NCBI RefSeq assembly: GCF_002286735.1 | Contig: NZ_NRTA01000001.1 | Coordinates: 186,001 to 250,000, forward strand | DNA length: 64,000 nt | Origin: Leptolyngbya sp. BC1307 | GTDB lineage: Bacteria > Cyanobacteriota > Cyanobacteriia > Phormidesmidales > Phormidesmidaceae | Direction of reading: 5' to 3' | Shown here: piece by piece, positions 1-64,000 of the stretch | Position numbering within the stretch: the stretch's first letter is position 1 | How the letters are laid out: the number at the start of each line of letters is the position of its first letter | Notes under the pieces: model-generated | Database searches by the model: none | What the model was told of the DNA's origin: nothing | What the model saw: the letters and a program-made list of their open reading frames with translations, nothing else | Program-made: the position numbers and the translations under genes

Positions 1-642
1 TATGGCCGCTTCTATGGCGGGGCCAGGCTGAGGAAAAGCGGCACTGTAGAGATCGATAATTTGCAGCAGATCGTCGAAATATGTCTGCACTGCGCTGATA
101 TTGCCGACCACACAGCCAACCGGATTGTTGATTTCGTGGGCAACGCCTGCCACAATCTCTCCTAACGCCGAAAGCTTCTCCCGCTGTACCAACTGTACCT
201 GGGCCTGTTGTAGGGCCTGGGAGCGTTCGGCAACCTGCTGTTCGAGCGCTTCGGTAAGTTGCTTTAGCCGCCAGTGCACCCTCACTCGCGCGAGTACCTC
301 CTCATATTCAAATGGCTTAGTGATGTAATCAACCGCGCCGAGAGAAAGTCCTTTCACTTTATTGCCAGCGTCAGAAAGGGCCGTCATAAAAATGACCGGA
401 ATCCCTTCTGTCTCGGGGTTTGCCTGCAGGCGACGACAGGTTTCAAATCCGTCTATCTTGGGCATTTGCACGTCGAGCAAAATCAGCTCGGGGCGGGCGC
501 GCGCTACCTGAGATAGGGCATCTTCGCCATCGACCGCCATCCGAATCTTATAGCCCGCTGTCTTTAAGGTTTGAGAGAGTACCGATAGGTTGTTGGGGTT
601 ATCGTCTACCAGCAGTATGAAAGGTTGTAATGTACAGTACAT
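1..642 (-). CDS. Response regulator-histidine kinase hybrid, N-terminal part (cut by window edge)
   Basis: This open frame starts at the ATG complementary to 640-642 and runs leftwards off the window, giving 214 visible residues. Residues 8-125 form a receiver domain with the acidic pair D13/D14, phosphoacceptor D57 in LLDVQMPKIDG, T87 and K109 (ITKPFEY). A coiled-coil linker (about 126-155) leads to a HisKA H-box with phosphorylatable H169 in GVAHEINNPVG. The order REC then HisKA is the common cyanobacterial 'hybrid' in which a phosphorelay input controls a soluble kinase; there is no membrane segment in the visible part. The ATPase domain must lie outside the window. The gene follows the MASE1 kinase on the same strand after a 16-bp gap, so the two are probably one transcript and may form a relay. 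The frame is open throughout. Confidence 0.9.
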   Translation of the reverse strand, partial: MYCTLQPFILLVDDNPNNLSVLSQTLKTAGYKIRMAVDGEDALSQVARARPELILLDVQMPKIDGFETCRRLQANPETEGIPVIFMTALSDAGNKVKGLSLGAVDYITKPFEYEEVLARVRVHWRLKQLTEALEQQVAERSQALQQAQVQLVQREKLSALGEIVAGVAHEINNPVGCVVGNISAVQTYFDDLLQIIDLYSAAFPQPGPAIEAAI

Positions 643-658
643 GGCGCTTCTTTTAAGA

Positions 659-3019
659 CTAGTTAGCAAATTGCTGAATAAAGGCGCGGAGCTTCACGAC
701 TTCGCAAGCCTCGGCAAGCCTTATGACTACTTGAGCAAAGCCTGCGGTGTTGCCTACTTGTAACTTTTGCGCAATGGCAACCATGTCATCTAGCTCACCG
801 TCTTGGGCGAGTGCAGATAGCTGCTGCAAAATTTCCGGGTCAGGCGGTTCAACGGTAACGGGACCCTCATTGGAGGCAGAGGGCTGATAGATCCACTCAA
901 GCGCTAGATGCTTTTGCATAATCTCTAAAAGCACATCAGCATGAACGGGCTTAGCTAAAAAGTCGTTGCCGCCCGCTTCGATACTCTTATGACGGTCAAT
1001 TTCAAAAACGCTGGCAGAAGAGACCACTACGCTACAGTGAGCGGTGCTAGGCTGCGATCGCAGCTTTTGCATAAATTCAAAGCCATCCATCACCGGCATC
1101 ATCAGGTCAGTAATAATCAGATCGGGATGGGTACTCACAGCTAGCTCAAAGCCTTCCGCGCCATTGCTAGCTTCAGCGATGGTAAAACCGATAGGCTCCA
1201 GCAAATTTTTCAGCACCGAGCGATTTTCCCAGCGATCGTCGATGACCAGTACTTGCTTACGCTCACCCTCGTAGCCAGTGATAGTCCCTTGACCCGTCGC
1301 TCTGGCCGTCTCGGCCCAGTTTTCGGCAGCAGGTAGCTCCACTTCAAAAGAAAACCGGCTGCCCTGCCCGGCGACGCTTTCGACTGCGACTTCACTCGCC
1401 ATCAGCGCCACGATTTTGTGAGTAATGGCCAGCCCTAAGCCAGTGCCCTCAGACTGCTTTTTGGTATCGCCGACCTGCTCAAAGGGCAAAAAGATTTTTT
1501 CAACCTGTTCGGGTGTCATGCCCACGCCGGTATCGATAATCTCAAAGCGTACTTTGTCGTCGACAGGTTCTATTTTGAGCGTGACGCCGCCACGCTCAGT
1601 AAACTTAATCGCATTGCCTAGCAAATTGATCAGCACCTGGCGTAGCCGCTTCTCATCGGCATAAACGCCCTCTGGGAGCGCAGTATCGGCCTGAAACTCA
1701 AAGGCAATCCCCTTCTGTTCGGCGCGAATACGGTTGATTTCAACGACGCTCTGTAAAAAGGAGGGCAGATGAAAGGGGGCTGGCTGCAGCTCTAGCTTAC
1801 GGGCTTCGATTTTTGAGAGATCGAGCACATCGTTGATCAAGGTCAGCAAGTGTGAGCCGCATTGCTGAATCACGTCTACACCCGTTCGGCCTGTGCTGGT
1901 AAGCGGTTCATTGCGCTGCAAAATCTGGGCATAGCCCAAAATGCCGTTGAGCGGCGTGCGCAATTCGTGGCTCATATTCGCCAAAAATTCGCTCTTGGCC
2001 TGGTTAGCGGTATCGGCTAGCTCTTTGGCCTGGTTGAGTTGGGCAGTGCGTTCGGTAACGCGATGCTCCAGGTCTTCATTAGCGCTTTTAAGTCGGCGTT
2101 CGGCTCGGCGGTTTTCGTTTAAGACGGCGAGCAGAAAATAGGTGGTGAGCGCAATCACACAGACAAAAGACTGCAGCAGCAGCAGCGATTCTGGGATGGT
2201 GGGTTTGACAAATGAGCCAAAGCCGAGCGCGGTGCTAACGACGGCGATCGCCGAAATCGTCACCACCAAAAAGGTAGCCTCCAGGGCGCTAAAGCGAAAA
2301 GCCACCCACAGCAGCAGCGGGAGCATCATGTACTCCACCGGGTTGCCCAAGAAGGCATATTTACTGATGATGACCAGGCACACAATCAGGCTGACAAATT
2401 CAATCGCGCTGCGGATCTTAAACCTGATCTGTGACCAGGGATAGTTGGCCCAAGCTAGAACAGCGGGCGTCACAATCAGCCTGCCGGTAATCACGCTAAT
2501 AGACCAGGTTTGCCAGATCGGTACGTAATATTCCCAGGGTGCTTGACCGGTTGCGCAGAGCACGACAACTGCCAAACTGGTCGTCACTAAAGGGCTGGGG
2601 ACGATCAGCATGAGAAACTTGAAAACGTACAGCGATCGCCCAAACAAATCGCGCTTACCGATAAATCGACTGATCAGCCAGGCAGTCACCAGTGGCTCGA
2701 CGGTACTAATTGCAGAAATGCCAATGATTGTAGCCGGTGCGTTTGGGTAGAACAGCAGTGCATTAGCAAATAGTTCGCTCAGTAGAATAGGGAGCCACAG
2801 ACGCGGGCCAAACAGCATGATTGCCCCCAGGTAGAAGCCTGAGGAAGGCCAGATGGCAGATGCCCCGCTTTCAAAGGAAACAGACTGAGCCAGCGTCGCT
2901 AACCCGTAGTGAATTGTCCCAATGACCAGCGTCATGATCGCGATGCTGCGAGCGCGGACAATCAGCGGCTGAGACTTAGACGGCGAGCTAAAGAAAGACG
3001 ATGTAGAAAGAGTTTGCAT
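659..3019 (-). CDS. MASE1-domain hybrid sensor histidine kinase
   Basis: The 786-residue protein begins with a MASE1-type integral membrane sensor (about residues 25-300, some eight hydrophobic segments, with the typical [16 protein letters not shown] stretch). A coiled coil follows (302-340), then a HisKA domain with H351 in [12 protein letters not shown]. The HATPase_c domain shows an N-box ([12 protein letters not shown], about 463-474), G1 (IIDTGVGM) and G2 (GTGLGLAI). A C-terminal receiver (about 588-705) has the acidic DD pair in VIDD, phosphoacceptor D638 in [12 protein letters not shown] and the conserved lysine in LAKPVH. The last 80 residues are helical and could be a degenerate Hpt-like module, but I see no clear Hpt histidine motif. 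MASE1 ligands are generally unknown. The gene is upstream of, and co-directional with, the REC-HisKA gene at 1-642. Confidence 0.92.
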
Positions 3020-3118
3020 AGCGCCTGCTTAACGTTATTCACTAGGCTTCCCCAGTAAAAAACAATCAAACTCAGCTGACGGCAGTTCCGTAAGCCCCCC
3101 GATGAAACACTCGGGATT

Positions 3119-3245
3119 TATAGCGTTACCCGGATGCATACTCGGAGAGAAGGCTGCGCCTACGGGTAACGCGAGTCACTTGGCCTGTGGTTATGCAAAG
3201 GTTTTGCCTGCGTTGCTGTATTCAAGCCAAGTGACCAACGCTATA
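3119..3245. repeat. Nested inverted-repeat element in intergenic DNA (MITE-like)
   Basis: A perfect 9-bp inverted repeat, tatagcgtt at 3119-3127 and aacgctata at 3237-3245, bounds about 127 bp. Inside it are two further inverted pairs: tagcgttacccg (3121-3132) against cgggtaacgcga (3163-3174, 11 of 12), and gtcacttggc (3175-3184) against gccaagtgac (3226-3235, perfect). The segment can therefore fold either as one long stem or as two successive hairpins, as non-autonomous miniature elements and cyanobacterial intergenic repeats often do. It lies next to a transposase remnant. Copy number elsewhere in the genome cannot be judged from this window, so mobility is an inference. Confidence 0.45.
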
Positions 3246-3264
3246 CATCTGCCTCCCGCTCTGT

Positions 3265-3294
3265 GTTGGAGCATACAAAGTTGGAGCATACAAA
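3265..3294. repeat. 15-bp tandem duplication
   Basis: The unit gttggagcatacaaa occurs twice back to back with no mismatch (3265-3279 and 3280-3294). It lies in non-coding DNA between the sensor kinase and the transposase scar. This is the kind of duplication left by replication slippage or by imprecise repair after element loss. Confidence 0.85.
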
Positions 3295-3333
3295 CTGCCG
3301 GAAGCTATAGCTATTAGCGGTACCGTTGGGCCT

Positions 3334-3663
3334 CTATGAACGAGTCAAAACTCTCTCCCTTTCATACATCTCAACAGGAACCGGGACATATGTCCGAATC
3401 GAAACGGTCATAAATACAATCAGCCCAATAATCGGGCTAATCAGCGTGGGAAACCCGTCAAAGGTGTCCGCGAACAACCCATTAGGGATATAAAGCAGGG
3501 TGTTTTCGACGCCGAACATGACGGGCATTAGCGCAAACGGTAGTCCTATTTTATACACAGAAACATCTTTGTCAGGAAATTCGTATAGGCCGCGAGCGCC
3601 CGTATACCTCCAAGTACAACCCCATCGAACATCGATTGTTTCCGCATCTAACGCGGGCGACAC
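3334..3663 (-). CDS. Hypothetical small membrane protein (doubtful)
   Basis: A 109-residue open frame with two hydrophobic stretches (about residues 40-62, FALMPVMFGVENTLLYIP, and 70-90, LISPIIGLIVFMTVSI) and a short charged tail (EMYERERVLTRS). I do not recognise a family. Its first residues overlap, on the opposite strand, the beginning of the transposase-remnant frame. No strong ribosome-binding site precedes the start, and the zone is full of rearrangement scars. It may be a fragment of a membrane gene rather than an intact one. Confidence 0.3.
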   Translation of the reverse strand: MSPALDAETIDVRWGCTWRYTGARGLYEFPDKDVSVYKIGLPFALMPVMFGVENTLLYIPNGLFADTFDGFPTLISPIIGLIVFMTVSIRTYVPVPVEMYERERVLTRS

Positions 3664-3668
3664 AGGGT

Positions 3669-3890
3669 GTCATTTTCGATACCGTTGATACCGTCAAAGA
3701 CTTGATGGCAACGGCTACCACAGCAACCGGATTGAGTGTCTTTACAACCGTCCTCGACCGAGTCTATGAGACCGGCAAGAAAGCCACCGATGAACTCAAA
3801 GCCAACATTCAAGTTGTTTTCGATGACGTCTTACCCCAATGGAATTACACCGCCTTGGCTAGTTCCTCTCAAATTGGACCAACTATTTAA
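3669..3890 (+). pseudogene. ISAzo13-type transposase, C-terminal remnant
   Basis: The frame from about 3669 to the TAA at 3888-3890 encodes a C-terminal block that I recognise from ISAzo13-like DDE transposases. It has VKDLMATATTATGLSV, then a leucine/aspartate/tyrosine/threonine-glycine segment (VLDRVYETGKK), and finally the tryptophan motif PQWNYTA, which corresponds to the terminal WNYT signature of that family. Only about 70 residues remain, the upstream catalytic DDE region is absent and there is no credible start. It is therefore a dead insertion-sequence relic. It marks past transposition at the boundary of the nitrogen island. The family assignment is from memory of the motif order, not from a search. 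Confidence 0.6.
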
Positions 3891-3900
3891 TCCTCGATCC

Positions 3901-5412
3901 TTAAGGTAGGCAGTGCATGTAGTTTTCGGCATCCCAGTTGCTGGTCGTTGCCAAAAATCTGATCCATTCGTCGCGCTTGTATTCGTCGAACAGCCGGTAC
4001 ATTTCTCCGGGCATCGCTGATTGAATCACGTCGTCATCAGCCAGCCGATCCAGCGCTTCTCCTAAAGACATCGGTAGCTTTTTCACTTCCTTGCCTTTTT
4101 CCATCGCTTCATAGATGTTGCGCTGCTCCGGCTCACCCGGATCGAGATCGCGGCTGAGTCCGTCGTCAAAAGCTTTAAGCATCGCTGCCGCCATCAGGTA
4201 AGGATTCACCATCGAATCGACGGCGCGATATTCAAATCGACCGGGCGCAGAGACTCTTAGTCCGCAGGTACGGTTTTGATAGCCCCAGTCGGAGTAAACC
4301 GGTGCCCAAAAGCCAGCATCCCACAGGCGGCGATATGAATTCACAGTGGAACAGCCTACAGCCGTCAGCGCGCCCAAGTGTTCGATCACGCCGCCAATGC
4401 AGTTCAGTCCCACCGGCCCGGGTATTCTCGGAGAGTCTCCTTTTACCGGCATAAAGGTATTTTCGCCGCCTTTATGATAGGTATAGTTACCTTCTAGACC
4501 GGGCAGGCTTTCCATGCCAAAAGATTTGACGGTGGTATCGCCGCCTTTCCACAAGGAGAGATTGTAGTGACAGCCTGAGGCCGACACGCCGAGGAAGGGT
4601 TTGGACATGAAGCAGGCGATCAGGTTGAACTCGCGGGCGACCTGGGCGCAGATTTGCCGGTAGGTGGTGAGGCGATCGCACGTCCGCAACGCATCGTCAT
4701 ACATAAAGTTCAGCTCTAGCTGACCGGGCGCGTCCTCATGGTCGCCCTGAATCATATCGAGCCCCATCGCCCGGCTGTATTCGATCACCCGCAAAAAGAC
4801 AGGCCGCAACTCTTCAAACTGATCGATGTGATAGCAGTTGGGCTTAGTAACGCCGCCATCGGGCTTACCATCTGGCCCTTTTTTCAGCCACATCATTTCT
4901 GGTTCGCAGCCGTGACGAAGCTGAAGCCCATGCTTTTGCTGAAACTCCGCGTGAAGGCGCATGAGATTGCCGCGACAGTCTGAGGTGAGAAAAGCCCCCG
5001 GATTCTCTTCTTCTTCGCGGTTGCGAAAACACACACAGTAAACCCTGGCCACCCGCTTATCCCAGGGCAATTGACAGAAGGTATCCGGGTCGGGAATCGC
5101 CACCAGCTCAGCCGACTCCGGCCCATAGCCCAAATACTGCTGCTGACGGTTGATCGCCAGGTTTACCGTTGCTCCATACACAAGCTGAATGCCGCCCTCG
5201 GCCATGGTTTCCCAATGGTCAGCGGGCACCCCTTTACCCGTGATTTTGCCGGTAATAGAGATAAACTGATAGTAAATATATTGAACGCCCAGCTCGTCGA
5301 TCTTGGCACGTACCTGCCTGACTAGCTCATCTCGCCCTGGCGCACGAACATAAGCCTCCAGATCTGTCGAGACGTTCGTTGAGGCGTCAGCTCGCGTGAG
5401 AACTCCAGTCAC
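3901..5412 (-). CDS. Glutamine-synthetase-family amide ligase
   Basis: A 503-residue enzyme of the glutamine synthetase fold, which condenses glutamate with ammonia or an amine using ATP. The N-terminal beta-grasp part includes YYQFISITGKITGKGVP. The catalytic part shows HGCEPEMMWL and GDHEDAPGQLELNF (metal-binding acidic residues), KPFLGVSASGCHYNLSLW, NSYRRL (ATP/ammonia region) and RFEYRAVDSMVNPYL. In classical GlnA the metal motif is close to GSGMHxHxS; here the second histidine position is Asn (CHYNLS). The N-terminal half also lacks the GlnA FDGSS segment. The length and divergence fit the group that contains gamma-glutamyl-amide/polyamine ligases better than housekeeping GlnA. Translation starts at GTG with a GGAG-type site about 8 bases upstream. 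A consensus NtcA box lies 63 bp upstream of the start, and amine-oxidation genes are adjacent. The exact acceptor substrate is unknown. Confidence 0.85.
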   Translation of the reverse strand: MTGVLTRADASTNVSTDLEAYVRAPGRDELVRQVRAKIDELGVQYIYYQFISITGKITGKGVPADHWETMAEGGIQLVYGATVNLAINRQQQYLGYGPESAELVAIPDPDTFCQLPWDKRVARVYCVCFRNREEEENPGAFLTSDCRGNLMRLHAEFQQKHGLQLRHGCEPEMMWLKKGPDGKPDGGVTKPNCYHIDQFEELRPVFLRVIEYSRAMGLDMIQGDHEDAPGQLELNFMYDDALRTCDRLTTYRQICAQVAREFNLIACFMSKPFLGVSASGCHYNLSLWKGGDTTVKSFGMESLPGLEGNYTYHKGGENTFMPVKGDSPRIPGPVGLNCIGGVIEHLGALTAVGCSTVNSYRRLWDAGFWAPVYSDWGYQNRTCGLRVSAPGRFEYRAVDSMVNPYLMAAAMLKAFDDGLSRDLDPGEPEQRNIYEAMEKGKEVKKLPMSLGEALDRLADDDVIQSAMPGEMYRLFDEYKRDEWIRFLATTSNWDAENYMHCLP

Positions 5413-5447
5413 AGTTGGATCTCCGAATTGTTGAACAGTTCTCTCTC

Positions 5448-5489
5448 AGTAAAGCCAACCCGTTATAACAAGTTTGTATCCAAAGTTAC
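5448..5489 (-). promoter_or_regulatory. NtcA-type promoter for the GS-like gene
   Basis: GTATCCAAAGTTAC at 5476-5489 is a perfect GTA-N8-TAC NtcA box. Reading the minus strand, 22 bases separate it from a -10-like TTTACT at 5453-5448 (4 of 6 to TATAAT). This reproduces the class II NtcA-activated architecture, in which NtcA replaces the -35 element. Predicted transcription would begin near 5440, leaving a leader of about 28 bases before the GTG at 5412. The box lies between the stop of the binding-protein gene and the start of the ligase gene, so it can serve the ligase alone. Confidence 0.72.
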
Positions 5490-5497
5490 GAGAATGG

Positions 5498-6241
5498 TTA
5501 CGAGAATGGAAATGGTTTCCACGGAATCCACTTTGCCCAAAGCTGAGCGACAGACCCGTCAGCGATCAGCGTAGAAAGCGCGGTATCTAAGGCTGCTAAT
5601 AGAGCCTGACGGTCTTTGGAGAGCCCCACCGCAAAGGGGACTTGAGTTGGCAGACTAAAGGCCAACCGCAAACTAGGATCTTCTGCTGCCGCCACTAGCA
5701 GCACTAATTCATCGTCTATTAGGGCGTCGATTTCTTCGGCCCTGAGCGCCATCAGCATTTCGGGCAGCACTTTATCGCTGCCCGGGTAAGGCACTGCTTC
5801 AGCGCCAGAAAAGCTTTCGACCAAGGCAATATTAGTGCTGTCGGCTAACCCGCCCACCCGTTTTCCAGCCAGATCCGCAGGTGAAGCAATGGGGCTGATA
5901 TTTTTGACCAAAACGGCCTCATCGAAAAGTCCATAGGGCCTGGTGAAGGTCACCCGCTGCTGGCGCTCGGGGGTGATGGCCTGGTTAAACCAGACCGCGT
6001 CGTACTGGCCGGTCTCTAAGCAAGTGTAAAAATCGGCCATCGGCAAATTGTGCCAAACCGGAGTGAGACCGAGATGCTGGCAGATCAGACAGGCTAGCTC
6101 AGGCTCATAGCCGGTGCGGTATCCGTCGTTAGTGACGTAGCTCATGGGGCGGGCATCAAAGTCGCTTGCCACAATGTTGAGATGCCCTGACTGAACGGTT
6201 AATAATTCTTCAGATTGCACTAAGGGTAACGAAGAACACAT
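5498..6241 (-). CDS. Periplasmic-binding-protein-like (SBP_bac_3) protein without signal peptide
   Basis: The 247 residues have the family-3 amino-acid-binding fold order: LNIVASDFDARPMSY at the start, GYEPELACLICQHLGL, the hinge-region ITPERQQRVTFTRPY, then VGGLADSTNIALVE and a terminal SVAQLWAKWIPW. Family members normally carry a secretion signal or lipobox, but here the first ATG is preceded in frame by a stop seven codons upstream and the first 20 residues are not a signal peptide. The protein is therefore either cytoplasmic or has lost its export signal. No permease or ATPase of an amino-acid importer is adjacent. It is transcribed towards the GS-like gene and divergently from the PhyH/ACAD genes. 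The ligand is unknown; an amine or amino acid is an inference from context. Confidence 0.75.
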   Translation of the reverse strand: MCSSLPLVQSEELLTVQSGHLNIVASDFDARPMSYVTNDGYRTGYEPELACLICQHLGLTPVWHNLPMADFYTCLETGQYDAVWFNQAITPERQQRVTFTRPYGLFDEAVLVKNISPIASPADLAGKRVGGLADSTNIALVESFSGAEAVPYPGSDKVLPEMLMALRAEEIDALIDDELVLLVAAAEDPSLRLAFSLPTQVPFAVGLSKDRQALLAALDTALSTLIADGSVAQLWAKWIPWKPFPFS

Positions 6242-6343
6242 TTTCTTATGGATAGAAACTTATTATGACAAGTAGAAGCGGTCAGCTCTGTTTTGTCAAC
6301 TGAATGGCTCGCTCAGTAGGGCTCAAAAGAGGGATTGCATATC

Positions 6344-6667
6344 ATGAACTATCAGCCAATTTGCCTTTCTCAAACGCAAATTCGGCAGTTTCAGACAGAC
6401 GGGTTCTTAATCGTAGAAAACTTTGTCCCAGCCGATTTTGCTCAGCGGCTAGCAAGTCGGATGGAGCCGCTGTTTCGAGGAGAGACGGCGCGGTTTCACC
6501 CGACCAATCAGGCGGGCTACATCTACGGGCGCTACAAGCGTCTGGGCAGCACCGAAATGGATGAGAGCTTCTTCCCAATTCTCTGGCAGAAAGCGGGGGG
6601 TCGCAGTCCTCATTTAGCTGACTACTGCGCTGATCCCTTGGCTAGCTCAGCGGCTGTTCTTGCCTGA
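6344..6667 (+). pseudogene. Truncated phytanoyl-CoA-dioxygenase-like (PhyH) gene
   Basis: An ATG at 6344 preceded by a purine-rich agaggg stretch opens a frame of 107 residues (a TTG at 6335 would add three). Residues 7-45 (LSQTQIRQFQTDGFLIVENF, then VPADFAQRLASRMEPLF) match the start of PhyH-type Fe(II)/2-oxoglutarate oxygenases. The full family is about 270-300 residues and contains an HxD...H iron site; none of it is present here. After about residue 85 the sequence loses resemblance and stops at 6665-6667. The gene was probably cut by a deletion that joined its front to the region before the dehydrogenase. An expressed short peptide is not excluded. Confidence 0.55.
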
Positions 6668-6715
6668 GCTTTCGACCAGCCACAATCTTCCTAATTTAGC
6701 CACTTATCTCCCTCA

Positions 6716-8158
6716 ATGATGACAACGACAACTGACAGAATTAGCAGTGAATCTTTTGGTGGCTTAAGCGAAGACTTTGACCCGCAGTGGCTGCTGACGC
6801 CCTCGCAGAGAGAGCTTCAGGCCAGGTTAATTGACCTGTGTGCCAGAGTGCTGAGACCGAATGCGATCGCCTCCGACCGCAATCTCATTTACCCGCAAGA
6901 GAACTTTAAAGCCCTCGCCTCTATTGGCTTACTCGGCTTGCTCGTTCCCACAGAGTGGGGCGGCTTGGGCGAAAACCACGTCTGCGCCGCTATGGTCGTG
7001 GAAACGATCGCCCGCTATGGCTGTCCGAGCACGGCGATGTGCTACACCATGCACTTAGGGGCAGTCGCGGCGGCTCTGTTTCGGGCCCATGACAATGCAG
7101 AACTGCAAACGCTGTTACAGCGGCTGGATAAAGACGTTGCGATTGGTACCCTGTCTTACTCTGACCCGGAAACCGGCTCTCACTTCTGGTATCCGGTCTC
7201 CTCTCGGGCTGAAGAGACTGCCGAAGGCTGGCAGGTGTTTAAGCGGGCCTCTTGGACAACCTCAGCGGGCTTTGCGGACTGGTACATTGTGCAAACAACC
7301 AGCCCTGACTTCGACGGAGACTATTCCGATCTCTCCTGTTTTTTAATCTACAAAAGCGAAGTTCAGGCGGAGCCACATAAGTGGGACGCGCTGGGTCTGC
7401 GAGGCAATCAGTCAGGGACGCTGCTGGTCGATGGTGTCGTGATTCCGGCGCAGCGCATGGTTGGCCCCTCGGGCGACGGGACAGCTTCTAACGACGAGAT
7501 TGTCGATCCGTTCTTTTTGTTATGTTCTTCAGCCTGTTGGAACGGCATTGCGATGGGCGCTGTGGACATTGCCAAAAAGCACGTCACCCGTAAAAAGCAT
7601 GTAGATGTCGGCATGCGAGTCGCCGACTACCCCACCATTCAAGACTACTTCGGCGAAGCAATTATCGACACCAGCGCCTGCCGAATGTATACCTTTTCGA
7701 TGGGGCAGCTGATGGATCAGCTAACAAATGGCTGCGACTGGTCTATTCATGCTGACACTGCAGCGCTACCGCGCTCGGCAAACTTGCACTGGTACTGGCA
7801 AATTAAGTTTTCAGCGGCAAAAAACGTGGCTCACGTATGCGACAAAATGCTGCACGCCTGCGGTGGCTCCGGCTTTAAAAAAGATATGGAAATAGAGCGC
7901 TACCTGCGAGATGGGAAGGCGGGCTGGGTGATGGGGCCGACCAACGAGATTCTGCGGCAGTTTGTCGGCAAATCGGCGCTGCTCGGGTTTGAGAGCCTTG
8001 ACTATTGGAATCAGTCTGTCAATGAGCGGGTGCTGCACAATGAGCTGAAGAAAATGAGCGCTGAAGACAAGCGTAGGCTAGCTCAAACTCTTTTAGAAGA
8101 GATGGAAGAAGCTGAAGCCCCTGCGAAGCGACCCGCCATGGCTGGAACGACTGCTTAG
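6716..8158 (+). CDS. Acyl-CoA-dehydrogenase-fold flavoprotein
   Basis: The 480 residues follow the ACAD order. The helical N-terminal domain contains LASIGLLGLLVPTEWGGLG. The middle beta domain contains SYSDPETGSHFWYP and WTTSAGFADWYIVQTTSP. A C-terminal helical domain carries MLHACGGSGFKKDMEIERYLRDG and the FAD/substrate segment GWVMGPTNEILRQFVG. It probably oxidises a thioester, or, as in nitroalkane oxidase and DszC-like relatives, a small nitrogen- or sulfur-bearing substrate with FAD. The usual catalytic Glu position is not obvious by eye. Tandem ATGs at 6716 and 6719 are both possible starts. It lies 69 bp upstream of, and co-directional with, the copper amine oxidase, suggesting one transcript and one pathway. 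Confidence 0.82.
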   Translation: MMTTTTDRISSESFGGLSEDFDPQWLLTPSQRELQARLIDLCARVLRPNAIASDRNLIYPQENFKALASIGLLGLLVPTEWGGLGENHVCAAMVVETIARYGCPSTAMCYTMHLGAVAAALFRAHDNAELQTLLQRLDKDVAIGTLSYSDPETGSHFWYPVSSRAEETAEGWQVFKRASWTTSAGFADWYIVQTTSPDFDGDYSDLSCFLIYKSEVQAEPHKWDALGLRGNQSGTLLVDGVVIPAQRMVGPSGDGTASNDEIVDPFFLLCSSACWNGIAMGAVDIAKKHVTRKKHVDVGMRVADYPTIQDYFGEAIIDTSACRMYTFSMGQLMDQLTNGCDWSIHADTAALPRSANLHWYWQIKFSAAKNVAHVCDKMLHACGGSGFKKDMEIERYLRDGKAGWVMGPTNEILRQFVGKSALLGFESLDYWNQSVNERVLHNELKKMSAEDKRRLAQTLLEEMEEAEAPAKRPAMAGTTA

Positions 8159-8227
8159 GAAGACAGACTCAGGAAAACTAGACGATTTCTCTCGCAAGAG
8201 AGGTAAAAGATATCAGGAGAATGATTC

Positions 8228-10159
8228 ATGACCCTTGCTAAAGAAAGAGTTGCACCAACCACGACCGTCAGCCATGCTTTAGAGCCACTGACGCCTAAAG
8301 AGATTACAGCGGCGGTTGCCATTGTGCGTGAGCAAAAGTCTCTAACTGCTAGTGTGCGGTTTGCGACGGTAACACTGAATGAACCGGCAAAAGAAACCGT
8401 GCTGAGCTTTATGCCGGGCGATCGCATAGAGAGAGAAGCCTTTATCGTGTTGCTTGATAACGCAACGGCGGAAACCTTTGAAGCGGTGGTCTCCCTGAGC
8501 GATCGCACTGTGAAATCTTGGGAGTACATTCCCGATGTGCAGCCGCCGATTATGCTCGATGAATTTATCGAGTGTGAGGCGGCGGTTAAGGCGAGTCCGG
8601 AGTTTCAGGCAGCGATCGCCAAGCGCGGCATCACCGACCCCGATCTGGTCATGGTCGATCCCTGGTCAGCCGGTCACTACGGCATTAGAGAAGACGAAGG
8701 CGTTCGGCTCTCTAGAGCTTTGTGCTGGGTCAGGGCAAACCCCACCGACCACGGCTATGCCCGGCCTATTGAGGGCGTGATTCCGGTGGTAGACCTGAAC
8801 AAAATGGAGGTGATCCGGGTTGAAGACTATGGTGTGGTGCCGCTACCGCCCAAAGACGGCAACTACACCCCTGAATATGTGAAAAACTACCGGCAAGACC
8901 TGAAGCCGCTAGAGATTGTCCAGCCAGAAGGCCCGAGCTTTACCGTCAATGATCACGAGATTGCCTGGCAAAAGTGGAAGGTTCGCATTGGCTTTAACCC
9001 GCGTGAAGGGCTGGTGCTTTATAACGTTACCTATAGCGATCAGGGAGAAGACCGGCCCATTTTCTATCGGGCTTCGCTGGCGGAGATGACCGTGCCCTAT
9101 GGCGATCCGCAGGCGCATCACTACCGTAAAAATGCCTTTGACGTGGGCGAATACGGCATTGGTTCACTGGCTAACTCTTTGACGCTAGGCTGCGACTGCC
9201 TGGGAGAGATTTATTATTTTGACGGCTTTATCACCGACTCTCGGGGCGAAGTCGTCAAAATCGAGAATGCCATCTGCCTGCATGAAGAAGACTTTGGCAT
9301 TTTGTGGAAGCATATGGACTGGCGCACCGAGCAGACTGAAGTGAGGCGATCGCGTCGCTTGGTGATCTCTTTTATCGCCACCGTCGGCAACTATGAATAC
9401 GGCTTTTACTGGTACTTCTATCAAGACGGCACCATTCAATACGAGGTGAAGCTGACCGGTGTCGTCAGCACCGCCGCTGTCATGCCTGGTGAAGTACCCA
9501 AGTACGGCACGCTAGTTGCCCCGCAGCTCAGCGCCCCGATTCACCAACACATTTTTAATGTGCGGATGGATATGTGCGTTGACGGTGCCAACAATTCTGT
9601 TTATGAAGTAGACATTGTGCCCGCAGAGGGCGACGACAACCCTTACGGCAATGCCTTCTACGCCAAATCTACTCTGCTGCCGACAGAGCAATCCGCTCAG
9701 CGGCTGATTGACCCGATGAAAGGGCGCTATTGGAAGATTGTCAACTCAGAGAAGACGAATGCGATGGGCTACCCCACTGCCTACAAGCTGATGCCAGGGG
9801 AGAATACGCTGCCACTCGCTCGCCCCGATGCCAGCATTACGAAAAGGGCAGCCTACATGACTAAACATCTCTGGGTGACGCCCTACAGCGCTGACGAAAG
9901 ATATCCGGCGGGCGACTACCCCAACCAAAACCCGGGTGGGGCCGGTCTGCCCCACTGGACTCAAGACAACCGCTCGGTTGAAGAAACCGATGTCGTGGTG
10001 TGGTATACCTTTGCTCACAGTCACTCTCCCCGCGCTGAAGACTGGCCGGTGATGCCGGTCGCGACGATTGGCTTCATGCTAAAGCCGCTGAATTTCTTTG
10101 ATGAAAACCCGGCCAACGACGTACCGCCCTCTGTGAATAAACATGCCTGTTGCGACTAG
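8228..10159 (+). CDS. Copper/TPQ primary-amine oxidase
   Basis: A 643-residue copper amine oxidase: primary amine + O2 + H2O gives aldehyde + NH3 + H2O2. Key residues are visible. Y389 in TVGNYEYGFYW is the topaquinone precursor, D305 in NAFDVGEYGIG is the catalytic base, H439 and H441 (PIHQHIF) plus H599 (HSPRAEDWPVMP) are the copper ligands. No signal peptide is present, as in actinobacterial cytosolic enzymes, so ammonia would be released inside the cell. The start ATG follows a good SD (atcaggag, about 8 bases upstream). The 3' end overlaps the GcvT-like remnant by 17 bp. The neighbours (ACAD-like enzyme, GS-like ligase, Amt) point to use of amines as a nitrogen source. The substrate (aliphatic, aromatic or polyamine) cannot be told by eye. 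Confidence 0.95.
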   Translation: MTLAKERVAPTTTVSHALEPLTPKEITAAVAIVREQKSLTASVRFATVTLNEPAKETVLSFMPGDRIEREAFIVLLDNATAETFEAVVSLSDRTVKSWEYIPDVQPPIMLDEFIECEAAVKASPEFQAAIAKRGITDPDLVMVDPWSAGHYGIREDEGVRLSRALCWVRANPTDHGYARPIEGVIPVVDLNKMEVIRVEDYGVVPLPPKDGNYTPEYVKNYRQDLKPLEIVQPEGPSFTVNDHEIAWQKWKVRIGFNPREGLVLYNVTYSDQGEDRPIFYRASLAEMTVPYGDPQAHHYRKNAFDVGEYGIGSLANSLTLGCDCLGEIYYFDGFITDSRGEVVKIENAICLHEEDFGILWKHMDWRTEQTEVRRSRRLVISFIATVGNYEYGFYWYFYQDGTIQYEVKLTGVVSTAAVMPGEVPKYGTLVAPQLSAPIHQHIFNVRMDMCVDGANNSVYEVDIVPAEGDDNPYGNAFYAKSTLLPTEQSAQRLIDPMKGRYWKIVNSEKTNAMGYPTAYKLMPGENTLPLARPDASITKRAAYMTKHLWVTPYSADERYPAGDYPNQNPGGAGLPHWTQDNRSVEETDVVVWYTFAHSHSPRAEDWPVMPVATIGFMLKPLNFFDENPANDVPPSVNKHACCD

Positions 10160-10906
10160 GGAGATAGAGATTCCGGCTGCCTTGGGGACGGTTGTCGCTG
10201 AGTATCGGATTGAGATTGATTCGGCCAACGGCTGGCAGCCGACGCCCATTCATATTCGCGTTTACGCAGCAGACCAGTCTTTTGAGCGGGCGATGGGCCG
10301 AAGGGTGGCAGCAGACTTACCGCTGCGGCTGACGCAAGATAGCGCGTTTACCCCGAGCATTCGTCAGCTCACAGACCATCTCAGTGATTACGGCAGCTTT
10401 TGGGTGCCCAGCAGCTTTGCCCATCAGGGCGATCAGGCCGAATATTGGGCGATCAGGCAGCGGGCGGCGCTGATGGATCTCTCGGCGCTGCGCAAGTTTG
10501 AGGTGACGGGTATCGACGCGCTGGCGCTGTTGCAGTATGCTTTTTCGCGCAATGTGGAGAAGCTGGCGGCGGGGCAATCGGCCTACGGCTGTCTGCTCAA
10601 CCCGCACGGCGGCATTGTGGATGATGGAATTGTCTTTTGCTTTGGCCTGATGCACTATCGCGCACCGGCTACACGGGCGAACTGGGCTACGAGCTATTTG
10701 TTGATCCGGGCTATGGCGCTCAGCTTTGGGACTTATTGATGAAAGCAGGCAAACCTGCGGGTCTGCTGCCGCTGGGCATGGCCGCGCTAGACCGGGCGCG
10801 AATTGAGGTCAGGGCATATGATTGGCTGAGCGTTGTGGCGATCGCCCCCCATCAGCTACGCTCAGGTGGCAGATATCGCGATTATCATCTGGCGACATGC
10901 CCCTAG
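10143..10906 (+). pseudogene. GcvT-like aminomethyltransferase, broken
   Basis: Two frames together resemble a folate-binding GcvT/DMGDH-C domain. Frame one (10143-10739) gives an N-terminal extension and then WAIRQRAALMDLSALRKFEV, SRNVEKLAAGQ and LNPHGGIVDDGIVFCF. Frame two (from about 10655) continues with SRTGYTGELGYELFV, GYGAQLWDLLMKAG and GLLPLGMAALDRARIE. Between the two blocks roughly 60-70 residues of the usual protein are missing, and the frame shifts. After RARIE the homology ends and the C-terminal barrel is absent. This is an internal deletion plus frameshift plus 3' loss. A further open tail of about 40 codons in another frame ends at the TAA at 10992-10994; I cannot assign it. 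An intact ancestor would have moved one-carbon units from a methylated amine or glycine-like compound to tetrahydrofolate. Confidence 0.75.
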
Positions 10907-11031
10907 CGGTGTGCCCGTCGTAGACCTTCACCTGGCCCGCACAGATGTAGACAGGTTCATAAAAAAAGTCGGCCTTAAAGCAGCGCTTGCGTAATTAAAC
11001 TGAAAAAATCTCGCCTCAGAATCACTTTTCA

Positions 11032-11075
11032 GTATTGATGAATACAGTTCATGCCCGCTAGGCATTGCATACTCT
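11032..11075 (+). promoter_or_regulatory. NtcA-activated promoter of amt
   Basis: GTATTGATGAATAC at 11032-11045 is a perfect GTA-N8-TAC NtcA box. It is followed, 22 bases on, by CATACT (11068-11073) or, 24 bases on, by TACTCT (11070-11075), which fits the TA-N3-T form of the -10 element typical for NtcA-dependent promoters. Transcription would begin near 11080, giving an unusually long leader of about 185 bases before the amt ATG. NtcA control of amt genes is well established in cyanobacteria, which supports the assignment. Confidence 0.78.
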
Positions 11076-11101
11076 TGACATAACAAGCCAATCAGCGTCC
11101 A

Positions 11102-11130
11102 ACAGGTTTTGAAGTTGATCAAAATCCTGT
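11102..11130 (+). promoter_or_regulatory. Stem-loop in the amt leader
   Basis: ACAGG (11102-11106) pairs with CCTGT (11126-11130), and TTTTGA (11107-11112) pairs with TCAAAA (11119-11124). One bulged T (11125) and a six-base loop result in an 11-bp stem. No run of T follows, so this is not a standard terminator. It lies in the predicted 5' untranslated region of amt and could affect mRNA stability or bind a regulator; the function is inferred only from position. Confidence 0.4.
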
Positions 11131-11213
11131 GATAACAAGGTTTTCACTAAAAAACATCACCTCGAAATAAGCAGCGTTCATCGCGGGTGTTTTTCGGCTG
11201 CTGAATTTGCAAC

Positions 11214-11230
11214 AGGCATACTATATGCCT
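11214..11230. promoter_or_regulatory. Perfect dyad AGGCATA-cta-TATGCCT before amt
   Basis: A perfect 7-bp inverted repeat around a 3-base centre, ending 35 bp before the amt start codon. A related pair ATGCC (11051-11055) / GGCAT (11061-11065) flanks the -10 region of the NtcA promoter. The symmetry suggests a protein-binding operator or a short RNA hairpin. I cannot name the factor. Confidence 0.35.
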
Positions 11231-11265
11231 AACTGTTCTCCCTATCTCACCTACCGGAGCCGTCT

Positions 11266-12666
11266 ATGACTCCCGAATCGCAAGAGTTTCTAGCAACTTT
11301 CGTCTCGGAATCCTACTACTACTGGGCTTCTGTTTTTATGCTGCTGATCCACGTGGGCTTTTTGGCCTACGAAGGCGGCGCATCTCGGGCCAAAAACGTT
11401 CTGGCCACTATGATCAAGAACTTATTGACCCTGTCAATCGTCGGTCTTACCTTCTTCTTCTTTGGCTGGTGGGTTTACAACGCTTTTCCGCTGTTTCCCC
11501 TGCAGGGCGGCATTGTCGGCCCCTGGACAGATCCTAATTCTGAAGGCGTCGTCGGTGAAGTGTTGGGTCTTGTTCAGGCTTCTTACCCCTGGTCTCCGGC
11601 GCTGGGGCCAAACGTCGCCGATAATCTCACAGGTGTCTTCTGGTTTGCCTTTGCCCTGTTTGCGATGACGACCGCCTCGATTCTCTCCGGTGCGGTGATT
11701 GAGCGGATCAAAGTCGGTGCCTATGCCATTCTGGCTGTTGTGTTGGGTTCCTTTACCTGGGTAGTTGCCGCTGCCTGGGGGTGGAATCCTTACGGCTGGT
11801 TCCTAACGCAGTTTGGCTATCACGACTTTGGTTGCTCAGCCGTTCTCCACGGCGTCGCGGGCTTCTTTGCACTGGGCGTTTTGATCAACCTGGGGCCACG
11901 CATTGGCAAGTTTGATGAGAATGGCCGGCCAAGGGCGATTTTGCCGCACAACCTGCCGCTGACTATGATCGGCCTGATGCTGATTTTTGTCGGGTTCTAT
12001 GCTTTCCTGGCGGCCTGCGTGATTTTTGTACCGGGTCAAACGGGCGAGATCAGTATTTACGGCACGCCGATGACGCTCGCTTCTGTCGGCGTCAATACAA
12101 CGCTCGCGCTGTGCGCCGGGATTATCGGGTCTTACATTTCTTCCAAGGCAGATCCCTTTTACACCATTTCGGGCGGGCTCGCAGGCATTATCTCGGTGGG
12201 CGCGGGGCTAGACCTCTACAGTCCGGCAATGATCATTCTGATTGCGTTTATCGGCGCTTACACCATGCCCTTTGTGGGTAACGCGGTTGAAAAGGCGGGC
12301 ATTGATGACGCGGTTGGCGCTTTTGCGGTGCATGGTTACTGCGGGCTGTTCGGTGCGATGACTGTCGGGGTGATGGCTTCGGGCTATCCGCAGGGAGAGG
12401 GCATTCCGCTGACTGGCTTCTTGGGTCAGCTAGTGGGCACTGCCGTCTGCACGATTATCTTGGGTTTTATTCCCGGGTATGGCGTCAGCTTTGTGCTCAA
12501 GCAATTGGGGATGCTCAGGGTCTCTCCTGAAGAAGAGATTGGCGGACTCGATCTCACAGAGTTCGGCATAGGAGGCTATCCCGAATATCCGCTTATCTCT
12601 GAGAAAAACGGCGGCATTCCGACGATGCCTGCCACGCCGGTTCCACAAGCGAGCCCACAGCTATAA
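11266..12666 (+). CDS. amt: Amt/MEP-family ammonium transporter
   Basis: A 466-residue polytopic membrane protein with about eleven hydrophobic segments. It conducts ammonium/ammonia across the cytoplasmic membrane. The pore twin-histidine pair is present as H195 (SAVLHGVAG) and H356 (GAFAVHGYCGLFG), and the family segment SGAVIERIK is clear. Two features differ from common Amt proteins. The first signature, usually D(F/Y)AGG.VVH, is DFGCSAVLH here, and the usual Gln/Phe pattern before the IxGAxxER block is FWFAFALFAM. The C-terminal cytoplasmic tail (from about 425) contains the GLDLTEFGIGGYP segment typical of Amt trimer cross-talk (GLDxxEHG-like). An NtcA promoter precedes it, GGAG lies about 9 bases before the ATG, and a small membrane-protein gene follows after 10 bp. 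Confidence 0.93.
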   Translation: MTPESQEFLATFVSESYYYWASVFMLLIHVGFLAYEGGASRAKNVLATMIKNLLTLSIVGLTFFFFGWWVYNAFPLFPLQGGIVGPWTDPNSEGVVGEVLGLVQASYPWSPALGPNVADNLTGVFWFAFALFAMTTASILSGAVIERIKVGAYAILAVVLGSFTWVVAAAWGWNPYGWFLTQFGYHDFGCSAVLHGVAGFFALGVLINLGPRIGKFDENGRPRAILPHNLPLTMIGLMLIFVGFYAFLAACVIFVPGQTGEISIYGTPMTLASVGVNTTLALCAGIIGSYISSKADPFYTISGGLAGIISVGAGLDLYSPAMIILIAFIGAYTMPFVGNAVEKAGIDDAVGAFAVHGYCGLFGAMTVGVMASGYPQGEGIPLTGFLGQLVGTAVCTIILGFIPGYGVSFVLKQLGMLRVSPEEEIGGLDLTEFGIGGYPEYPLISEKNGGIPTMPATPVPQASPQL

Positions 12667-12676
12667 AGGAGGCACT

Positions 12677-13117
12677 ATGACCAGTCCGTTTTCAACGATA
12701 GAAGAGTTTAATGCGGCAGCTGACGGCCCTACTGAGGGCGCAATTTACACGTTTGCTAATACGCCCATTGTCAACATCCTGGCGCTGTTGGTTGCGGTAG
12801 GCATCTTTGTTTGGTTTATTGTTGCAACTTACAGCACCCATGCCGCCGCCCCCGCTGCCAAGCTTGACAAGTCTCTCAATCACCTGAGTTCATTTATTGT
12901 GATCGGGCTATTGTCTCTTGTGGGTGGTGACTACCGGCAAGTGACTCCTGCTGAGCAGGCTGAGACGGCTCCTCAGACGAGACTTTCGCAAGTGTCGCGG
13001 CGGGCTCCGTTAGGGCTGCTAGGCATGGTCAGTATTGGCTTACCGACATTTCGCCGCACCACTAAGCGGCGCCAGCGGCTGGTGCGCAATCTAAAAGCTT
13101 CGAGGTCTAGACACTAA
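12677..13117 (+). CDS. Small two-helix membrane protein coupled to amt
   Basis: A 146-residue protein of no family I recognise. It begins with an acidic polar head (residues 1-28), has a hydrophobic helix at about 30-50 (VNILALLVAVGIFVWFIVAT) and a second at about 71-84. It ends in a strongly basic tail (residues 105-146, many Arg/Lys, RRTTKRRQRLVRNLKASRSR). A near-perfect SD (taaaggagg) sits 7 bases before its ATG and it starts 10 bp after the amt stop. The two genes share a terminator at 13166-13203, so co-expression is nearly certain. By context it may be an Amt accessory or a small regulatory membrane subunit; this is inference. Confidence 0.72.
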   Translation: MTSPFSTIEEFNAAADGPTEGAIYTFANTPIVNILALLVAVGIFVWFIVATYSTHAAAPAAKLDKSLNHLSSFIVIGLLSLVGGDYRQVTPAEQAETAPQTRLSQVSRRAPLGLLGMVSIGLPTFRRTTKRRQRLVRNLKASRSRH

Positions 13118-13165
13118 ACGCTGATTAACTGTCTCTAGATCTGAAACCTCTGTCTTCTGATTCCT

Positions 13166-13203
13166 AGCACTGTGCTTCTGATTTATCGAAGCGCAGTGTT
13201 TTT
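13166..13203 (+). terminator. Rho-independent terminator of the amt operon
   Basis: AGCACTGTGCTTC (13166-13178) pairs with GAAGCGCAGTGTT (13188-13200; 11 of 13 pairs) around a 9-base loop and is followed by TTT. It closes the plus-strand amt operon. The 3' end of the small minus-strand ORF at 13183-13353 lies within the same hairpin, so the stem may act in both directions. Confidence 0.75.
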
Positions 13204-13353
13204 GTATGGATAGAACAGCCGGATACCTCGGCTATTGTCAAATCCCTTTTGCAGGTGCTTGAACTGTGCCCAAGTTCTACCCTGCTGAATAGTGAGAACG
13301 TCGCCTCTGGCAATCTCGACCCGAGTAGAGGTTGATCTAGTAGCAGCTTTCAT
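13183..13353 (-). CDS. Small ORF of 56 residues
   Basis: The ATG (complement of 13351-13353) is preceded by GAGG about 7 bases upstream. The frame runs 56 codons to a TAA at 13185-13183. The protein starts MKAATRSTSTRVEIARG, continues with DVLTIQQGRTWAQFKHLQKG and ends FYPYKNTALR. It is basic, with no hydrophobic helix and no motif I can name. It lies 82 bp downstream of the helicase stop on the same strand, so it may be the last gene of that transcript. The good ribosome-binding site and the balanced composition argue for a real small gene. Confidence 0.5.
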   Translation of the reverse strand: MKAATRSTSTRVEIARGDVLTIQQGRTWAQFKHLQKGFDNSRGIRLFYPYKNTALR

Positions 13354-13435
13354 AATTTTACCTCAGGCAGTTAGGCAGCGGCTAAATCCAGGCTCAGAGC
13401 GCATTCATTAATCATAGCATTTTGACTTCTTGCCG

Positions 13436-15862
13436 CTACTTATCCCACTGTTTTTTGAGGCGTTCGATGCGATCGCGCAAGCTCTCATTGGTCAGCCGCG
13501 AACTCAGCCGCTCTACTAAGAGTGGAAAACCCAAAGGCGAAGGTCGCTTAATCTCCTGCCAAATTAGCTCTAGCGATCGCATTCGCTTCAGCGCCGCTGT
13601 CAATCTCGGCGTCTCCATCTGAAAATCAATCACCTCTCGCTCTGCCTGTTGCAGCAGCAAGTTCTCCGGCTCATACTTACTAAAGACCTCGTAGATCAGC
13701 GACGAACTAATCTGCACCTGATTGGCTGTCTTCTTTGAGCCCGGATACCCCTTAAAAACCAGTCCTGCTACCTGAGCAATCCCTCTAAACCGGCGCTGCG
13801 TTAGCTCAGAGATATTTAAGCTCTCTTTTATTTCCTCATACAGATTTCGCGTAGAGAAAAACTGTTGATCAAACAGCTTCGTAAACGGATAGTCCTTCGG
13901 CGCTAAAATCTCAAACCCATAGTCATTTACCGACACCGTGAAGGTCGCCTTTGCCAGCTGCGAAAATCGATATGCCCACAAAAAGCCCAGTCCCTCATGC
14001 ACATTGCGCCCTTCAAACGGGTATACATACAGGTGCTGTCCCTCTCGCGTCTGACAGCACTCCACTAAAAACTGATCGGCTCCTGGCAAATGCGAAACCC
14101 GATCCTGCGCTGCCAAAATTGGCATGATGCACGCTATCTCAGGGCTTACATTCCCTTCCTTCGCCTGAGTGATTTCTTCTCGTATGTACTGGCTCAAACA
14201 ATCTGAAATTGCAAGATGCCCGCCGCTCCAAACGGGCACCACGCTAGACTTTTTCTTCGCATTCTTCACATACAGGGTCATATCCTTCATCTGGAAATAT
14301 TCTAGCTGTCGCCCTGCAAAAAAGAACACGTCTCCCTTTTTTAACCGCGATACAAAGTTCTCTTCTACTGTGCCGATTCGGCTGCCCTTGGCATAGGCAA
14401 TCTTTACCTGCTGATTGCCCGTAATCGTACCAATGCTTAGCTTGTGCATTCGAGATATCTGCGGCGTAGAGATCGTATATAAGCCATCTTCTAAGATCAG
14501 CTTCTGATAGCGGGGATACGCCTTCAGGCATTTGCCGCCGTTCTGCAAAAAGTCTAGCATCCAGTCAAATTCTGCCTGCGATAGATCTCGGTAGGAGAAC
14601 GTTTTTTTCACTGCCTCAAAAGTCTCTTTAGCGCCGAACCCATCGCCGCAGGCTAGCGTCACTAAATGTTGAATTAACACATCATAGGGCTTGTCTAAGG
14701 TATGACGAGACTCTATCTGACCGGCTGCTAGTCCCCGACGAAAGGCCGATATCTCCAAAAGTTCTAGCGCATTCGTCGGTAGAAAGAACACTTCAGAAGT
14801 GCCCCCCGGCAGATGAGCCGAGCGACCGGCTCGCTGCAAAAGCCGCGCCAGGTTTTTAGCGCTGCCGATTTGGACAATGCGCTCTACCGGCTGAAAATCT
14901 ACGCCCAGGTCCAGAGAAGAGGTACAGACTACCCACTTAATACTGCCAGATTTAATCCCCGCTTCAATCGCCTGCCGGGTATCAAAATCAATTGAGCCGT
15001 GGTGCAGAGCAATCTGCTGCTCGTGGTCGGGCATCGAAAAGGTCAGGGCTTGAAACCACCGTTCGGCCTGCGATCGCGTATTCACAAAAATCAGCGTAGA
15101 CTTCGCGATATCTAGCGCCGCTACCAGCGCCTCAAACATTCGCAGCCCCAAATGCCCTGCCCAAGGAAACGAATCTACTGACTCGGGCAGCACGCTGGTA
15201 ATCACCGTCTGCCGCTGAATGTTTGACTGAATGATTGCCGGATGGCTGGTCGTTCCTGTCGCCGCCTCAGCTGCCTCCTGCAAATTTCCCAGCGTCGCTG
15301 AAATTGCCCAGGTCTGCACCGCCGGATTCAGCTGCCGTAAGCGCGACATACACAGCTCTGTCTGCGTTCCGCGCTTAGAAGACATCAGCTCGTGCCACTC
15401 GTCTAAGATCACGCAGCGCAGTGAGCTAAAGCGCTTAGCCGAATTTTTGTAAGAGAGCAATACCGCTAGTGATTCAGGTGTTGTGATCAAAATCTGCGGC
15501 ATCTTCTTCACCTGCCGGTTCTTCACCGAAGACTTGGTGTCTCCCGTGCGCGACTCTACCGCAATTGGCCAGCCCATCTCTTCAATCGGTCGCCGAATTG
15601 ACGCTTCGATGTCGCGGGAGAGCGATCGCAAAGGCGTAATATACAGCAGCCGTAACCCGCTAAGCGACTTACCCGCATTCACCTCAGCCAGCATTTGGGC
15701 CACTGGCCCCATCACCGCTCCGTAGGTTTTCCCCGACCCTGTCGGCACCTGAATAATGCCGTTCTTAGCAGTCAAATAGGCATCCCAGGTCTTTTGCTGA
15801 AAGGCAATTGGCTCCCAGTTTTGTCGGGCAAACCAATCGTGAATGGGGGTAAGAATAGGCAC
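13436..15862 (-). CDS. Ligase-associated DEXH-box (Lhr-type) helicase
   Basis: An 808-residue superfamily 2 helicase. RecA-like domain 1 has the Q-like start AFQQKTWDAYL, Walker A PTGSGKT, DEWHEL (motif II) and SATLGN (motif III). Domain 2 shows FVNTRSQAERWFQ, SLDLGVDFQPV and QRAGRSAH (motif VI). A winged-helix and an Lhr-specific C-terminal region follow. The opening WFARQNWEPIAFQQKTW and the length match the 'ligase-associated DNA damage response' subgroup. That subgroup usually sits beside an ATP-dependent DNA ligase and a metallo-beta-lactamase-fold exonuclease; neither is adjacent here. It unwinds nucleic acid, probably in DNA repair. The start codon is GTG. It is convergent with amt. 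Confidence 0.88.
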   Translation of the reverse strand: MPILTPIHDWFARQNWEPIAFQQKTWDAYLTAKNGIIQVPTGSGKTYGAVMGPVAQMLAEVNAGKSLSGLRLLYITPLRSLSRDIEASIRRPIEEMGWPIAVESRTGDTKSSVKNRQVKKMPQILITTPESLAVLLSYKNSAKRFSSLRCVILDEWHELMSSKRGTQTELCMSRLRQLNPAVQTWAISATLGNLQEAAEAATGTTSHPAIIQSNIQRQTVITSVLPESVDSFPWAGHLGLRMFEALVAALDIAKSTLIFVNTRSQAERWFQALTFSMPDHEQQIALHHGSIDFDTRQAIEAGIKSGSIKWVVCTSSLDLGVDFQPVERIVQIGSAKNLARLLQRAGRSAHLPGGTSEVFFLPTNALELLEISAFRRGLAAGQIESRHTLDKPYDVLIQHLVTLACGDGFGAKETFEAVKKTFSYRDLSQAEFDWMLDFLQNGGKCLKAYPRYQKLILEDGLYTISTPQISRMHKLSIGTITGNQQVKIAYAKGSRIGTVEENFVSRLKKGDVFFFAGRQLEYFQMKDMTLYVKNAKKKSSVVPVWSGGHLAISDCLSQYIREEITQAKEGNVSPEIACIMPILAAQDRVSHLPGADQFLVECCQTREGQHLYVYPFEGRNVHEGLGFLWAYRFSQLAKATFTVSVNDYGFEILAPKDYPFTKLFDQQFFSTRNLYEEIKESLNISELTQRRFRGIAQVAGLVFKGYPGSKKTANQVQISSSLIYEVFSKYEPENLLLQQAEREVIDFQMETPRLTAALKRMRSLELIWQEIKRPSPLGFPLLVERLSSRLTNESLRDRIERLKKQWDK

Positions 15863-15952
15863 AGAGCAAGCTTGCGTACAGAGCTGCCCTTAGCCTAGCG
15901 AAAATTGAGCGCCTATTGGCTGACGCAGCCTATGTCCAAAGGCAAAGGGCAA

Positions 15953-17119
15953 TCACGGGTTTGATAAAATGTTTTGGTAAGTGAGAGAGATTTCTTGAGC
16001 GATCACCCTCCAAGAATAGCGAGTCTTTGCTAAATTCAAACCATTTTGGCACAGTTTACGATGCAGCTCAGGCTGTGATATCACCTGGTAGAGAGCTTCA
16101 GAGAAGGCCATCTCATCAGCTTCGACCACAATGCCAGCCGCCGCCGCTGCAATCTCTGCCGAAATTTGAATGCCGGGTGTGATCACGACCGGCAGCTCTG
16201 CAATTAAGGCTTCTGCAACTGCAATCCCAAAGTTTTCAGAATGGGAAGGTAAAGCAAACACATCTGCACCCTGTAGCAGTAGTTGCTTGTCATCGCCAGC
16301 CACAAACCCTGCAAAAGTCACCTGTGTTTCAATTGAGAGTGTTTTAACTAGCGCTTTTAGCTTTTCTAGATACTGAGACTGACCGGTGCCTGCGAAGATA
16401 ACATGACAGGGCTGTCTCTTTAATAAGTGGCTAATAGCCCTTATCAGCACCTCAGGCTGCTTTTTAGGGTGCAGACGTGAGAGAAAAAGGACAATCGGCA
16501 CATCTTCAGGAATATCGTAGGCCCCGTGTAGCCTCTCCTTGGCATTCTGAATCTTCTCAGGAATAGCAACGCCCAACGGAATAGAGACAGCAGGCGTCCG
16601 AATACCGAACTGTGAGACATCTACCGTCTCTTCTGGAGAGGTACAGTGAATAGCAGCGGCATACTGCAAGTTACGGCGCTCAAGTAGCGCTGCATATAAT
16701 TTCTTCTTTCGTACACTTTGAGATAGCGCCCAAGGCGTCAGCTGACCTAGTGGCCGCATAAGATAGGGAATCTTTCGCTGCCGCGCCGCGCGCGCTGTCC
16801 AGCTAGGCAGATAGGAGAAGAGATAGTGGGTATGCACCAGATCAAATTTCCCAAGATTCGCCCGATGCCAGCTATCTAGCGCCTTTGAATAGATAAATTC
16901 TTTAGCGCGAAGCGTACAGGGTAAAAAAGTGGTTGGAATATCCTGGTAAGCCACTAACTGATGAAGCGGTACGTCGAGAGGCTGATTGCCGTTGTCATTA
17001 GTCGTTAAGATCTGAATATCTGCGCCCATTGCCTGCAAACTCTGGCTGAGTCCTATCACTGCCTGAGTCGGTCCACCTAGCTGCGGGCTCAATGAGGGAA
17101 TGACCTGAAGGATTTTCAT
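15953..17119 (-). CDS. GT4-type glycosyltransferase
   Basis: A 388-residue GT-B-fold enzyme. The acceptor-domain glycine loop lies in VIPSLSPQLGGPTQAVIGLS; the donor-binding half shows FLSRLHPKKQPEVLIRA, FAGTGQSQYLEKL and the nucleotide-sugar motif ALPSHSENFGIAVAEAL (family-4 EX7E). It is expected to transfer a sugar from an activated donor to a growing glycan on the cytoplasmic membrane face. It is the last gene of the exopolysaccharide transcript, directly after galE. Start ATG with AAAGG five bases upstream. Confidence 0.88.
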   Translation of the reverse strand: MKILQVIPSLSPQLGGPTQAVIGLSQSLQAMGADIQILTTNDNGNQPLDVPLHQLVAYQDIPTTFLPCTLRAKEFIYSKALDSWHRANLGKFDLVHTHYLFSYLPSWTARAARQRKIPYLMRPLGQLTPWALSQSVRKKKLYAALLERRNLQYAAAIHCTSPEETVDVSQFGIRTPAVSIPLGVAIPEKIQNAKERLHGAYDIPEDVPIVLFLSRLHPKKQPEVLIRAISHLLKRQPCHVIFAGTGQSQYLEKLKALVKTLSIETQVTFAGFVAGDDKQLLLQGADVFALPSHSENFGIAVAEALIAELPVVITPGIQISAEIAAAAAGIVVEADEMAFSEALYQVISQPELHRKLCQNGLNLAKTRYSWRVIAQEISLTYQNILSNP

Positions 17120-17166
17120 AAGTGCCTTTGTGCCCTGCTGCTTTTAAGGAGGAATGCCTGCTGAGC

Positions 17167-18255
17167 TTATACGTGAACCTCTATTCCACAATCGGCAGCA
17201 AGCATCGTCATTTTTGAGAAACCGTCTTTTAGGGCGCTGTCTCTTAATACGCCGTCTGTGCCGTGTCGTTTTTGATGCCACTGCCAGGCATCGCTGAGAA
17301 TCTTGTGCAAATCGCTATACTGCGGTTGCCAGCCCAAGACACGTCTTGCTTTTTCACTACCGCCTACCAAAATCGGTGGGTCGCCAAGGCGACGGCCACT
17401 TTCAATAACGGCCATGTCTTTTCCTGTTACTGAGCAGGCGGTGTCAATTACTTCTCGCACAGAAAAACCGCTGCCGTTGCCCAGATTAAAAAGGTTGGTT
17501 TCACCCCCGCTTAGGAGATGCTCCAACCCTAAAATATGAGCCTCAGCCAGATCGCTAACGTGTATATAGTCACGAATGCAGGTACCATCCGGCGTAGGAT
17601 AATCAGTGCCGAGTATATTGATATAGTCGCGTTTTCCGAGAGCGGTGTAAAAAATTAAAGGAATGAGATGCGGCTCAGGCGTGTGATCTTCACCTATCCG
17701 ACCTTCGGGGTCTGCGCCAGCAGCATTGAAATAGCGGAAGGTAACCGATTGAAACTGATAAGCCGTATAAAAGTCTTGAAGGATTCGCTCTACCGCGAGT
17801 TTACTAGCACCGTATGGATTGATCGGTCTTTGTAGCTGATCTTCAGAGATAGGGTTGCTATCAGGAATGCCATAGGTGGCACAGGTAGAAGAAAAGACAA
17901 TCTTATTAACGCGGCAAGCAACCATCGCTTCTAAGAGTGTCAGAGTACCTACAACATTGTTTCGGTAATATCTTTGAGGATTTACAACCGATTCACCCAC
18001 GTATGCATACGCGGCAAAGTGAATAACGGCTGAAATTGGATATTTTCTAAAAAGCTTAACAAGTAGAGGATAGTCATTGATATCACCGACAACCAACTCG
18101 ACTCCAAGCACTGACTCAACCAGATCCCGGTGGCCATAGACAAGATTATCTAAGACAACAATGTTGTATCCTTTTTGTTTAAGCGCCAAGACAGTATGGG
18201 AGCCGATATAACCCGCACCGCCCGTCACTAAAACTGTAGGATTGAATAAGGGCAT
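17167..18255 (-). CDS. galE: UDP-glucose 4-epimerase
   Basis: A 362-residue extended short-chain dehydrogenase. The NAD-binding loop is TGGAGYIGSHT, the substrate serine is in SSTCATYG and the catalytic pair YxxxK is YGASK. C-terminal GalE hallmarks include NLGNGSGFSVREVI and the RRLGDPPILVGG segment. It interconverts UDP-glucose and UDP-galactose and so supplies UDP-Gal to the surrounding glycosyltransferases. The protein has about 25 residues more at its C-terminus than the usual 330-340. It lies inside the exopolysaccharide operon. Confidence 0.94.
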   Translation of the reverse strand: MPLFNPTVLVTGGAGYIGSHTVLALKQKGYNIVVLDNLVYGHRDLVESVLGVELVVGDINDYPLLVKLFRKYPISAVIHFAAYAYVGESVVNPQRYYRNNVVGTLTLLEAMVACRVNKIVFSSTCATYGIPDSNPISEDQLQRPINPYGASKLAVERILQDFYTAYQFQSVTFRYFNAAGADPEGRIGEDHTPEPHLIPLIFYTALGKRDYINILGTDYPTPDGTCIRDYIHVSDLAEAHILGLEHLLSGGETNLFNLGNGSGFSVREVIDTACSVTGKDMAVIESGRRLGDPPILVGGSEKARRVLGWQPQYSDLHKILSDAWQWHQKRHGTDGVLRDSALKDGFSKMTMLAADCGIEVHV

Positions 18256-18320
18256 AGTCAGTTCTCTGAAGCAATATTTGAAATAACCTTACCTACCGCT
18301 CTTTAATCAGATGTGAGCAA

Positions 18321-19517
18321 TCAGATGTGAGCGAGCAAGCCTCTTTTTTGGTAGTAAGCTCGCCTGATAGCCAGCATAAAAATCATCCAAAAGAGAAAAG
18401 AAAAGACATTGCCGGCAGATGTAATCGCGGGTTCAAAAATACACATCACTAGACCGCTCGCTAACACAGCCGCTAAAGTCACGAGCGCGTAGTTGCGCCA
18501 ATACTTGACAAAGCAATAGGCGACAAATCCCCACATCAGGCCAAAAAAGCAGTAGGTTGCAGGCCAACCTAGCTGTACAGCGAGGCCATAATAGCTACTC
18601 ATTACGCCATAGCCACGTAGCTGCAATTTGCTCAAAACTGTGCCGTAATAGTTATGAATGACATCGTCTGTTCCAAAGCCGTGCCCAAAGTCGGGGCGGT
18701 GGGCAATGTATGTCTTTGCTAGCTCCCAGAAGTAGGTGCGGTTTGACGCGGTTGATAAGGAAGTTTCTCTTAAAATATGGTTGGCAAATAAATCGGTCTG
18801 CGTGAATAGCGCCAACCCAATAACAACAAGTACTGAAACAGCGAGCGCTTGGCTAGAACGCTTAGCAAATAGTGATATTAAGATAGCCAGGGTTGCTACA
18901 GCTACCCCCAGCATGGCGGTACGGCTGCCGCAGGCAATCACGTTGAGAGAGAGTATGAGCGCGATCGCCAAAGGCAATTTTCGCCGAGTATAGAGCCACT
19001 GTGAGATTACCAAAGGAATCGCCAAACCCAAGATTAGGCCAATATGATTAGGATTGTTTAGAATCCCTCGAAATCTACCTACTAATAGCGCACCTGGCAG
19101 CACCAGCCCCGACAGCAGATTGATACTAAAGAAGATACCCAAAAAATTAGATAGCTTGCGCAGCAGCCATTGTTCTGAGAAATGGTCGGCATATTCCCAC
19201 AGCGTCCAAAAAGAGCAGCCGTACAGTAGCAGCATGCTGATCGTTTTTTGCGCGGTGACCCAGGGCTCGATAGTCCATAGCTCGGAGGCCAAAAACAGCA
19301 GTAAAAAGGCGATAATTGCCCTATCTGCCCAGGTAAAGATTCTCCGTTTGAGCCCGGCTCTTCTAAAGCCTGACTGAACAGCCATTGCACAGCCAGCAAA
19401 TAGCATAGCCCATCGCAGTATTTCACCGACTGCTGCTACCTGATTGAACCGTGATGCCGCTAGCAAAAAAGGCAATGTGTAGAATATTGGGAACTGCTTC
19501 CAAAAAAAGGCATACAT
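18321..19517 (-). CDS. O-antigen ligase/polymerase-like membrane protein
   Basis: A 398-residue protein with about ten hydrophobic segments and the typical Wzy_C loop: NRTYFWELAKTYIAHRP, then GHGFGTDDVIHNYY with the conserved histidine. Such enzymes polymerise lipid-linked repeat units or ligate a finished glycan to an acceptor on the outer side of the membrane. Because the cluster exports via an ABC system, a ligase or anchoring role is as likely as Wzy-type polymerisation. It sits between galE and a glycosyltransferase on the minus strand. Confidence 0.82.
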   Translation of the reverse strand: MYAFFWKQFPIFYTLPFLLAASRFNQVAAVGEILRWAMLFAGCAMAVQSGFRRAGLKRRIFTWADRAIIAFLLLFLASELWTIEPWVTAQKTISMLLLYGCSFWTLWEYADHFSEQWLLRKLSNFLGIFFSINLLSGLVLPGALLVGRFRGILNNPNHIGLILGLAIPLVISQWLYTRRKLPLAIALILSLNVIACGSRTAMLGVAVATLAILISLFAKRSSQALAVSVLVVIGLALFTQTDLFANHILRETSLSTASNRTYFWELAKTYIAHRPDFGHGFGTDDVIHNYYGTVLSKLQLRGYGVMSSYYGLAVQLGWPATYCFFGLMWGFVAYCFVKYWRNYALVTLAAVLASGLVMCIFEPAITSAGNVFSFLFWMIFMLAIRRAYYQKRGLLAHI

Positions 19518-19574
19518 AGGGTTAACCCGGTAGCGTCAGGACAAATGAGAACTTGGCTTGCGAGAAGCTGTTCA

Positions 19575-20648
19575 TTACCGCCATCTGCTGTTATTAGCAC
19601 TTTGAAGCTGGTGCAGACCCGTCAACAGAGTCTCACTCCAGAGCTGAGGAGTATATTGCTTAGACAGTTCGTAGCTCGCTTGGCCATAGGCAAATCGCCG
19701 CTGCTCGGTAAGTGAGTGCATTGCCTTGAGTGCAGCGGTCAGCTCTCGGACAGAGCCTGAGGTAAATCTAAAGCCGTTGTGATAAGGGCGCAGCAGATGT
19801 ACGCCTGAGCCACAGGCATCGGAGAGAATCAGCGGTAGGCCACTAGCGGCGGCTTCTTGAGCCGCAACGCCCCAGGGTTCAAAGCGACTGGGCAGCACAA
19901 AGGCTGATGCCCCTTGCAGCAGTTGCGGTAGCGCTGCCGGTTGAACAAATCCTTTGTCTTCAGCGCCTGCTGCCACTAGCGTATCGCGCAATGGGCCTGC
20001 ACCGGCACAGATGAGCGGCCACGGATCTTCTACTTGCTGACGATAAGCCTGGTAAGCCGCTGCGAGTGTATCTAATCCTTTTTCGGGGGCATAGCGCCCG
20101 ACGTAAAGAAAGTGAGGCTTTGGCCGTTTTGCTAGTTGAGCGATGGGCTGAGCAAAGGTGTGCCAATCGCAGGCATAGTAGCCGTCCCAGCAGCGATCGC
20201 CCCCATAACCCAGCGATTCAGCCAAATGGCGCTGCCGCTCTCCGGTCACCCACAAGATATCAATAAACTTTTGCACATGCAAAGGCGCTATCCAGGTAGC
20301 AAGATGCTGACGCAGTGAGCCTTTCCACTGGGTATCACAACCTGCAATCACCGGAATTCCGCTGGTTTTGAGCTGGCGACAAATGCGACTATAGCCTCGA
20401 TCTCGCCAACCGCTTACCAGAACCGCTGTGGGATGAAACGCTAGAATCTTGTTCAGAATCGATTGGTCGCTCTGCTTATAGCGGTTAAAAACTTCACCTA
20501 ATTTTGCATAAGTAGAGGGGTCAAAAGGCGCGTCTGGCTGATTGGGCCAGGCATATATCAGAATTTCGGCGTTAGCTTGCTGCTTAAACTCGCGCAGACA
20601 GGCGGCCAAATAGCCCGACAGCCGGGTATGAAGCAGAACAAGTTTCAT
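19575..20648 (-). CDS. GT4-type glycosyltransferase
   Basis: A 357-residue GT-B enzyme. The donor-binding half contains FLYVGRYAPEKGLDTLAAAY, CAGAGPLRDTL and the EX7E-type stretch VLPSRFEPWGVAAQEAAASG. The N-terminal half is divergent (LVSGWRDRGY, VIAGCDTQWKG), suggesting its own acceptor. The start overlaps the stop of the upstream glycosyltransferase by 4 bp (20645-20648), so the pair is translationally coupled. Confidence 0.87.
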   Translation of the reverse strand: MKLVLLHTRLSGYLAACLREFKQQANAEILIYAWPNQPDAPFDPSTYAKLGEVFNRYKQSDQSILNKILAFHPTAVLVSGWRDRGYSRICRQLKTSGIPVIAGCDTQWKGSLRQHLATWIAPLHVQKFIDILWVTGERQRHLAESLGYGGDRCWDGYYACDWHTFAQPIAQLAKRPKPHFLYVGRYAPEKGLDTLAAAYQAYRQQVEDPWPLICAGAGPLRDTLVAAGAEDKGFVQPAALPQLLQGASAFVLPSRFEPWGVAAQEAAASGLPLILSDACGSGVHLLRPYHNGFRFTSGSVRELTAALKAMHSLTEQRRFAYGQASYELSKQYTPQLWSETLLTGLHQLQSANNSRWR

Positions 20649-21796
20649 CTTGTGGCAACTCTCCTCTCGATAGCCTCTAATGTCTGCGCGGCAATGCGAT
20701 CCCAGGTAAACGACTGTACCTGCTCTAGAGAAGCTTGCTTCATTGCGCTTAATGCTGCTTTATTCAGACTCAGTATGTGGTTAACTGCCTGAATGATGCC
20801 CAAAATACTAACCTCTGGTAAAAGCACCCCGTTTTTATCATTGACCAAGAGCCGAACTGCGCCTACATCTGTGCCCACTACCGCCAGGCCAGAGGCCATA
20901 CCTTCTAAGATTACGTTGGGCATGCCTTCAGAGTGAGAAGGGCAGAGCAAAACATCGGCTTGATGTAGTTCGTGTTTGAGTAGGGTGTCATCGCTGATTG
21001 GGCCAGCGTAGCTGACATGGGGAAAGGCCAGACGCTGATCTATTGGAATAGGGCCGATGAAGCGAAACTCAGCATAGTTTTGCCAGTTGGGGTTAGCTGC
21101 GATCGCCGCCTGCAATTCCTCAATTCCCTTACGCCGTTCATAGCGCCCTACAAAGACAAACCGCACAGTCCTAATGGGAGCTTTTCTTTCTTCTACCAGC
21201 CACGAAGCGTCTATCCCGCCAGGAATCTCAATAATTTTTTGCTCAGAGATATTCAGCCGGTTCTGGATGAGTTCAGTGATGCGGCCACCATAGGAGAAAA
21301 GATAGTCAGCCTCATGAGCATGGCGGTAAAAACTCGGACGCAGCAGACAGTTTTCTAAACCGGCTCTGACATTAGCCGATGGCTGAAACATCTCAAACCC
21401 GTGCAGATTTACGCCCACAGCCGGAAGCCTGGTACCCCAGCGCTTCGCTTTCACAAAGGCCCAGGCAGTCAGGCTTTTTGCAATGACAAAGTCTGCAGCA
21501 GGTCTCTTTTGATACTGTTGGTAGGCTGCGATAGAAAACCGCTTCAAAGCACGGATATAGTGACCCGGCAGATGGTCGCTTCTGTGCCAGGGAATGGCAA
21601 TGCTAAAAACGTTCTCTTTTTCTGCGGTTGTCATGCCGTCAAGCGCACTGATATGCTTCGCTTCGGCAAAATCTGTATGATAGAGGTCGACCTCTACACC
21701 TGAGCGAGCCAGACTTCTAACCAGGTTGAAACTATGGCGCTGCAGGCCGCCCATAACATAGGGGGTAATTCCTGTACTCAACAGAGAGATTTTCAT
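20645..21796 (-). CDS. GT4-type glycosyltransferase
   Basis: A 383-residue enzyme. The glycine loop is TPYVMGGLQRHSFNLVRSLA; the donor half shows FVFVGRYERRKGIEELQAA and LLCPSHSEGMPNVILEGMAS with the EX7E acidic pair (E...E). It belongs to the exopolysaccharide operon, is translationally coupled to the gene downstream by a 4-bp overlap, and follows the sulfotransferase-like gene. Confidence 0.88.
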   Translation of the reverse strand: MKISLLSTGITPYVMGGLQRHSFNLVRSLARSGVEVDLYHTDFAEAKHISALDGMTTAEKENVFSIAIPWHRSDHLPGHYIRALKRFSIAAYQQYQKRPAADFVIAKSLTAWAFVKAKRWGTRLPAVGVNLHGFEMFQPSANVRAGLENCLLRPSFYRHAHEADYLFSYGGRITELIQNRLNISEQKIIEIPGGIDASWLVEERKAPIRTVRFVFVGRYERRKGIEELQAAIAANPNWQNYAEFRFIGPIPIDQRLAFPHVSYAGPISDDTLLKHELHQADVLLCPSHSEGMPNVILEGMASGLAVVGTDVGAVRLLVNDKNGVLLPEVSILGIIQAVNHILSLNKAALSAMKQASLEQVQSFTWDRIAAQTLEAIERRVATR

Positions 21797-21870
21797 AGAA
21801 GTTCTGCAGTCATTTCCGAAAGGTCAAGACTTACCGTTATTCGAAACCGGCCCTGAGAAGCGCTGCTTGA

Positions 21871-22569
21871 TTAAGCCAACTGATAGCTGGTGTTTAGTCG
21901 GGCTGTAAAGTCTAAGAACTCCTTTTCGAGTTCATCAGCTGCGGGCACCTTGATGGAGTCCTTGTGGACAAAATCGTCAATGTGAACGCCAGATAAGAGG
22001 GGAATTTGAGCTAACGCTTTTGGCATATCTTGTCCATAGAGGATGGGGATACCGCCTAGCTCAGAAAACGATTGCAGTCCACATCGATAGTGTGACAGCA
22101 TTTCTTGATCGGAATGACCAAACTTCTTCTTTGAGGAGAGCCACCATCCATGCGGCTCACGCGCTACAAAAACTTTCTCTACCGGTTTGCTGCCAAAGAC
22201 CTCACTGAGAAAATCTACCTCCTGAGAAGTTCCGGTTGCTTGTTTGATGACAATATCGATACGGTTTCCGCCGCCGACATTCGCATTCTTCAGCAGGTTT
22301 TTTCTAAAGTCGGCAAACATTTTATCCATATTCAGACGCGATCGCTCGCGGCATTTAGCCCTTAGAAAGGGCTCGGCAAACTCATGCAGCATCCAGTCTC
22401 CGCAGCCCCGACGCGATATCTTCATAAATTGATTGAGCGTATAGCTGGTGCCCCCTCGATGATGACCATATATATATACCCAGGAGACCTTGCGGCCCAT
22501 ATCACCCTGATTGGTCAGCAGGTTTAGTAGCTGTCTAGATTTGTAATAAGGAGTGCTGTAGTAATTCAT
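21871..22569 (-). CDS. P-loop sulfotransferase-like protein
   Basis: A 232-residue protein. The N-terminal phosphosulfate loop is visible as YIYGHHRGGTSYTLNQF (residues 32-48), where sulfotransferases bind the 5'-phosphosulfate of PAPS. A second segment, KVFVAREPHGWWLSSKKKFG (about 131-150), matches the 3'-phosphate site (R followed eight or so residues later by S). It is smaller than many carbohydrate sulfotransferases (250-300). An alternative start is the ATG for residue 24 (MGRKVSW), just before the fold. Inside a polysaccharide operon it most likely sulfates the glycan. Cyanobacterial sulfated exopolysaccharides are known, which makes this plausible. Confidence 0.68.
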   Translation of the reverse strand: MNYYSTPYYKSRQLLNLLTNQGDMGRKVSWVYIYGHHRGGTSYTLNQFMKISRRGCGDWMLHEFAEPFLRAKCRERSRLNMDKMFADFRKNLLKNANVGGGNRIDIVIKQATGTSQEVDFLSEVFGSKPVEKVFVAREPHGWWLSSKKKFGHSDQEMLSHYRCGLQSFSELGGIPILYGQDMPKALAQIPLLSGVHIDDFVHKDSIKVPAADELEKEFLDFTARLNTSYQLA

Positions 22570-22602
22570 GGCAATACTGAAGCCGTCTATATTTTTAATC
22601 AG

Positions 22603-23796
22603 TCAATAAATAGCTAACGATGAGATCCGGCGATACAGGTCTGTCAATGCCGAGAGATGATGTTTAGGAGAAAACTGCTTTAGTGCGATCGCCCGCCCGG
22701 CCTTTCCCATCTGAGCCGCATATTCACTATCAGTACATAGTTTACCCAGCGCTGCGGCAAGTCTGGCACTATCTTTTGCCGGTACAATCGAGCCAGTGAC
22801 GCCATCCTCTAACCACTCTCTCACTCCACCAACATCAAAAGCGACGACTGGGCGCTCGTGCATCATCGCCTCGATTCCCACGATGCCAAACGCCTCCGGA
22901 TAAACTGAAGGGAAGGCAACGATGCTGCAGCTGTGAAAGCATCTTTGAATTTCATCCCGGCATAGCCATCCGTAAAACTTGCAGTGGTTGTTTAGCCCTA
23001 GCTCTTGAGCGTATTGTTCAAAAAACTCGCGTTCGTGACCGTCGCCTACAATCTCCAGGCGTGAGTCAATTCCTAAATCACAAGTTATCTTCAAAGCATC
23101 GAGCAGATGATGTAGCCCTTTTTCTCTGGTTAGCCTGCCGACAAACAAAACAATAGGCGTGCTATTTTCTGGCGGCGGACTAGGTTTTATTACTGAAGTA
23201 AAATAGGGAATGGTCTGAATCTTCTGCTCAGGAAACCCAGCTTCCATCGCCTGGCTAGCGGTCCAATGAGAATTTGCTATGAGCGCTGCATAGCGGTTTG
23301 CTGCCGTTTTACGCTCGTAAAACGTGTTTCGCAAAGCGGCAGATAAGCGCTTAGGATGCCGATTGCAGCAGCGCTTTTGGTAGGCGTGCCAGATACAGTG
23401 AAGCCCGCACGGCAGCAAACAAGGTGTCTCATCCGTTCGCCAAAATTTACCCTGTCCGGGACAAAATATTCGTGGCTCGTGAATTGTTCGCACAACTGGC
23501 CCCTGTGAAAACAAAAAATCTAGTAAAACAGGATCTGATAGACTATGGACGTGAAAAATTACGGGCTGGCCATCCTTCTCTTCTCTGAGAATTTTTCCAA
23601 GGTTTCGCAAATTGTCGCAAACCTCTCTCTCAGGAAATTTCGCATCAGCGACACATATGCGTTTTCCGTTTCGCCGAATACCTATCCAACGAGACTGCCA
23701 GCCGCTGGCCTCTAATAGGGGCTGTAGGGAAGATAAATATACTTCGACGCCGCCAGCGTTATGGACTTTATCGTTAATGTGAATAATACGAGTCAT
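22603..23796 (-). CDS. GT4-type glycosyltransferase
   Basis: A 397-residue GT-B enzyme: VHNAGGVEVYLSSLQPLLEA as the acceptor-side loop, then IVLFVGRLTREKGLHHLLDA and VAFPSVYPEAFGIVGIEAMM with the EX7E motif. The segment around 110-150 is cysteine-rich (CPGQGKFWRTDETPCLLPCG, then CIWH and CCNRH), an arrangement seen in some GT4 enzymes that bind iron or zinc structurally. It starts 4 bp before the end of the preceding gene (23801), effectively coupled. Confidence 0.88.
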   Translation of the reverse strand: MTRIIHINDKVHNAGGVEVYLSSLQPLLEASGWQSRWIGIRRNGKRICVADAKFPEREVCDNLRNLGKILREEKDGQPVIFHVHSLSDPVLLDFLFSQGPVVRTIHEPRIFCPGQGKFWRTDETPCLLPCGLHCIWHAYQKRCCNRHPKRLSAALRNTFYERKTAANRYAALIANSHWTASQAMEAGFPEQKIQTIPYFTSVIKPSPPPENSTPIVLFVGRLTREKGLHHLLDALKITCDLGIDSRLEIVGDGHEREFFEQYAQELGLNNHCKFYGWLCRDEIQRCFHSCSIVAFPSVYPEAFGIVGIEAMMHERPVVAFDVGGVREWLEDGVTGSIVPAKDSARLAAALGKLCTDSEYAAQMGKAGRAIALKQFSPKHHLSALTDLYRRISSLAIY

Positions 23797-23800
23797 TAGT

Positions 23801-25015
23801 CTATTTAGCTGCCAGGCAGTTTTTTATTATTTTTGCTTTAGCTGCAAATATCTTATCCCAGGTAAAGTCCTGAGCAATTCGCTGGTGCAGGCGATCGCCC
23901 TTTTGAATAAATCTGCTAGGATCATTCGCCAAATCCGTTATAGTCCTAGACAAGCTCTTCGCATCTTCCGGTTCAAAAAACTCTATTTCTGATTCATTAA
24001 ACCAGCGCTGAAAATTGTGGACTTTTGGGACTAATACCACACATTTAGCAGCGCCATAGTCAAACAGCTTCATCTGTGATTGATATTTTGGTACGCCAGG
24101 AATCAAACCCACGTGAATTTGCTTTAAGTTCTCAGCTAGCTCATCCCGGTTTAGGAATCCATGATCCACAACGTCCATACAGGTGTGTAATTCGTCTCTA
24201 ATTGTCTCTAGCCCGCTGCCGATTAGATGTAAACAAAGTTTGGATCGAGTAGTTGGGTCTAGTTCTTTAATCGAATCAATGAGCAGCTGCGGCTGGTGAT
24301 GAGCCATCAAGCGAGCAATCAAGGCAATATGGACTTTTCCACTGAATACCTTTTCGCATTCAGAAAAGCTTTTTAGAAAGTCAGACTCTACGCCATTTTC
24401 TACGTTACTCCAGTTTTTACTTTTGAGCTGCCAGTAGTCTCCGTAGCTACCTACGAAGAAGACGTGCTGAGCAATGGAATATGTAAGCCGCTCAATCCAT
24501 CGATTGACTGGGACTAACAGAGAGGAATAGTATTTCTGCCTGCCCTCAAACTGGAGGCCGTTAGCCTCAATAAAGCAGGGAATCTTAAGAATATATAGAA
24601 AAAATGGAAGCGGATCGAGAAAAGCAGCTCTAACATAGACAAAGTCTACGTCTTCTCTCAAAATTTCTCGCAGTAGTATCAGTGCTTTGGCGATAGAGAT
24701 CGTGAAAGCTTTAAGGTCTCGAAAACTGCCATAAAGATAGCTTTTATAGATATTTTTAGGTAGGGGGACTAAAGGTGATTTTCTATCTTTTGATGCATTA
24801 GACTGATGGCGCTGATGCGGTCGAGGCAGCATCTGCTGGAGTGCAAAGTATTTTCGAAGCTCTCGTATGCCAGTAGCTATATGGTGACAAGCACCCGAGG
24901 AGGAATCTAGACAACTCGCTTCCGTCACCACATATGCGCAGCTAAACTGCTTCGTCTTAGATAAGACATCACAGCCCGAGTGTTCAGCGAATGGTGGAGC
25001 GTCGTTATTCTGCAC
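23801..25015 (-). CDS. Glycosyltransferase (divergent GT4-like)
   Basis: A 404-residue protein. SSSGACHHIATGIRELRKYF resembles the N-terminal loop of GT4 enzymes, and later blocks read HIALIARLMAHHQPQLLIDS, HLIGSGLETI and LFDYGAAKCVVLVPKV. The EX7E stretch is weaker than in the neighbours (MKLFDYGAAK in place of ExxACGxP), so the donor site is divergent. The first 30 residues before the fold are uncertain; a later start is possible. Base composition is visibly more A+T than in the flanking housekeeping genes. Confidence 0.72.
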   Translation of the reverse strand: MQNNDAPPFAEHSGCDVLSKTKQFSCAYVVTEASCLDSSSGACHHIATGIRELRKYFALQQMLPRPHQRHQSNASKDRKSPLVPLPKNIYKSYLYGSFRDLKAFTISIAKALILLREILREDVDFVYVRAAFLDPLPFFLYILKIPCFIEANGLQFEGRQKYYSSLLVPVNRWIERLTYSIAQHVFFVGSYGDYWQLKSKNWSNVENGVESDFLKSFSECEKVFSGKVHIALIARLMAHHQPQLLIDSIKELDPTTRSKLCLHLIGSGLETIRDELHTCMDVVDHGFLNRDELAENLKQIHVGLIPGVPKYQSQMKLFDYGAAKCVVLVPKVHNFQRWFNESEIEFFEPEDAKSLSRTITDLANDPSRFIQKGDRLHQRIAQDFTWDKIFAAKAKIIKNCLAAK

Positions 25016-25048
25016 TTTATTGATTCTCTAGTGGTAAGTTCTAACTTT

Positions 25049-26296
25049 TTACCGATATGAGGATGATAAATGGTCAACTGTGGTACTTGCATAAAGATTT
25101 TCGAACGAATCTATCATGCTGTTTGCCGAAAACTTTGATTCAACAAATTTTCGCCCCTGTCTACCAAATCGAACAACAGCTTCACGATCTTCAAGAAAGA
25201 ATCTGATAGCCCGCTTGATGGCTGAGACATCGCCTGGAGGACAAAGCAGACCTGTTTCACCATCAATTAGGCTATCAGGCATTCCACCAATGGAACTTGC
25301 GATGACAGGCAACCCGGTGGCCTGTGCTTCTGCAAATACCACTCCCTGAGCCTCAATCTCTCCGGAGAAACTCCTTACGCCAGTCAAGCAAAAAAGGTCT
25401 GCAGCCTGTAATTCACAAAGTACCTCATGGCTCGTTTTTGCCCCTACCAATTGAATCTTGGACGAATGCTTGCTATCGTGAACTTGTACATTGAGAAGCT
25501 GCTTCAAAGGACCGTATCCAACAATTTTGAGTTCAAGATTTTGTCCTTCATCAAGAAGTTCACTCACAGCCTGAATTAAGAACGCATGTCCTTTCACCTC
25601 AACCAAACGCCCAACTGAAACTATTCGCAGTGGCTGAGCCGTTGCGATAACCCGCTCCTTGTAGGTAAAGTAATTCGTATCGATTCCCATCGGAACTTTG
25701 GTAATTTGTTTGGACGCAGCACCTAGCGATTCCACTCGCTGCTGCATGAACGCGGACCCTACAGTATGGATGAGGGGAAGACCGAACAGTTCCTGATACA
25801 TTAGTTTGCCTCGTACCTCAGGCATATGATTGGCATCAGGGCCATGCCATGTCACTACTGTTGGGCATTGAGGTAATCGGTACCGAACTAGCGCGCCAGC
25901 CCTTGAGCCAGAGTGAATATGCAAAACATCAGGTTCTATCTCGTCGATCACCTGCCAAATTTCGCGAGCCCAAAACATCTCACGACGAGTCCAGGGAGGA
26001 GATGTGGATAAGTATTTCAGCATCTTGGTATGCCGGATAGAAACCGTCAACACCCGATAAAGATTTTGGAATTGGCTTTGTCCAAAGCAGGGAACATTAA
26101 TTCTTTTAACGCCAGCGCGATCTATTTCTTCAATTTCGCAGTACTGTATGTCCTTGCTGGATCCACAGCTAATCGCACTAACACAATACCCACGGTCAGC
26201 AAGACCCAGCACATGCTGTTTAATGAAGGTTTCCGATCTGACTGGAAAGCTTCCGGCAATGACAATAATCTTAGCAGGCTGAGTATAAGACCTCAC
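25049..26296 (-). CDS. GT4-type glycosyltransferase (colanic-acid-type)
   Basis: A 415-residue enzyme. It has AGSFPVRSETFIKQHVLGLA (the SETFI N-terminal motif typical of WcaL/AmsK-like enzymes), HIHSGSRAGALVRY, then RIVSVGRLVEVKGHAFLIQA, and the EX7E segment EIEAQGVVFAEAQATGLPVI. The last feature is very close to the colanic acid GT4 group. It overlaps the FkbM methyltransferase gene by 4 bp (26293-26296), so translation is coupled. Confidence 0.9.
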   Translation of the reverse strand: MRSYTQPAKIIVIAGSFPVRSETFIKQHVLGLADRGYCVSAISCGSSKDIQYCEIEEIDRAGVKRINVPCFGQSQFQNLYRVLTVSIRHTKMLKYLSTSPPWTRREMFWAREIWQVIDEIEPDVLHIHSGSRAGALVRYRLPQCPTVVTWHGPDANHMPEVRGKLMYQELFGLPLIHTVGSAFMQQRVESLGAASKQITKVPMGIDTNYFTYKERVIATAQPLRIVSVGRLVEVKGHAFLIQAVSELLDEGQNLELKIVGYGPLKQLLNVQVHDSKHSSKIQLVGAKTSHEVLCELQAADLFCLTGVRSFSGEIEAQGVVFAEAQATGLPVIASSIGGMPDSLIDGETGLLCPPGDVSAIKRAIRFFLEDREAVVRFGRQGRKFVESKFSANSMIDSFENLYASTTVDHLSSSYR

Positions 26297-27138
26297 TGTA
26301 CTTGTGTCTCACCACCGATATAGACTGATATAAAGTTCTCATTTTTGTATATCTGACCAGAGCCTCTTTTCAGTCTCTTGGTCTTGAAACCTTTGCTCTT
26401 CAAGTAAAGAGCTAGCTCTGTATGTTCAAAGTTGCCTTCACTGTCTACAGGTGCTTCGAAAACGATTGCTTTCGGCGGCAGTTCACTTAGCAGCCTGTCG
26501 GCTCCCTTCAAGACATGAATTTCCCAGCCTTCAACATCTATTTTTATTAGAGTAGGTGGCTTGACATTGCCTTCAAATATCAGCGTGTCAACTGTTGTAC
26601 ATTGCACTTCAATACCTAAGCTAGCATCGTTTGATTCCTCAGAAGACTTCAGCGAAAAGGTTCCTGTATTATTCTGTTTTTCAGGATAAAGGATTTTAGA
26701 CTTCATAGAGTCGCTAAGAGCTACATTAATAGGATTATAAGCATGATGGTTTAAGCGATTATTCATCTGAAGAGTGGCAAAATTGTCAGGATGTGCTTCA
26801 AATGAATATACTTTCTGGACCTTTGGGGATTCTGCTGCGCGAATTGAAAAGATACCAATGTGAGCACCGATATCCCAAACAACTTCCGATACAATAGCAT
26901 ACTCTTCCAGAGCGGCCCAGACTTCAGGTTCATAAGCGCCAACTTTAAGGATCCGGTTATCAGGCGTCTGCTTGACGTTTAAGCAAATTAGGCTCTTGTC
27001 GCAATACTTCAAGACTACTCTAGGGTTTCCTATCAGGTCCATCATCTTATACAATAATCGAAGCTTCATTGGATGGTCAAAGCCTCTGTAGTAAATAGCA
27101 AGCAGCGCAGATAGTGGTCTCGCAAGTGTCTTAGACAT
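26293..27138 (-). CDS. FkbM-family SAM-dependent methyltransferase
   Basis: A 281-residue protein with the FkbM pattern. The SAM loop is VVWDIGAHIGIFSIRAAES, then YSFEAHPDNFATLQMNNRLN, and the family-specific LIKIDVEGWEIHVLKGA. Such enzymes O-methylate sugars or lipids and, in capsule loci, usually modify or cap the glycan. With a Wzt C-terminal domain next door, methyl capping as a chain-length signal is a possibility. The gene is noticeably A+T-rich: I counted 20 G/C in the 60 bases 26641-26700. Confidence 0.88.
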   Translation of the reverse strand: MSKTLARPLSALLAIYYRGFDHPMKLRLLYKMMDLIGNPRVVLKYCDKSLICLNVKQTPDNRILKVGAYEPEVWAALEEYAIVSEVVWDIGAHIGIFSIRAAESPKVQKVYSFEAHPDNFATLQMNNRLNHHAYNPINVALSDSMKSKILYPEKQNNTGTFSLKSSEESNDASLGIEVQCTTVDTLIFEGNVKPPTLIKIDVEGWEIHVLKGADRLLSELPPKAIVFEAPVDSEGNFEHTELALYLKSKGFKTKRLKRGSGQIYKNENFISVYIGGETQVQ

Positions 27139-27154
27139 AGTTAAAAATCGTTAG

Positions 27155-28417
27155 TTACTTTTTTAGATTCAGACTGAGCTTAGAGACTTCAAAATTTAGC
27201 TCTAAAAAGCCTCTGTTCTTTTGTGCGTAGGGTGGAATATCCCCTTCTGATTGATTATTGGTCACAGTGAGATCTGCTAGATCCAGGAATTGTTTTCTCG
27301 TCACCTCGTTACTGACAAAGAGGCCAATCTTATATTCTCCCTCCACCAGGTTTAAGCCTTTCACAGAAACTCTGATTTCAAGGTCTTTGTTAGGCCAAAC
27401 GATATACTCAGTATCCGATTTCCGCATATCTATCACACCTATACGAACACCCATCGCCGAGTATAGCAATAGGCAAAGATCGGAGAGGCGCGATCGCTGT
27501 ACCGAAGAAAAAATCAAATGAACGATCAAATCTTCACCACTGCGCAAGATGCTGGGCTGTAGCTTCAATAAACTAAGACTTAAACCCTGATCAATCTTAA
27601 AAGCATTCTCACTTGAATCTATTGCTTGAGCACTGCTCTCGTTCAGGTATCGATAAATTTGCTCAGAAGTATTGCCCTGAGAGATTACTCTACCGCCCTT
27701 CAGAAAGATAGCCTGGTTGCACAAGGTTTGCAGAGCCGCCATATTATGGCTGACAAAGAGTACTGTTCTACCCTCACGGCTGACATCTTCCATCTTTCCC
27801 AGACATTTTTTTTGAAAAGACGCATCGCCAACAGCCAACACCTCATCTATTATCAAAACCTCTGGCTCTAGATGCGCTGCTACAGCAAACGCCAACCGCA
27901 CATACATGCCAGAAGAGTAGCGCTTAACTGGCGTGTCGAGAAATTTCTCCACCTCAGCAAATGCCACAATCTCATCAAACTTACGCGTGATCTCTACCTT
28001 ACTCATGCCTAAAATGGCACCGTTAAGATAGATATTCTCTCGGCCCGTTAGCTCTGGATGAAACCCCGTACCGACTTCTAGCAGACTTGCCACTCGACCC
28101 TTAATGCAAATTCGCCCGGTTGTTGGCTCCGTAATTCGGCTCAGCACCTTGAGTAAAGTAGACTTGCCCGCACCGTTACGACCAATAATGCCGACGCGAT
28201 CGCCCTGCTTTATTTCAAAAGAAACATCTTGCAGCGCCCAAAAGTCTTCTGTTTTTAGGCTGTGGCCTTTCAGCTTTGAACGCTTTAAGCGCCCAGACCA
28301 GCCTTTTACGTTATTAGCAACAACATCGCGCAGAGCCATATACTGCTGACCCTCTTGTCGATGGTTCAGGATGTATCTTTTACCTAGGTTCTCAGCACGG
28401 ATAGCGGTGTTAGACAT
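27155..28417 (-). CDS. wzt: Polysaccharide ABC exporter, ATP-binding subunit with glycan-binding C-terminus
   Basis: The ATPase part has Walker A GRNGAGKST, signature YSSGMYVRLAFAVAAH and Walker B EVLIIDEVLAVGD, all of the Wzt/TagH/KpsT type. About 150 C-terminal residues (after LNESSAQAIDSSEN) form a beta-rich Wzt_C-like domain that in other systems recognises the modified non-reducing end of the glycan. I prefer the ATG at 28417 (MSNTAIRAENLGK), preceded by AGG about 10 bases upstream. A TTG further upstream near 28465, overlapping the permease stop, would add 16 residues. It works with the permease encoded immediately upstream (28462-29292). Confidence 0.92.
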   Translation of the reverse strand: MSNTAIRAENLGKRYILNHRQEGQQYMALRDVVANNVKGWSGRLKRSKLKGHSLKTEDFWALQDVSFEIKQGDRVGIIGRNGAGKSTLLKVLSRITEPTTGRICIKGRVASLLEVGTGFHPELTGRENIYLNGAILGMSKVEITRKFDEIVAFAEVEKFLDTPVKRYSSGMYVRLAFAVAAHLEPEVLIIDEVLAVGDASFQKKCLGKMEDVSREGRTVLFVSHNMAALQTLCNQAIFLKGGRVISQGNTSEQIYRYLNESSAQAIDSSENAFKIDQGLSLSLLKLQPSILRSGEDLIVHLIFSSVQRSRLSDLCLLLYSAMGVRIGVIDMRKSDTEYIVWPNKDLEIRVSVKGLNLVEGEYKIGLFVSNEVTRKQFLDLADLTVTNNQSEGDIPPYAQKNRGFLELNFEVSKLSLNLKK

Positions 28418-28461
28418 AAACTCAACCTGACTGCTTAATAGAGATTTGACGACCGGCTTTC

Positions 28462-29292
28462 TCAAATCACATCGGCAAACGTGCGCTCTACCTTGCGAAA
28501 ATACTGGATTCCAGTGATGCAGAGCAGCACTACTAGTCCTAGGGAGAGCGCAAAACCCGGCAAATAGATCTGTGATTCGCTTCCGAGTATTGCCCAGCGG
28601 AAGCCATCAATTACACCCACCATAGGATTGACCGAGTACAGCAGCCGCCACCGCTCGGGCACAATGCTACTACTGAAGCCGACAGGCGAGATATATAGGC
28701 CAAACTGCACCAGAAAGGGCACAATGTAGCGAAAATCTCGGTACTTTACGTTTAGCGAGCACAGCCACAGTCCGCAGCCCATTGAAGCTGCAAAAGCAAT
28801 CAAAATAAATACCGGTAGCGTTATAATTCGCCAGCTCGGCACAAAGTTATACCAGGTCATAAGCCCCAGCAAAATTATGCCTGAGATCAAGAAATCTACG
28901 AAGCTGACGACTACAGCGCTAGTCGGAATGACTAGCCGAGGAAAATATACCTTAGAGATCAAATTGGCATTGCCAATTAGACTATTGCTACTCTCTGAAA
29001 GTGAGTTCGCAAAAAACTGCCAGGGCAGCATCGCTGAGAACACTAAAATAGGATAGGGTACCCCTTCCGAAGGTAGCTTAGCCAGACTGCCGAACACAAC
29101 GGTAAAGACAATCATTGTTAGAAACGGACGAATAAGCGCCCAAGCTATACCAATAGACGTTTGCTTATAGCGAACTAAAATGTCTCGCCAGGCTAAAAAA
29201 TAAAACAGCTCTCGATAGTGCCAAATATCTCGCCAGTATTGCTTTTCGGCGCGGCCTGCTTCAATGATAAGTTCTGACGTTTCCATCTTCAT
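28462..29292 (-). CDS. wzm: Polysaccharide ABC exporter, permease subunit
   Basis: A 276-residue ABC-2 permease with six hydrophobic segments. The family motif region reads AWRDILVRYKQTSIGIAWAL and IRPFLTMIVFTVVFG near the N-terminus, and YSVNPMVGVIDGFRWAIL before the last helix. It forms the membrane channel that exports the undecaprenyl-linked polysaccharide with the adjacent ATPase. A 220-bp gap separates it from the upstream glycosyltransferase, so it may have its own promoter; I see no unambiguous one. Confidence 0.92.
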   Translation of the reverse strand: MKMETSELIIEAGRAEKQYWRDIWHYRELFYFLAWRDILVRYKQTSIGIAWALIRPFLTMIVFTVVFGSLAKLPSEGVPYPILVFSAMLPWQFFANSLSESSNSLIGNANLISKVYFPRLVIPTSAVVVSFVDFLISGIILLGLMTWYNFVPSWRIITLPVFILIAFAASMGCGLWLCSLNVKYRDFRYIVPFLVQFGLYISPVGFSSSIVPERWRLLYSVNPMVGVIDGFRWAILGSESQIYLPGFALSLGLVVLLCITGIQYFRKVERTFADVI

Positions 29293-29512
29293 AGACCTCG
29301 CATCGCATTTGCGCGCTCCCTTTAAAGTGAGTCTATTGCCTGCAAAATGACTGTTTGGTATGAAAAGGACTTTCCATCGCTTGAACCGCTGTCAATAGTG
29401 ACGCTTTCGCTCTATTCGCAGAAACTTCGGAAAGGCAGCTAGAAAATCACAGTTACAACAGTCATTCTTGATTATTAAACCGCAGCTTCTCTGATTAACC
29501 AACCGTAGATTC

Positions 29513-30847
29513 CTAAGCGTGGAAGATTTTTTTTGCGACTCGCTCACACGTAGGTATCCTCTCTAACACTTTCAGGTACTGCTGAGAAACCAGAGCAGAC
29601 GTAAAGTGAGATTGTACATATCGACGGCCAGATTCGCCAAGGCGCTCTGCTTCATTGTGATTTTGAGAAAGATAGCGAATATAGTTTGCTAGCGCCTCAG
29701 CCTCACCATTATTAAAGGCGCGACCGCTCTGAGCAGCGGCTAATAGCGGTCCCAAATAGGAACTAGGCGGACAGATAGCTACGATGGGCCTACCAGTCGC
29801 CATCGCCGGATATAACTTACTAGGCGCAACCAAACTCTCCATACCTACGGCTACGCTGACCAGCGATAGGTCGCAGGCAGTGAGCGAATAAGGTAAAACT
29901 GCCTTCTCTTGATAGGGCAGAAATAGAAAATTGGTGAGGCTTGCGGCTGAGACGGCTTCTATTAAAGGCTGACGCTTTGCCCCACCGCCTACGCACACAA
30001 ACAAGATAGGATCATCTTTCAGTTGCTGAGCTGCTGCCAGAATAGTCTCTACGTCGTGACAGCGACCCATATTACCGGAGTAAAGGACAACAAAAGCACT
30101 AGTCAACCTGTGTTCTCTAGCAAACCAATTGTCTTTCTTAGCAATGGGCACCATCTGCTCAGTGTTTGTCCAGCTGTGAATAACTGAAATCTTGTCCTTA
30201 ACGGCTGGGCAGTGTTCCGCAATTCGCTGCTTCATAGAAGGGCTGAGCACAATGATGCCAGCCGATCTTTGCCAAATCTGACAGTTGATAAAGCGCCAGG
30301 CTCTGGCAATAGGGTGGTTGGCTTTAACAACTTCTAGCTCAATGGCAATGTCAGGGTAGAGGTCATAGAGTAAGCAGACGTAGGGTAACCCGAGGAAAAC
30401 GTTGGCCAAGTAGCCAATAATAGGCAAAAAAGGGGGCGCGGTCGTGACCAGCAAGACCTGATAGTCTTTGTAGCGACGGATTAGATGGGTGATAGTACGG
30501 ATGGCAAACAACAGACCATTAACCGCCTTACCCCGGATGCGGCTAGGGAAAAATTGGGTCATGCGCGATCGCTTCACCCAAACCCCCGCTGTCTGTTCGA
30601 CCTGAGGAGCCTGATCTTTGGCAAAGGCATACGCAGGCTGACCGGTAAAGACACTCACGCTGACTTGCTGGCGACTTAGCTGCTTAGCCAACTCTTCGAT
30701 CAGCTGCCCAGTGGCGGCAAAATCGGGCGGAAAAAACTGCGTTAAGATCAGCAGCCGTAACGGCTCAGAGGTGGTTGCCGACTGGTTTTTGTATACCGCA
30801 CGCTTCGGTACGCGAGCGCGCCAATCTAAAGGTTTCTCGAATACCAT
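29513..30847 (-). CDS. GT4-type glycosyltransferase (WcaI-like)
   Basis: A 444-residue enzyme with LLILTQFFPPDFAATGQLIE at the start, typical of WcaI/GT4 enzymes. The donor half has VVLYSGNMGRCHDVETILAA, FVCVGGGAKRQPLIEAV and SLVSVAVGMESLVAPSKLYP; the last replaces the usual EX7E context, as in WcaI-like proteins. The first about 25 residues are basic and precede the fold, so a start nearer LRLLILTQ cannot be excluded. It follows wza-wzc and precedes wzm on the same strand. Confidence 0.86.
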   Translation of the reverse strand: MVFEKPLDWRARVPKRAVYKNQSATTSEPLRLLILTQFFPPDFAATGQLIEELAKQLSRQQVSVSVFTGQPAYAFAKDQAPQVEQTAGVWVKRSRMTQFFPSRIRGKAVNGLLFAIRTITHLIRRYKDYQVLLVTTAPPFLPIIGYLANVFLGLPYVCLLYDLYPDIAIELEVVKANHPIARAWRFINCQIWQRSAGIIVLSPSMKQRIAEHCPAVKDKISVIHSWTNTEQMVPIAKKDNWFAREHRLTSAFVVLYSGNMGRCHDVETILAAAQQLKDDPILFVCVGGGAKRQPLIEAVSAASLTNFLFLPYQEKAVLPYSLTACDLSLVSVAVGMESLVAPSKLYPAMATGRPIVAICPPSSYLGPLLAAAQSGRAFNNGEAEALANYIRYLSQNHNEAERLGESGRRYVQSHFTSALVSQQYLKVLERIPTCERVAKKIFHA

Positions 30848-31107
30848 ATTTTTTCTCTTGCAGAACTAGCAGGGAGAACATCACCCGCTGAGTAGATCCG
30901 ATAAATGGTCATAGCCATAGTCTTTCCGCTGCGGAAAGGTGAGCGATCGCTGAAACGCTCACATCAGGCAGATGCGATACCTGTGTAGTTAAACTTCCCT
31001 TCATGAAGAGAGAACTAAGCACTTACGGTCAAATAAAAGGTATAAAGTTTTCGTAATTGCCGCGCCTGCTGAGCCTGAGAGGGATCCACAGCTAGCAATA
31101 CACCTGC

Positions 31108-33396
31108 CTATTCACCATTCGCATCAGGTCTATGAGCGATCGCTACACTGACAGGAGACTTAGGGGCGAAGTCATCATCGTACGCATAATAGGAATAGCC
31201 GCCACTAGCCCTGACGCCATTTGCAACAATTCCTAAGGTCGCAACCTGAGCTAGCTTCAGTGTTTCAATGGTCCGCTGGAGCACGGTGCGGTCAGTTTTG
31301 CCCATACGAGTCACCAGTACTAGCCCGTCGCTCTGCTGACCAATCAGGCTGACATCGGCTAAGCCAGCAGCAGGCGGCGCATCGTAAAGCACCAGATCAA
31401 AACAACGCTCAAAACTCTCCATTAGCTGCTTCATTTTTTGAGAAGCCAGCAGCTTAGTCGGGTCAGGGGGGATTTTTCCGGCAGTCAACGCAAATAGCTG
31501 CTCGGTAGGCGTAACCTGTTGCATCACCGATTTTAACGGCAGATCGTCAGCAATCAGATTAGAGAGCCCTAGCTCATTGGAGAGTTCTAATCGCTCGTGC
31601 ATCCGAGGCCGGCGCAAGTCTACGTCTACTACCAATACGCGCTGGCCCATAGCGGCGGCGACTTTAGCTAAGTGAGCGCAGACGGTAGACTTGCCGTCAC
31701 CCGGTAGAGCAGAGCTAATAATCACCGAGCGAATAGGCCGATCTGAGCTGATCATGCGAAGATTGGTATGTAAGACCCGCAGCGCTTCTAAAAAGCTTGA
31801 TTCGCTGTCGCCGCCATAGCTGTAGTAGCTCGTCCTTTGTCTGCCTAGCTGAAGTTTAGAGAGTGCATCAGATAGTTTGGCGATCGCGCCCGCTCCCATG
31901 CCAGAACTCTCTCGCAGAGTTCTGTTAAAGGGTAACGTGCCTAATAGCGGCAGTTTTGTACCGGCCTTAAGTTCGTCTATGGAGTGATAGACATTGTCTA
32001 GTTTCTCCAGCAAGAGCGCCGCCCCTAAGCCAGCGAGCAAACTGGCCACCATGCTCAAGATGAGCGCGCGCTTGAGATCGGGTGAAATGGGCTCAGTCGG
32101 CTGCACCGGCACCTCGATCAGCTGCCAGGGAATCTCGGTCTGAGCCGCTTCAATCTCTAGCGTTTCACGGGTTAGCCGAAAGCGAGTCAGCGCCTCGGTA
32201 GAGACTGCTAGTTCCCGCTCCAAATCGGTATATCGACGGATTAGGGCGGGCAGCTGAGTTAGCCCCTGCGCTGTCTGCTGTTCGGCCTTAGCCAGGGTTT
32301 TGCTCTGCACTTCCATCACCTGCAAGTTGTTGAGCGCGATCGCTTGCTGCGCCCCCACAACCCGCTGCGCCTCCTGCTGTAACAGCGGCAAAATATTCTC
32401 TCGTCGCTCTTTCAGCACGCGAATGGCCAGACTATCGGGTGTAAACCGGGTCAGTTCCTCAGCGATAGTAGTTTCTACTGAACGCAGCTCACTGAGCAAC
32501 TGCTGATAGACGGGCGCACCTTCTAGGGCAAGCAGGGCACCGTTTTTTGCCTGCAGGTTAGTCAACGCCTGCTGTGCCCCTGAGAGATCGCGGTCGAGGG
32601 CCAGGCGCTGTTCATCCAGGCTAGTTGTTTGCTGCGACAGCTGACCAGACTGCATGTCGGGCGTAATAAAATCGTACTGACGGCGAAAGGCTTCTAGCTG
32701 ATCTTGAATACTGTCAACCTGAGACTGCAGGCCGGGTAGCTGGCTTTCAACAAAGTTAATGCCCTGCCTGAGATTGGTTTGTCTGGCTTCTAAAGAGTAT
32801 GTGAGGTAGGCATCGGAGAGCTGATCGAGCACAACCTGGATTTTGACTGGATCGAAGCTGGCGTAGCGCACTTCTAAAATCTTAGTGTCGCCTAGTCGGT
32901 TGATGTTTAAGTCGCGCAGCAGTGTCAGATAGTCTAGCTCGGGGTAGGTTTGCCGGATCTGTTTGGCCACGGGTTCAACTAGCTCTGGGCTGCGCAGCAC
33001 CTGCACTTGGGTTTCGTAATCTAAGCCAGATTTGCTCGGCAGTTGGTCGCCCAATACCGAGGATAGTTCTGAGAGATCATCTCTGGCATTGACCGGTTCT
33101 ACCAACACTCGAAATCTACCCTCGTAGATCTTCGGCTGATGGAGTGTTTTAGCGCTCATCACCGCCATGACAACGGCGGCAACGCCGACAATTACCCAGG
33201 TGCGTCGCCGCAAAATGGCCAACAAATTGCGCAGATCGCTGTCTTCTTCTTGCAGGGCGTTGAGCTGCCAGGCGGTCAACATCGAGACCGGTTCAGGCGA
33301 GGGGGCAACGACGGGCTTAGGGGATGAGCCATTGCCGTTAGAGCCGTTGCCGTTAGAGCTAGCAGGCGATAGAGGAGGGGACTGATAGGTTTCCAT
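31108..33396 (-). CDS. wzc: Wzc-type polysaccharide co-polymerase / tyrosine autokinase
   Basis: An inner-membrane protein of about 762 residues. After a Ser/Asn/Pro-rich head there is a Wzz domain with membrane helix around 70-87 and a long coiled coil (about 205-420). A second membrane helix lies near 447-467 after the proline-rich IEVPVQPTEPISPD. The BY-kinase domain has Walker A ALPGDGKST (567-575), Walker A' VVDVDLRRP and Walker B DLVLYDAPPA. A C-terminal tyrosine cluster (Y738, Y740, Y741, Y743) is present. Numbering is from a TTG start four codons earlier; the ATG at 33396 is preferred. Together with Wza it spans the envelope and controls chain length and export. Confidence 0.93.
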   Translation of the reverse strand: METYQSPPLSPASSNGNGSNGNGSSPKPVVAPSPEPVSMLTAWQLNALQEEDSDLRNLLAILRRRTWVIVGVAAVVMAVMSAKTLHQPKIYEGRFRVLVEPVNARDDLSELSSVLGDQLPSKSGLDYETQVQVLRSPELVEPVAKQIRQTYPELDYLTLLRDLNINRLGDTKILEVRYASFDPVKIQVVLDQLSDAYLTYSLEARQTNLRQGINFVESQLPGLQSQVDSIQDQLEAFRRQYDFITPDMQSGQLSQQTTSLDEQRLALDRDLSGAQQALTNLQAKNGALLALEGAPVYQQLLSELRSVETTIAEELTRFTPDSLAIRVLKERRENILPLLQQEAQRVVGAQQAIALNNLQVMEVQSKTLAKAEQQTAQGLTQLPALIRRYTDLERELAVSTEALTRFRLTRETLEIEAAQTEIPWQLIEVPVQPTEPISPDLKRALILSMVASLLAGLGAALLLEKLDNVYHSIDELKAGTKLPLLGTLPFNRTLRESSGMGAGAIAKLSDALSKLQLGRQRTSYYSYGGDSESSFLEALRVLHTNLRMISSDRPIRSVIISSALPGDGKSTVCAHLAKVAAAMGQRVLVVDVDLRRPRMHERLELSNELGLSNLIADDLPLKSVMQQVTPTEQLFALTAGKIPPDPTKLLASQKMKQLMESFERCFDLVLYDAPPAAGLADVSLIGQQSDGLVLVTRMGKTDRTVLQRTIETLKLAQVATLGIVANGVRASGGYSYYAYDDDFAPKSPVSVAIAHRPDANGE

Positions 33397-33407
33397 GCGA
33401 TCGCACA

Positions 33408-33457
33408 ATTATATTTAAAGAAAGCCAGATTAAAGAAAGCCAGATTAAAGAAAGCCA
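33408..33457 (-). promoter_or_regulatory. 15-bp tandem repeat with -10-like TATAAT between wza and wzc
   Basis: The unit aaagaaagccagatt is repeated at 33417-33431, 33432-33446 and, for 11 bases, 33447-33457. Directly downstream on the minus strand lies TATAAT (complement of 33408-33413), about 12 bases before the wzc ATG. The repeats replace the usual -35 position. Either this is a real internal promoter with a nearly leaderless transcript or the TATAAT is chance in an A+T-rich spacer. Changes in repeat number would alter promoter spacing. Confidence 0.4.
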
Positions 33458-33478
33458 AAAATGACTGAAAGCAGCAGG

Positions 33479-34864
33479 CTAGAAGAACAGTCTCATGGGC
33501 GAGACCAGCTGTAGCAACGGCCTGAAAATAGATTCAACCGTATCGCTAAATCGTGCCCTACCATTGCGACCGACAATCACCACATCATTGTTCAAAATCA
33601 GCGGATTCTTTTCTGAGTCGAGGCCTTCAGCCAAATTCACCTCAATCTGTCGCTGCGTAACGCTGCCACTGGGGTTAAGCCGAATCAGCTCGACAGTCTC
33701 CGTAGCCCGGTTGTTAAATCCACCGGCTGCGAGCACAGCTTGATTTAGCGTAGTATTGGGCGAAATCTGTAGCACCCCTGGGCTTTTTACTTCACCCACC
33801 ACATTCACCTGCACTGTATCAGGAGAGAAATTAGCCGCCGTGAGCTGAGCCGTCTCGGCTGGCGTGGTTTCACTAGCCAGCGGAATAATCACTGTGTCGC
33901 CCTGCTGCAAAACCAGATCCTGACTGAGATCGCCTGCTTGCAGAAGCTGCCAAAAATCCAGGTCAATCAGCTGTTCAGCGCCGCTGCGGGCCAGTCGCCG
34001 CACCTGAATCCGCCGAATATCGGCAGATGGCTTAATCCCGCCCGCTGTCTGCACCACTTGGGTCACGGTCGTCCGCCCTTGAGTGGATTCTCCTTCAGCG
34101 CCAAACTCGTAGGCTCCGGGCCGGAAGACTTCACCCACCACGGCGACGACAATCGCCTGATCGACACTGGAAGCCAGATTAGAAGCCGATAGCTGATTCG
34201 TTTCAGCAATATTGACCGTATCAGTTGCACCGATGACAATGGCATCGCCGTCTCTCAGCGCTAGATCTTGGCGCACATCGCCATTGCTTAAAAGTTCCCA
34301 CAGGTCGAGGGTGACAGTTTGGGAGGGCCTTTGGCCATTGGTTCGCCGCAGTTGCACGCTGTGCAAATTAGCGGCTTGGGTAACGCCGCCTGCCGTCTGG
34401 AGGGCTTGCGCCACTGTAGGAAACTGAGCGTTGTCGGGGCTGAGAGTATAGAGCCCAGGACGACTGACTTCGCCCGCGATCGCCACTCGTAGCGGTCTGG
34501 GCTGCTCTAAGACAACGGTGACCTGCGGGTAGCGTAGCTCTGATCGATAGGCAGCGCCGATCGCACTACCGGCTTCGCCCAGCGTGAGGCCACTGATATT
34601 TACCCGGCCCACTACCGGTAAGTTAAGCGAGCCATCGGCCAATATCTGCTGGGTGCCGCTATACTCTGGCACGTTAAAAATGTTGATGGCGATCGCATCG
34701 CCCGGACCCAGCACATAGGCATCATCTAGCTGAATCGCTGTTGTCTGCTGGGGTAGGTTAGCGACTCCAGGGAGATTTTGGGCGATCGCCGGTCGCGCGC
34801 CGACTATCAGCACAGCGCCTAGACCAATAGAAAATAATTGTCTCAAAGTTAGCTCAGCCATCAT
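33479..34864 (-). CDS. wza: Wza-type outer-membrane polysaccharide export protein
   Basis: A 461-residue protein with a signal peptide (residues 3-28, LFSIGLGAVLIVGARPAIA). A Poly_export domain begins at VLGPGDAIAINIFNVPEY. At least three SLBB-type beta-grasp repeats follow, each with the pattern (V)AVVGEVFRPGAYE... or VNVVGEVKSPGVLQI. The C-terminal tail carries a hydrophobic end. It forms the periplasmic/outer-membrane conduit through which the glycan leaves. It is the first gene of the operon; its upstream region (34865-35100) must hold the main promoter, although I see no strong consensus. Confidence 0.93.
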   Translation of the reverse strand: MMAELTLRQLFSIGLGAVLIVGARPAIAQNLPGVANLPQQTTAIQLDDAYVLGPGDAIAINIFNVPEYSGTQQILADGSLNLPVVGRVNISGLTLGEAGSAIGAAYRSELRYPQVTVVLEQPRPLRVAIAGEVSRPGLYTLSPDNAQFPTVAQALQTAGGVTQAANLHSVQLRRTNGQRPSQTVTLDLWELLSNGDVRQDLALRDGDAIVIGATDTVNIAETNQLSASNLASSVDQAIVVAVVGEVFRPGAYEFGAEGESTQGRTTVTQVVQTAGGIKPSADIRRIQVRRLARSGAEQLIDLDFWQLLQAGDLSQDLVLQQGDTVIIPLASETTPAETAQLTAANFSPDTVQVNVVGEVKSPGVLQISPNTTLNQAVLAAGGFNNRATETVELIRLNPSGSVTQRQIEVNLAEGLDSEKNPLILNNDVVIVGRNGRARFSDTVESIFRPLLQLVSPMRLFF

Positions 34865-35100
34865 TGAATTACGGCCACTTACTACAGTTTCAGGTCGAGG
34901 TGTAGATTGCCTGATGTAGTGAGAATGTTATTACCTCTCCAGTAATTTCTTGTCAGTAAATCCTCTAGTTTTAAGCAATTTCTTTAAAGTCTCGCAGTTT
35001 ATCTGAGGGTTTGTACGCTGCTAACGACAAATCTGGGCAAGGCTGACTAGCCCAATTGTTTTTTTAGTGAACAGTGGAGCGTATATTTGCTGATCTCTTT

Positions 35101-36024
35101 TCAATGCGAGCGCACATCCAAAGCGTCTCGTAATCCATCCCCCACATAGTTCACACTTAGCACCGTCAGAAAAATCGCCAGCCCCGGAAAAATCACCAGA
35201 TGAGGCGCACTGGCAATATAGTTTTGCCCGTCGAACAGCATTCGCCCCCAGGTGGGCACATCTGGCGGAAAGCCGATGCCCAAAAAGCTAAGGGTAGATT
35301 CAGTGATAATCGCATTGCCAACGCCTAATGTCGCCGCTACAATTACCGGCCCAATCACATTGGGCAAAATGTGCCGCCAGATGATACGAACCGGGTGCGC
35401 CCCGAGCGATCGCGCCGCCTGCACAAATTCTCTTTCTTTGACCGCCAAAAAGCCCGCTCGCACCAGCCGCGCCGTTGACATCCAGGTAAGCCCGCCAATC
35501 ACCAGAATGATCAGCATAAAAATGCCTTTTTCTGGCCCAGCAAACGCTCGCACCGAATCACGGAATAAATAAATAATCAGTAGCAACAGCGGCAGCTGCG
35601 GCAGTGAAAGAAACAAATCCGTCAGCCGCATGAGAATATTGTCTATTGCCCCGCCGCAATACCCCGCTACCGTACCCACCAGCGTTCCTAACGAAATGGA
35701 TACCAGCATGGCCGTAATCCCGACCGCTATGCTTACCCGACCGCCCCACAGCATTCTCGCCAGCTGATCTTGGCCAAGGTCGTTAGTTCCTAGCGGATGC
35801 TGCCAGCTAGGGGGCGCGGTAGACTGGGCAAAGTCAATATCGCTGTAAGAGATTGGGTACAGCAGCGGCCCGACTGCCACGGCAATGATCAGCAGCAATA
35901 ATACCAGCGCGCCCAGCATCGCCATCCGATCTCGCTGAAACTGCGACCAGGCTCTTCGCTTGTTACTGGTAGGGGGAGCCGAGCCGGTAGCAGACAGTGG
36001 TGAATCCTGGCGAAGGGCGGGCAT
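35101..36024 (-). CDS. Dipeptide/oligopeptide-type ABC permease (OppC/DppC)
   Basis: A 307-residue inner-membrane protein. A first helix at about 33-57 follows the OppC_N motif (WSQFQRDRMAMLGALV). The GTNDLGQDQLARMLWGGRVS stretch and the EAA loop EREFVQAARSLGAHPVRIIW identify the family; SFLGIGFPPDVPTWGRML is the C-terminal hallmark. It imports peptides or nickel-like substrates with OppB, OppD/F and a binding protein, none of which is nearby. It is 236 bp upstream of the wza start and unrelated to polysaccharide export. Confidence 0.93.
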   Translation of the reverse strand: MPALRQDSPLSATGSAPPTSNKRRAWSQFQRDRMAMLGALVLLLLIIAVAVGPLLYPISYSDIDFAQSTAPPSWQHPLGTNDLGQDQLARMLWGGRVSIAVGITAMLVSISLGTLVGTVAGYCGGAIDNILMRLTDLFLSLPQLPLLLLIIYLFRDSVRAFAGPEKGIFMLIILVIGGLTWMSTARLVRAGFLAVKEREFVQAARSLGAHPVRIIWRHILPNVIGPVIVAATLGVGNAIITESTLSFLGIGFPPDVPTWGRMLFDGQNYIASAPHLVIFPGLAIFLTVLSVNYVGDGLRDALDVRSH

Positions 36025-36088
36025 AGAGCGATCGCATCCAATAGATAGATAGAGATAGACAGCACACGGACTTTGAGCGCCTTATGCC

Positions 36089-37645
36089 CTAAGACACCTT
36101 CAGACTTTCTAGAGAACTCGATTGAATATGAACGGTGCAGTCTAGGGCTTCTGCTAAAAGGTCGCGATCGCCCTCAGCCGCCCACATCTCCAGGGCCAAA
36201 TCGCCGTCGCCGCCGACGTTAATCTCCATCATCTGATCTTCGATCTGGCAGGAAACAGACTTCACCAGCTGATTTTTCGTGCGATCTAGCCCGACGGCAA
36301 TTCGCAGCAGTCCGGCCAGCACGCGCACAATCTGCTGCTGTGAGTCAGACAACCGCTTATATTTCTTGTGCTTTTTGGTGGGGTGAGCTTTGCGGTGATA
36401 GCGAATGACGTGACCAATCAGCAGCATTTCTTCATCGGTAAAGCCGCGCGGGTCGGCGCGTTTGAGAATGTAGCGTGAGTTTTTGTGATGGCCCCGGAAA
36501 GAAATGTATTGGCCAATGTCGTGCAGCAGCGCCGCGTACTCTAAAACGCTGCGCTCTAAGTCGCCTAGCGAGTGGCGTGTCTGCGTTTGGTCAAATAGCT
36601 GACAGGCCAGGGCCGCAATGTGAGTGTTGCCCTCCCAATCGGAGCCGTATTTATAGACGAGCTGAGCCGCTTTCCGGTGGCGCAGATCCTGATGGGGAAT
36701 TAAAGTCACCACATTTTGAGAATGCCGCTCTAGGTAGTCTAAAATCAGCCCTTCTCGCAGCGAGGCGTCGCACAGGGTGATGGCGTTTGTCTCAGCCATC
36801 TCCAGCAGTTGTAAAAGTAAAATGCCGCCCAGATGAATGGCGTCGGTACGCTTTTCGCTGATGCCGTCAATGTCGGCGCGTTTGCTGGGCTTAAGGCTAA
36901 TCAGCTGCTCGGTCAGATCTTGCAGGGCACTTAGCTGCACGACTTCGGCATTGACTGAGCGCAGCGACTTTTCTTGCTTGGCCCGGTAAGCCGCCTCGCC
37001 TAATGTCCGAATGGTGCCAGAGGTGCCGATTACCTGAGTAAACCCGATTTCTCTAGCCTCTGCTAGGGTCTGCTGCGCCAAAAAGCGAATATGTGATTCT
37101 AACACGCCTCTCGCTTCGTCACCCATCGGCCCCTGGTCGGCAACCATATCGAGCAGTCGCAGCACGCCCAGCTTCAGGCTAGTGCCCAAGCGGATCTGGT
37201 CTTGGTTACCAACCACGACTTCGGTGCTGCCGCCGCCGATATCCAAAACCAGCGCATTCTCGTCAGCAATAGCGATCGCATTCCTGACAGCCAAAAAAAT
37301 CAGCCGAGCCTCTTCCTTCCCCGAAATCATGCGCGGCGCGATCTGGGTGCGGCGAACGACCTGGTTGAGAAACGCCTCCCCGTTTTGGGCCTCGCGAATG
37401 GCGCTGGTTGCGGCTGTGATAATCTCGTCTACGCCCAGCTGATCGGCTAGCTGCACATAGCGCTGAATAGTTTCTAAGCCGGTATCAAAAGCGCGATCGC
37501 TCAGTCGATTAGTCGCAAATACGCCCGCCCCGAGCTTGACCATTTCCTTTTCGCGGTCAACTATTTCAAAGTTGCGCCTTTGCAGCACATCAACCACAAT
37601 CATGTGAATAGAATTGGTGCCAATGTCAATCGCGGCTAGCTTCAT
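36089..37645 (-). CDS. ppx: Exopolyphosphatase / Ppx-GppA phosphatase
   Basis: A 518-residue enzyme of the sugar-kinase/actin fold. Phosphate loop 1 is AIDIGTNSIHMIVVDV and loop 2 is ALVLDIGGGSTEVVVG. GTSGTIRTLGEAAYR lies in the second actin-like domain. The C-terminal HD-type domain has LLHDIGQYISFRGHHKNSRY. It degrades inorganic polyphosphate and/or pppGpp. It is 64 bp upstream of the oppC-type gene on the same strand; functional linkage is not evident. Confidence 0.93.
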   Translation of the reverse strand: MKLAAIDIGTNSIHMIVVDVLQRRNFEIVDREKEMVKLGAGVFATNRLSDRAFDTGLETIQRYVQLADQLGVDEIITAATSAIREAQNGEAFLNQVVRRTQIAPRMISGKEEARLIFLAVRNAIAIADENALVLDIGGGSTEVVVGNQDQIRLGTSLKLGVLRLLDMVADQGPMGDEARGVLESHIRFLAQQTLAEAREIGFTQVIGTSGTIRTLGEAAYRAKQEKSLRSVNAEVVQLSALQDLTEQLISLKPSKRADIDGISEKRTDAIHLGGILLLQLLEMAETNAITLCDASLREGLILDYLERHSQNVVTLIPHQDLRHRKAAQLVYKYGSDWEGNTHIAALACQLFDQTQTRHSLGDLERSVLEYAALLHDIGQYISFRGHHKNSRYILKRADPRGFTDEEMLLIGHVIRYHRKAHPTKKHKKYKRLSDSQQQIVRVLAGLLRIAVGLDRTKNQLVKSVSCQIEDQMMEINVGGDGDLALEMWAAEGDRDLLAEALDCTVHIQSSSLESLKVS

Positions 37646-37706
37646 CGCGTCTACTCCCCTTTATTTGAGAATACCAAGCGGCGGGGGCGAGCTGAGGATA
37701 GATTGA

Positions 37707-38372
37707 CTACAGAATCTGACTGTATATTTGCTGATACCAGATGGCCTGGCTGTTGGCGCTGATGCTGCCCCGAGGAGGAAAAGCGGCGTATTTTAACCGG
37801 CTGTCGAAGCGGATGTGTAGCCAGGGGACATCGTGACCGTGGGTATTGCACCAGATGGGAGTTCGCTGAGCGATCGCTCCCAGACACATCTCCCCAGTCT
37901 GCTGCCAGAGCGATCGCCACATCTCAGGCATCGCCGTTCGGCAAAAAGCGGCGATATGGCCATAGTTTCCCCTCTCTGCCGGAATCAAAAGCTGAGCGTC
38001 TCCCGAAAAGTTGGTAAACTTTGCCGTCAGGTCTTCTGGATTCAGATCCTTCAGATAGCGCTGAAAATCGCTTGGGTCAGCAGGGCGGAATTGGGCGGGA
38101 AAGGCGATCGCAAAAAACGGATGGGTCTCTGCTGTATACGGGTGAATCGGCACCGGCTTCCATTCAAAAGCAAACGGCAGATCGGCCCAAGTCTGGTTCC
38201 ACAGATCGCAAAAGTCAGTGTCATCCACCAGCGCCTGGGCTATCTGCTGCCAGGTAAACGGCTGCCGCTGCTGATCTACAAAAGTGATGATTAGGGCACT
38301 GCGATCTGCCACTTCAATGCTTGCTTGCTGAGCCAGCGCATTCTGAAGCGTCTGTTGAGATACTGAATACAT
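37707..38372 (-). CDS. Conserved hypothetical protein (DUF6940-like)
   Basis: A 221-residue soluble protein with no membrane segment. Visible landmarks are FTWQQIAQALVDDTDFCDLW, PFAFEWKPVPIHPYTAETHP, PAERGNYGHIAAFCRTA and the strongly conserved-looking end THGHDVPWLHIRFDSRLKY. I recall this ending from DUF6940-type cyanobacterial proteins but cannot verify it. No enzymatic function is known to me. The clustered His/Trp/Asp near the C-terminus might form an active site. Confidence 0.75.
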   Translation of the reverse strand: MYSVSQQTLQNALAQQASIEVADRSALIITFVDQQRQPFTWQQIAQALVDDTDFCDLWNQTWADLPFAFEWKPVPIHPYTAETHPFFAIAFPAQFRPADPSDFQRYLKDLNPEDLTAKFTNFSGDAQLLIPAERGNYGHIAAFCRTAMPEMWRSLWQQTGEMCLGAIAQRTPIWCNTHGHDVPWLHIRFDSRLKYAAFPPRGSISANSQAIWYQQIYSQIL

Positions 38373-38412
38373 AGCGCTCTATTGGCTAACCCTGGCGATT
38401 GTAGCGCAATCA

Positions 38413-39774
38413 TTATTTGCCAGGAATATCCAGGGATACAGTGGCATGCCCTCGTCTATTTATGGTTGAGGCTGGCTGCTTGTTCAAAACATTTTCAGCC
38501 GCATCCCGTCCGGTCAGCATGGCCCGATCCAGGTCATAGTCATAATGCAATCCCTTACGCCCCACCAGCTGTAAATTTTCGAAGCCTGCTAGATAGTCTT
38601 GTACTACGGCCAGATGATTTACGTAGCTACTATCGCCAATCGGGTAAGCCTGTCGCTGCCGAATCACTGTGCCGCCTGCTATCAGGGCGCGATCAGTGAC
38701 TAGCTGAAGGTCTGACAGTTCTCGAATGGCCAGATCAATGAGCGCGGCATCGTCCATTTGCCAGAGGCGATCGCCCTCACTGCAAAAATATTCCATGCCC
38801 AAACAGATGCCCGAGTTAGCGGTGCCGCCCCAGTTCGCATAGTTTTGAATGCGGCCTACCTGAAATTCAGGGCTTTGAATATAGAGCCAGCTATCCGGGA
38901 AAAGAGCATTGACCTTGACAATAATGGGGACAATTATCGAATCGCGGTATTTCAGACACTTGACGGCTTCAATGATGGCGGGCGGAGCCGATGGGTGCAG
39001 CCGCTCAATCAGATCGGCGATCGCCAGACTACAAATGAAGCGATCGCCGGTAACTGTCGCAGATTTTTCATCTTGTTGGACGACGATCTGCTTTACACGA
39101 TTACCAGTATGTTCAATTCGCAGCAGGCGCGCGTTCAGTTCTACTGTAGACCCCGCTCGTTCGATCAGCGCACGGCAGTTCTCCCAGACTGTGCTCAGAC
39201 CAGCGGTGGGGTATAGGAATGTGGACGGGGCGAGGCGATCGCCTCGGCTAGTTAGAACCCCAGATAGCGCCTGGGACTGAAGTTGGTGGCCTGAAATCCC
39301 CCAAACTTTCTTGATGTAAGGCTCCAACAAGGCGCGATAGAAATAGCTTCCCCAGCGTTCGGCTGCCCAGTCTGCCAAGCTTTCGGCTTCTGCGAGCAGA
39401 TTGGGCTGTAGCTGAGCGCTCAAATAGCTGAGTGCGACCCTCAACGTGTCAGCAGGGCCAATATTTTTGAAGGCGTTTGCAATCGAGAAAGGATAGTCAA
39501 GAAAGCGATTTCGGTAGCAGAAACGAGATTGGCCGGAGACCGTCACAAAATCGTCGCCCCAGATTTCTCGCCACCGCGCTTTCACCTCTGCGCTGCCCAA
39601 AAATATCTGGCCGCCCCTATCAAAGCGGTAGCCCTGGCGAGCTTCAGTCTGGAAGCGTCCCCCTATTCTGTCAGTTGGTTCAATGATGAGGCTTTTCTGG
39701 CCATTCCTCGCCAATTCGTAAGCGGCAGCTAGGCCTGCAGGCTCTGCCCCGATAATGACAGTACGAGGAATCAT
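38413..39774 (-). CDS. FAD-dependent amine-oxidase/UGM-like oxidoreductase
   Basis: The protein has a Rossmann FAD fold of the flavin amine oxidase/protoporphyrinogen oxidase superclan. Its dinucleotide loop is VIIGAEPAGLAAAYELA, with Glu in place of the middle glycine of GxGxxG. IEPTDRIGGRFQT, YRFDRGGQIFLG and the C-terminal ENLQLVGRKGLHYDYDLDRA support FAD binding. The best start is the ATG at 39774 (MIPRTVIIG); a GTG at 39822 would add 16 residues with no benefit. The W-rich middle (YIKKVWGISGHQLQ) is reminiscent of UDP-galactopyranose mutase-like proteins. Substrate unknown. Confidence 0.8.
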   Translation of the reverse strand: MIPRTVIIGAEPAGLAAAYELARNGQKSLIIEPTDRIGGRFQTEARQGYRFDRGGQIFLGSAEVKARWREIWGDDFVTVSGQSRFCYRNRFLDYPFSIANAFKNIGPADTLRVALSYLSAQLQPNLLAEAESLADWAAERWGSYFYRALLEPYIKKVWGISGHQLQSQALSGVLTSRGDRLAPSTFLYPTAGLSTVWENCRALIERAGSTVELNARLLRIEHTGNRVKQIVVQQDEKSATVTGDRFICSLAIADLIERLHPSAPPAIIEAVKCLKYRDSIIVPIIVKVNALFPDSWLYIQSPEFQVGRIQNYANWGGTANSGICLGMEYFCSEGDRLWQMDDAALIDLAIRELSDLQLVTDRALIAGGTVIRQRQAYPIGDSSYVNHLAVVQDYLAGFENLQLVGRKGLHYDYDLDRAMLTGRDAAENVLNKQPASTINRRGHATVSLDIPGK

Positions 39775-39913
39775 GTATAAAGTAACTGCCTTTTGATAGC
39801 GGCAACTCAGTAAAATTACCACTCAAGCATAGCAAGCGGATAAGCCCACGGGAAGACCCAGCGATCTGCGAAACGCTAACATAGACTCAAGTTCGACCGG
39901 AGGCAACTTTAGG

Positions 39914-40477
39914 ATGGTTCAAACACCCACAAAGCCGCTCTCGCTAGAAGTATTTCTACAGTTACCAGAGACTAAGCCTGCCAGCGAGTATATTGACGGT
40001 CGCATCGCCCAAAAGCCGATGCCTCAGGGAAAACACAGCAAGCTTCGGTTGGAACTTGCGGCGCTCATCAATGCAGCCGCCAGACCTCAGAAAGTTGCTT
40101 GTACCTTCCTAGAACTGCGCTGCACGTTTGGCGGCAGCTCCATCGTCCCAGATCTCTCAGTTTTCAAGTGGGCGCGGATCCCGAAAGAGGATAGTGGGGA
40201 AGTCGCCAACATATTCCCCCTCGCACCAGACTGGACTATTGAGATTTTGTCACAGGGGCAGCGGCCAACGAGAGTGACTAAGAATATTCTCCGGTGCTTA
40301 AAACACGGCACCCAGATGGGATGGTTGATTGACCCCGAGGACAAATCTGTTTTTGTCTATCAGCCAAATCAAGAAACAGAAATCTTTGATGAGCCAGGGG
40401 CGGCCCTTCCGATGCCGCCCTTCATGAGTGAGCTTACCTTAAAGGTTGAAGATTTATTTGCGTTGCTGTTGCTTTAG
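39914..40477 (+). CDS. Uma2-family (DUF820) endonuclease-like protein
   Basis: A 187-residue PD-(D/E)XK-fold protein of the large cyanobacterial Uma2 family. Landmarks are EYIDGRIAQKPMPQGKHSKL, the core VPDLSVFKWARIP, PDWTIEILSQGQRPTRVTKN and MGWLIDPEDKSVFVY. Asp in VPDLS, Glu in IEILS and the following charged residue are the catalytic candidates. Its biological role is unclear; many copies occur per cyanobacterial genome and some are linked to mobile DNA. The stop overlaps the ileS stop on the opposite strand by 4 bp (40474-40477). An SD-like ggaggc lies about 13 bases before the ATG. Confidence 0.88.
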   Translation: MVQTPTKPLSLEVFLQLPETKPASEYIDGRIAQKPMPQGKHSKLRLELAALINAAARPQKVACTFLELRCTFGGSSIVPDLSVFKWARIPKEDSGEVANIFPLAPDWTIEILSQGQRPTRVTKNILRCLKHGTQMGWLIDPEDKSVFVYQPNQETEIFDEPGAALPMPPFMSELTLKVEDLFALLLL

Positions 40478-43410
40478 AAACCGCCGTTGAGAGCAGCGAC
40501 ACAGCGATCGCAAATAGTCGGGTCTTCAGCCGATTCGCCCACGTGCGTGGAGTAGTTCCAACAGCGATCGCACTTCTCTCCCTCTGCTTCAACTACAGCA
40601 ATGGTCAACCCTGCCGCTTCGCCGCTGTACTTAGCGCCCTTCAGTTCATCTACACTTTCTGTTAATTCCACCTGCGAGACCAGGAATAAATAGCGCAGCT
40701 CATCCACCCGATTTGAATCGGTGCTCACACTGTCTGCCGGGTTAATCGCCCTCAGCTGCGCTTGCAGATCTGTATCTGTGGTGAACAGCCGCAGCTTAGC
40801 CTGCAAGGAAGATCCAATCGCCTTATCCGTCCGCGCCTGCTCTAATACGGTGTTTGCCTCGTCTCGGATGGTGCGAAGCTGCTGCCAGGTCTGGGTCAAT
40901 TCAGGTCGTCGCCACTTTTCTTCAATCGTTACCCAGCCGGACTCAAAGACGGATTCAGTCGGGGTTTTGTAGGGCAATGACTGCCAGATATCTTCGGCCA
41001 TGTGGCAGAGGACGGGGGCGATCGCCTTGGCCAGGTTTTCAATGGCGACTGCCAGCACCGTCTGACAGCTCCGTCGCCGCGCTGACTCTGCCGCGCTGAT
41101 ATACAGCCGGTCTTTGGCTATATCCAGGTAAAAGTTCGAGAGATCCACCACGCAAAAATTCTGCACCGTCTGGAAAAACTGAAAGAACTGGTACGACTCA
41201 AACGCCGTCTCAACATCGGCAAAGACTTCCGTCATCCGATGCAGCATATATTGATCCAGCGCCGGCAGTTCCGCATACGGCACCGCATCCTTTTGCGGAT
41301 CAAAATCGTACAGATTGCCCAGCAAAAACCGCGCCGTATTGCGAATCTTGCGGTACACATCCGACATTTGCTTCACGTTGCGCATGCCCAGCCGCATGTC
41401 GCCCGAGTAGTCTACCGAAGACACCCACAGCCGCAGTACATCCGCGCCATAGGGCGGCTCCTGCTTTTTGTTATTGCCACCTTCGATAATCACTTTCGGG
41501 TCAACGCCATTGCCCAGCGACTTACTCATTTTTCGCCCGTTTTCATCGAGCACATAACCGTGAGTGAGCACCTGCCGGTATGGCGCATGGCCGTTGCAGG
41601 CGACGCTGGTCAGCAGACTAGACTGAAACCAGCCCCGATGCTGGTCAGAGCCTTCTAAGTAAATCTCAGCCGGATATTTCAGCTGATCGCGCTGCTGCAC
41701 GACCGCTGCCCAAGAGGAACCTGAGTCGAACCAGACATCCATGGTATCGGTGCCTTTGCGGTAGGTTTTGCCATCATGACGATATTGCTCAGGCAATAGC
41801 TCCTCTACGCTCAGCTCCCACCAGGCGTCGGCTCCCTTCTCCGCCACAATTGCCTGCACATAGGCGATCGTCTCCTGAGTCATCAGTGGCTCATCGGTTT
41901 CCTCATCGTAGAAAACCGGAATTGGCACGCCCCAGCTTCGCTGCCGGGAGATGCACCAGTCAGAGCGCTCAGAGACCATTGAGGTAATCCGGTTTTCACC
42001 CTGCGCTGGAATCCACTTCACCGTTGAAATCGCCTCTAGCGCTTCGCCGACAAAGCCTTTTACTGAGGCAAACCACTGCTCAGTCGCCCGGTAGATGACT
42101 GGCTTTTTCGTCCGCCAGTCATAAGGATATTTATGAGCATAAGGCTCATGCTTGAGCAACGCTTTCTCTTCACTCAGCGCTTCAATGATGGCGTCGTTCG
42201 CCGTTTTGAGCACATTTAGCCCTTCAAAGTTGCCCGCTTCGGCAGTGAAGTTGCCCCGCTCATCAACCGGACACAAAATCGGCAGATTCTCACGCTGACC
42301 GACCAAGAAGTCTTCTTGACCGTGGCCGGGTGCAGTGTGGACTAAGCCTGTACCCGATTCGGTCGTGACATAGTCACCGCCGATCACAATGGGGCTGATT
42401 CGATCAAAAGCGCTATCCCTTTGGGCGAGCGGGTGGCGATAAGTGGAGCCAGCGATCGCCGCTCCCTTAATCTCAGCGACCACCGTCAGCCCGCTGCCAA
42501 ACACCCCAGACAGCTTTTCCGCTAGCTCCTTCGCCACGATCAGATATTGAAAAGGCTCGCCAGAGGCACTTTCTACCACTGCGTAAGTAAGTTCAGGATT
42601 CACCGAGACGGCGACGTTTGCCGGAATTGTCCAGGGCGTCGTCGTCCAGATAGCTACGCCCAGGCTGTCTAAGTAGGGATCGAGTGCTTCCTTGGCCGTA
42701 GCCGAGGCTTCTACCATCGGAAAAGCGACATAGATACTCGGAGAAACATGATCTTCTGGATACTCTAGCTCGGCTTCGGCCAGCGCCGTTTGCGATGAAG
42801 GGCTCCAGTGGACAGAGCGCAGCCCCCGGTAAATATGGCCATTTTCGACCATCTTGCCAAATACCCCGAGCTGAGCCGCCTCGTATTCTGGCGCAAGCGT
42901 CAGGTAAGGATGATCCCAGTCGCCCCAAACGCCATATCGCTGAAAGCCTGCGCTCTGCTTTTCGACGGTCTCCAGCGCAAATGCCTTGGCCTTTTGCCGT
43001 AGCGCAATCGGAGTCAGCTCACGCCGCTCAGCCGATTTGAGCTTTTGCAGCACCTTCAGCTCGATGGGCAAGCCATGACAGTCCCAACCGGGCACGTAGC
43101 GTACCTTCCGTCCCTGCAATATCTGATATTTGTTGATGATATCTTTGAGAATTTTATTCAGGGCATGGCCCATGTGCAGGTCGCCGTTGGCATAGGGCGG
43201 CCCGTCGTGCAGGATAAAAGGATCGCCCGGATTTTCTTCAGCTAGCCTTTCGTAGAGCGCCTTTTCCTGCCAGTAAGCCTGTAGTTCGGGCTCACGCTTA
43301 ATCGCATTGGCCCGCATACTGAAGTCGGTCTGAGGCAGCAAAACCGTCTCTTTATAGCTTTTGGCTGTCTCGTTATTGGGGGCGCTTTTAGATTCACTCA
43401 CAGGGGTCAC
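40474..43410 (-). CDS. ileS: Isoleucyl-tRNA synthetase
   Basis: A 978-residue class I synthetase that charges tRNA-Ile. HIGH appears as DLHMGHALNK (79-88), KMSKS as GRKMSKSLGNG, and the CP1 editing domain includes TTTPWTIPANVAV and GTGLVHTAPGHGQEDF. The bacterial C-terminal zinc finger shows C-x2-C pairs (CDRCWNY ... CDRC). The start is GTG; an in-frame GTG four codons later is also possible. It converges with the Uma2 gene and lies downstream of ycf66. Confidence 0.98.
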   Translation of the reverse strand: MTPVSESKSAPNNETAKSYKETVLLPQTDFSMRANAIKREPELQAYWQEKALYERLAEENPGDPFILHDGPPYANGDLHMGHALNKILKDIINKYQILQGRKVRYVPGWDCHGLPIELKVLQKLKSAERRELTPIALRQKAKAFALETVEKQSAGFQRYGVWGDWDHPYLTLAPEYEAAQLGVFGKMVENGHIYRGLRSVHWSPSSQTALAEAELEYPEDHVSPSIYVAFPMVEASATAKEALDPYLDSLGVAIWTTTPWTIPANVAVSVNPELTYAVVESASGEPFQYLIVAKELAEKLSGVFGSGLTVVAEIKGAAIAGSTYRHPLAQRDSAFDRISPIVIGGDYVTTESGTGLVHTAPGHGQEDFLVGQRENLPILCPVDERGNFTAEAGNFEGLNVLKTANDAIIEALSEEKALLKHEPYAHKYPYDWRTKKPVIYRATEQWFASVKGFVGEALEAISTVKWIPAQGENRITSMVSERSDWCISRQRSWGVPIPVFYDEETDEPLMTQETIAYVQAIVAEKGADAWWELSVEELLPEQYRHDGKTYRKGTDTMDVWFDSGSSWAAVVQQRDQLKYPAEIYLEGSDQHRGWFQSSLLTSVACNGHAPYRQVLTHGYVLDENGRKMSKSLGNGVDPKVIIEGGNNKKQEPPYGADVLRLWVSSVDYSGDMRLGMRNVKQMSDVYRKIRNTARFLLGNLYDFDPQKDAVPYAELPALDQYMLHRMTEVFADVETAFESYQFFQFFQTVQNFCVVDLSNFYLDIAKDRLYISAAESARRRSCQTVLAVAIENLAKAIAPVLCHMAEDIWQSLPYKTPTESVFESGWVTIEEKWRRPELTQTWQQLRTIRDEANTVLEQARTDKAIGSSLQAKLRLFTTDTDLQAQLRAINPADSVSTDSNRVDELRYLFLVSQVELTESVDELKGAKYSGEAAGLTIAVVEAEGEKCDRCWNYSTHVGESAEDPTICDRCVAALNGGF

Positions 43411-43504
43411 AGTTGGACTTTTAGGACTCAGAAATATGGGGTAAGAACGGGGAGACTGGGAGGCAGATTAGGCTATTTTGCCTTGAAGTTTGGTTTGCTT
43501 CAAG

Positions 43505-44776
43505 TCAATCATCCCAATTGCTCTCTTCCCAGTCGTCTTCAGCTGGCTCGTCTGTTGGTTCGGCGGTCATCGGCGGCGGCGGCGGCGGCGGCGGCGCTTC
43601 AGGCAAAGGTGACTGGGAGGAAGGGGGAGCGGCAGGGGGCGATCGCCGGGGAATATCAATCACAGGCTTAGCAGGTTTGGGTTTGGTCAATGAAGTAATG
43701 ACATCTCTAACCCACCCCACCAGGATTAGAGGCGCAGCTAGCAAACCGGGTTTTTCTCTAGCTTTCTGACCATCGGGTGAGCTAGAAATCACCTCGTCAG
43801 TCTCAAAGAGAGCGTCACCCCAATCTTCATCTAGGCCGGGCGATCGCGCCTCAACCCTCGCAGTCACTGCCTCATCCTCAGTCCTTTCAGGTCTATCTAT
43901 AGTAAAGCCATCCGCTTCAGATTGACTGGCTGCAGCCTGCTGAACATCTGGCGGTTCAGCTACCGATTGATTCAAGGCAGCATCCGACTCAGCCACAGCA
44001 GAAGTGTCCTGCACTTCCTCTGAGACTTCCTCTGAGACTTCCTCTGAGACTTCCTCTGAGACTTCCTCTGAGACGACTTCCTCTAAAGCCTTCTCAAGCT
44101 CCGCTTCACTCCCGGCTTCTACACCTTTGTCTTCTGCACTCCTGTCTCCTGTCTCCTCCACCTCAGCCGTTTCCACCGAAAGAATCTCAGCCTCCGCTGA
44201 AGGGGGCGCAGTATAGTCTGGCTCTGTAGCCGGTTCGAGGGCAGCCGGTGGTTCTTCAATCAGCGCCTCTAGCGTCAGGGCGGCTGACGGCTCAGGCAGC
44301 GTCGCTAACACACCGTCCTCCACAAATTCGTATTCATAGACGGGCCGACGGCGGGGATCGAGCCGCTGGGTGAGTCGTTTTGCTGATGACTCGCCTAAAG
44401 TTCGTTTCTGCAGCCGGATCGGGCGGACCGAGTCATCAGGTACCAAGCGCAGCTGATTGAGCCGACTTTTTGCCCAGTCTGTGACCACTTCTGGCGTCAG
44501 AACAACCGGTGTCTGCTGGTAGACCGGTGTTTTCTCGCGGCGCACTGTCAGAGTTTGCCAGCCTAAGCCCAGCAGCAGGGTCACCGCCGTCAGTTGGCCT
44601 AGCAGCACTGCTCCTGTGATCTGCCCAGCGCAAAACCACAGCACCACGGCGTAAAACATGCCCAGCCCACTCCACAAAAAGTCAGAGCGGCGGTGCACCT
44701 CCGGATAAAAGAAGGCAGCCATATAAAAGATAAAGCTGGCTGAGCCGAGCAGCACAGCTAAAACATTTGCGAGCAT
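43505..44776 (-). CDS. ycf66: Ycf66-family membrane protein with low-complexity tail
   Basis: The first 85 residues match Ycf66: ANVLAVLLGSASFIFYMAAF, YPEVHRRSDFLWSGLGMFYA and VLLGQLTAVTLLLGLGWQTL form three to four membrane helices. Ycf66 occurs in cyanobacteria and plastids; its function is poorly defined. Here the N-terminal part is followed by a long acidic, disordered tail (residues about 160-423). The tail contains a five-fold tandem repeat encoding SEEV-type units, an eight-proline run and the terminus PAEDDWEESNWDD. The protein is far longer than plain Ycf66 (about 100-300 residues). It lies upstream of ileS on the same strand. Confidence 0.85.
   Translation of the reverse strand: MLANVLAVLLGSASFIFYMAAFFYPEVHRRSDFLWSGLGMFYAVVLWFCAGQITGAVLLGQLTAVTLLLGLGWQTLTVRREKTPVYQQTPVVLTPEVVTDWAKSRLNQLRLVPDDSVRPIRLQKRTLGESSAKRLTQRLDPRRRPVYEYEFVEDGVLATLPEPSAALTLEALIEEPPAALEPATEPDYTAPPSAEAEILSVETAEVEETGDRSAEDKGVEAGSEAELEKALEEVVSEEVSEEVSEEVSEEVSEEVQDTSAVAESDAALNQSVAEPPDVQQAAASQSEADGFTIDRPERTEDEAVTARVEARSPGLDEDWGDALFETDEVISSSPDGQKAREKPGLLAAPLILVGWVRDVITSLTKPKPAKPVIDIPRRSPPAAPPSSQSPLPEAPPPPPPPPMTAEPTDEPAEDDWEESNWDD
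44013..44072. repeat. 12-bp coding tandem repeat (five copies) in the Ycf66-like gene
   Basis: The 12-base unit acttcctctgag is repeated five times without mismatch at 44013-44072, followed by a partial sixth copy after a 3-base insertion. On the minus strand it encodes the Ser-Glu-Glu-Val unit of the acidic tail. The unit length is a multiple of three, so copy-number change would lengthen or shorten the tail without frameshift. Confidence 0.95.
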
Positions 44777-44870
44777 TCGCCGACCGTTTGCGTCCGACTG
44801 GGTTTGCCTCCCTATTGTGGAGGATAAAGGCCGACTTGCGGTAGCTAGCCGTAAAACATCGCTGGGATCG

Positions 44871-45917
44871 CTACATCGCGCCCGACTTTTTGCTGAACAG
44901 TACCAGCACCGTTTTTACAATCAGCTGAATGTCATACAGCAGACTCCACTTACGCTGATACTCTAAATCGAGCTGAATCACTTCTTCAAAGGTGGTGACG
45001 GTCGAGCGGCCGTTGACCTGCCATTCGCCAGTCATGCCGGGCTTGACATTCAGGCGCTGCCACTGCGAGATCTCGTACTGGGCAATTTCATCCGGTGTCG
45101 GCGGGCGCGTCCCCACCAGGCTCATGTCGCCTTTGAGCACGTTCCAAAACTGAGGAAATTCATCCAGGCTGGTGCGCCGTAAAAATCGACCGATCTGGGT
45201 AATACGTGGGTCATTGTCGTTTTTGAATAGCGGCCCTTCTACTTTGTTGGCGACCTCGCGCTTGCGGGCTTCGGCATCGGTCACCATTGAGCGAAACTTC
45301 CAGATGGTGAAGCGTTTGCCCATCCAGGAGCAGCGGGTCTGAGCAAAGAAAATTGGGCCACCGTCTTCGCGTTTGATGGCGATCGCCACCACCACTGTCA
45401 AAACTGCCGTCAGCCCCAGCCCCACGAACGCCCCAATGATGTCCATCGCCCGCTTTGCTTTAGAACGGACTGATGGATGCGTCTCTGGCAGTTTTTCTAG
45501 AGCGGACTGCACTTGCGCTGGCGTCGTCGCTGAGGGATCTGTCGGTTTTGAAGCAGGCTCAATATGGAAAATCTGATCGAGTTCAGTCAGAGAAAGGGCC
45601 ATTAGCACCTGATTAGGCACATTCACGAGCCGCAGCCTTGCGCCTTGTGACTCGCAAAGCTTGTGGCAAATGACCAGAGCGCCAATGCCGCTGCTGTCGA
45701 TAAAGACCGTCTCACCAAAGTCTAAGACGACTTCTTTAAGATCAGGGTGATGGGCAAATGCCGTCTGACAGTCGCGCTTGAAGGCGACCGCCTCAACGAC
45801 CGTAAATGCTTTTGCAAGTTGAATGGTACCCATTGACTCCCAGACGGCTGCTTTAGAACTGGCGGCTTTAGGACTGGCATTGGGTGCAGCGGTAAAGCTT
45901 TGGTGGGGGCTAGTCAT
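44871..45917 (-). CDS. STAS domain fused to a bacterial sugar (undecaprenyl-phosphate) transferase
   Basis: A 348-residue fusion. Residues 28-122 are a STAS/anti-sigma-factor-antagonist domain: VVLDFGETVFIDSSGIGALV, with D74-S75-S76-G77 matching the phosphorylated DSSG loop of SpoIIAA, and RLRLVNVPNQVLMALSL. Residues 152-348 are a monotopic sugar-1-phosphate transferase: KRAMDIIGAFVGLGLTAVLT re-entrant helix, GPIFFAQTRCSWMGKRFTIW, KFRSMV, the catalytic LDEFPQFWNVLKGDMSLVG (D252, E253) and VKPGMTGEWQVNGRS. The C-terminal half starts lipid-linked glycan synthesis. The N-terminal half suggests control by serine phosphorylation/partner binding. The gene lies 10 kb from the exopolysaccharide operon, which has no such priming enzyme of its own. 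Confidence 0.93.
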   Translation of the reverse strand: MTSPHQSFTAAPNASPKAASSKAAVWESMGTIQLAKAFTVVEAVAFKRDCQTAFAHHPDLKEVVLDFGETVFIDSSGIGALVICHKLCESQGARLRLVNVPNQVLMALSLTELDQIFHIEPASKPTDPSATTPAQVQSALEKLPETHPSVRSKAKRAMDIIGAFVGLGLTAVLTVVVAIAIKREDGGPIFFAQTRCSWMGKRFTIWKFRSMVTDAEARKREVANKVEGPLFKNDNDPRITQIGRFLRRTSLDEFPQFWNVLKGDMSLVGTRPPTPDEIAQYEISQWQRLNVKPGMTGEWQVNGRSTVTTFEEVIQLDLEYQRKWSLLYDIQLIVKTVLVLFSKKSGAM

Positions 45918-46313
45918 GGCGTTAAATCGTCAGAGCAATTGCAGCTGCCTGGCCCTGCTTAGCTTCCCTAAAGTGGCTGCGCCCTCACAGTAGAAACACA
46001 GGTGCAGCGGTTAGCGCGGTAATTGTACAACGAGTGGAGACAGGCTTTGCTCGATCTTGGCTAAAAGGCAGACTCGCTCCATATCCATATATATAGGAGT
46101 GAATAGCCCTTTATCTGGTCAACTTATCGCAGAATAACCCGGCCTACCAGTACTTTTTACGGGCCTTTTGTCAGAACCTCATATCAGGTAGGGCTGCTTG
46201 TTGTTTTAATCAGGACGCTTGACAAAAGCCATTCGGGGGTTATCGGCAGTCTCTCATAGCAAGGGGCAAACGGCCCTGCGCCTTAGGACGTACCACCGAA
46301 GCGTCACTCAACC
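45918..46313. other. Intergenic region, no gene seen
   Basis: The 396 bp between the STAS-transferase start and the chrA stop contain no convincing ORF, tRNA or long inverted repeat. There is a short A/T-rich stretch (atatccatatatatagg near 46081-46097) that might include a -10 element for a minus-strand promoter of the fusion gene, but it is not consensus. The plus-strand frame running through this region into chrA is composition-driven. Confidence 0.5.
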
Positions 46314-47582
46314 TCAAGCGGCTAAGCCCGTTAGCGACAGCAGTAGACCTGCCGCTGCACCCGCTAGTACCAGCCAGGCAGAATTCACCTTGAAGCAAAA
46401 CACCATGATTGCACTCAAGACCGCCAGAATAACCGTCGGCCCATCAACCAGAGCCGCCTGCCCTAGGGTATAGGTGACGCCCGCCATCAGCCCTAGCGAA
46501 GCCGCATTGACGCCGTCTAAAAATCCGCGCGCCCAGGGCGATCGCCGCAGTTTGGGCACCCAAGGATTAACCAGGCCAACCAGCAGAAATGCCGGCAGAA
46601 AAATGCCGACGGTGCCAGCCAGCGCCCCGGCATGACCCGCTAGCAAGTAGCCGACAAACGTCGCGGTTGTAAAGACTGGCCCCGGCGTGAGCTGACCAAT
46701 GGCAACGGCATCTAACAGCTGCTGTGAAGTCAGCCACTGATTTTGCTCGACCAGATCGCGCTGCAAAAAGGCTAGCAGCACGTAGCCGCTGCCGTAGAGG
46801 ACACAGCCAATTTTAAGAAAGAATAAAAATACGCTGGCCCAGCCAATTGAGACGGCAGTCGCGGTGGTACTACCGACTTGAGCGATCGCACTAGAAAAAG
46901 GCAATAAAAAAGCGCCTGCGGTCGTCCCTCTAGACTGCCAGTTTTTAAACAGCATGACCGCCAGCCCGGCTAGCAGTAAGAGCGCCACCTCGTTGAGTCC
47001 GGCAAAGTAAGCAGCGATCGCCGCCATCCCAGCTAGCACTGTCGGCACGTCTTTAGCCGCCTTTCTCCCCAGCTTCACCAGCGCCTGTAGCACGACCGCG
47101 ATAATCACCGGTTTAATGCCATACAGCAACCATTCCACCTGAGGCACGGTCTGGTAGCGCTCGTAAAGCGCAGCTAGCAGCCAGACCAAAACCATCGCCG
47201 GCAAAATAAAGCTGCCACCCGCGACAAACAACCCCGGCCACCGGGCTCTCTCATAGCCAATATGAATCGCTAGCTCAGTTGAATTTGGCCCCGGCAGCAA
47301 ATTGGTCACCCCAATCAGGTCGAGCAGGTCTTCCCGGCTCATCCACTGCCGCCGCTTGACCACCTCATCATCCATCATCGCGACATGAGCAGCCGGGCCA
47401 CCGAAGGCCACCGTCCCCAGGCGAAAGAAGACAGCCGCTAGTTCTTTCAACCGCTGCTGCTGCTGTTCGGGAGGCAGCGTCGCGTAGGCAGCAGTGGCTG
47501 GCGATATTGGACTGCTTGCTTTCTCTGAGTTCACGTCAGATCTCCTGACCAAGGCATCAAGTTGACATCTCAGACTATACAA
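46314..47582 (-). CDS. chrA: Chromate transporter ChrA
   Basis: A 422-residue two-domain (long-chain) CHR protein. The N-terminal copy has FFRLGTVAFGGPAAHVAMMD, and the LTPGPVFTTATFVGYLLAG and LLPGPNSTELAIHIGY motifs show the internal duplication typical of the family. About ten hydrophobic segments are present. It exports chromate and affects sulfate-like oxyanion handling. It sits 66 bp downstream of glgB, with no functional link evident. Confidence 0.92.
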   Translation of the reverse strand: MYSLRCQLDALVRRSDVNSEKASSPISPATAAYATLPPEQQQQRLKELAAVFFRLGTVAFGGPAAHVAMMDDEVVKRRQWMSREDLLDLIGVTNLLPGPNSTELAIHIGYERARWPGLFVAGGSFILPAMVLVWLLAALYERYQTVPQVEWLLYGIKPVIIAVVLQALVKLGRKAAKDVPTVLAGMAAIAAYFAGLNEVALLLLAGLAVMLFKNWQSRGTTAGAFLLPFSSAIAQVGSTTATAVSIGWASVFLFFLKIGCVLYGSGYVLLAFLQRDLVEQNQWLTSQQLLDAVAIGQLTPGPVFTTATFVGYLLAGHAGALAGTVGIFLPAFLLVGLVNPWVPKLRRSPWARGFLDGVNAASLGLMAGVTYTLGQAALVDGPTVILAVLSAIMVFCFKVNSAWLVLAGAAAGLLLSLTGLAA

Positions 47583-47648
47583 AGCCTCAGGATAAAGCGC
47601 TGTATTTCAGAAGATAAAGCAGCTCATCTATTCCCGTTTAGAGGGGCA

Positions 47649-49952
47649 CTACTCGTCTGTATTACCAGTTAGGACAGCAGCCGTTTTCTGCTCATCAAGT
47701 TTGAGCATAATCACGCTTAAGGGAGGTAGCGTTAGATCTAGCGAGTAAGGACGGTTGTGAAAAGTCCAGTCTTCTGACCATTTGCCACCCAGGTTGCCGA
47801 TGTTTGCCCCGCCAAACTCACGAGCATCGCTATTGAAAATCTCCCGGTAGTAGCCCTTAGTCGGAATGCCGACCCGATAGTGGCTATGCGGCTGCGGTGT
47901 AAAATTACACACCGTTAAGATAAAGTCGTCGCTGTCTTTGTCGTAGCGAATAAATGACACCACGCTATGGCGATTGTCGCTACAGTCCACCCATTCAAAG
48001 CCTTCTTGAGAAAAGTCCTGCGTATACAGCGCAGGCTCGCGTCGATAGAGATGGTTGAGCCGCTCAATGCAGTGCTTGAGCTGCTTGTGGCCATCAAACT
48101 GCAATAGGTGCCACTCCAGGTCGCCCCATACATTCCACTCGCTCCACTGGCCAAACTCCATGCCCATAAACAGCGTCTTTTTGCCAGGATGAGCAAACAT
48201 ATAGGCGAAGAGCGATCGCAAATTCGCCATTTTTTGCCAGTCATCTCCCGGCATTTTGCCAATCATGTGGCTCTTGCCATGCACCACCTCATCATGTGAG
48301 AGCGCCAGCATAAAGTTTTCGCTAAAAGCGTACCAGATGCTGAACGTGACATTGTTTTGATGAAACTGTCGGAACCAGGGGTCCATCTCGAAATAATCGA
48401 GCATGTCGTTCATCCAGCCCATGTTCCACTTCAGGTTGAAGCCCAAACCACCGACATAGGTTGGCCAGGAAACCATCGGCCAGGAAGTCGATTCTTCAGC
48501 GATTGAAAGCGCGCCCGGATAGTAGCTAAAGATAGCGTGGTTCACCTGCTTGAGGCATTCCGCCGCTTCGATATTTTCCCGGCCACCGTAGTCGTTAGCG
48601 ACCCACTCACCTGGCTTGCGGTTGTAGTCCAGATAAAGCATCGAGGCCACCGCATCAACTCGAATGCCATCAATATGGTACTTATCAAACCAAAACAGCG
48701 CATTTGCTACTAAGAAATTGCGCACCTCGTGGCGACCGTAGTTAAACACCAGGGTGCCCCACTCTTTATGCTCACCGCGTCGGGGGTCAGCATGCTCATA
48801 CAGGTGCGTGCCGTCAAAGAAGGCTAAGCCGTGACCGTCTTTGGGAAAGTGGCCAGGCACCCAATCTACAATCACCCCAATGCCATGCTGATGACATTGA
48901 TCAACAAGATACATAAAGTCTTCCGGGGTGCCATAGCGAGAGGTCGGCGCGTAGTATCCCGTCACCTGATAGCCCCAAGACCCGTCAAAAGGGTGCTCAG
49001 CCACCGGCAATACCTCAATGTGGGTAAAGCCCATTTCCTGCACGTAGGGAATTAGCTTGGCCGCTAGCTCTCGGTAGGTGAGAAACCGCGCCCCCGGTTT
49101 GAGCTCAGCCACCGTTACCACCGGGGCGTCACTGCCGTCGGCCATCTTTGCGGGCTCTGCCGAAGACGCATGTAACCAAGAGCCCAAATGCAGCTCATAG
49201 ACCGAAATTGGCTGAGTCGTCGCGTCAGTCTGGCGGCGGTGCTCCATCCAGTCGCTATCTTGCCATGAGTGCTCCTCTAGATTGGTGACCACAGAGGCTG
49301 TCTTCGGTCTGACTTCCTGCTGAAATCCGTAGGGGTCTGACTTTTCGTAAATGTGCCCGTCGTAGTTTTTGATTTCGTACTTGTAAGAATCGCCCGCTTT
49401 GAGCTGCGGAACAAACAAGTCCCAAATACCGCTGTTGCCTTTACGCATCTGATACTGGCGACCGTCCCAGTTATTAAAATCGCCAATCACTGATACGTTG
49501 CGCGCGTTAGGGGCCCATACCGAAAAATAAACCCCCTTCACATCGCCGCTCACCGTGGGATGAGCGCCCATTTTTTCGTAAATGCGATGATGGTTGCCCT
49601 CAGCGAACAAATGCGCGTCAAAGTCGGTCAGTACCGGCGACTTAAATGCGTAAGGGTCGTAGACAACATGCTCATTAGCGCCTTCTTTGTAGCGAATCTG
49701 GTAGTTGGCTAGCTCCTGAGCGTCGATCACAACCTCAAAAAACTGAGGATGCTGATCATTTTGCATAGGGAACTCTTTACGCGCTTCGGGGATGACCACC
49801 CAGGCCGCATCTGCCTTGGGTAAATAGGTGCGCACAACCCAGACCTGCTGGCCGTCTTGCTCTATAGAATGCGGCCCTAAAACCTCAAAGGGGTTTTGGT
49901 GCTGATTCCAAACAATCCGCTCGATTTGTTCAAGAGCAATCGTTGACGACAT
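47649..49952 (-). CDS. glgB: 1,4-alpha-glucan (glycogen) branching enzyme
   Basis: The GH13 enzyme introduces alpha-1,6 branches into glycogen. An N-terminal CBM48 region (FSVWAPNARNVSVIGDFNNW) precedes the TIM barrel. Catalytic landmarks are VLPVAEHPFDGSWGYQVTGY, DGIRVDAVASMLYLDY (nucleophile Asp), IAEESTSW (acid/base Glu) and LSHDEVVHGK (transition-state Asp). I prefer the ATG at 49952 (MSSTIALEQ), with AGGTGA about 8 bases before it, over the GTG at 49970. About 767 residues, normal for cyanobacterial GlgB. Confidence 0.96.
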   Translation of the reverse strand: MSSTIALEQIERIVWNQHQNPFEVLGPHSIEQDGQQVWVVRTYLPKADAAWVVIPEARKEFPMQNDQHPQFFEVVIDAQELANYQIRYKEGANEHVVYDPYAFKSPVLTDFDAHLFAEGNHHRIYEKMGAHPTVSGDVKGVYFSVWAPNARNVSVIGDFNNWDGRQYQMRKGNSGIWDLFVPQLKAGDSYKYEIKNYDGHIYEKSDPYGFQQEVRPKTASVVTNLEEHSWQDSDWMEHRRQTDATTQPISVYELHLGSWLHASSAEPAKMADGSDAPVVTVAELKPGARFLTYRELAAKLIPYVQEMGFTHIEVLPVAEHPFDGSWGYQVTGYYAPTSRYGTPEDFMYLVDQCHQHGIGVIVDWVPGHFPKDGHGLAFFDGTHLYEHADPRRGEHKEWGTLVFNYGRHEVRNFLVANALFWFDKYHIDGIRVDAVASMLYLDYNRKPGEWVANDYGGRENIEAAECLKQVNHAIFSYYPGALSIAEESTSWPMVSWPTYVGGLGFNLKWNMGWMNDMLDYFEMDPWFRQFHQNNVTFSIWYAFSENFMLALSHDEVVHGKSHMIGKMPGDDWQKMANLRSLFAYMFAHPGKKTLFMGMEFGQWSEWNVWGDLEWHLLQFDGHKQLKHCIERLNHLYRREPALYTQDFSQEGFEWVDCSDNRHSVVSFIRYDKDSDDFILTVCNFTPQPHSHYRVGIPTKGYYREIFNSDAREFGGANIGNLGGKWSEDWTFHNRPYSLDLTLPPLSVIMLKLDEQKTAAVLTGNTDE

Positions 49953-49970
49953 ATAAATCACCTGGTTCAC

Positions 49971-50573
49971 GTAAGTTTTAAGTTAGAAGGGGCTGCTTTG
50001 CAGCTGATGTAGCTCCCTTTCGTTGGCCCTTGGCAACTAGCTGCACTTCCCAAGGCGCTAGATTGAAAAGACGGCTAAAGAATAGCTATATGGGCCTTTT
50101 AAGGACAAAGACCTATTTTGAGGACACTGCCCGCCCGCAGACTTTAGCAGCAATATTCGGGGCGTTTCTCAATCTATCAAAGACGACCTGCCCAATCGAA
50201 CGCTGTCCCCAAATTCTGTGCCCTTGAAATAGCTATGTATAGCCAGCAACAGTCATTGAATGCGCGTTTGATATGCTTGCAAGCTTAACAAAACTTGATG
50301 ACTTTAGGCGATTTTTCCAGGGAAAGCCCGGTTTTATAACCCGGCTAGATAGCCTAAGGCGAGAGCAATTGATATTTTCAACGCTCTTCCTTAAGTCTCT
50401 GCATACTCTGCATACCTGTTAGGTCTGACCTATCCTTTGCAGCTTAACTGTAGGTGGCAGCCCAGAAAACTACCTTATTACATAAATATTGACCGTCTGA
50501 ATTGACAGACTGGGCGGAACAATTCGTGCGGGTCGTTAGGATAGCTATCGGCGCATGGCGGTAGCGAGATGCG
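49971..50573. other. Long intergenic region upstream of glgB
   Basis: A 603-bp stretch without a supported gene separates glgB from the upstream minus-strand gene. Signals seen: a perfect odd dyad TAGGTC-t-GACCTA (50420-50432), a 9-bp tandem duplication of ctctgcata just before it (about 50398-50415), and GTCTG-aattga-CAGAC (near 50493-50508). The dyads look like regulator-binding sites or short hairpins; none is followed by a T-run. No tRNA. The glgB promoter must lie here. Confidence 0.5.
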
Positions 50574-50936
50574 CTACTGGATGAACGGCAAAATGGGCCG
50601 AACGGATCGCCGCAGTTGGAGAAGAAAAATCAGGTAGCGAACCTCTGTGCTGACTAAGGTATCGCCTGCAGGCGCTGCTAACACTTCCTGGATTTGAGCG
50701 TACTCGGCGGCGCTGAGGGGTTCTCCGGTGAGGGGCGATCGCGCCGCCGTAATCACTTCTGTCCGCAAAATTTCCTCAGGAATATCGGCAGCTGGCTCAA
50801 GCGCTGGATGCTCTGCAGAGATGGGCTCGGCGGGGGCGTTCTTCAGGTTAATTTCGGCAGCCGCTACCTGTACTGGCCCGATCCACAGTGCCACGCCTAG
50901 CCCCCAACCTAACTGGCCAAATGCTTTCAGCGCCAT
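50574..50936 (-). CDS. Small secreted conserved hypothetical protein
   Basis: A 120-residue protein with a signal-like N-terminus (LGWGLGVALWIGPVQVAAA, residues 9-27). The mature part contains EEILRTEVITAARSPLTGEP, LSAAEYAQIQE and the end YLIFLLQLRRSVRPILPFIQ. I recall a similar small exported protein in many cyanobacteria but know no function. A perfect SD (aaaggagg) lies 6-7 bases before the ATG, making the start secure. Confidence 0.78.
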   Translation of the reverse strand: MALKAFGQLGWGLGVALWIGPVQVAAAEINLKNAPAEPISAEHPALEPAADIPEEILRTEVITAARSPLTGEPLSAAEYAQIQEVLAAPAGDTLVSTEVRYLIFLLQLRRSVRPILPFIQ

Positions 50937-51085
50937 GGCAATCCTCCTTTAAGACAGCTACCATAGTGTCCCATAAGACATCGGTGTCGATCTTACCCGT
51001 GGCTTAAATTTGTAGAGTGCCAACGCTTAATGCAAAAGCTTTGGCACTGAGATGTTTGTGTATGCTTCTGTCCGAGGCTGGTCTA

Positions 51086-51091
51086 TATAAT
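51086..51091 (+). promoter_or_regulatory. Candidate -10 element before the PPC-domain gene
   Basis: A perfect TATAAT at 51086-51091, about 100 bp upstream of the plus-strand start at 51192. The -35 position (17-bp spacing) reads TGCTTC, a poor match. Supported only by the -10 sequence and its position in a short divergent spacer. Confidence 0.35.
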
Positions 51092-51191
51092 GCTCTCGGG
51101 CCAGCGACGCGGATGAAGCAACTCACTGGTCTCACGGGCATCTGCTTGACGAATTCCCGCCTGCCGAACTCATTAGGAACCTATCTGAGCT

Positions 51192-52040
51192 ATGAAATTT
51201 ATCACAGGGAAACTCCCTAACACTGCGACCCGTCTGCTTACCCGAGGGCTGTTGGCAGCAGCTGTGATTACCGGCGTCGCGGGAGTCGCCCACCGAGCTG
51301 CGATCGCTCAAACCGTCTTGCAGCAGCAAGGGACCCTAGCCCCGATGGAAGATACCTATACCTTTGACGGGGAGATGGGCCAGAGTATGACCATCGAACT
51401 TCAGAGTGAAGAATTTGACACCATTTTGATGCTCAAAGGCCCGAATGGCGAAGTCTTAACCTCTAACGATGACTACGGCGGTACGCTCAACTCTACTATT
51501 GTGTTTGAGCTGCCTGAGAGCGGTACCTATAGCGCGGTGGCCAGCTCATTTTCAGGGCAGGGCGGCAGCTACCAGATCGAAATCCGTCCGGCCAGTGAGT
51601 ATGAGCAGGTCTTTAGCCGGGCCTATAATCTCTCTATCTCAGAAGACTTTGCCGACTCGATTGAAGCCTATACAGCCGCGATCGCACTCGATGATACCAA
51701 TCCGGGTGCTTACTTAGGCCGCGCTGAAGCCACCATCAACCGATCCTACCTTGACGCTGACAGCAGCATCAGCGGCCCGACCGACCTGCCTGAGCCCGTG
51801 ATTGATGCTGTCGTCGCTGACTACCTCAAAGCCGCCGATTTGCTAGAGCAGCAGGGTCAGGCAGGCCCAGCCGCCTCCCTGCGCGAGCAAGCTCAGTACT
51901 TCACAGGGGAGCTTTCTGTTGAAGAACCGGCCCCCGTCCAACCTGAAGTCGCCCCGACGCCCCCAGCCGACAGCCCCATGCCTGTAGAGCCAGATGGCGG
52001 CATTGGCGACGGTGCGACCCCTCTACCTGACGCTGGGTAG
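51192..52040 (+). CDS. Secreted protein with pre-peptidase (PPC)-type beta domain
   Basis: A 282-residue protein with a signal peptide (ending about AIAQT, residues 36-41). Residues 48-130 form a PPC/jelly-roll domain: TYTFDGEMGQSMTIELQSEE, ILMLKGPNGEVLTSNDDYGG and ESGTYSAVASSFSGQGGSYQ. A helical TPR-like segment follows (YNLSISEDFADSIEAYTAAI, ALDDTNPGAYLGRAEATINR). A Pro/Glu-rich disordered tail ends the protein. Such PPC proteins are common in cyanobacterial envelopes; no protease domain is attached. Role unknown, probably surface or periplasmic binding. Confidence 0.85.
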   Translation: MKFITGKLPNTATRLLTRGLLAAAVITGVAGVAHRAAIAQTVLQQQGTLAPMEDTYTFDGEMGQSMTIELQSEEFDTILMLKGPNGEVLTSNDDYGGTLNSTIVFELPESGTYSAVASSFSGQGGSYQIEIRPASEYEQVFSRAYNLSISEDFADSIEAYTAAIALDDTNPGAYLGRAEATINRSYLDADSSISGPTDLPEPVIDAVVADYLKAADLLEQQGQAGPAASLREQAQYFTGELSVEEPAPVQPEVAPTPPADSPMPVEPDGGIGDGATPLPDAG

Positions 52041-52051
52041 CGTCTGATTTG

Positions 52052-52097
52052 AGCCACTCACCTCAGTGACTGATTAGCTCAGGTGAGTTTGGCTTTT
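52052..52097 (+). terminator. Putative terminator after the PPC-domain gene
   Basis: A stem formed by GCCACTCACCT and AGGTGAGTTTGGC (eight perfect core pairs, ACTCACCT/AGGTGAGT, plus GCC/GGC at the base) encloses a loop of about 17 bases and is followed by TTTT. It lies just after the plus-strand stop at 52038-52040 and before the convergent EamA gene. Confidence 0.6.
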
Positions 52098-52144
52098 GAC
52101 ATCTTCTTTGACATCTTCACTGAGCAGCGAGCGAAGTTAGGCCG

Positions 52145-53032
52145 TTATCGCTTGAGTCGTAGTTTGCCTAATAGTCGCCCGTCCAGTACCGCTAGACCGG
52201 CTAAAATCAGAGCCATGCCTGAGGCCGCTGTGAGACTTAGCCGCTCATGTAAAAAGACGGCGCTGAGCAGCAGGGCAGAAAATGGCACCAGAAAAGAGAC
52301 TAGAGACGTTTTGACAACGCCCGCTTCCGCCAGCAGCCGGTAGTAAATCAGGTAGGCCAGGGCAGTTGGAAATATTCCTAGCGCCAGTACAGCGAGTCCG
52401 GCTGTCCACTGCCATTCCACGCTGAGTGGCCACTCTACTATCAGGGTGAGCGGCACCATAATCACCGCGCCCATTGTGACCGTCATGGTAGAAACGAGCT
52501 GAGCGGGAATCGCTTTAAACCGCCTTCCCCAAAACCCGGCTAGCGCGTAAGATAAAGCCGCCCCTAGAATTGCTAATTCGCCGAAACCTTGCAAGCTAAA
52601 CCCCTGCAAAACGCCAGGGCCGATCAGCACTATTACACCGCTAAACCCCAGTAGCACGCCCAGTCCGCGAGTCAGCGTCAGCCGCTCTCCGACGATAAAT
52701 ACCGCCAGCACCACCGTAAAGATAGGCGCAGCCGCAATCAAGATAGAAGCCAAACTAGCGCTAATGTGCTGTTGCGCCCATACCACCAATCCAAACGGCA
52801 GTAGATTATTGAGTATGCTCAGTCCGGCGCACTGTACCCAGAGCCTCCGTTGCTGAGGCCAGCGCCGCCCCTGTCTTAAAATGACGAGATTAAGCATGAC
52901 TGCGGCCACGCCCATACGCCCTAAAACGATCATCAGCGGAGAAAACGTCGGCAGCGCCAGTTCCATCAGAACAAAGGCGCTACCCCAAAAGCAGGCAAGC
53001 AAAGCCAGCCACAGCCACTGCCGTAACGACAT
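52145..53032 (-). CDS. EamA/DMT-family transporter
   Basis: A 295-residue protein with ten hydrophobic segments in two EamA repeats. Hallmarks: the opening LLACFWGSAFVLMELALPTF, LIAAAPIFTVVLAVFIVGER in repeat 1, and LVSFLVPFSALLLSAVFLHE in repeat 2. It probably exports a metabolite or amino acid. It converges with the PPC-domain gene. Confidence 0.92.
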   Translation of the reverse strand: MSLRQWLWLALLACFWGSAFVLMELALPTFSPLMIVLGRMGVAAVMLNLVILRQGRRWPQQRRLWVQCAGLSILNNLLPFGLVVWAQQHISASLASILIAAAPIFTVVLAVFIVGERLTLTRGLGVLLGFSGVIVLIGPGVLQGFSLQGFGELAILGAALSYALAGFWGRRFKAIPAQLVSTMTVTMGAVIMVPLTLIVEWPLSVEWQWTAGLAVLALGIFPTALAYLIYYRLLAEAGVVKTSLVSFLVPFSALLLSAVFLHERLSLTAASGMALILAGLAVLDGRLLGKLRLKR

Positions 53033-53227
53033 ATTTTTGCCAGATGAAAGTATTGCTTAAGTAAAATTCTTTATCTAGAGAATATACAAACAGAAGACAG
53101 TCTACTTCTGACTACTGTCTACTGTCTCCTGCCTCTTAATTCTCTACCAAGCCAAAGCATTCTAGCCCAAGCCAATACCTGACGCGATCGCCTTTAGCAT
53201 CGGTAAATCTACAACAGGCAATGCTAC

Positions 53228-53422
53228 TTAACCCACCTCGTGACCCGTCGCGGTGATAGCTTGCCGAACGGAAGATTCAGACATTTCTGAGTCTACTTCT
53301 ACCGTCTTTTGCTCGATGTTAACTTTCACGTCTGCATTCTCATCGTGAACTTTGATCCCTTTGGTGATCGTATCGCCGCAGCCCGCGCACATAATGGACG
53401 GCACTTTGAAAGTCGTACTCAT
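53228..53422 (-). CDS. atx1: Atx1-type copper metallochaperone
   Basis: A 64-residue ferredoxin-fold HMA domain. The metal loop is PSIMCAGCGDT with C12 and C15, and H61 in ATGHEVG occupies the position of the histidine that in Synechocystis Atx1 also binds Cu(I). Length and sequence run closely parallel to that protein. It delivers copper to P-type ATPases for thylakoid plastocyanin/oxidase supply. A distant link is the copper amine oxidase in this same window, but nothing in the sequence couples them. Confidence 0.93.
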   Translation of the reverse strand: MSTTFKVPSIMCAGCGDTITKGIKVHDENADVKVNIEQKTVEVDSEMSESSVRQAITATGHEVG

Positions 53423-53613
53423 AGCTCAAAATCTCCTGGATAAAACCTTATGTATTAAGCATCACTGATCCTATCTGTTTAGGGGTAACCTGCCTGCCAA
53501 ATAGCGGCTTGGCAGCCGATTTTTATGGCTATAGACAGGTCTTTAGTATGTCTGGGGAGATAAATGTAAGCGGATCTGCCGTAGCTTAGGAATGAATTAT
53601 CTTCAGTAGAGGC

Positions 53614-54954
53614 TTATAACCCGCCGACAAATCGCCCGGGGCTAAGCAGCCGGTGGGGATCGAATTTTTGTTTGAGGGCGCTCATGACGCCTGAGGCATT
53701 GCCGCTGTAGCCCCAGATCTCTATCTTTTGCTTGAGCGCTTTGGGTGCTTGCAGGAGGGTCAAAAAGCCGCCGTTGATTTGGCAGTGCGATCGCAATTTT
53801 TCTAGTGCATTCACCAGCTCATCGGTCGTCTCGTTCACGCTCTCTAGCTGCACCCAGCCCAGCCCGCTACTGACCTGTAGCTTTGCCAGCGCGCTGGGCA
53901 TGACGGTTCCTAAAAGCTTCAGCATTGCCGAAATAGCACTGGGTCGCAAACCCACCTTACAAATTAAGGTGCCAGACTGGAGCACATCTCCCAGTTGCTG
54001 CCAAAAGTCCTGATCGGCTTCACCATCGAGCGACTGGCAGGTCAGGCTGTGGTCTGTGGCAATCTTTTGTAGTCGTTCTATTTGCTCCTCGACGCCAGCC
54101 GGAATGCCTTGGAACCGTGCCACCAGACTTAGCGATGTCTCGCGGTCTAGCGAATCCATCAGGCTCGCAGACAAAATATCCAGTGCCACTGGTGTTAGCC
54201 CCGATAGCCGAATGGCCGCTGCTGCCTGCTCAATCGCGGCTGTTTCTCCAGAGAGAATGAGCGATCGCGACTCTGCCTGCACCGGATACAGCCGAAAAGT
54301 CAGCTCACTCAAGATGCCCAGACTGCCGTAAGCGCCTGTCATTAGCTTCATCAGGTCGTAGCCAGCCACGTTTTTAACCACGCGCCCACCGGCTCTCGCT
54401 AGCTTGCCGTCATAGCGGGCAAACTGCACGCCGATTAGCATGTCTCGCAGCCCGCCGTAGCGCTGTCGGAGCGAACCCGTATCGGCAGTTGCGACGACCC
54501 CGCCCACTGTGGCCTGATTGGCAAAAGCCGGATCAATCGCTAAGAACTGTTTTTGCTCAACCAATAGCTGCTTGAGTTCAGCCACTTTAAGCCCCGGTTC
54601 TACAGTGACCGTATAGTCCCCAACGGCGTGCTCCACGACCCGATTTAGCCGCGCCGTACTGATTACCAAGTCAATCTGCTGAGCCAGTCCGCCCCAGCTC
54701 AGTTTGCTGCCCTGACCCATGGGCAGCGATCGCCAACCGTTTTCAGCCGCTAAGGCCATGACTTTGCTCAGCTCGGCAGTCGTCTGGGGAAAAGCGATCG
54801 CCGCCGGGGGATGATCAGTGGCGATCGCGGCCATAATTTGCTGCTGCTGATCGGGCGCTACCTTTATCCACGGCAGGCTACCGGTCTCACCTAAGGCATC
54901 AGACAGTCGGGCTGCGATCGCACTCATATACACACCGATTACATGCAAAGCCAT
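53614..54954 (-). CDS. glcE: Glycolate dehydrogenase/oxidase FAD-binding subunit
   Basis: A 446-residue FAD_binding_4 protein. PPAAIAFPQTTAELSKVMAL, LPMGQGSKLSWGG, the family block AIDPAFANQATVGGVVATAD and GRVVKNVAGYDLMKLMTGAY all fit GlcE, and the end is FDPHRLLSPGRFVGGL. I prefer the ATG at 54954 (MALHVIG) or the internal ATG at 54927 (MSAIAARLSD). A longer frame to 55137 would overlap the GST gene and adds unrelated residues. It oxidises glycolate in photorespiration with GlcD and GlcF, which are not in the window. Confidence 0.9.
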   Translation of the reverse strand: MALHVIGVYMSAIAARLSDALGETGSLPWIKVAPDQQQQIMAAIATDHPPAAIAFPQTTAELSKVMALAAENGWRSLPMGQGSKLSWGGLAQQIDLVISTARLNRVVEHAVGDYTVTVEPGLKVAELKQLLVEQKQFLAIDPAFANQATVGGVVATADTGSLRQRYGGLRDMLIGVQFARYDGKLARAGGRVVKNVAGYDLMKLMTGAYGSLGILSELTFRLYPVQAESRSLILSGETAAIEQAAAAIRLSGLTPVALDILSASLMDSLDRETSLSLVARFQGIPAGVEEQIERLQKIATDHSLTCQSLDGEADQDFWQQLGDVLQSGTLICKVGLRPSAISAMLKLLGTVMPSALAKLQVSSGLGWVQLESVNETTDELVNALEKLRSHCQINGGFLTLLQAPKALKQKIEIWGYSGNASGVMSALKQKFDPHRLLSPGRFVGGL

Positions 54955-55031
54955 GCTTACCCTACCGGATAGCCAGTCCGGACAGCCAGGCCAAATAGCC
55001 AGGCCCGATAGTCGGGCAAGCTTCAATGATT

Positions 55032-55832
55032 TCAATCGATCCCAATCGCAACTGGCCCGGTGGTCGGCGCAGACGCTGTTGGCCCAACGCTGCGCTGACG
55101 GCGAAAATCGCGATATAGCTGATCGCGCCACGTCCAAAAGACGCTGAATGCCGGATCGTCAACCAGACCAGGCACCCCTTTATCGCAAATGCCCACAGGC
55201 AAATCGACGTAGATTGATGAGGGGAACTTGAGATACATCGACAGCCCAGCGACGGTTAAATCAGCCAGCGTCGGCTGGTCGCCACATAAATAGGGCTGCG
55301 TGCCCAAAATCAGACACAGCGCTTCCAAGTCTTGACGGAGAATCTCTGTCGCCGATTTTACCGCGCCCGGCCCGAAGCCAACGCCAGTGCCCAGCAGATT
55401 GAGAATATCGCCCGGCACCGCGCCTACTGCGGTTTTCACCAGATCAGGGGTAGAAATCGGTAGCAGCGCCGTCCGAAAGTTAGGGTGCTGATTAAACGCG
55501 CCAATCATCGCTTTGCGGCCATTTAAGCCAATCGACTCGTCCGCCCAGGCTTCCATCATCAGGCACAGGCCCTTTTGCTTGGGGTCAGTCGGAATGATTG
55601 GTCGCTCTGGATATCGAGTGTCTAGATAGCGGGCGATCGCCGTTGAATCTGAAATTACCTCGTTGCCGTCTTTAAGGACGGGCACCTGCCGCTGCCCAGA
55701 CAACCTATAGAGATCTATCTGGCCAATACCTGGGGCAACTTCAATGGTTCGGTAGGGCAGCTGCTTGTAATCCAAGACCAGCCGCACCTTTTCGCAATAG
55801 TGAGACGCCTCAAACTGGTGTAGTTCTAACAT
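55032..55832 (-). CDS. Glutathione S-transferase family protein
   Basis: A 266-residue protein. The thioredoxin-fold domain has MLELHQFEASHYCEKVRLVL, QRQVPVLKDGNEVISDSTAI and ARYLDTRYPERPIIP. A helical C-terminal domain carries TQPYLCGDQPTLADLTVAGL, the N-capping/hydrophobic-staple region. Ser10 or Cys13 in EASHYCEK is the likely glutathione contact. Substrate unknown. It is upstream of glcE on the same strand, 77 bp from the preferred glcE start. Confidence 0.9.
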   Translation of the reverse strand: MLELHQFEASHYCEKVRLVLDYKQLPYRTIEVAPGIGQIDLYRLSGQRQVPVLKDGNEVISDSTAIARYLDTRYPERPIIPTDPKQKGLCLMMEAWADESIGLNGRKAMIGAFNQHPNFRTALLPISTPDLVKTAVGAVPGDILNLLGTGVGFGPGAVKSATEILRQDLEALCLILGTQPYLCGDQPTLADLTVAGLSMYLKFPSSIYVDLPVGICDKGVPGLVDDPAFSVFWTWRDQLYRDFRRQRSVGPTASAPTTGPVAIGID

Positions 55833-56237
55833 ACGAATTTCTCCTTGAATTAAGTCAGCTTCTCAGTAAAAACCGTAGGGCTGCATCGCTTTCGTAACCA
55901 GGGATTACCCCTGTTTACTTAGAAGCATCTGCCAGGGCCTTTAAAGGTCGTCTTCATCTTGACGCCTTTGGCCATAATCAGCATCTACCTAACTGCGAAC
56001 AATTTATTCTCCGATTTTTTAGATAGACTGTCCTTTGTAAAAGCTTAATAAACTGTTAGCGAAAACTTCACTTAATTAAGCTCAAACATTGCAGCTACTC
56101 CCACTGTGCAGTCGGCAGACTTGATGTCCACTGCACTGAATCTTTAGGCCAGCGATCGCGTCATCGGCCTCGCGGGTGTAAGCGGACGACTGCAATCCAT
56201 CAGGAAAAGCTCACACAGACTCAACTCAAGAGGTTCT
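55833..56237. other. Intergenic region between GST and fasciclin genes
   Basis: 405 bp of divergent promoter region. The middle (55990-56090) is A+T-rich (ctccgattttttagatagac, aacttcacttaattaagc). No ORF, tRNA, NtcA box or long repeat was found. It must hold promoters for the GST (minus) and fasciclin (plus) genes. An SD (aagagg) lies about 6 bases before the fasciclin ATG. Confidence 0.5.
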
Positions 56238-57242
56238 ATGCAAGTCAACAAGACCCCCCGCTTCGTCAGAAGCTTCGTAATTGGCTTAATTGCTAGCAGT
56301 GCAGGCGCTTTTGTCGCGCTTCCTAGCGTGGCCATGCCAGAAGCCGCAGAAGCTGCTTCCGCGACTGAAACACCCCTTTCAACAGAAGCAGCTCCCACAG
56401 CCGATGGGATGGAAGACGCTACAGCAGAGATCGAAGATGACCAGGCTACAGAATCTGCTGATGTCATGGAAATGGATGCTGACACCGTCGAGGCGGCTGA
56501 CATTGAGGCGCTGAGTGATGAGGCGATAGAAGCTTCTGACACTATGGACGGAGAACCTGTAAACGCGGCTGAAGCTGACGACGCATCGGTTGAATCAGCT
56601 GATTTAATGATGGAAGACGAAGCCGAAACCGCCGATAGCATGGAGGAAGAAGATACCGTCGAAGCCGCTGACCCAATGGCAGAAGAGGACGCTGTTGAAG
56701 CAGAAGCCTCAGACGAAATGGGAGAAGAGACCGTTGAAGCCGAAACGCTTGAGTCAGAAAGCGAAAGTGCTGAAGCGGAGATGAATACCGAAGAGTACAC
56801 TATTGCTGAATTAACAGGCAGCAGTGATTCCTTCGAGATCTTAGCGGCGGCGCTAGCGGCGGCTGATCTGACTGAAACATTGGGTCAGGAAGGTCCTTAT
56901 ACTATTTTCGCCCCGACAGATGACGCCTTTGAAGCACTGCCTGAAGGTGCCATCGAGCAGTTGCTGTTGCCCGAGAACAAAGATGTCCTCATCCAGATTC
57001 TCTCCTATCACGTAGTTCCGGGGGCACTGTTTTCTGACAGCTTAGAAACCGGCGACGTGACCTCAGTAGAAGGCAGCGACATTGCCGTCGAGGTCGGTGA
57101 TGTGGTCACCGTCAACAACGCTAACGTTTTGGTTGCCGATGTAGAAGCTAGCAATGGCGTCATTCACATCATTGACCGGGTGATTTTGCCCCCTGCTCCC
57201 CTCTCTGACGCTGGCTCTGCAAGCGTCAGTACTGTTCAGTAG
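56238..57242 (+). CDS. Exported fasciclin (FAS1) domain protein with acidic linker
   Basis: A 334-residue protein with a signal peptide (FVIGLIASSAGAFVALPSVAM). Residues about 35-185 are an extremely acidic Ala/Glu/Asp/Met-rich linker with loose repeats of the type EAADxMxEEDxVEA. A single FAS1 domain (about 187-325) shows DSFEILAAALAAADLTETLG, GPYTIFAPTDDAFEALPEGA, the H2 motif SYHVVPGALFS and NGVIHIIDRVILP. FAS1 proteins mediate surface adhesion. The linker resembles a disordered stalk that could bind cations. The opposite strand of the linker is open for 218 codons, but that is a composition effect. Confidence 0.9.
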   Translation: MQVNKTPRFVRSFVIGLIASSAGAFVALPSVAMPEAAEAASATETPLSTEAAPTADGMEDATAEIEDDQATESADVMEMDADTVEAADIEALSDEAIEASDTMDGEPVNAAEADDASVESADLMMEDEAETADSMEEEDTVEAADPMAEEDAVEAEASDEMGEETVEAETLESESESAEAEMNTEEYTIAELTGSSDSFEILAAALAAADLTETLGQEGPYTIFAPTDDAFEALPEGAIEQLLLPENKDVLIQILSYHVVPGALFSDSLETGDVTSVEGSDIAVEVGDVVTVNNANVLVADVEASNGVIHIIDRVILPPAPLSDAGSASVSTVQ

Positions 57243-57253
57243 ACCATTCTCAG

Positions 57254-57380
57254 GCGCTGCCTTCTAAATGACGATAAAACAACAGTCAGGCAGCGCTATC
57301 AAACGCTTGTGTAGTTAAACTTCTGTATATCTTGTGCTACTTCCCTCCTTGGCCCTAGCGGTTTGAGGGGGTTTCTTTTA
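57254..57380 (+). terminator. Two hairpins after the fasciclin gene
   Basis: GCGCTGCCT (57254-57262) pairs perfectly with AGGCAGCGC (57288-57296) across a 25-base loop. Further on, CCCTC (near 57346) pairs with GAGGG (near 57369) and is followed by a T-rich run (gtttctttt). The second structure fits a rho-independent terminator; the first may assist. The converging minus-strand gene ends at 57411. Confidence 0.5.
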
Positions 57381-57410
57381 GCATTTGACATGGGCGTTTG
57401 ATTGGGCAGT

Positions 57411-57857
57411 TTAATACTCTCCTGATTCTTTAATACGCCGCACCAGATACTCTCGCATTTCGATAAAGTCTTTTGAAACCCGCAAGTCAGAAGGTGCTGT
57501 TGTTTCTAGCTTAGCTGAAAACGGATTGGGAATATCTTCTACAATCCGACCAGGATTGGCATACATAAGAATAATGCGGGTGGAGAGCAGCAGCGCTTCT
57601 TCAACATCGTGCGTGATAAAGAAAATAGTCTTGTTGGTTTTTCTCCAGATATTGTGTAAGCCCATCTGCATCGATTCGCGGGTGAAGGCGTCTAAGGCTC
57701 CGAAGGGTTCGTCCATCAGGATGACTTTAGGGTCGGCGGCTAGGGCGCGGGCGATCGCCGCTCGCTGCTTCATTCCTCCCGAGAGCTGATGCGGCAGCTT
57801 TTTTGCCGCTTCTATCAAACTCACCCGCTGATCCAGGCATGACTTAATTACCGCCAT
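57411..57857 (-). pseudogene. Nitrate/taurine-type ABC ATPase, 5'-truncated
   Basis: The 148 residues are the back half of an NrtD/SsuB/TauB-type ATPase: signature [20 protein letters not shown], Walker [17 protein letters not shown], the H-loop [17 protein letters not shown], and [19 protein letters not shown]. The Walker A region and about 100-110 N-terminal residues are missing. Upstream the frame is closed and, after only 39 bp, the SDR gene's stop appears. It cannot bind ATP as it stands, so it is a deletion remnant. Typical partners (permease, binding protein) are absent. Confidence 0.85.
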
Positions 57858-57896
57858 GACGCAGTCGCTGCAACCGGCCCATCAGATATTCTATCG

Positions 57897-58676
57897 TCAT
57901 GAGCCACGCCGATAAATGAGTGTGCTAGACGACTGATCGGTGGGAACTACATAGAGTTCACTAATATTGACGTGAAGCGGACGGGTAGCAGCAAATAAGA
58001 TCAGCTCAGCAATATCTTCAGCCGTGAGCGCTGTCATGCCTTTATAGACGCTTTTAGCGCGGTCGGTATCGCCACGAAAACGCACATCGCTAAACTCTGT
58101 TTCGACAAAGCCTGGCTCGATGTTGGTGACTCGAATAGGCGTTCCTAGCAAGTCCATTTTCAATCCTTCGGAGAGCACCTTAACAGCGGCTTTAGTTGCG
58201 CAGTAAATGCTGCCGCCCGGATAGGTGTAGTGAGCGGCAATGGAGCCGATATTGATCACGTGTCCCTGGCCGCGCTCGACCATGCCAGGGACTACCGCCC
58301 GAGTGACGTATAGCAGCCCTTTAATGTTGGTGTCGATCATCTCTTCGCAGTCTTGCAGCGACACTTCATACTGCTTGTCCAAGCCGCGACTGAGGCCCGC
58401 ATTGTTGATCAGCACGTCGATCTTTTGCCAGTCGGCAGGCAGGGTATCAATCGCTGAGGTGACAGCATCAGACTGCTGCACATCTAAAGGGAGGAGTAGA
58501 GACTTGGCCTCATACGTTTTGCTCAGCTCGTCGGCTAGGGCCTGGAGCTTGTCTTTACGACGAGCAGACAAAATCAGCCGGGCTCCGGCCTCAGCAAAGA
58601 ACCGGGCGCAGGCAGCCCCGATGCCGCTGCTAGCTCCGGTGATGAGAATGGTTTGGTTTTCAAGTGCGATCGCCAT
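57897..58676 (-). CDS. Short-chain dehydrogenase/reductase (YdfG-like)
   Basis: A 259-residue classical SDR. The cofactor loop is LITGASSGIGAACARFF, NNAG appears as LINNAGLSRG, the catalytic Ser lies in NIGSIAAHYTYPGG and YxxxK is YCATK. The R in SARRKDK suggests NADP(H) preference. It most resembles 3-hydroxy acid (serine/allo-threonine) dehydrogenases. The substrate cannot be settled by eye. Confidence 0.92.
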   Translation of the reverse strand: MAIALENQTILITGASSGIGAACARFFAEAGARLILSARRKDKLQALADELSKTYEAKSLLLPLDVQQSDAVTSAIDTLPADWQKIDVLINNAGLSRGLDKQYEVSLQDCEEMIDTNIKGLLYVTRAVVPGMVERGQGHVINIGSIAAHYTYPGGSIYCATKAAVKVLSEGLKMDLLGTPIRVTNIEPGFVETEFSDVRFRGDTDRAKSVYKGMTALTAEDIAELILFAATRPLHVNISELYVVPTDQSSSTLIYRRGS

Positions 58677-58708
58677 AAAGCTACAGAAAATGAGGACTAA
58701 AAACTGAT

Positions 58709-58909
58709 TTAGATTGACACGCTAGACCGATTTTGGACGGGTACACAGCGATCCAGATAGTTTAGCAGCGCTGTTTTAAAAGGCAGTAAGTTTTTGTAAA
58801 TCTGCATATCTGGGCTGAGAGACCGAACCGCCTGAGTGAGCTGAGCGGCGGTTTCAGCAGACTGTGTTACCTGCGCCAGCGGATAGATATGCGTGCGAAT
58901 GGTAAACAA
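58709..58909 (-). CDS. Short hypothetical ORF, possibly a gene remnant
   Basis: A 66-residue frame from a TTG start. It contains IRTHIYPLAQVTQSAETAAQ and DMQIYKNLLPFKTALLNYLD, which look protein-like. The frame stays open about 18 codons further upstream (WERQTLCRLTVSQG) to a TAG, without an ATG, GTG or TTG and ribosome site in a suitable place. It may be the tail of a lost gene rather than an intact one. I recognise no family. Confidence 0.35.
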   Translation of the reverse strand: MFTIRTHIYPLAQVTQSAETAAQLTQAVRSLSPDMQIYKNLLPFKTALLNYLDRCVPVQNRSSVSI

Positions 58910-59096
58910 AATCCCCTGGCTGACAGTCAGCCGACAAAGCGTCTGACGCTCCCAGGAGTTCGGCTAGTGCTCCGCCTATAGCCGCAGGTTAGGGGGTGGT
59001 GAAAGCCAGGTGAGCGCTAGCGAGCAATCTTTGCAATAACTTCAGTCTTCTGCATAACTCGCATGGAGGTTAAAGAAGGCGATCGCTCGCCCCTCA

Positions 59097-60425
59097 TCAA
59101 GCCAAATCTTGCTCAAATCTCTCCTGGTTAAACCAGTAGTCTCCGCCCAAAAAATCAATCAGCCGCTGGGTATCATCTTCTGCTGTCTTTAAGCAGGTAG
59201 AAGCCCCTGGCGAAGGTGTGATGTTGAAAAGAATGTTTTTACCTAAGATTTTGGCCTCGCCCATTTCCAGCTTGCGGCTGTTGAGATTGACAATTTGCGG
59301 TCGAATGCCACCATAGCCAGCAGCAAACTTAAGTTCACTCAGCTTGATCATAGGAACAATCTTTCTGACCTGATGAATAAAGAAGAACTTTCCGAAAACT
59401 GGAATGTCGTAGATGAAATTCAGGATCAGATATCGCAAAATGGTCAGCTCACTCAGAATTGCAAAAAAGCTTCTGAATGCAGCCAAGCTCAGCCCAGCGG
59501 TCTTAAAGTATTCATAGACCGTACCGTAGCGGTGGCGCTCTAGCATCGGCAGCACTTTGGCCGTCGGCCCAAATCGGGTCTGGCTGGCATCGTGAACTTC
59601 CGGGTCGCCGTGAATCGCCGCGAACGGTAGCTTAGCCATCTGCACCATATAGACCTTGCCATTTAGCAAGGCAGGCGCAAAATAAAAACTGCCCGCCGCA
59701 CTCAGCAGCGCGTACTCTTTGCCGTAGCCCAGTTCTTTAGCAAACAGCAGACTGTGAGCCCCGCTGGTAACAGCTACTGTCTTAGCCAGAATAGTCTTAC
59801 CGTTAGTTTTAACCAAGTAGCTGCCCGCACCCGGTTCGATAGCGGTCACCCGAGTATTCATCATCAGCTCAATCGACTTGTCGGTGGCTTGCGTGGCCTT
59901 ATCGACAAACGACTGCGAGAGCTTTTGATAGTCCACCGCATAGCCATCGGGTGTAGAGAGAGCCAGCGTTTCTTCATCGGGCGATCGCCCCTTAATCACA
60001 TTGGGCTCTAGCGCCGCAATTTCTTCTTGGTGAATCAGCTTGAGTGCCGGGAAAAGCGTCTTAAAACTTTCGTAGCGATCGCTTAAAAATACTGCCTCAG
60101 CCGCTCCTACCCCTAGCACCATCTTGTGATACTGGGTGTAAATCTCTTGGGCCGGGTCGTGCTTGAGCAGATAGTTCTTCACCATCGTGGCCGCACGGTT
60201 GACCTTTTTGGCCTTCTCTAGGGAATAGTTGGTCTCAATATCGCCAAAGTGCAGCGTCTGACTGTTGCTTGTCTGCTTAGAGTTGACCAGCGCAACAGCC
60301 GCATTTTTCTCGATTAGAGCAATCTTACCTACATTTGTGTAGTGACTCAGACTGTAGAGCAGCGCCGTGCCGCACACGCCGCCCCCAATGATAACAACGT
60401 CGTAAATCTCTTTTTCTTCAGTCAT
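59097..60425 (-). CDS. Malate:quinone oxidoreductase-like FAD enzyme
   Basis: A 442-residue FAD oxidoreductase. The dinucleotide loop is VIIGGGVCGTALLYSLSHY; IEKNAAVALVNSKQTSNSQT and LHFGDIETNY follow the Mqo layout, as do AVTSGAHSLLFAKELGYG, FGPTAKVLPMLERHRYG and the final PSPGASTCLKTAEDDTQ. Mqo oxidises malate to oxaloacetate and reduces quinone. Some relatives act on other 2-hydroxy acids, and the family position here is not certain. Peripheral membrane location is expected. Confidence 0.85.
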   Translation of the reverse strand: MTEEKEIYDVVIIGGGVCGTALLYSLSHYTNVGKIALIEKNAAVALVNSKQTSNSQTLHFGDIETNYSLEKAKKVNRAATMVKNYLLKHDPAQEIYTQYHKMVLGVGAAEAVFLSDRYESFKTLFPALKLIHQEEIAALEPNVIKGRSPDEETLALSTPDGYAVDYQKLSQSFVDKATQATDKSIELMMNTRVTAIEPGAGSYLVKTNGKTILAKTVAVTSGAHSLLFAKELGYGKEYALLSAAGSFYFAPALLNGKVYMVQMAKLPFAAIHGDPEVHDASQTRFGPTAKVLPMLERHRYGTVYEYFKTAGLSLAAFRSFFAILSELTILRYLILNFIYDIPVFGKFFFIHQVRKIVPMIKLSELKFAAGYGGIRPQIVNLNSRKLEMGEAKILGKNILFNITPSPGASTCLKTAEDDTQRLIDFLGGDYWFNQERFEQDLA

Positions 60426-60452
60426 TCGTTTCTCTACCCTGAATTTCTCTAT

Positions 60453-60476
60453 CCTTAAAAGAGCCCTTAAAAGAGC
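60453..60476. repeat. 12-bp tandem duplication
   Basis: The unit ccttaaaagagc is present twice in direct succession (60453-60464, 60465-60476) in the spacer upstream of the Mqo-like gene. It lies within the likely promoter region of that minus-strand gene. Confidence 0.9.
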
Positions 60477-60677
60477 ATTGAGTTAGTCATTGCAAAGTAC
60501 TCGCAAAAACTGTAAATCTGCTGTGTTCGTCGATGCTTTTTCAGTATAGCGCTGACGCTTAGCACCCCGGATTAGCTTGGCCTGCCTAAATTTTGATCCC
60601 CCAGAGCGCTTTTGGTCACGCAAGCTTTCTCTGGGGTGGCATACTGAGAGCTGTAACTGCCAGAAGTTTTTGGAATC

Positions 60678-61856
60678 ATGCCGATCAACCGTCGTCGCTT
60701 CGTTATTTTGGCCGGGCTTGCTGTCGGTAGCGCGGGCGCGGGTGCGATCGCCTGTACCAAATCCACCGTGCAAGCGGAAGACACCCCGCCAGCCGACCTG
60801 CTAACCAGCGAATCTGCCGCCGTCACGCCTGTTAGCTCAGCCGCTATTGGCCCAGCGGGTCTATACGCTCCCCAGCGCGGCGACGTTCGCCTGGCGGTGA
60901 TCAGCGATCTAAACAGTGCCTACGGCTCTACTGACTACCGGGCAGAAGTGATCAAAGGGGTGGCTATGCTACCCGACTGGCAGCCCGATATCGTGGTCTG
61001 CGGCGGCGATATGGTCGCGGGCCAAAGCCTCAACCTGTCAGCGCGCGAAATCGAAGCGATGTGGACCGCCTTTGACGAAAAAATTCTTGCGCCAATTCGC
61101 ACAGCCGGACTGCCGTTTGCCCTCACCATTGGCAACCACGATGCCTCTAGCTATCGCAACGGCGATCCCAATAGCGGCAACTATATCTACGTGCTCGACC
61201 GTCAGGAAACGGCTAGATACTGGGCAGGTCATCAGTCGGATACCGATCTCGAATTTGTAGAAGCCGGTGGCTTTCCCTTCTATTACAGCTTTAAGCAAAA
61301 CGACATTTTCTATCTGACCTGGGATGCCTCTTCAGCTAATGTTCCGCCTGAGCAGGTAGCCTGGGCCGACCGTGCCCTCGCCAGCCCCGCTGCCCAGTCT
61401 GCCAAGCTGCGAATTGTGCTGGGTCACCTGCCGATGTATGCGGTTTCGCAAAGGCGCGATCGCCCCGGCGAATATCTCAACCAGGCCGATGCGCTGCGCC
61501 AACTGCTGGAGCGCCATCAGGTGCATACTTACATTAGCGGCCACCACCATGCGTATTTCCCTGGTAAAGCCGGTCAAATCAATATGCTTCATGCTGGTGC
61601 ACTGGGCAGCGGCCCCAAATCTCTGCTAAATACCACCACAGCCGCTTTCCAGACGCTGACGATTATGGATGTCTTCTTAGAGACCGCTAGCACCGTCTAC
61701 ACTACTTACAATATGAACACACTGGAAGTTGTAGACGCCCAGTCTCTGCCCCGTCAGATCGTCGGACCCAATGGCCGAGAGTTCCGTCAAGACCTGACCT
61801 TAGCCGACTTCACGCCGACCGAGCAAGCCCAGCCCTACGTACCCAGCGAGAGCTAA
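60678..61856 (+). CDS. Tat-exported metallophosphoesterase
   Basis: A 392-residue calcineurin-fold protein. The N-terminus INRRRFVILAGLAVGSAGAG is a twin-arginine signal ending in a Cys (AIACTKS), so it may be lipid-modified or simply processed. Metal-binding motifs: GDMVAG (CGGDMVAG), GNHD (ALTIGNHDASS), GHLPMY and GHHHAYFPG. The first motif, usually DxH, reads SDLNSAYGS, so the His ligand is replaced by Asn, a variant I have seen in a secreted subgroup. It probably hydrolyses a phosphoester or phosphonate in the periplasm. Substrate unknown. Confidence 0.9.
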   Translation: MPINRRRFVILAGLAVGSAGAGAIACTKSTVQAEDTPPADLLTSESAAVTPVSSAAIGPAGLYAPQRGDVRLAVISDLNSAYGSTDYRAEVIKGVAMLPDWQPDIVVCGGDMVAGQSLNLSAREIEAMWTAFDEKILAPIRTAGLPFALTIGNHDASSYRNGDPNSGNYIYVLDRQETARYWAGHQSDTDLEFVEAGGFPFYYSFKQNDIFYLTWDASSANVPPEQVAWADRALASPAAQSAKLRIVLGHLPMYAVSQRRDRPGEYLNQADALRQLLERHQVHTYISGHHHAYFPGKAGQINMLHAGALGSGPKSLLNTTTAAFQTLTIMDVFLETASTVYTTYNMNTLEVVDAQSLPRQIVGPNGREFRQDLTLADFTPTEQAQPYVPSES

Positions 61857-62096
61857 TTGACAAATCGGGAACCCAAACCCGGGATCACTACGTCTGATCT
61901 ACTTAACTAGCACAGCTATAGCTTGTAGCCAACGAGGGGCCGCTGAGTAGTTGAGTAGACTGTCAATCAGGCTGTGGTGACTGCTGTCATCGCCAGCTAA
62001 CCCCACACTTGCACGCCCCCTCAGGCGCGATAGAGTCATACAGGCTATGTCCGCCACTGACCGTCTAGTAGTTTGCCTCTCTCTCGGTTAGCCTCC
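61857..62096. other. Intergenic region upstream of the second wzc-type gene
   Basis: 240 bp, no ORF, no tRNA, no NtcA box and no strong hairpin. It should contain the promoter of the plus-strand tyrosine kinase gene; no consensus -10/-35 pair is convincing. Confidence 0.45.
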
Positions 62097-64000
62097 ATGA
62101 AATCAAAGGACTCCTTTACTCAAGAGATTGAGATCGATCTGCAAAAGTACTGGCTCGTCCTCAAACGACGCTGGCCAATTGTCGTTCTGACTTGTGCGTT
62201 GACGACGGGGCTAGCCGCTTTTGTGGCGAGTTCCCAGCAGGCGGTCTTCAGAGCCAGAGCTAAACTTCTCATTGAGTCCAATCAAGCCTCTTCGCTGATC
62301 GGCTTAGAGGGAGCCTCTAGAGAGCTGACCGCACTGACCAGCCAGGCAGACCCGATCGATACGCAGATCGAGGTATTTAAGTCGATCCCGATTGCGCAAG
62401 CAGTGATTGACGAGCTGCAGATGGAAGATGAGGCGGGCGAACCACTGGAGTCATCAACCTTTTTAAACTATTTAGACGTGAGGGCGATTCCAGGCACTGA
62501 CGTACTTGAGATTGGCTATCGCGCGGCTGACCCGGAGCTGGCAACAGCGGTTGTCAATACCATTATGGGGGTCTACATTCAGAACGACATTCAGGTGAGC
62601 CGGGCAGCTGCCTCGTCAGCCCGAGAATTTATCAAAGCGCAGCTCCCTGAGAGTGAGCGAGAGGTAGACGTTGCCGAGTCAGCGCTGCGCCAGTTTAAAG
62701 AAACCAATCAGATCGTCGATCTCACTGAGGAGGCGTCAAATACCGTTCAGGTGCTCTCCGGGCTGGACGACTCGATTATTCAGATTCAAGCTGAGCTAGC
62801 CGATACGACGGCCAGAGCTAACGAGATTCAGCAGCGGCTCCGTCTTAGCTCGGCGTCAATCTATGCCGTGGGTCTAGTCAGCGAGTCGCCGGGTGTGCAG
62901 GAAGTCTTAGAAAAGCTACAGGTGGTGCAGTCTCAGCTAGCGGTTGAACGAGCCCGGTACGAAGAGGGTCATCCAGCGATCGCCACTCTACGACGCCAGG
63001 AAAGCTCCTTAACCGCGCTCGTACAGCAGCGCGTCGGCTCGGCGCTCGGTAGCAACAGTGCGGCTCTGCCCGACGACGATTTGCAGGCTGGTGAACTAGA
63101 GCTGTCTCTTATCTCAGAATTTTTGGCGCTAGAGGCTACCCGGTCGGGGTTAGCGCAGCGGCTAGCGGCCCTTGCGAATGCTCAGCAAGCCCAGGGTGTC
63201 CGGGCGCAGGTACTGCCCAGCCTCGAAAAGCGGCAGGGAGAGCTAGAGCGCAACCGCAGTGCCGCCCAGACGACCTATGAAACGCTGCTACAAAACCTGC
63301 AGCAGACGCAGGTGATTGAGAACCAGAACGTGGGGAATGCGCGGATCGTTTCTCCGGCACTGATTCCGGACGATCCGATGCCGGTACCTAGTAAGCTCTA
63401 TATTGCTGCTGGTCTGATAGCTGGCGGGCTGTTGGGCCTGGCATTAGCTTTTCTGCTAGACCTGGTTGACCGCTCTATCAAAACCGTTCGTGAAGGGCAA
63501 GAGCTTTACGGCTATCCGTTAGTTGGGGTAATTCCGGCCTGGAAAAAGCTGCCAGGGCGTTCTAAAGATATAGAGCTGCCGTCTGTGCTGGTAGGAGAAC
63601 CTCAACCTTTGCCAATTATTGAGTCTTACCAGGCATTGCAGGCAAATCTCAAATTCTCGTATTTGGATAAGCCGCTCAAAACCATTACGGTCACCAGCTC
63701 GGTTGCTGGCGAGGGTAAGTCAGAAGTCGCCGCTAACCTGGCGCTCACGCTGGCGCAGCTAGGGCATCTGGTCTTAGTGATTGACGCCGACATGCGCAAT
63801 CCTGTGCAGCATCACATCTGGCAGGTTTCTAATTTGCAAGGATTGAGTAATGCGGTAGCGGGTCAGGTACCGCTTAAAGAGGCGATTGTTCGCCAAGAAC
63901 CCAATCTTCACGTTTTGCCGGTGGGCGTGATTCCGCCCAATCCATTGGCCATTCTAGAATCTCAGCGAATGTCGGCGCTCTTACGAGAGTGTGAGACTAT
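62097..64000 (+). CDS. wzc: Second Wzc-type tyrosine autokinase (cut by window edge)
   Basis: The frame opens at ATG 62097 and stays open to the right edge (634 codons seen). An N-terminal Wzz domain starts EIEIDLQKYWLVLKRRWPIV with a helix at about 28-45 and carries long coiled coils. A second membrane helix (AGLIAGGLLGLALAFLLDLV) follows the proline-rich PALIPDDPMPVPSK. The BY-kinase domain shows Walker A VAGEGKS and Walker A' VLVIDADMRNP, and VLPVGVIPPNPLAIL before the edge. The C-terminal tyrosine cluster lies outside. Architecture equals the wzc at 31-33 kb but the sequence is clearly different, so it is a paralogue probably serving a second polysaccharide locus that continues to the right. 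Confidence 0.93.
   Translation, partial: MKSKDSFTQEIEIDLQKYWLVLKRRWPIVVLTCALTTGLAAFVASSQQAVFRARAKLLIESNQASSLIGLEGASRELTALTSQADPIDTQIEVFKSIPIAQAVIDELQMEDEAGEPLESSTFLNYLDVRAIPGTDVLEIGYRAADPELATAVVNTIMGVYIQNDIQVSRAAASSAREFIKAQLPESEREVDVAESALRQFKETNQIVDLTEEASNTVQVLSGLDDSIIQIQAELADTTARANEIQQRLRLSSASIYAVGLVSESPGVQEVLEKLQVVQSQLAVERARYEEGHPAIATLRRQESSLTALVQQRVGSALGSNSAALPDDDLQAGELELSLISEFLALEATRSGLAQRLAALANAQQAQGVRAQVLPSLEKRQGELERNRSAAQTTYETLLQNLQQTQVIENQNVGNARIVSPALIPDDPMPVPSKLYIAAGLIAGGLLGLALAFLLDLVDRSIKTVREGQELYGYPLVGVIPAWKKLPGRSKDIELPSVLVGEPQPLPIIESYQALQANLKFSYLDKPLKTITVTSSVAGEGKSEVAANLALTLAQLGHLVLVIDADMRNPVQHHIWQVSNLQGLSNAVAGQVPLKEAIVRQEPNLHVLPVGVIPPNPLAILESQRMSALLRECET

Follow-up and report, generated by a model that had tools for sequence, protein, structure and literature searches.

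Among described proteins, the one closest to the protein reported here is that of all4160 of Anabaena sp. PCC 7120, reportedly the subject of work by Wang et al. in 2007. In the literature drawn on here, the product of all4160 is a glycosyltransferase that carries a STAS domain at its N-terminus (PMC8256260), heterocyst envelope polysaccharide synthesis in Anabaena depends on the gene (PMC4390870), and it is treated as a transcriptionally regulated biosynthesis gene, with no phospho-switch described there (PMC8256260, PMC4390870). How Wzx/Wzy-type polysaccharide synthesis is controlled after translation is poorly understood. One mechanism of such control is that of Myxococcus xanthus, in which EpsW~P stimulates the phosphoglycosyl transferase (PGT) EpsZ, an earlier case of a PGT at the initiating step being under phospho-control (PMC12802240). 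As for STAS domains themselves, phosphorylation breaks their contacts with partners in SpoIIAA, RsbR and RsbS (PMC7367683), and both SypA and HmpV are active when unphosphorylated (PMC8256260).

The window (the whole stretch analysed, 64,000 nucleotides of Leptolyngbya sp. BC1307) encodes a STAS domain and a sugar transferase within a single protein of 348 residues, as the preliminary description had read it: both Pfam domains score above their cut-offs, and a check on the translation showed the numbering of D74-S75-S76-G77 and D252/E253 to be exact and both motifs to be intact. The features of the locus are the following.

44871..45917, minus strand: STAS-PGT fusion gene, one open reading frame of 348 aa with an ATG start
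45555..45824, minus strand: STAS domain, residues 32-121 (Pfam PF01740, AlphaFold2 model, fold search)
45687..45698, minus strand: DSSG phospho-loop, D74-S75-S76-G77, with S75 as predicted phosphoserine (conservation and SpoIIAA alignment)
45456..45554, minus strand: linker of low model confidence, its C-terminal end being a conserved THPSV-x-S-xx-KR motif
44895..45455, minus strand: Bac_transf catalytic domain, residues 155-341, with N-terminal membrane helix (Pfam; PglC/WbaP relatives)
45159..45164, minus strand: catalytic dyad D252-E253 within SLDEFPQ (conservation and WbaP alignment)
43505..44776, minus strand: 423-aa gene 3' of the fusion, its product with a hydrophobic N-terminus, then acidic/proline-rich

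Stops occur throughout the plus strand of 44871-45917, and Rfam gave no match near the fusion gene. The product of the 423-aa gene, which from reading its sequence we take to be Ycf66-like, is no part of the switch discussed below. This gene and the ileS, chrA-like and glgB-like neighbours were considered as partners and rejected, being kept within the window's family only or nowhere.

The STAS domain matches PF01740 with 49.4 bits against a cut-off of 22.6. With the NCBIfam anti-anti-sigma model TIGR00377 the score is 49.0 bits, just under the cut-off of 53.45, and we therefore do not call the fusion protein an anti-anti-sigma factor. In a profile search of the PDB, D74-S75-S76-G77 aligned with the D-S-S-G of SpoIIAA, whose first serine is the phosphorylated one, and a SpoIIAA variant (1tid/1til) carries alanine exactly at the position matching S75. 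Lack of conservation of S75 in homologues had been named beforehand as a finding that would speak against the proposed switch. This objection falls, since the residue is serine in 123 of 123 aligned fusions; D74 and G77 are equally unvarying, and S76 is kept in 121 of the 123, the alternatives being T or M. On this alignment, S75 falls at the phosphoserine position of SpoIIAA and is a putative site of phosphorylation.

In an AlphaFold2 model of the fusion (mean pLDDT 69, pTM 0.48) the STAS fold is confident at residues 31-120 (pLDDT about 83-95), and helix 75-90 has S75 at its N-terminal end. Among solved STAS structures, the best Foldseek matches were the SpoIIAA-SpoIIAB and RsbV-RsbW complexes, for the most part at some 1.5-2 Å, and the model superposes on SpoIIAA at 1.7 Å over about 101 columns. 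The PGT part is less certain than the STAS part, and the placement of one relative to the other is loose in the model, given the pTM of 0.48 and a linker (around 127-150) of low confidence, with pLDDT <50.

The catalytic domain matches PF02397 (Bac_transf) with 224 bits against a cut-off of 27. In NCBIfam the C-terminal part of the protein groups with exopolysaccharide polyprenyl glycosylphosphotransferases, slightly below the cut-off of the full-length model, since it lacks the N-terminal half that such proteins usually have. WbaP and PglC are the nearest solved relatives of the domain, and D252 and E253, which align with the LDELPQ motif of WbaP, do not vary in any of the 123 aligned fusions. 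The fusion is thus probably a small monotopic PGT, predicted from its sequence to transfer sugar-1-phosphate to polyprenyl phosphate. Residue 176, within the PGT membrane helix, is V in the window's genus (window 45390-45392) and P in 114 of the 123 fusions, and the membrane helix 153-183 is unbroken in the AlphaFold2 model; given both, the membrane topology of the PGT in this genus may differ.

A sample of 386 genomes of the phylum was searched with a profile made for the STAS domain of the fusion. Fusion-type STAS domains appeared at E < 1e-24, and almost every one lay in an open frame of 320-480 aa, those of triple fusions being longer; free STAS proteins, of about 110-130 aa, appeared at E about 1e-20. 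By hand count from the table, about 87 of the 386 genomes carry a STAS-PGT fusion; all lie within class Cyanobacteriia and none outside it, and some Nostoc-type genomes have 2 or 3 copies. The genome survey that the preliminary description had proposed thus finds the same architecture recurring across the class, and the fusion is no local oddity but a protein conserved in cyanobacteria. In a tree of PGT domains 95 fusions group together, apart from the unfused PGTs, with weak basal support.

Several variants of this architecture were seen. A short fusion, L134, is placed outside the main fusion clade of the PGT-domain tree and may have an independent origin. Four larger fusions of 473-718 aa (L077:7981-9978, L135:7227-9380, L136:7201-9348 and L138:7138-8556) have one or two Alg13/Alg14-like glycosyltransferase domains preceding STAS-PGT, presumably of PssE/PssD type from our reading, and would unite the first and the second sugar transfer in a single switched polypeptide. 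At L288 an unfused PGT gene (7213-7935) is directly preceded by a separate STAS gene (8120-8458) with DGFG for DSSG, a split STAS/PGT form without the phospho-acceptor serine. At L219:951-1945 the STAS-PGT is spread over two frames that overlap, being either broken or mis-assembled, and the kinase comes after it; the contig is labelled as a Chloroflexaceae MAG and mis-binning is possible.

The preliminary description had regarded the fusion as a design not yet characterised. That part gives way, as a STAS-glycosyltransferase fusion is on record as all4160, and what stands is partner-switch control, for which we found no report: in the open-access literature searched, outside which most subscription papers lie, none describes a STAS-PGT fusion encoded with a kinase and a phosphatase. 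SulP carriers aside, each STAS protein of fusion size that we examined in six Nostoc-type genomes is a STAS-PGT fusion, so all4160 very probably belongs to the same family, as an orthologue or paralogue of the window's fusion, matched by its described architecture and by elimination. XssQ of Synechocystis was considered as a further STAS protein and dropped; the papers describe a transcriptional regulator and leave STAS unmentioned.

The surroundings of 126 fusion genes were searched with relatives of the window genome's kinases, phosphatases and free STAS proteins, and linkage was counted over the 117 loci with enough downstream sequence, roughly 6-8 kb being viewed per side. The existence of a partner kinase had been set beforehand as a test of the proposal, and the outcome does not refute it. 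Immediately 3' of the fusion, 25 of the 117 loci carry a gene for a HATPase_c_2 kinase of the SpoIIAB/RsbW type, a count that very divergent kinases could escape, the profiles having been built from the linked kinases and queries from the window's own genome. No such kinase was found elsewhere in the 117 neighbourhoods; with about a dozen genes in each, chance would spread the matches. The linkage occurs in at least nine families (f2, f18, f19, f29, f30 in its third copy, f31, f33, f35 and f37), and named genera include, among the matches listed, Oscillatoria, Planktothrix, Laspinema, Microcoleus, Tychonema, Limnothrix and Coleofasciculus. From the end of the fusion to the start of the kinase the distance is -32 to +15 bp in most linked loci and 53-550 bp in others, and the small or negative gaps suggest translational coupling; at L138 the adjoining kinase gene is on the opposite strand. 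The linked kinases are PF13581 (HATPase_c_2) proteins with an intact N-box, E-G-F-T-N-A-V-R-H-A-H (E..TN..R.AH), and DxG motif, and in four of them (L126, L132, L137 and L138) the G2/nucleotide lid is degenerate.

Some fusion operons also contain genes for sensor-SpoIIE phosphatases, the PP2C co-occurrence that the proposed survey was to look for. In an Oscillatoria MAG (L210) and in Laspinema palackyanum (L212) the order is fusion, kinase and PAS/GAF-SpoIIE phosphatase, with a free STAS gene after the phosphatase on the opposite strand; L199 and L201 resemble them. Kinase, free STAS and then an opposite-strand receiver-SpoIIE phosphatase come after the third Nostoc-type copy (L126, L132). Judged by gene content, some fusion loci hold a predicted complete partner-switch set of the SpoIIA/Rsb type, in which the antagonist STAS is fused to a PGT. 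The main Nostoc-type fusion copies have no linked kinase in the count over the 117 loci. Two further arrangements of these kinases were noted. In G008 and G035 (L266, L272) and similar cases the linked-type kinase domain sits inside open frames of about 800 aa, and in many genomes a second cyanobacterial kinase group (L236-L255) adjoins an opposite-strand PP2C gene, a pair that is probably an independent partner switch.

In the window's own family no locus has a linked kinase (0 of 16 with enough sequence). The window's genome has three HATPase_c_2 kinases clearly above cut-off, on contigs C10, C1 and C8, and SpoIIE-type phosphatase matches on C3, C9 and C1, plus a weak fourth. The profile of linked kinases found two kinases in this genome, that on C10 being the better scorer. 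The clade of the kinase tree with most linked kinases leaves out those of the window's genome, the C10 kinase lying in a separate clade, so that the window's fusion has candidate partners at most. The C10 kinase was also considered as an orthologue of the linked kinases, which the tree does not support. Its gene (G000:C10:77262-77645; L086:7248-7673) lies between petD and a GDP-mannose-dehydratase-like and/or GT4 gene, in a cluster that is partly conserved and present in most sampled members of the family, and its position beside glycan genes is suggestive of a partner of the fusion. Both this gene (G000:C10:77262) and C1:43299 are putative, unlinked candidates for the partner kinase.

We consider it fairly probable that the fusion is a membrane-attached PGT gated by a partner switch on S75, active in its dephosphorylated form and setting the initiation of a polymer. 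The PGT would start an exported polysaccharide by placing sugar-1-phosphate onto polyprenyl phosphate. A kinase of the SpoIIAB/RsbW type would bind the STAS domain of the fusion and phosphorylate S75, and a sensor-equipped PP2C phosphatase would strip this phosphate upon a signal. The dephosphorylated fusion would be active, and phosphorylation of S75, or binding of the kinase, would shut initiation off; with initiation gated in this way, control of polymer output would be post-translational and act on the first committed step. What the analysis shows is the domains, the unvarying catalytic and phospho-acceptor residues, the fold, and kinase and phosphatase genes linked to the fusion in related genomes. 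Phosphorylation of S75, its effect on PGT activity, the sign of that effect, the polymer made and the partner in the window's genome are matters that we infer. The sign is drawn by analogy: an active dephosphorylated form is predicted because SypA and HmpV are active unphosphorylated and phosphorylation breaks STAS contacts elsewhere. STAS domains are able to act without phosphorylation, which we count against a switch at S75. Partner-switch control of initiation, as first put forward for this protein, finds support in part, favoured by the invariance of S75 and by the linked kinase and phosphatase genes, and disfavoured by the lack of a linked kinase in the window's family and in the main Nostoc-type copies and by the degenerate nucleotide lid of some linked kinases. 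The wider reading, in which an ancient cyanobacterial partner switch has a polysaccharide-initiating enzyme, not a transcription factor, as its output, with a PP2C phosphatase and an RsbW-type kinase gating the PGT via S75, we regard as evenly balanced.

The STAS domain could instead be a mere scaffold that helps the protein to dimerise, to stay stable or to find its place, in lieu of the N-terminal dimerisation module of large PGTs, with S75 as a structural residue that caps helix 75-90. Large PGTs such as WbaP dimerise via their N-terminal domain (PMC10942596), the STAS protein MlaB stabilises its complex and phosphorylation is unproven there (PMC7367683), and the position of S75 at the start of the helix in the model would suit a cap. 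A structural cap should allow T or D, yet only S is found at this position in the 123 fusions, whereas S76 varies, and the adjacent serine kinase and PP2C genes would be left unexplained; we hold a scaffold to be unlikely. Slightly less likely still is that STAS serves as the antagonist in a transcriptional switch, with the PGT as membrane anchor or status reporter, so that the kinase, acting as anti-sigma factor, would be bound and a sigma factor freed when initiation is needed. Canonical SpoIIAA/RsbV antagonists act in this manner, the linked kinase belongs to the same kinase family, and the free STAS gene at some loci is a possible second arm of the switch. However, a non-systematic look noticed no sigma-factor gene beside the operons, and the strict retention of a catalytic fusion over a wide sample, with invariant residues, fits an enzymatic output better. 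An accident, in which assembly or annotation error merged two neighbouring genes, has nothing but general possibility in its favour and is refuted, to the point of near impossibility, by the same architecture in isolates and closed chromosomes of many families and in one main clade of the PGT tree.

If initiation is gated by an S75 partner switch, slime production may have its on-off control at the very first step. Nothing in the sequence of the window indicates which polymer is made. At L134 and L305 the fusion gene lies in a cluster with sulfotransferase-like and flippase-like genes, named from reading their sequences, and this cluster and the Alg13/Alg14-like fusions are consistent with a role in exported polysaccharide. 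With a switch built into the initiating enzyme and a kinase encoded next door, the system is compact and testable, and it bears on the formation of cyanobacterial slime, mats and blooms and on the engineering of cyanobacterial polysaccharides. It also offers a concrete hypothesis for the unexplained influence of STAS proteins such as SypA on polysaccharide output: if true, the fusion would point to a PGT as the target of the free STAS proteins at other polysaccharide loci.

All parts of this system are of known kinds and the fusion had been noted earlier; it is the linkage to kinase and phosphatase that seems unreported. The window's fusion resembles Anabaena all4160 in its N-terminal STAS domain on a glycosyltransferase, and has in common with WbaP, WcaJ and PglC the catalytic domain and DE dyad, but STAS is absent from those three. 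With EpsW-EpsZ of Myxococcus xanthus (PMC12802240) it would share a post-translational phospho-signal acting on an exopolysaccharide-initiating PGT; there, a separate single-domain response regulator, phosphorylated on aspartate, acts on a large PGT, whereas here the STAS domain is fused, serine phosphorylation is predicted and the PGT is a small core. In SypA-SypE of Vibrio fischeri a STAS protein switched by a serine kinase/phosphatase is needed for polysaccharide-dependent biofilm (PMC4517449, PMC8256260), and HmpU-HmpV-HmpW of Nostoc punctiforme is a cyanobacterial partner switch at a locus named for motility and polysaccharide (PMC8256260); unlike the window's fusion, both SypA and HmpV are free STAS proteins without a PGT. 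The SpoIIAA-SpoIIAB-SpoIIE and RsbV-RsbW-RsbU switches share with the fusion and its linked genes the STAS fold and DSSG loop, a HATPase_c_2 kinase and a sensory SpoIIE-type phosphatase. Their STAS antagonist is free, whereas that of the fusion is part of a membrane-bound enzyme, so that its output need not be a sigma factor.
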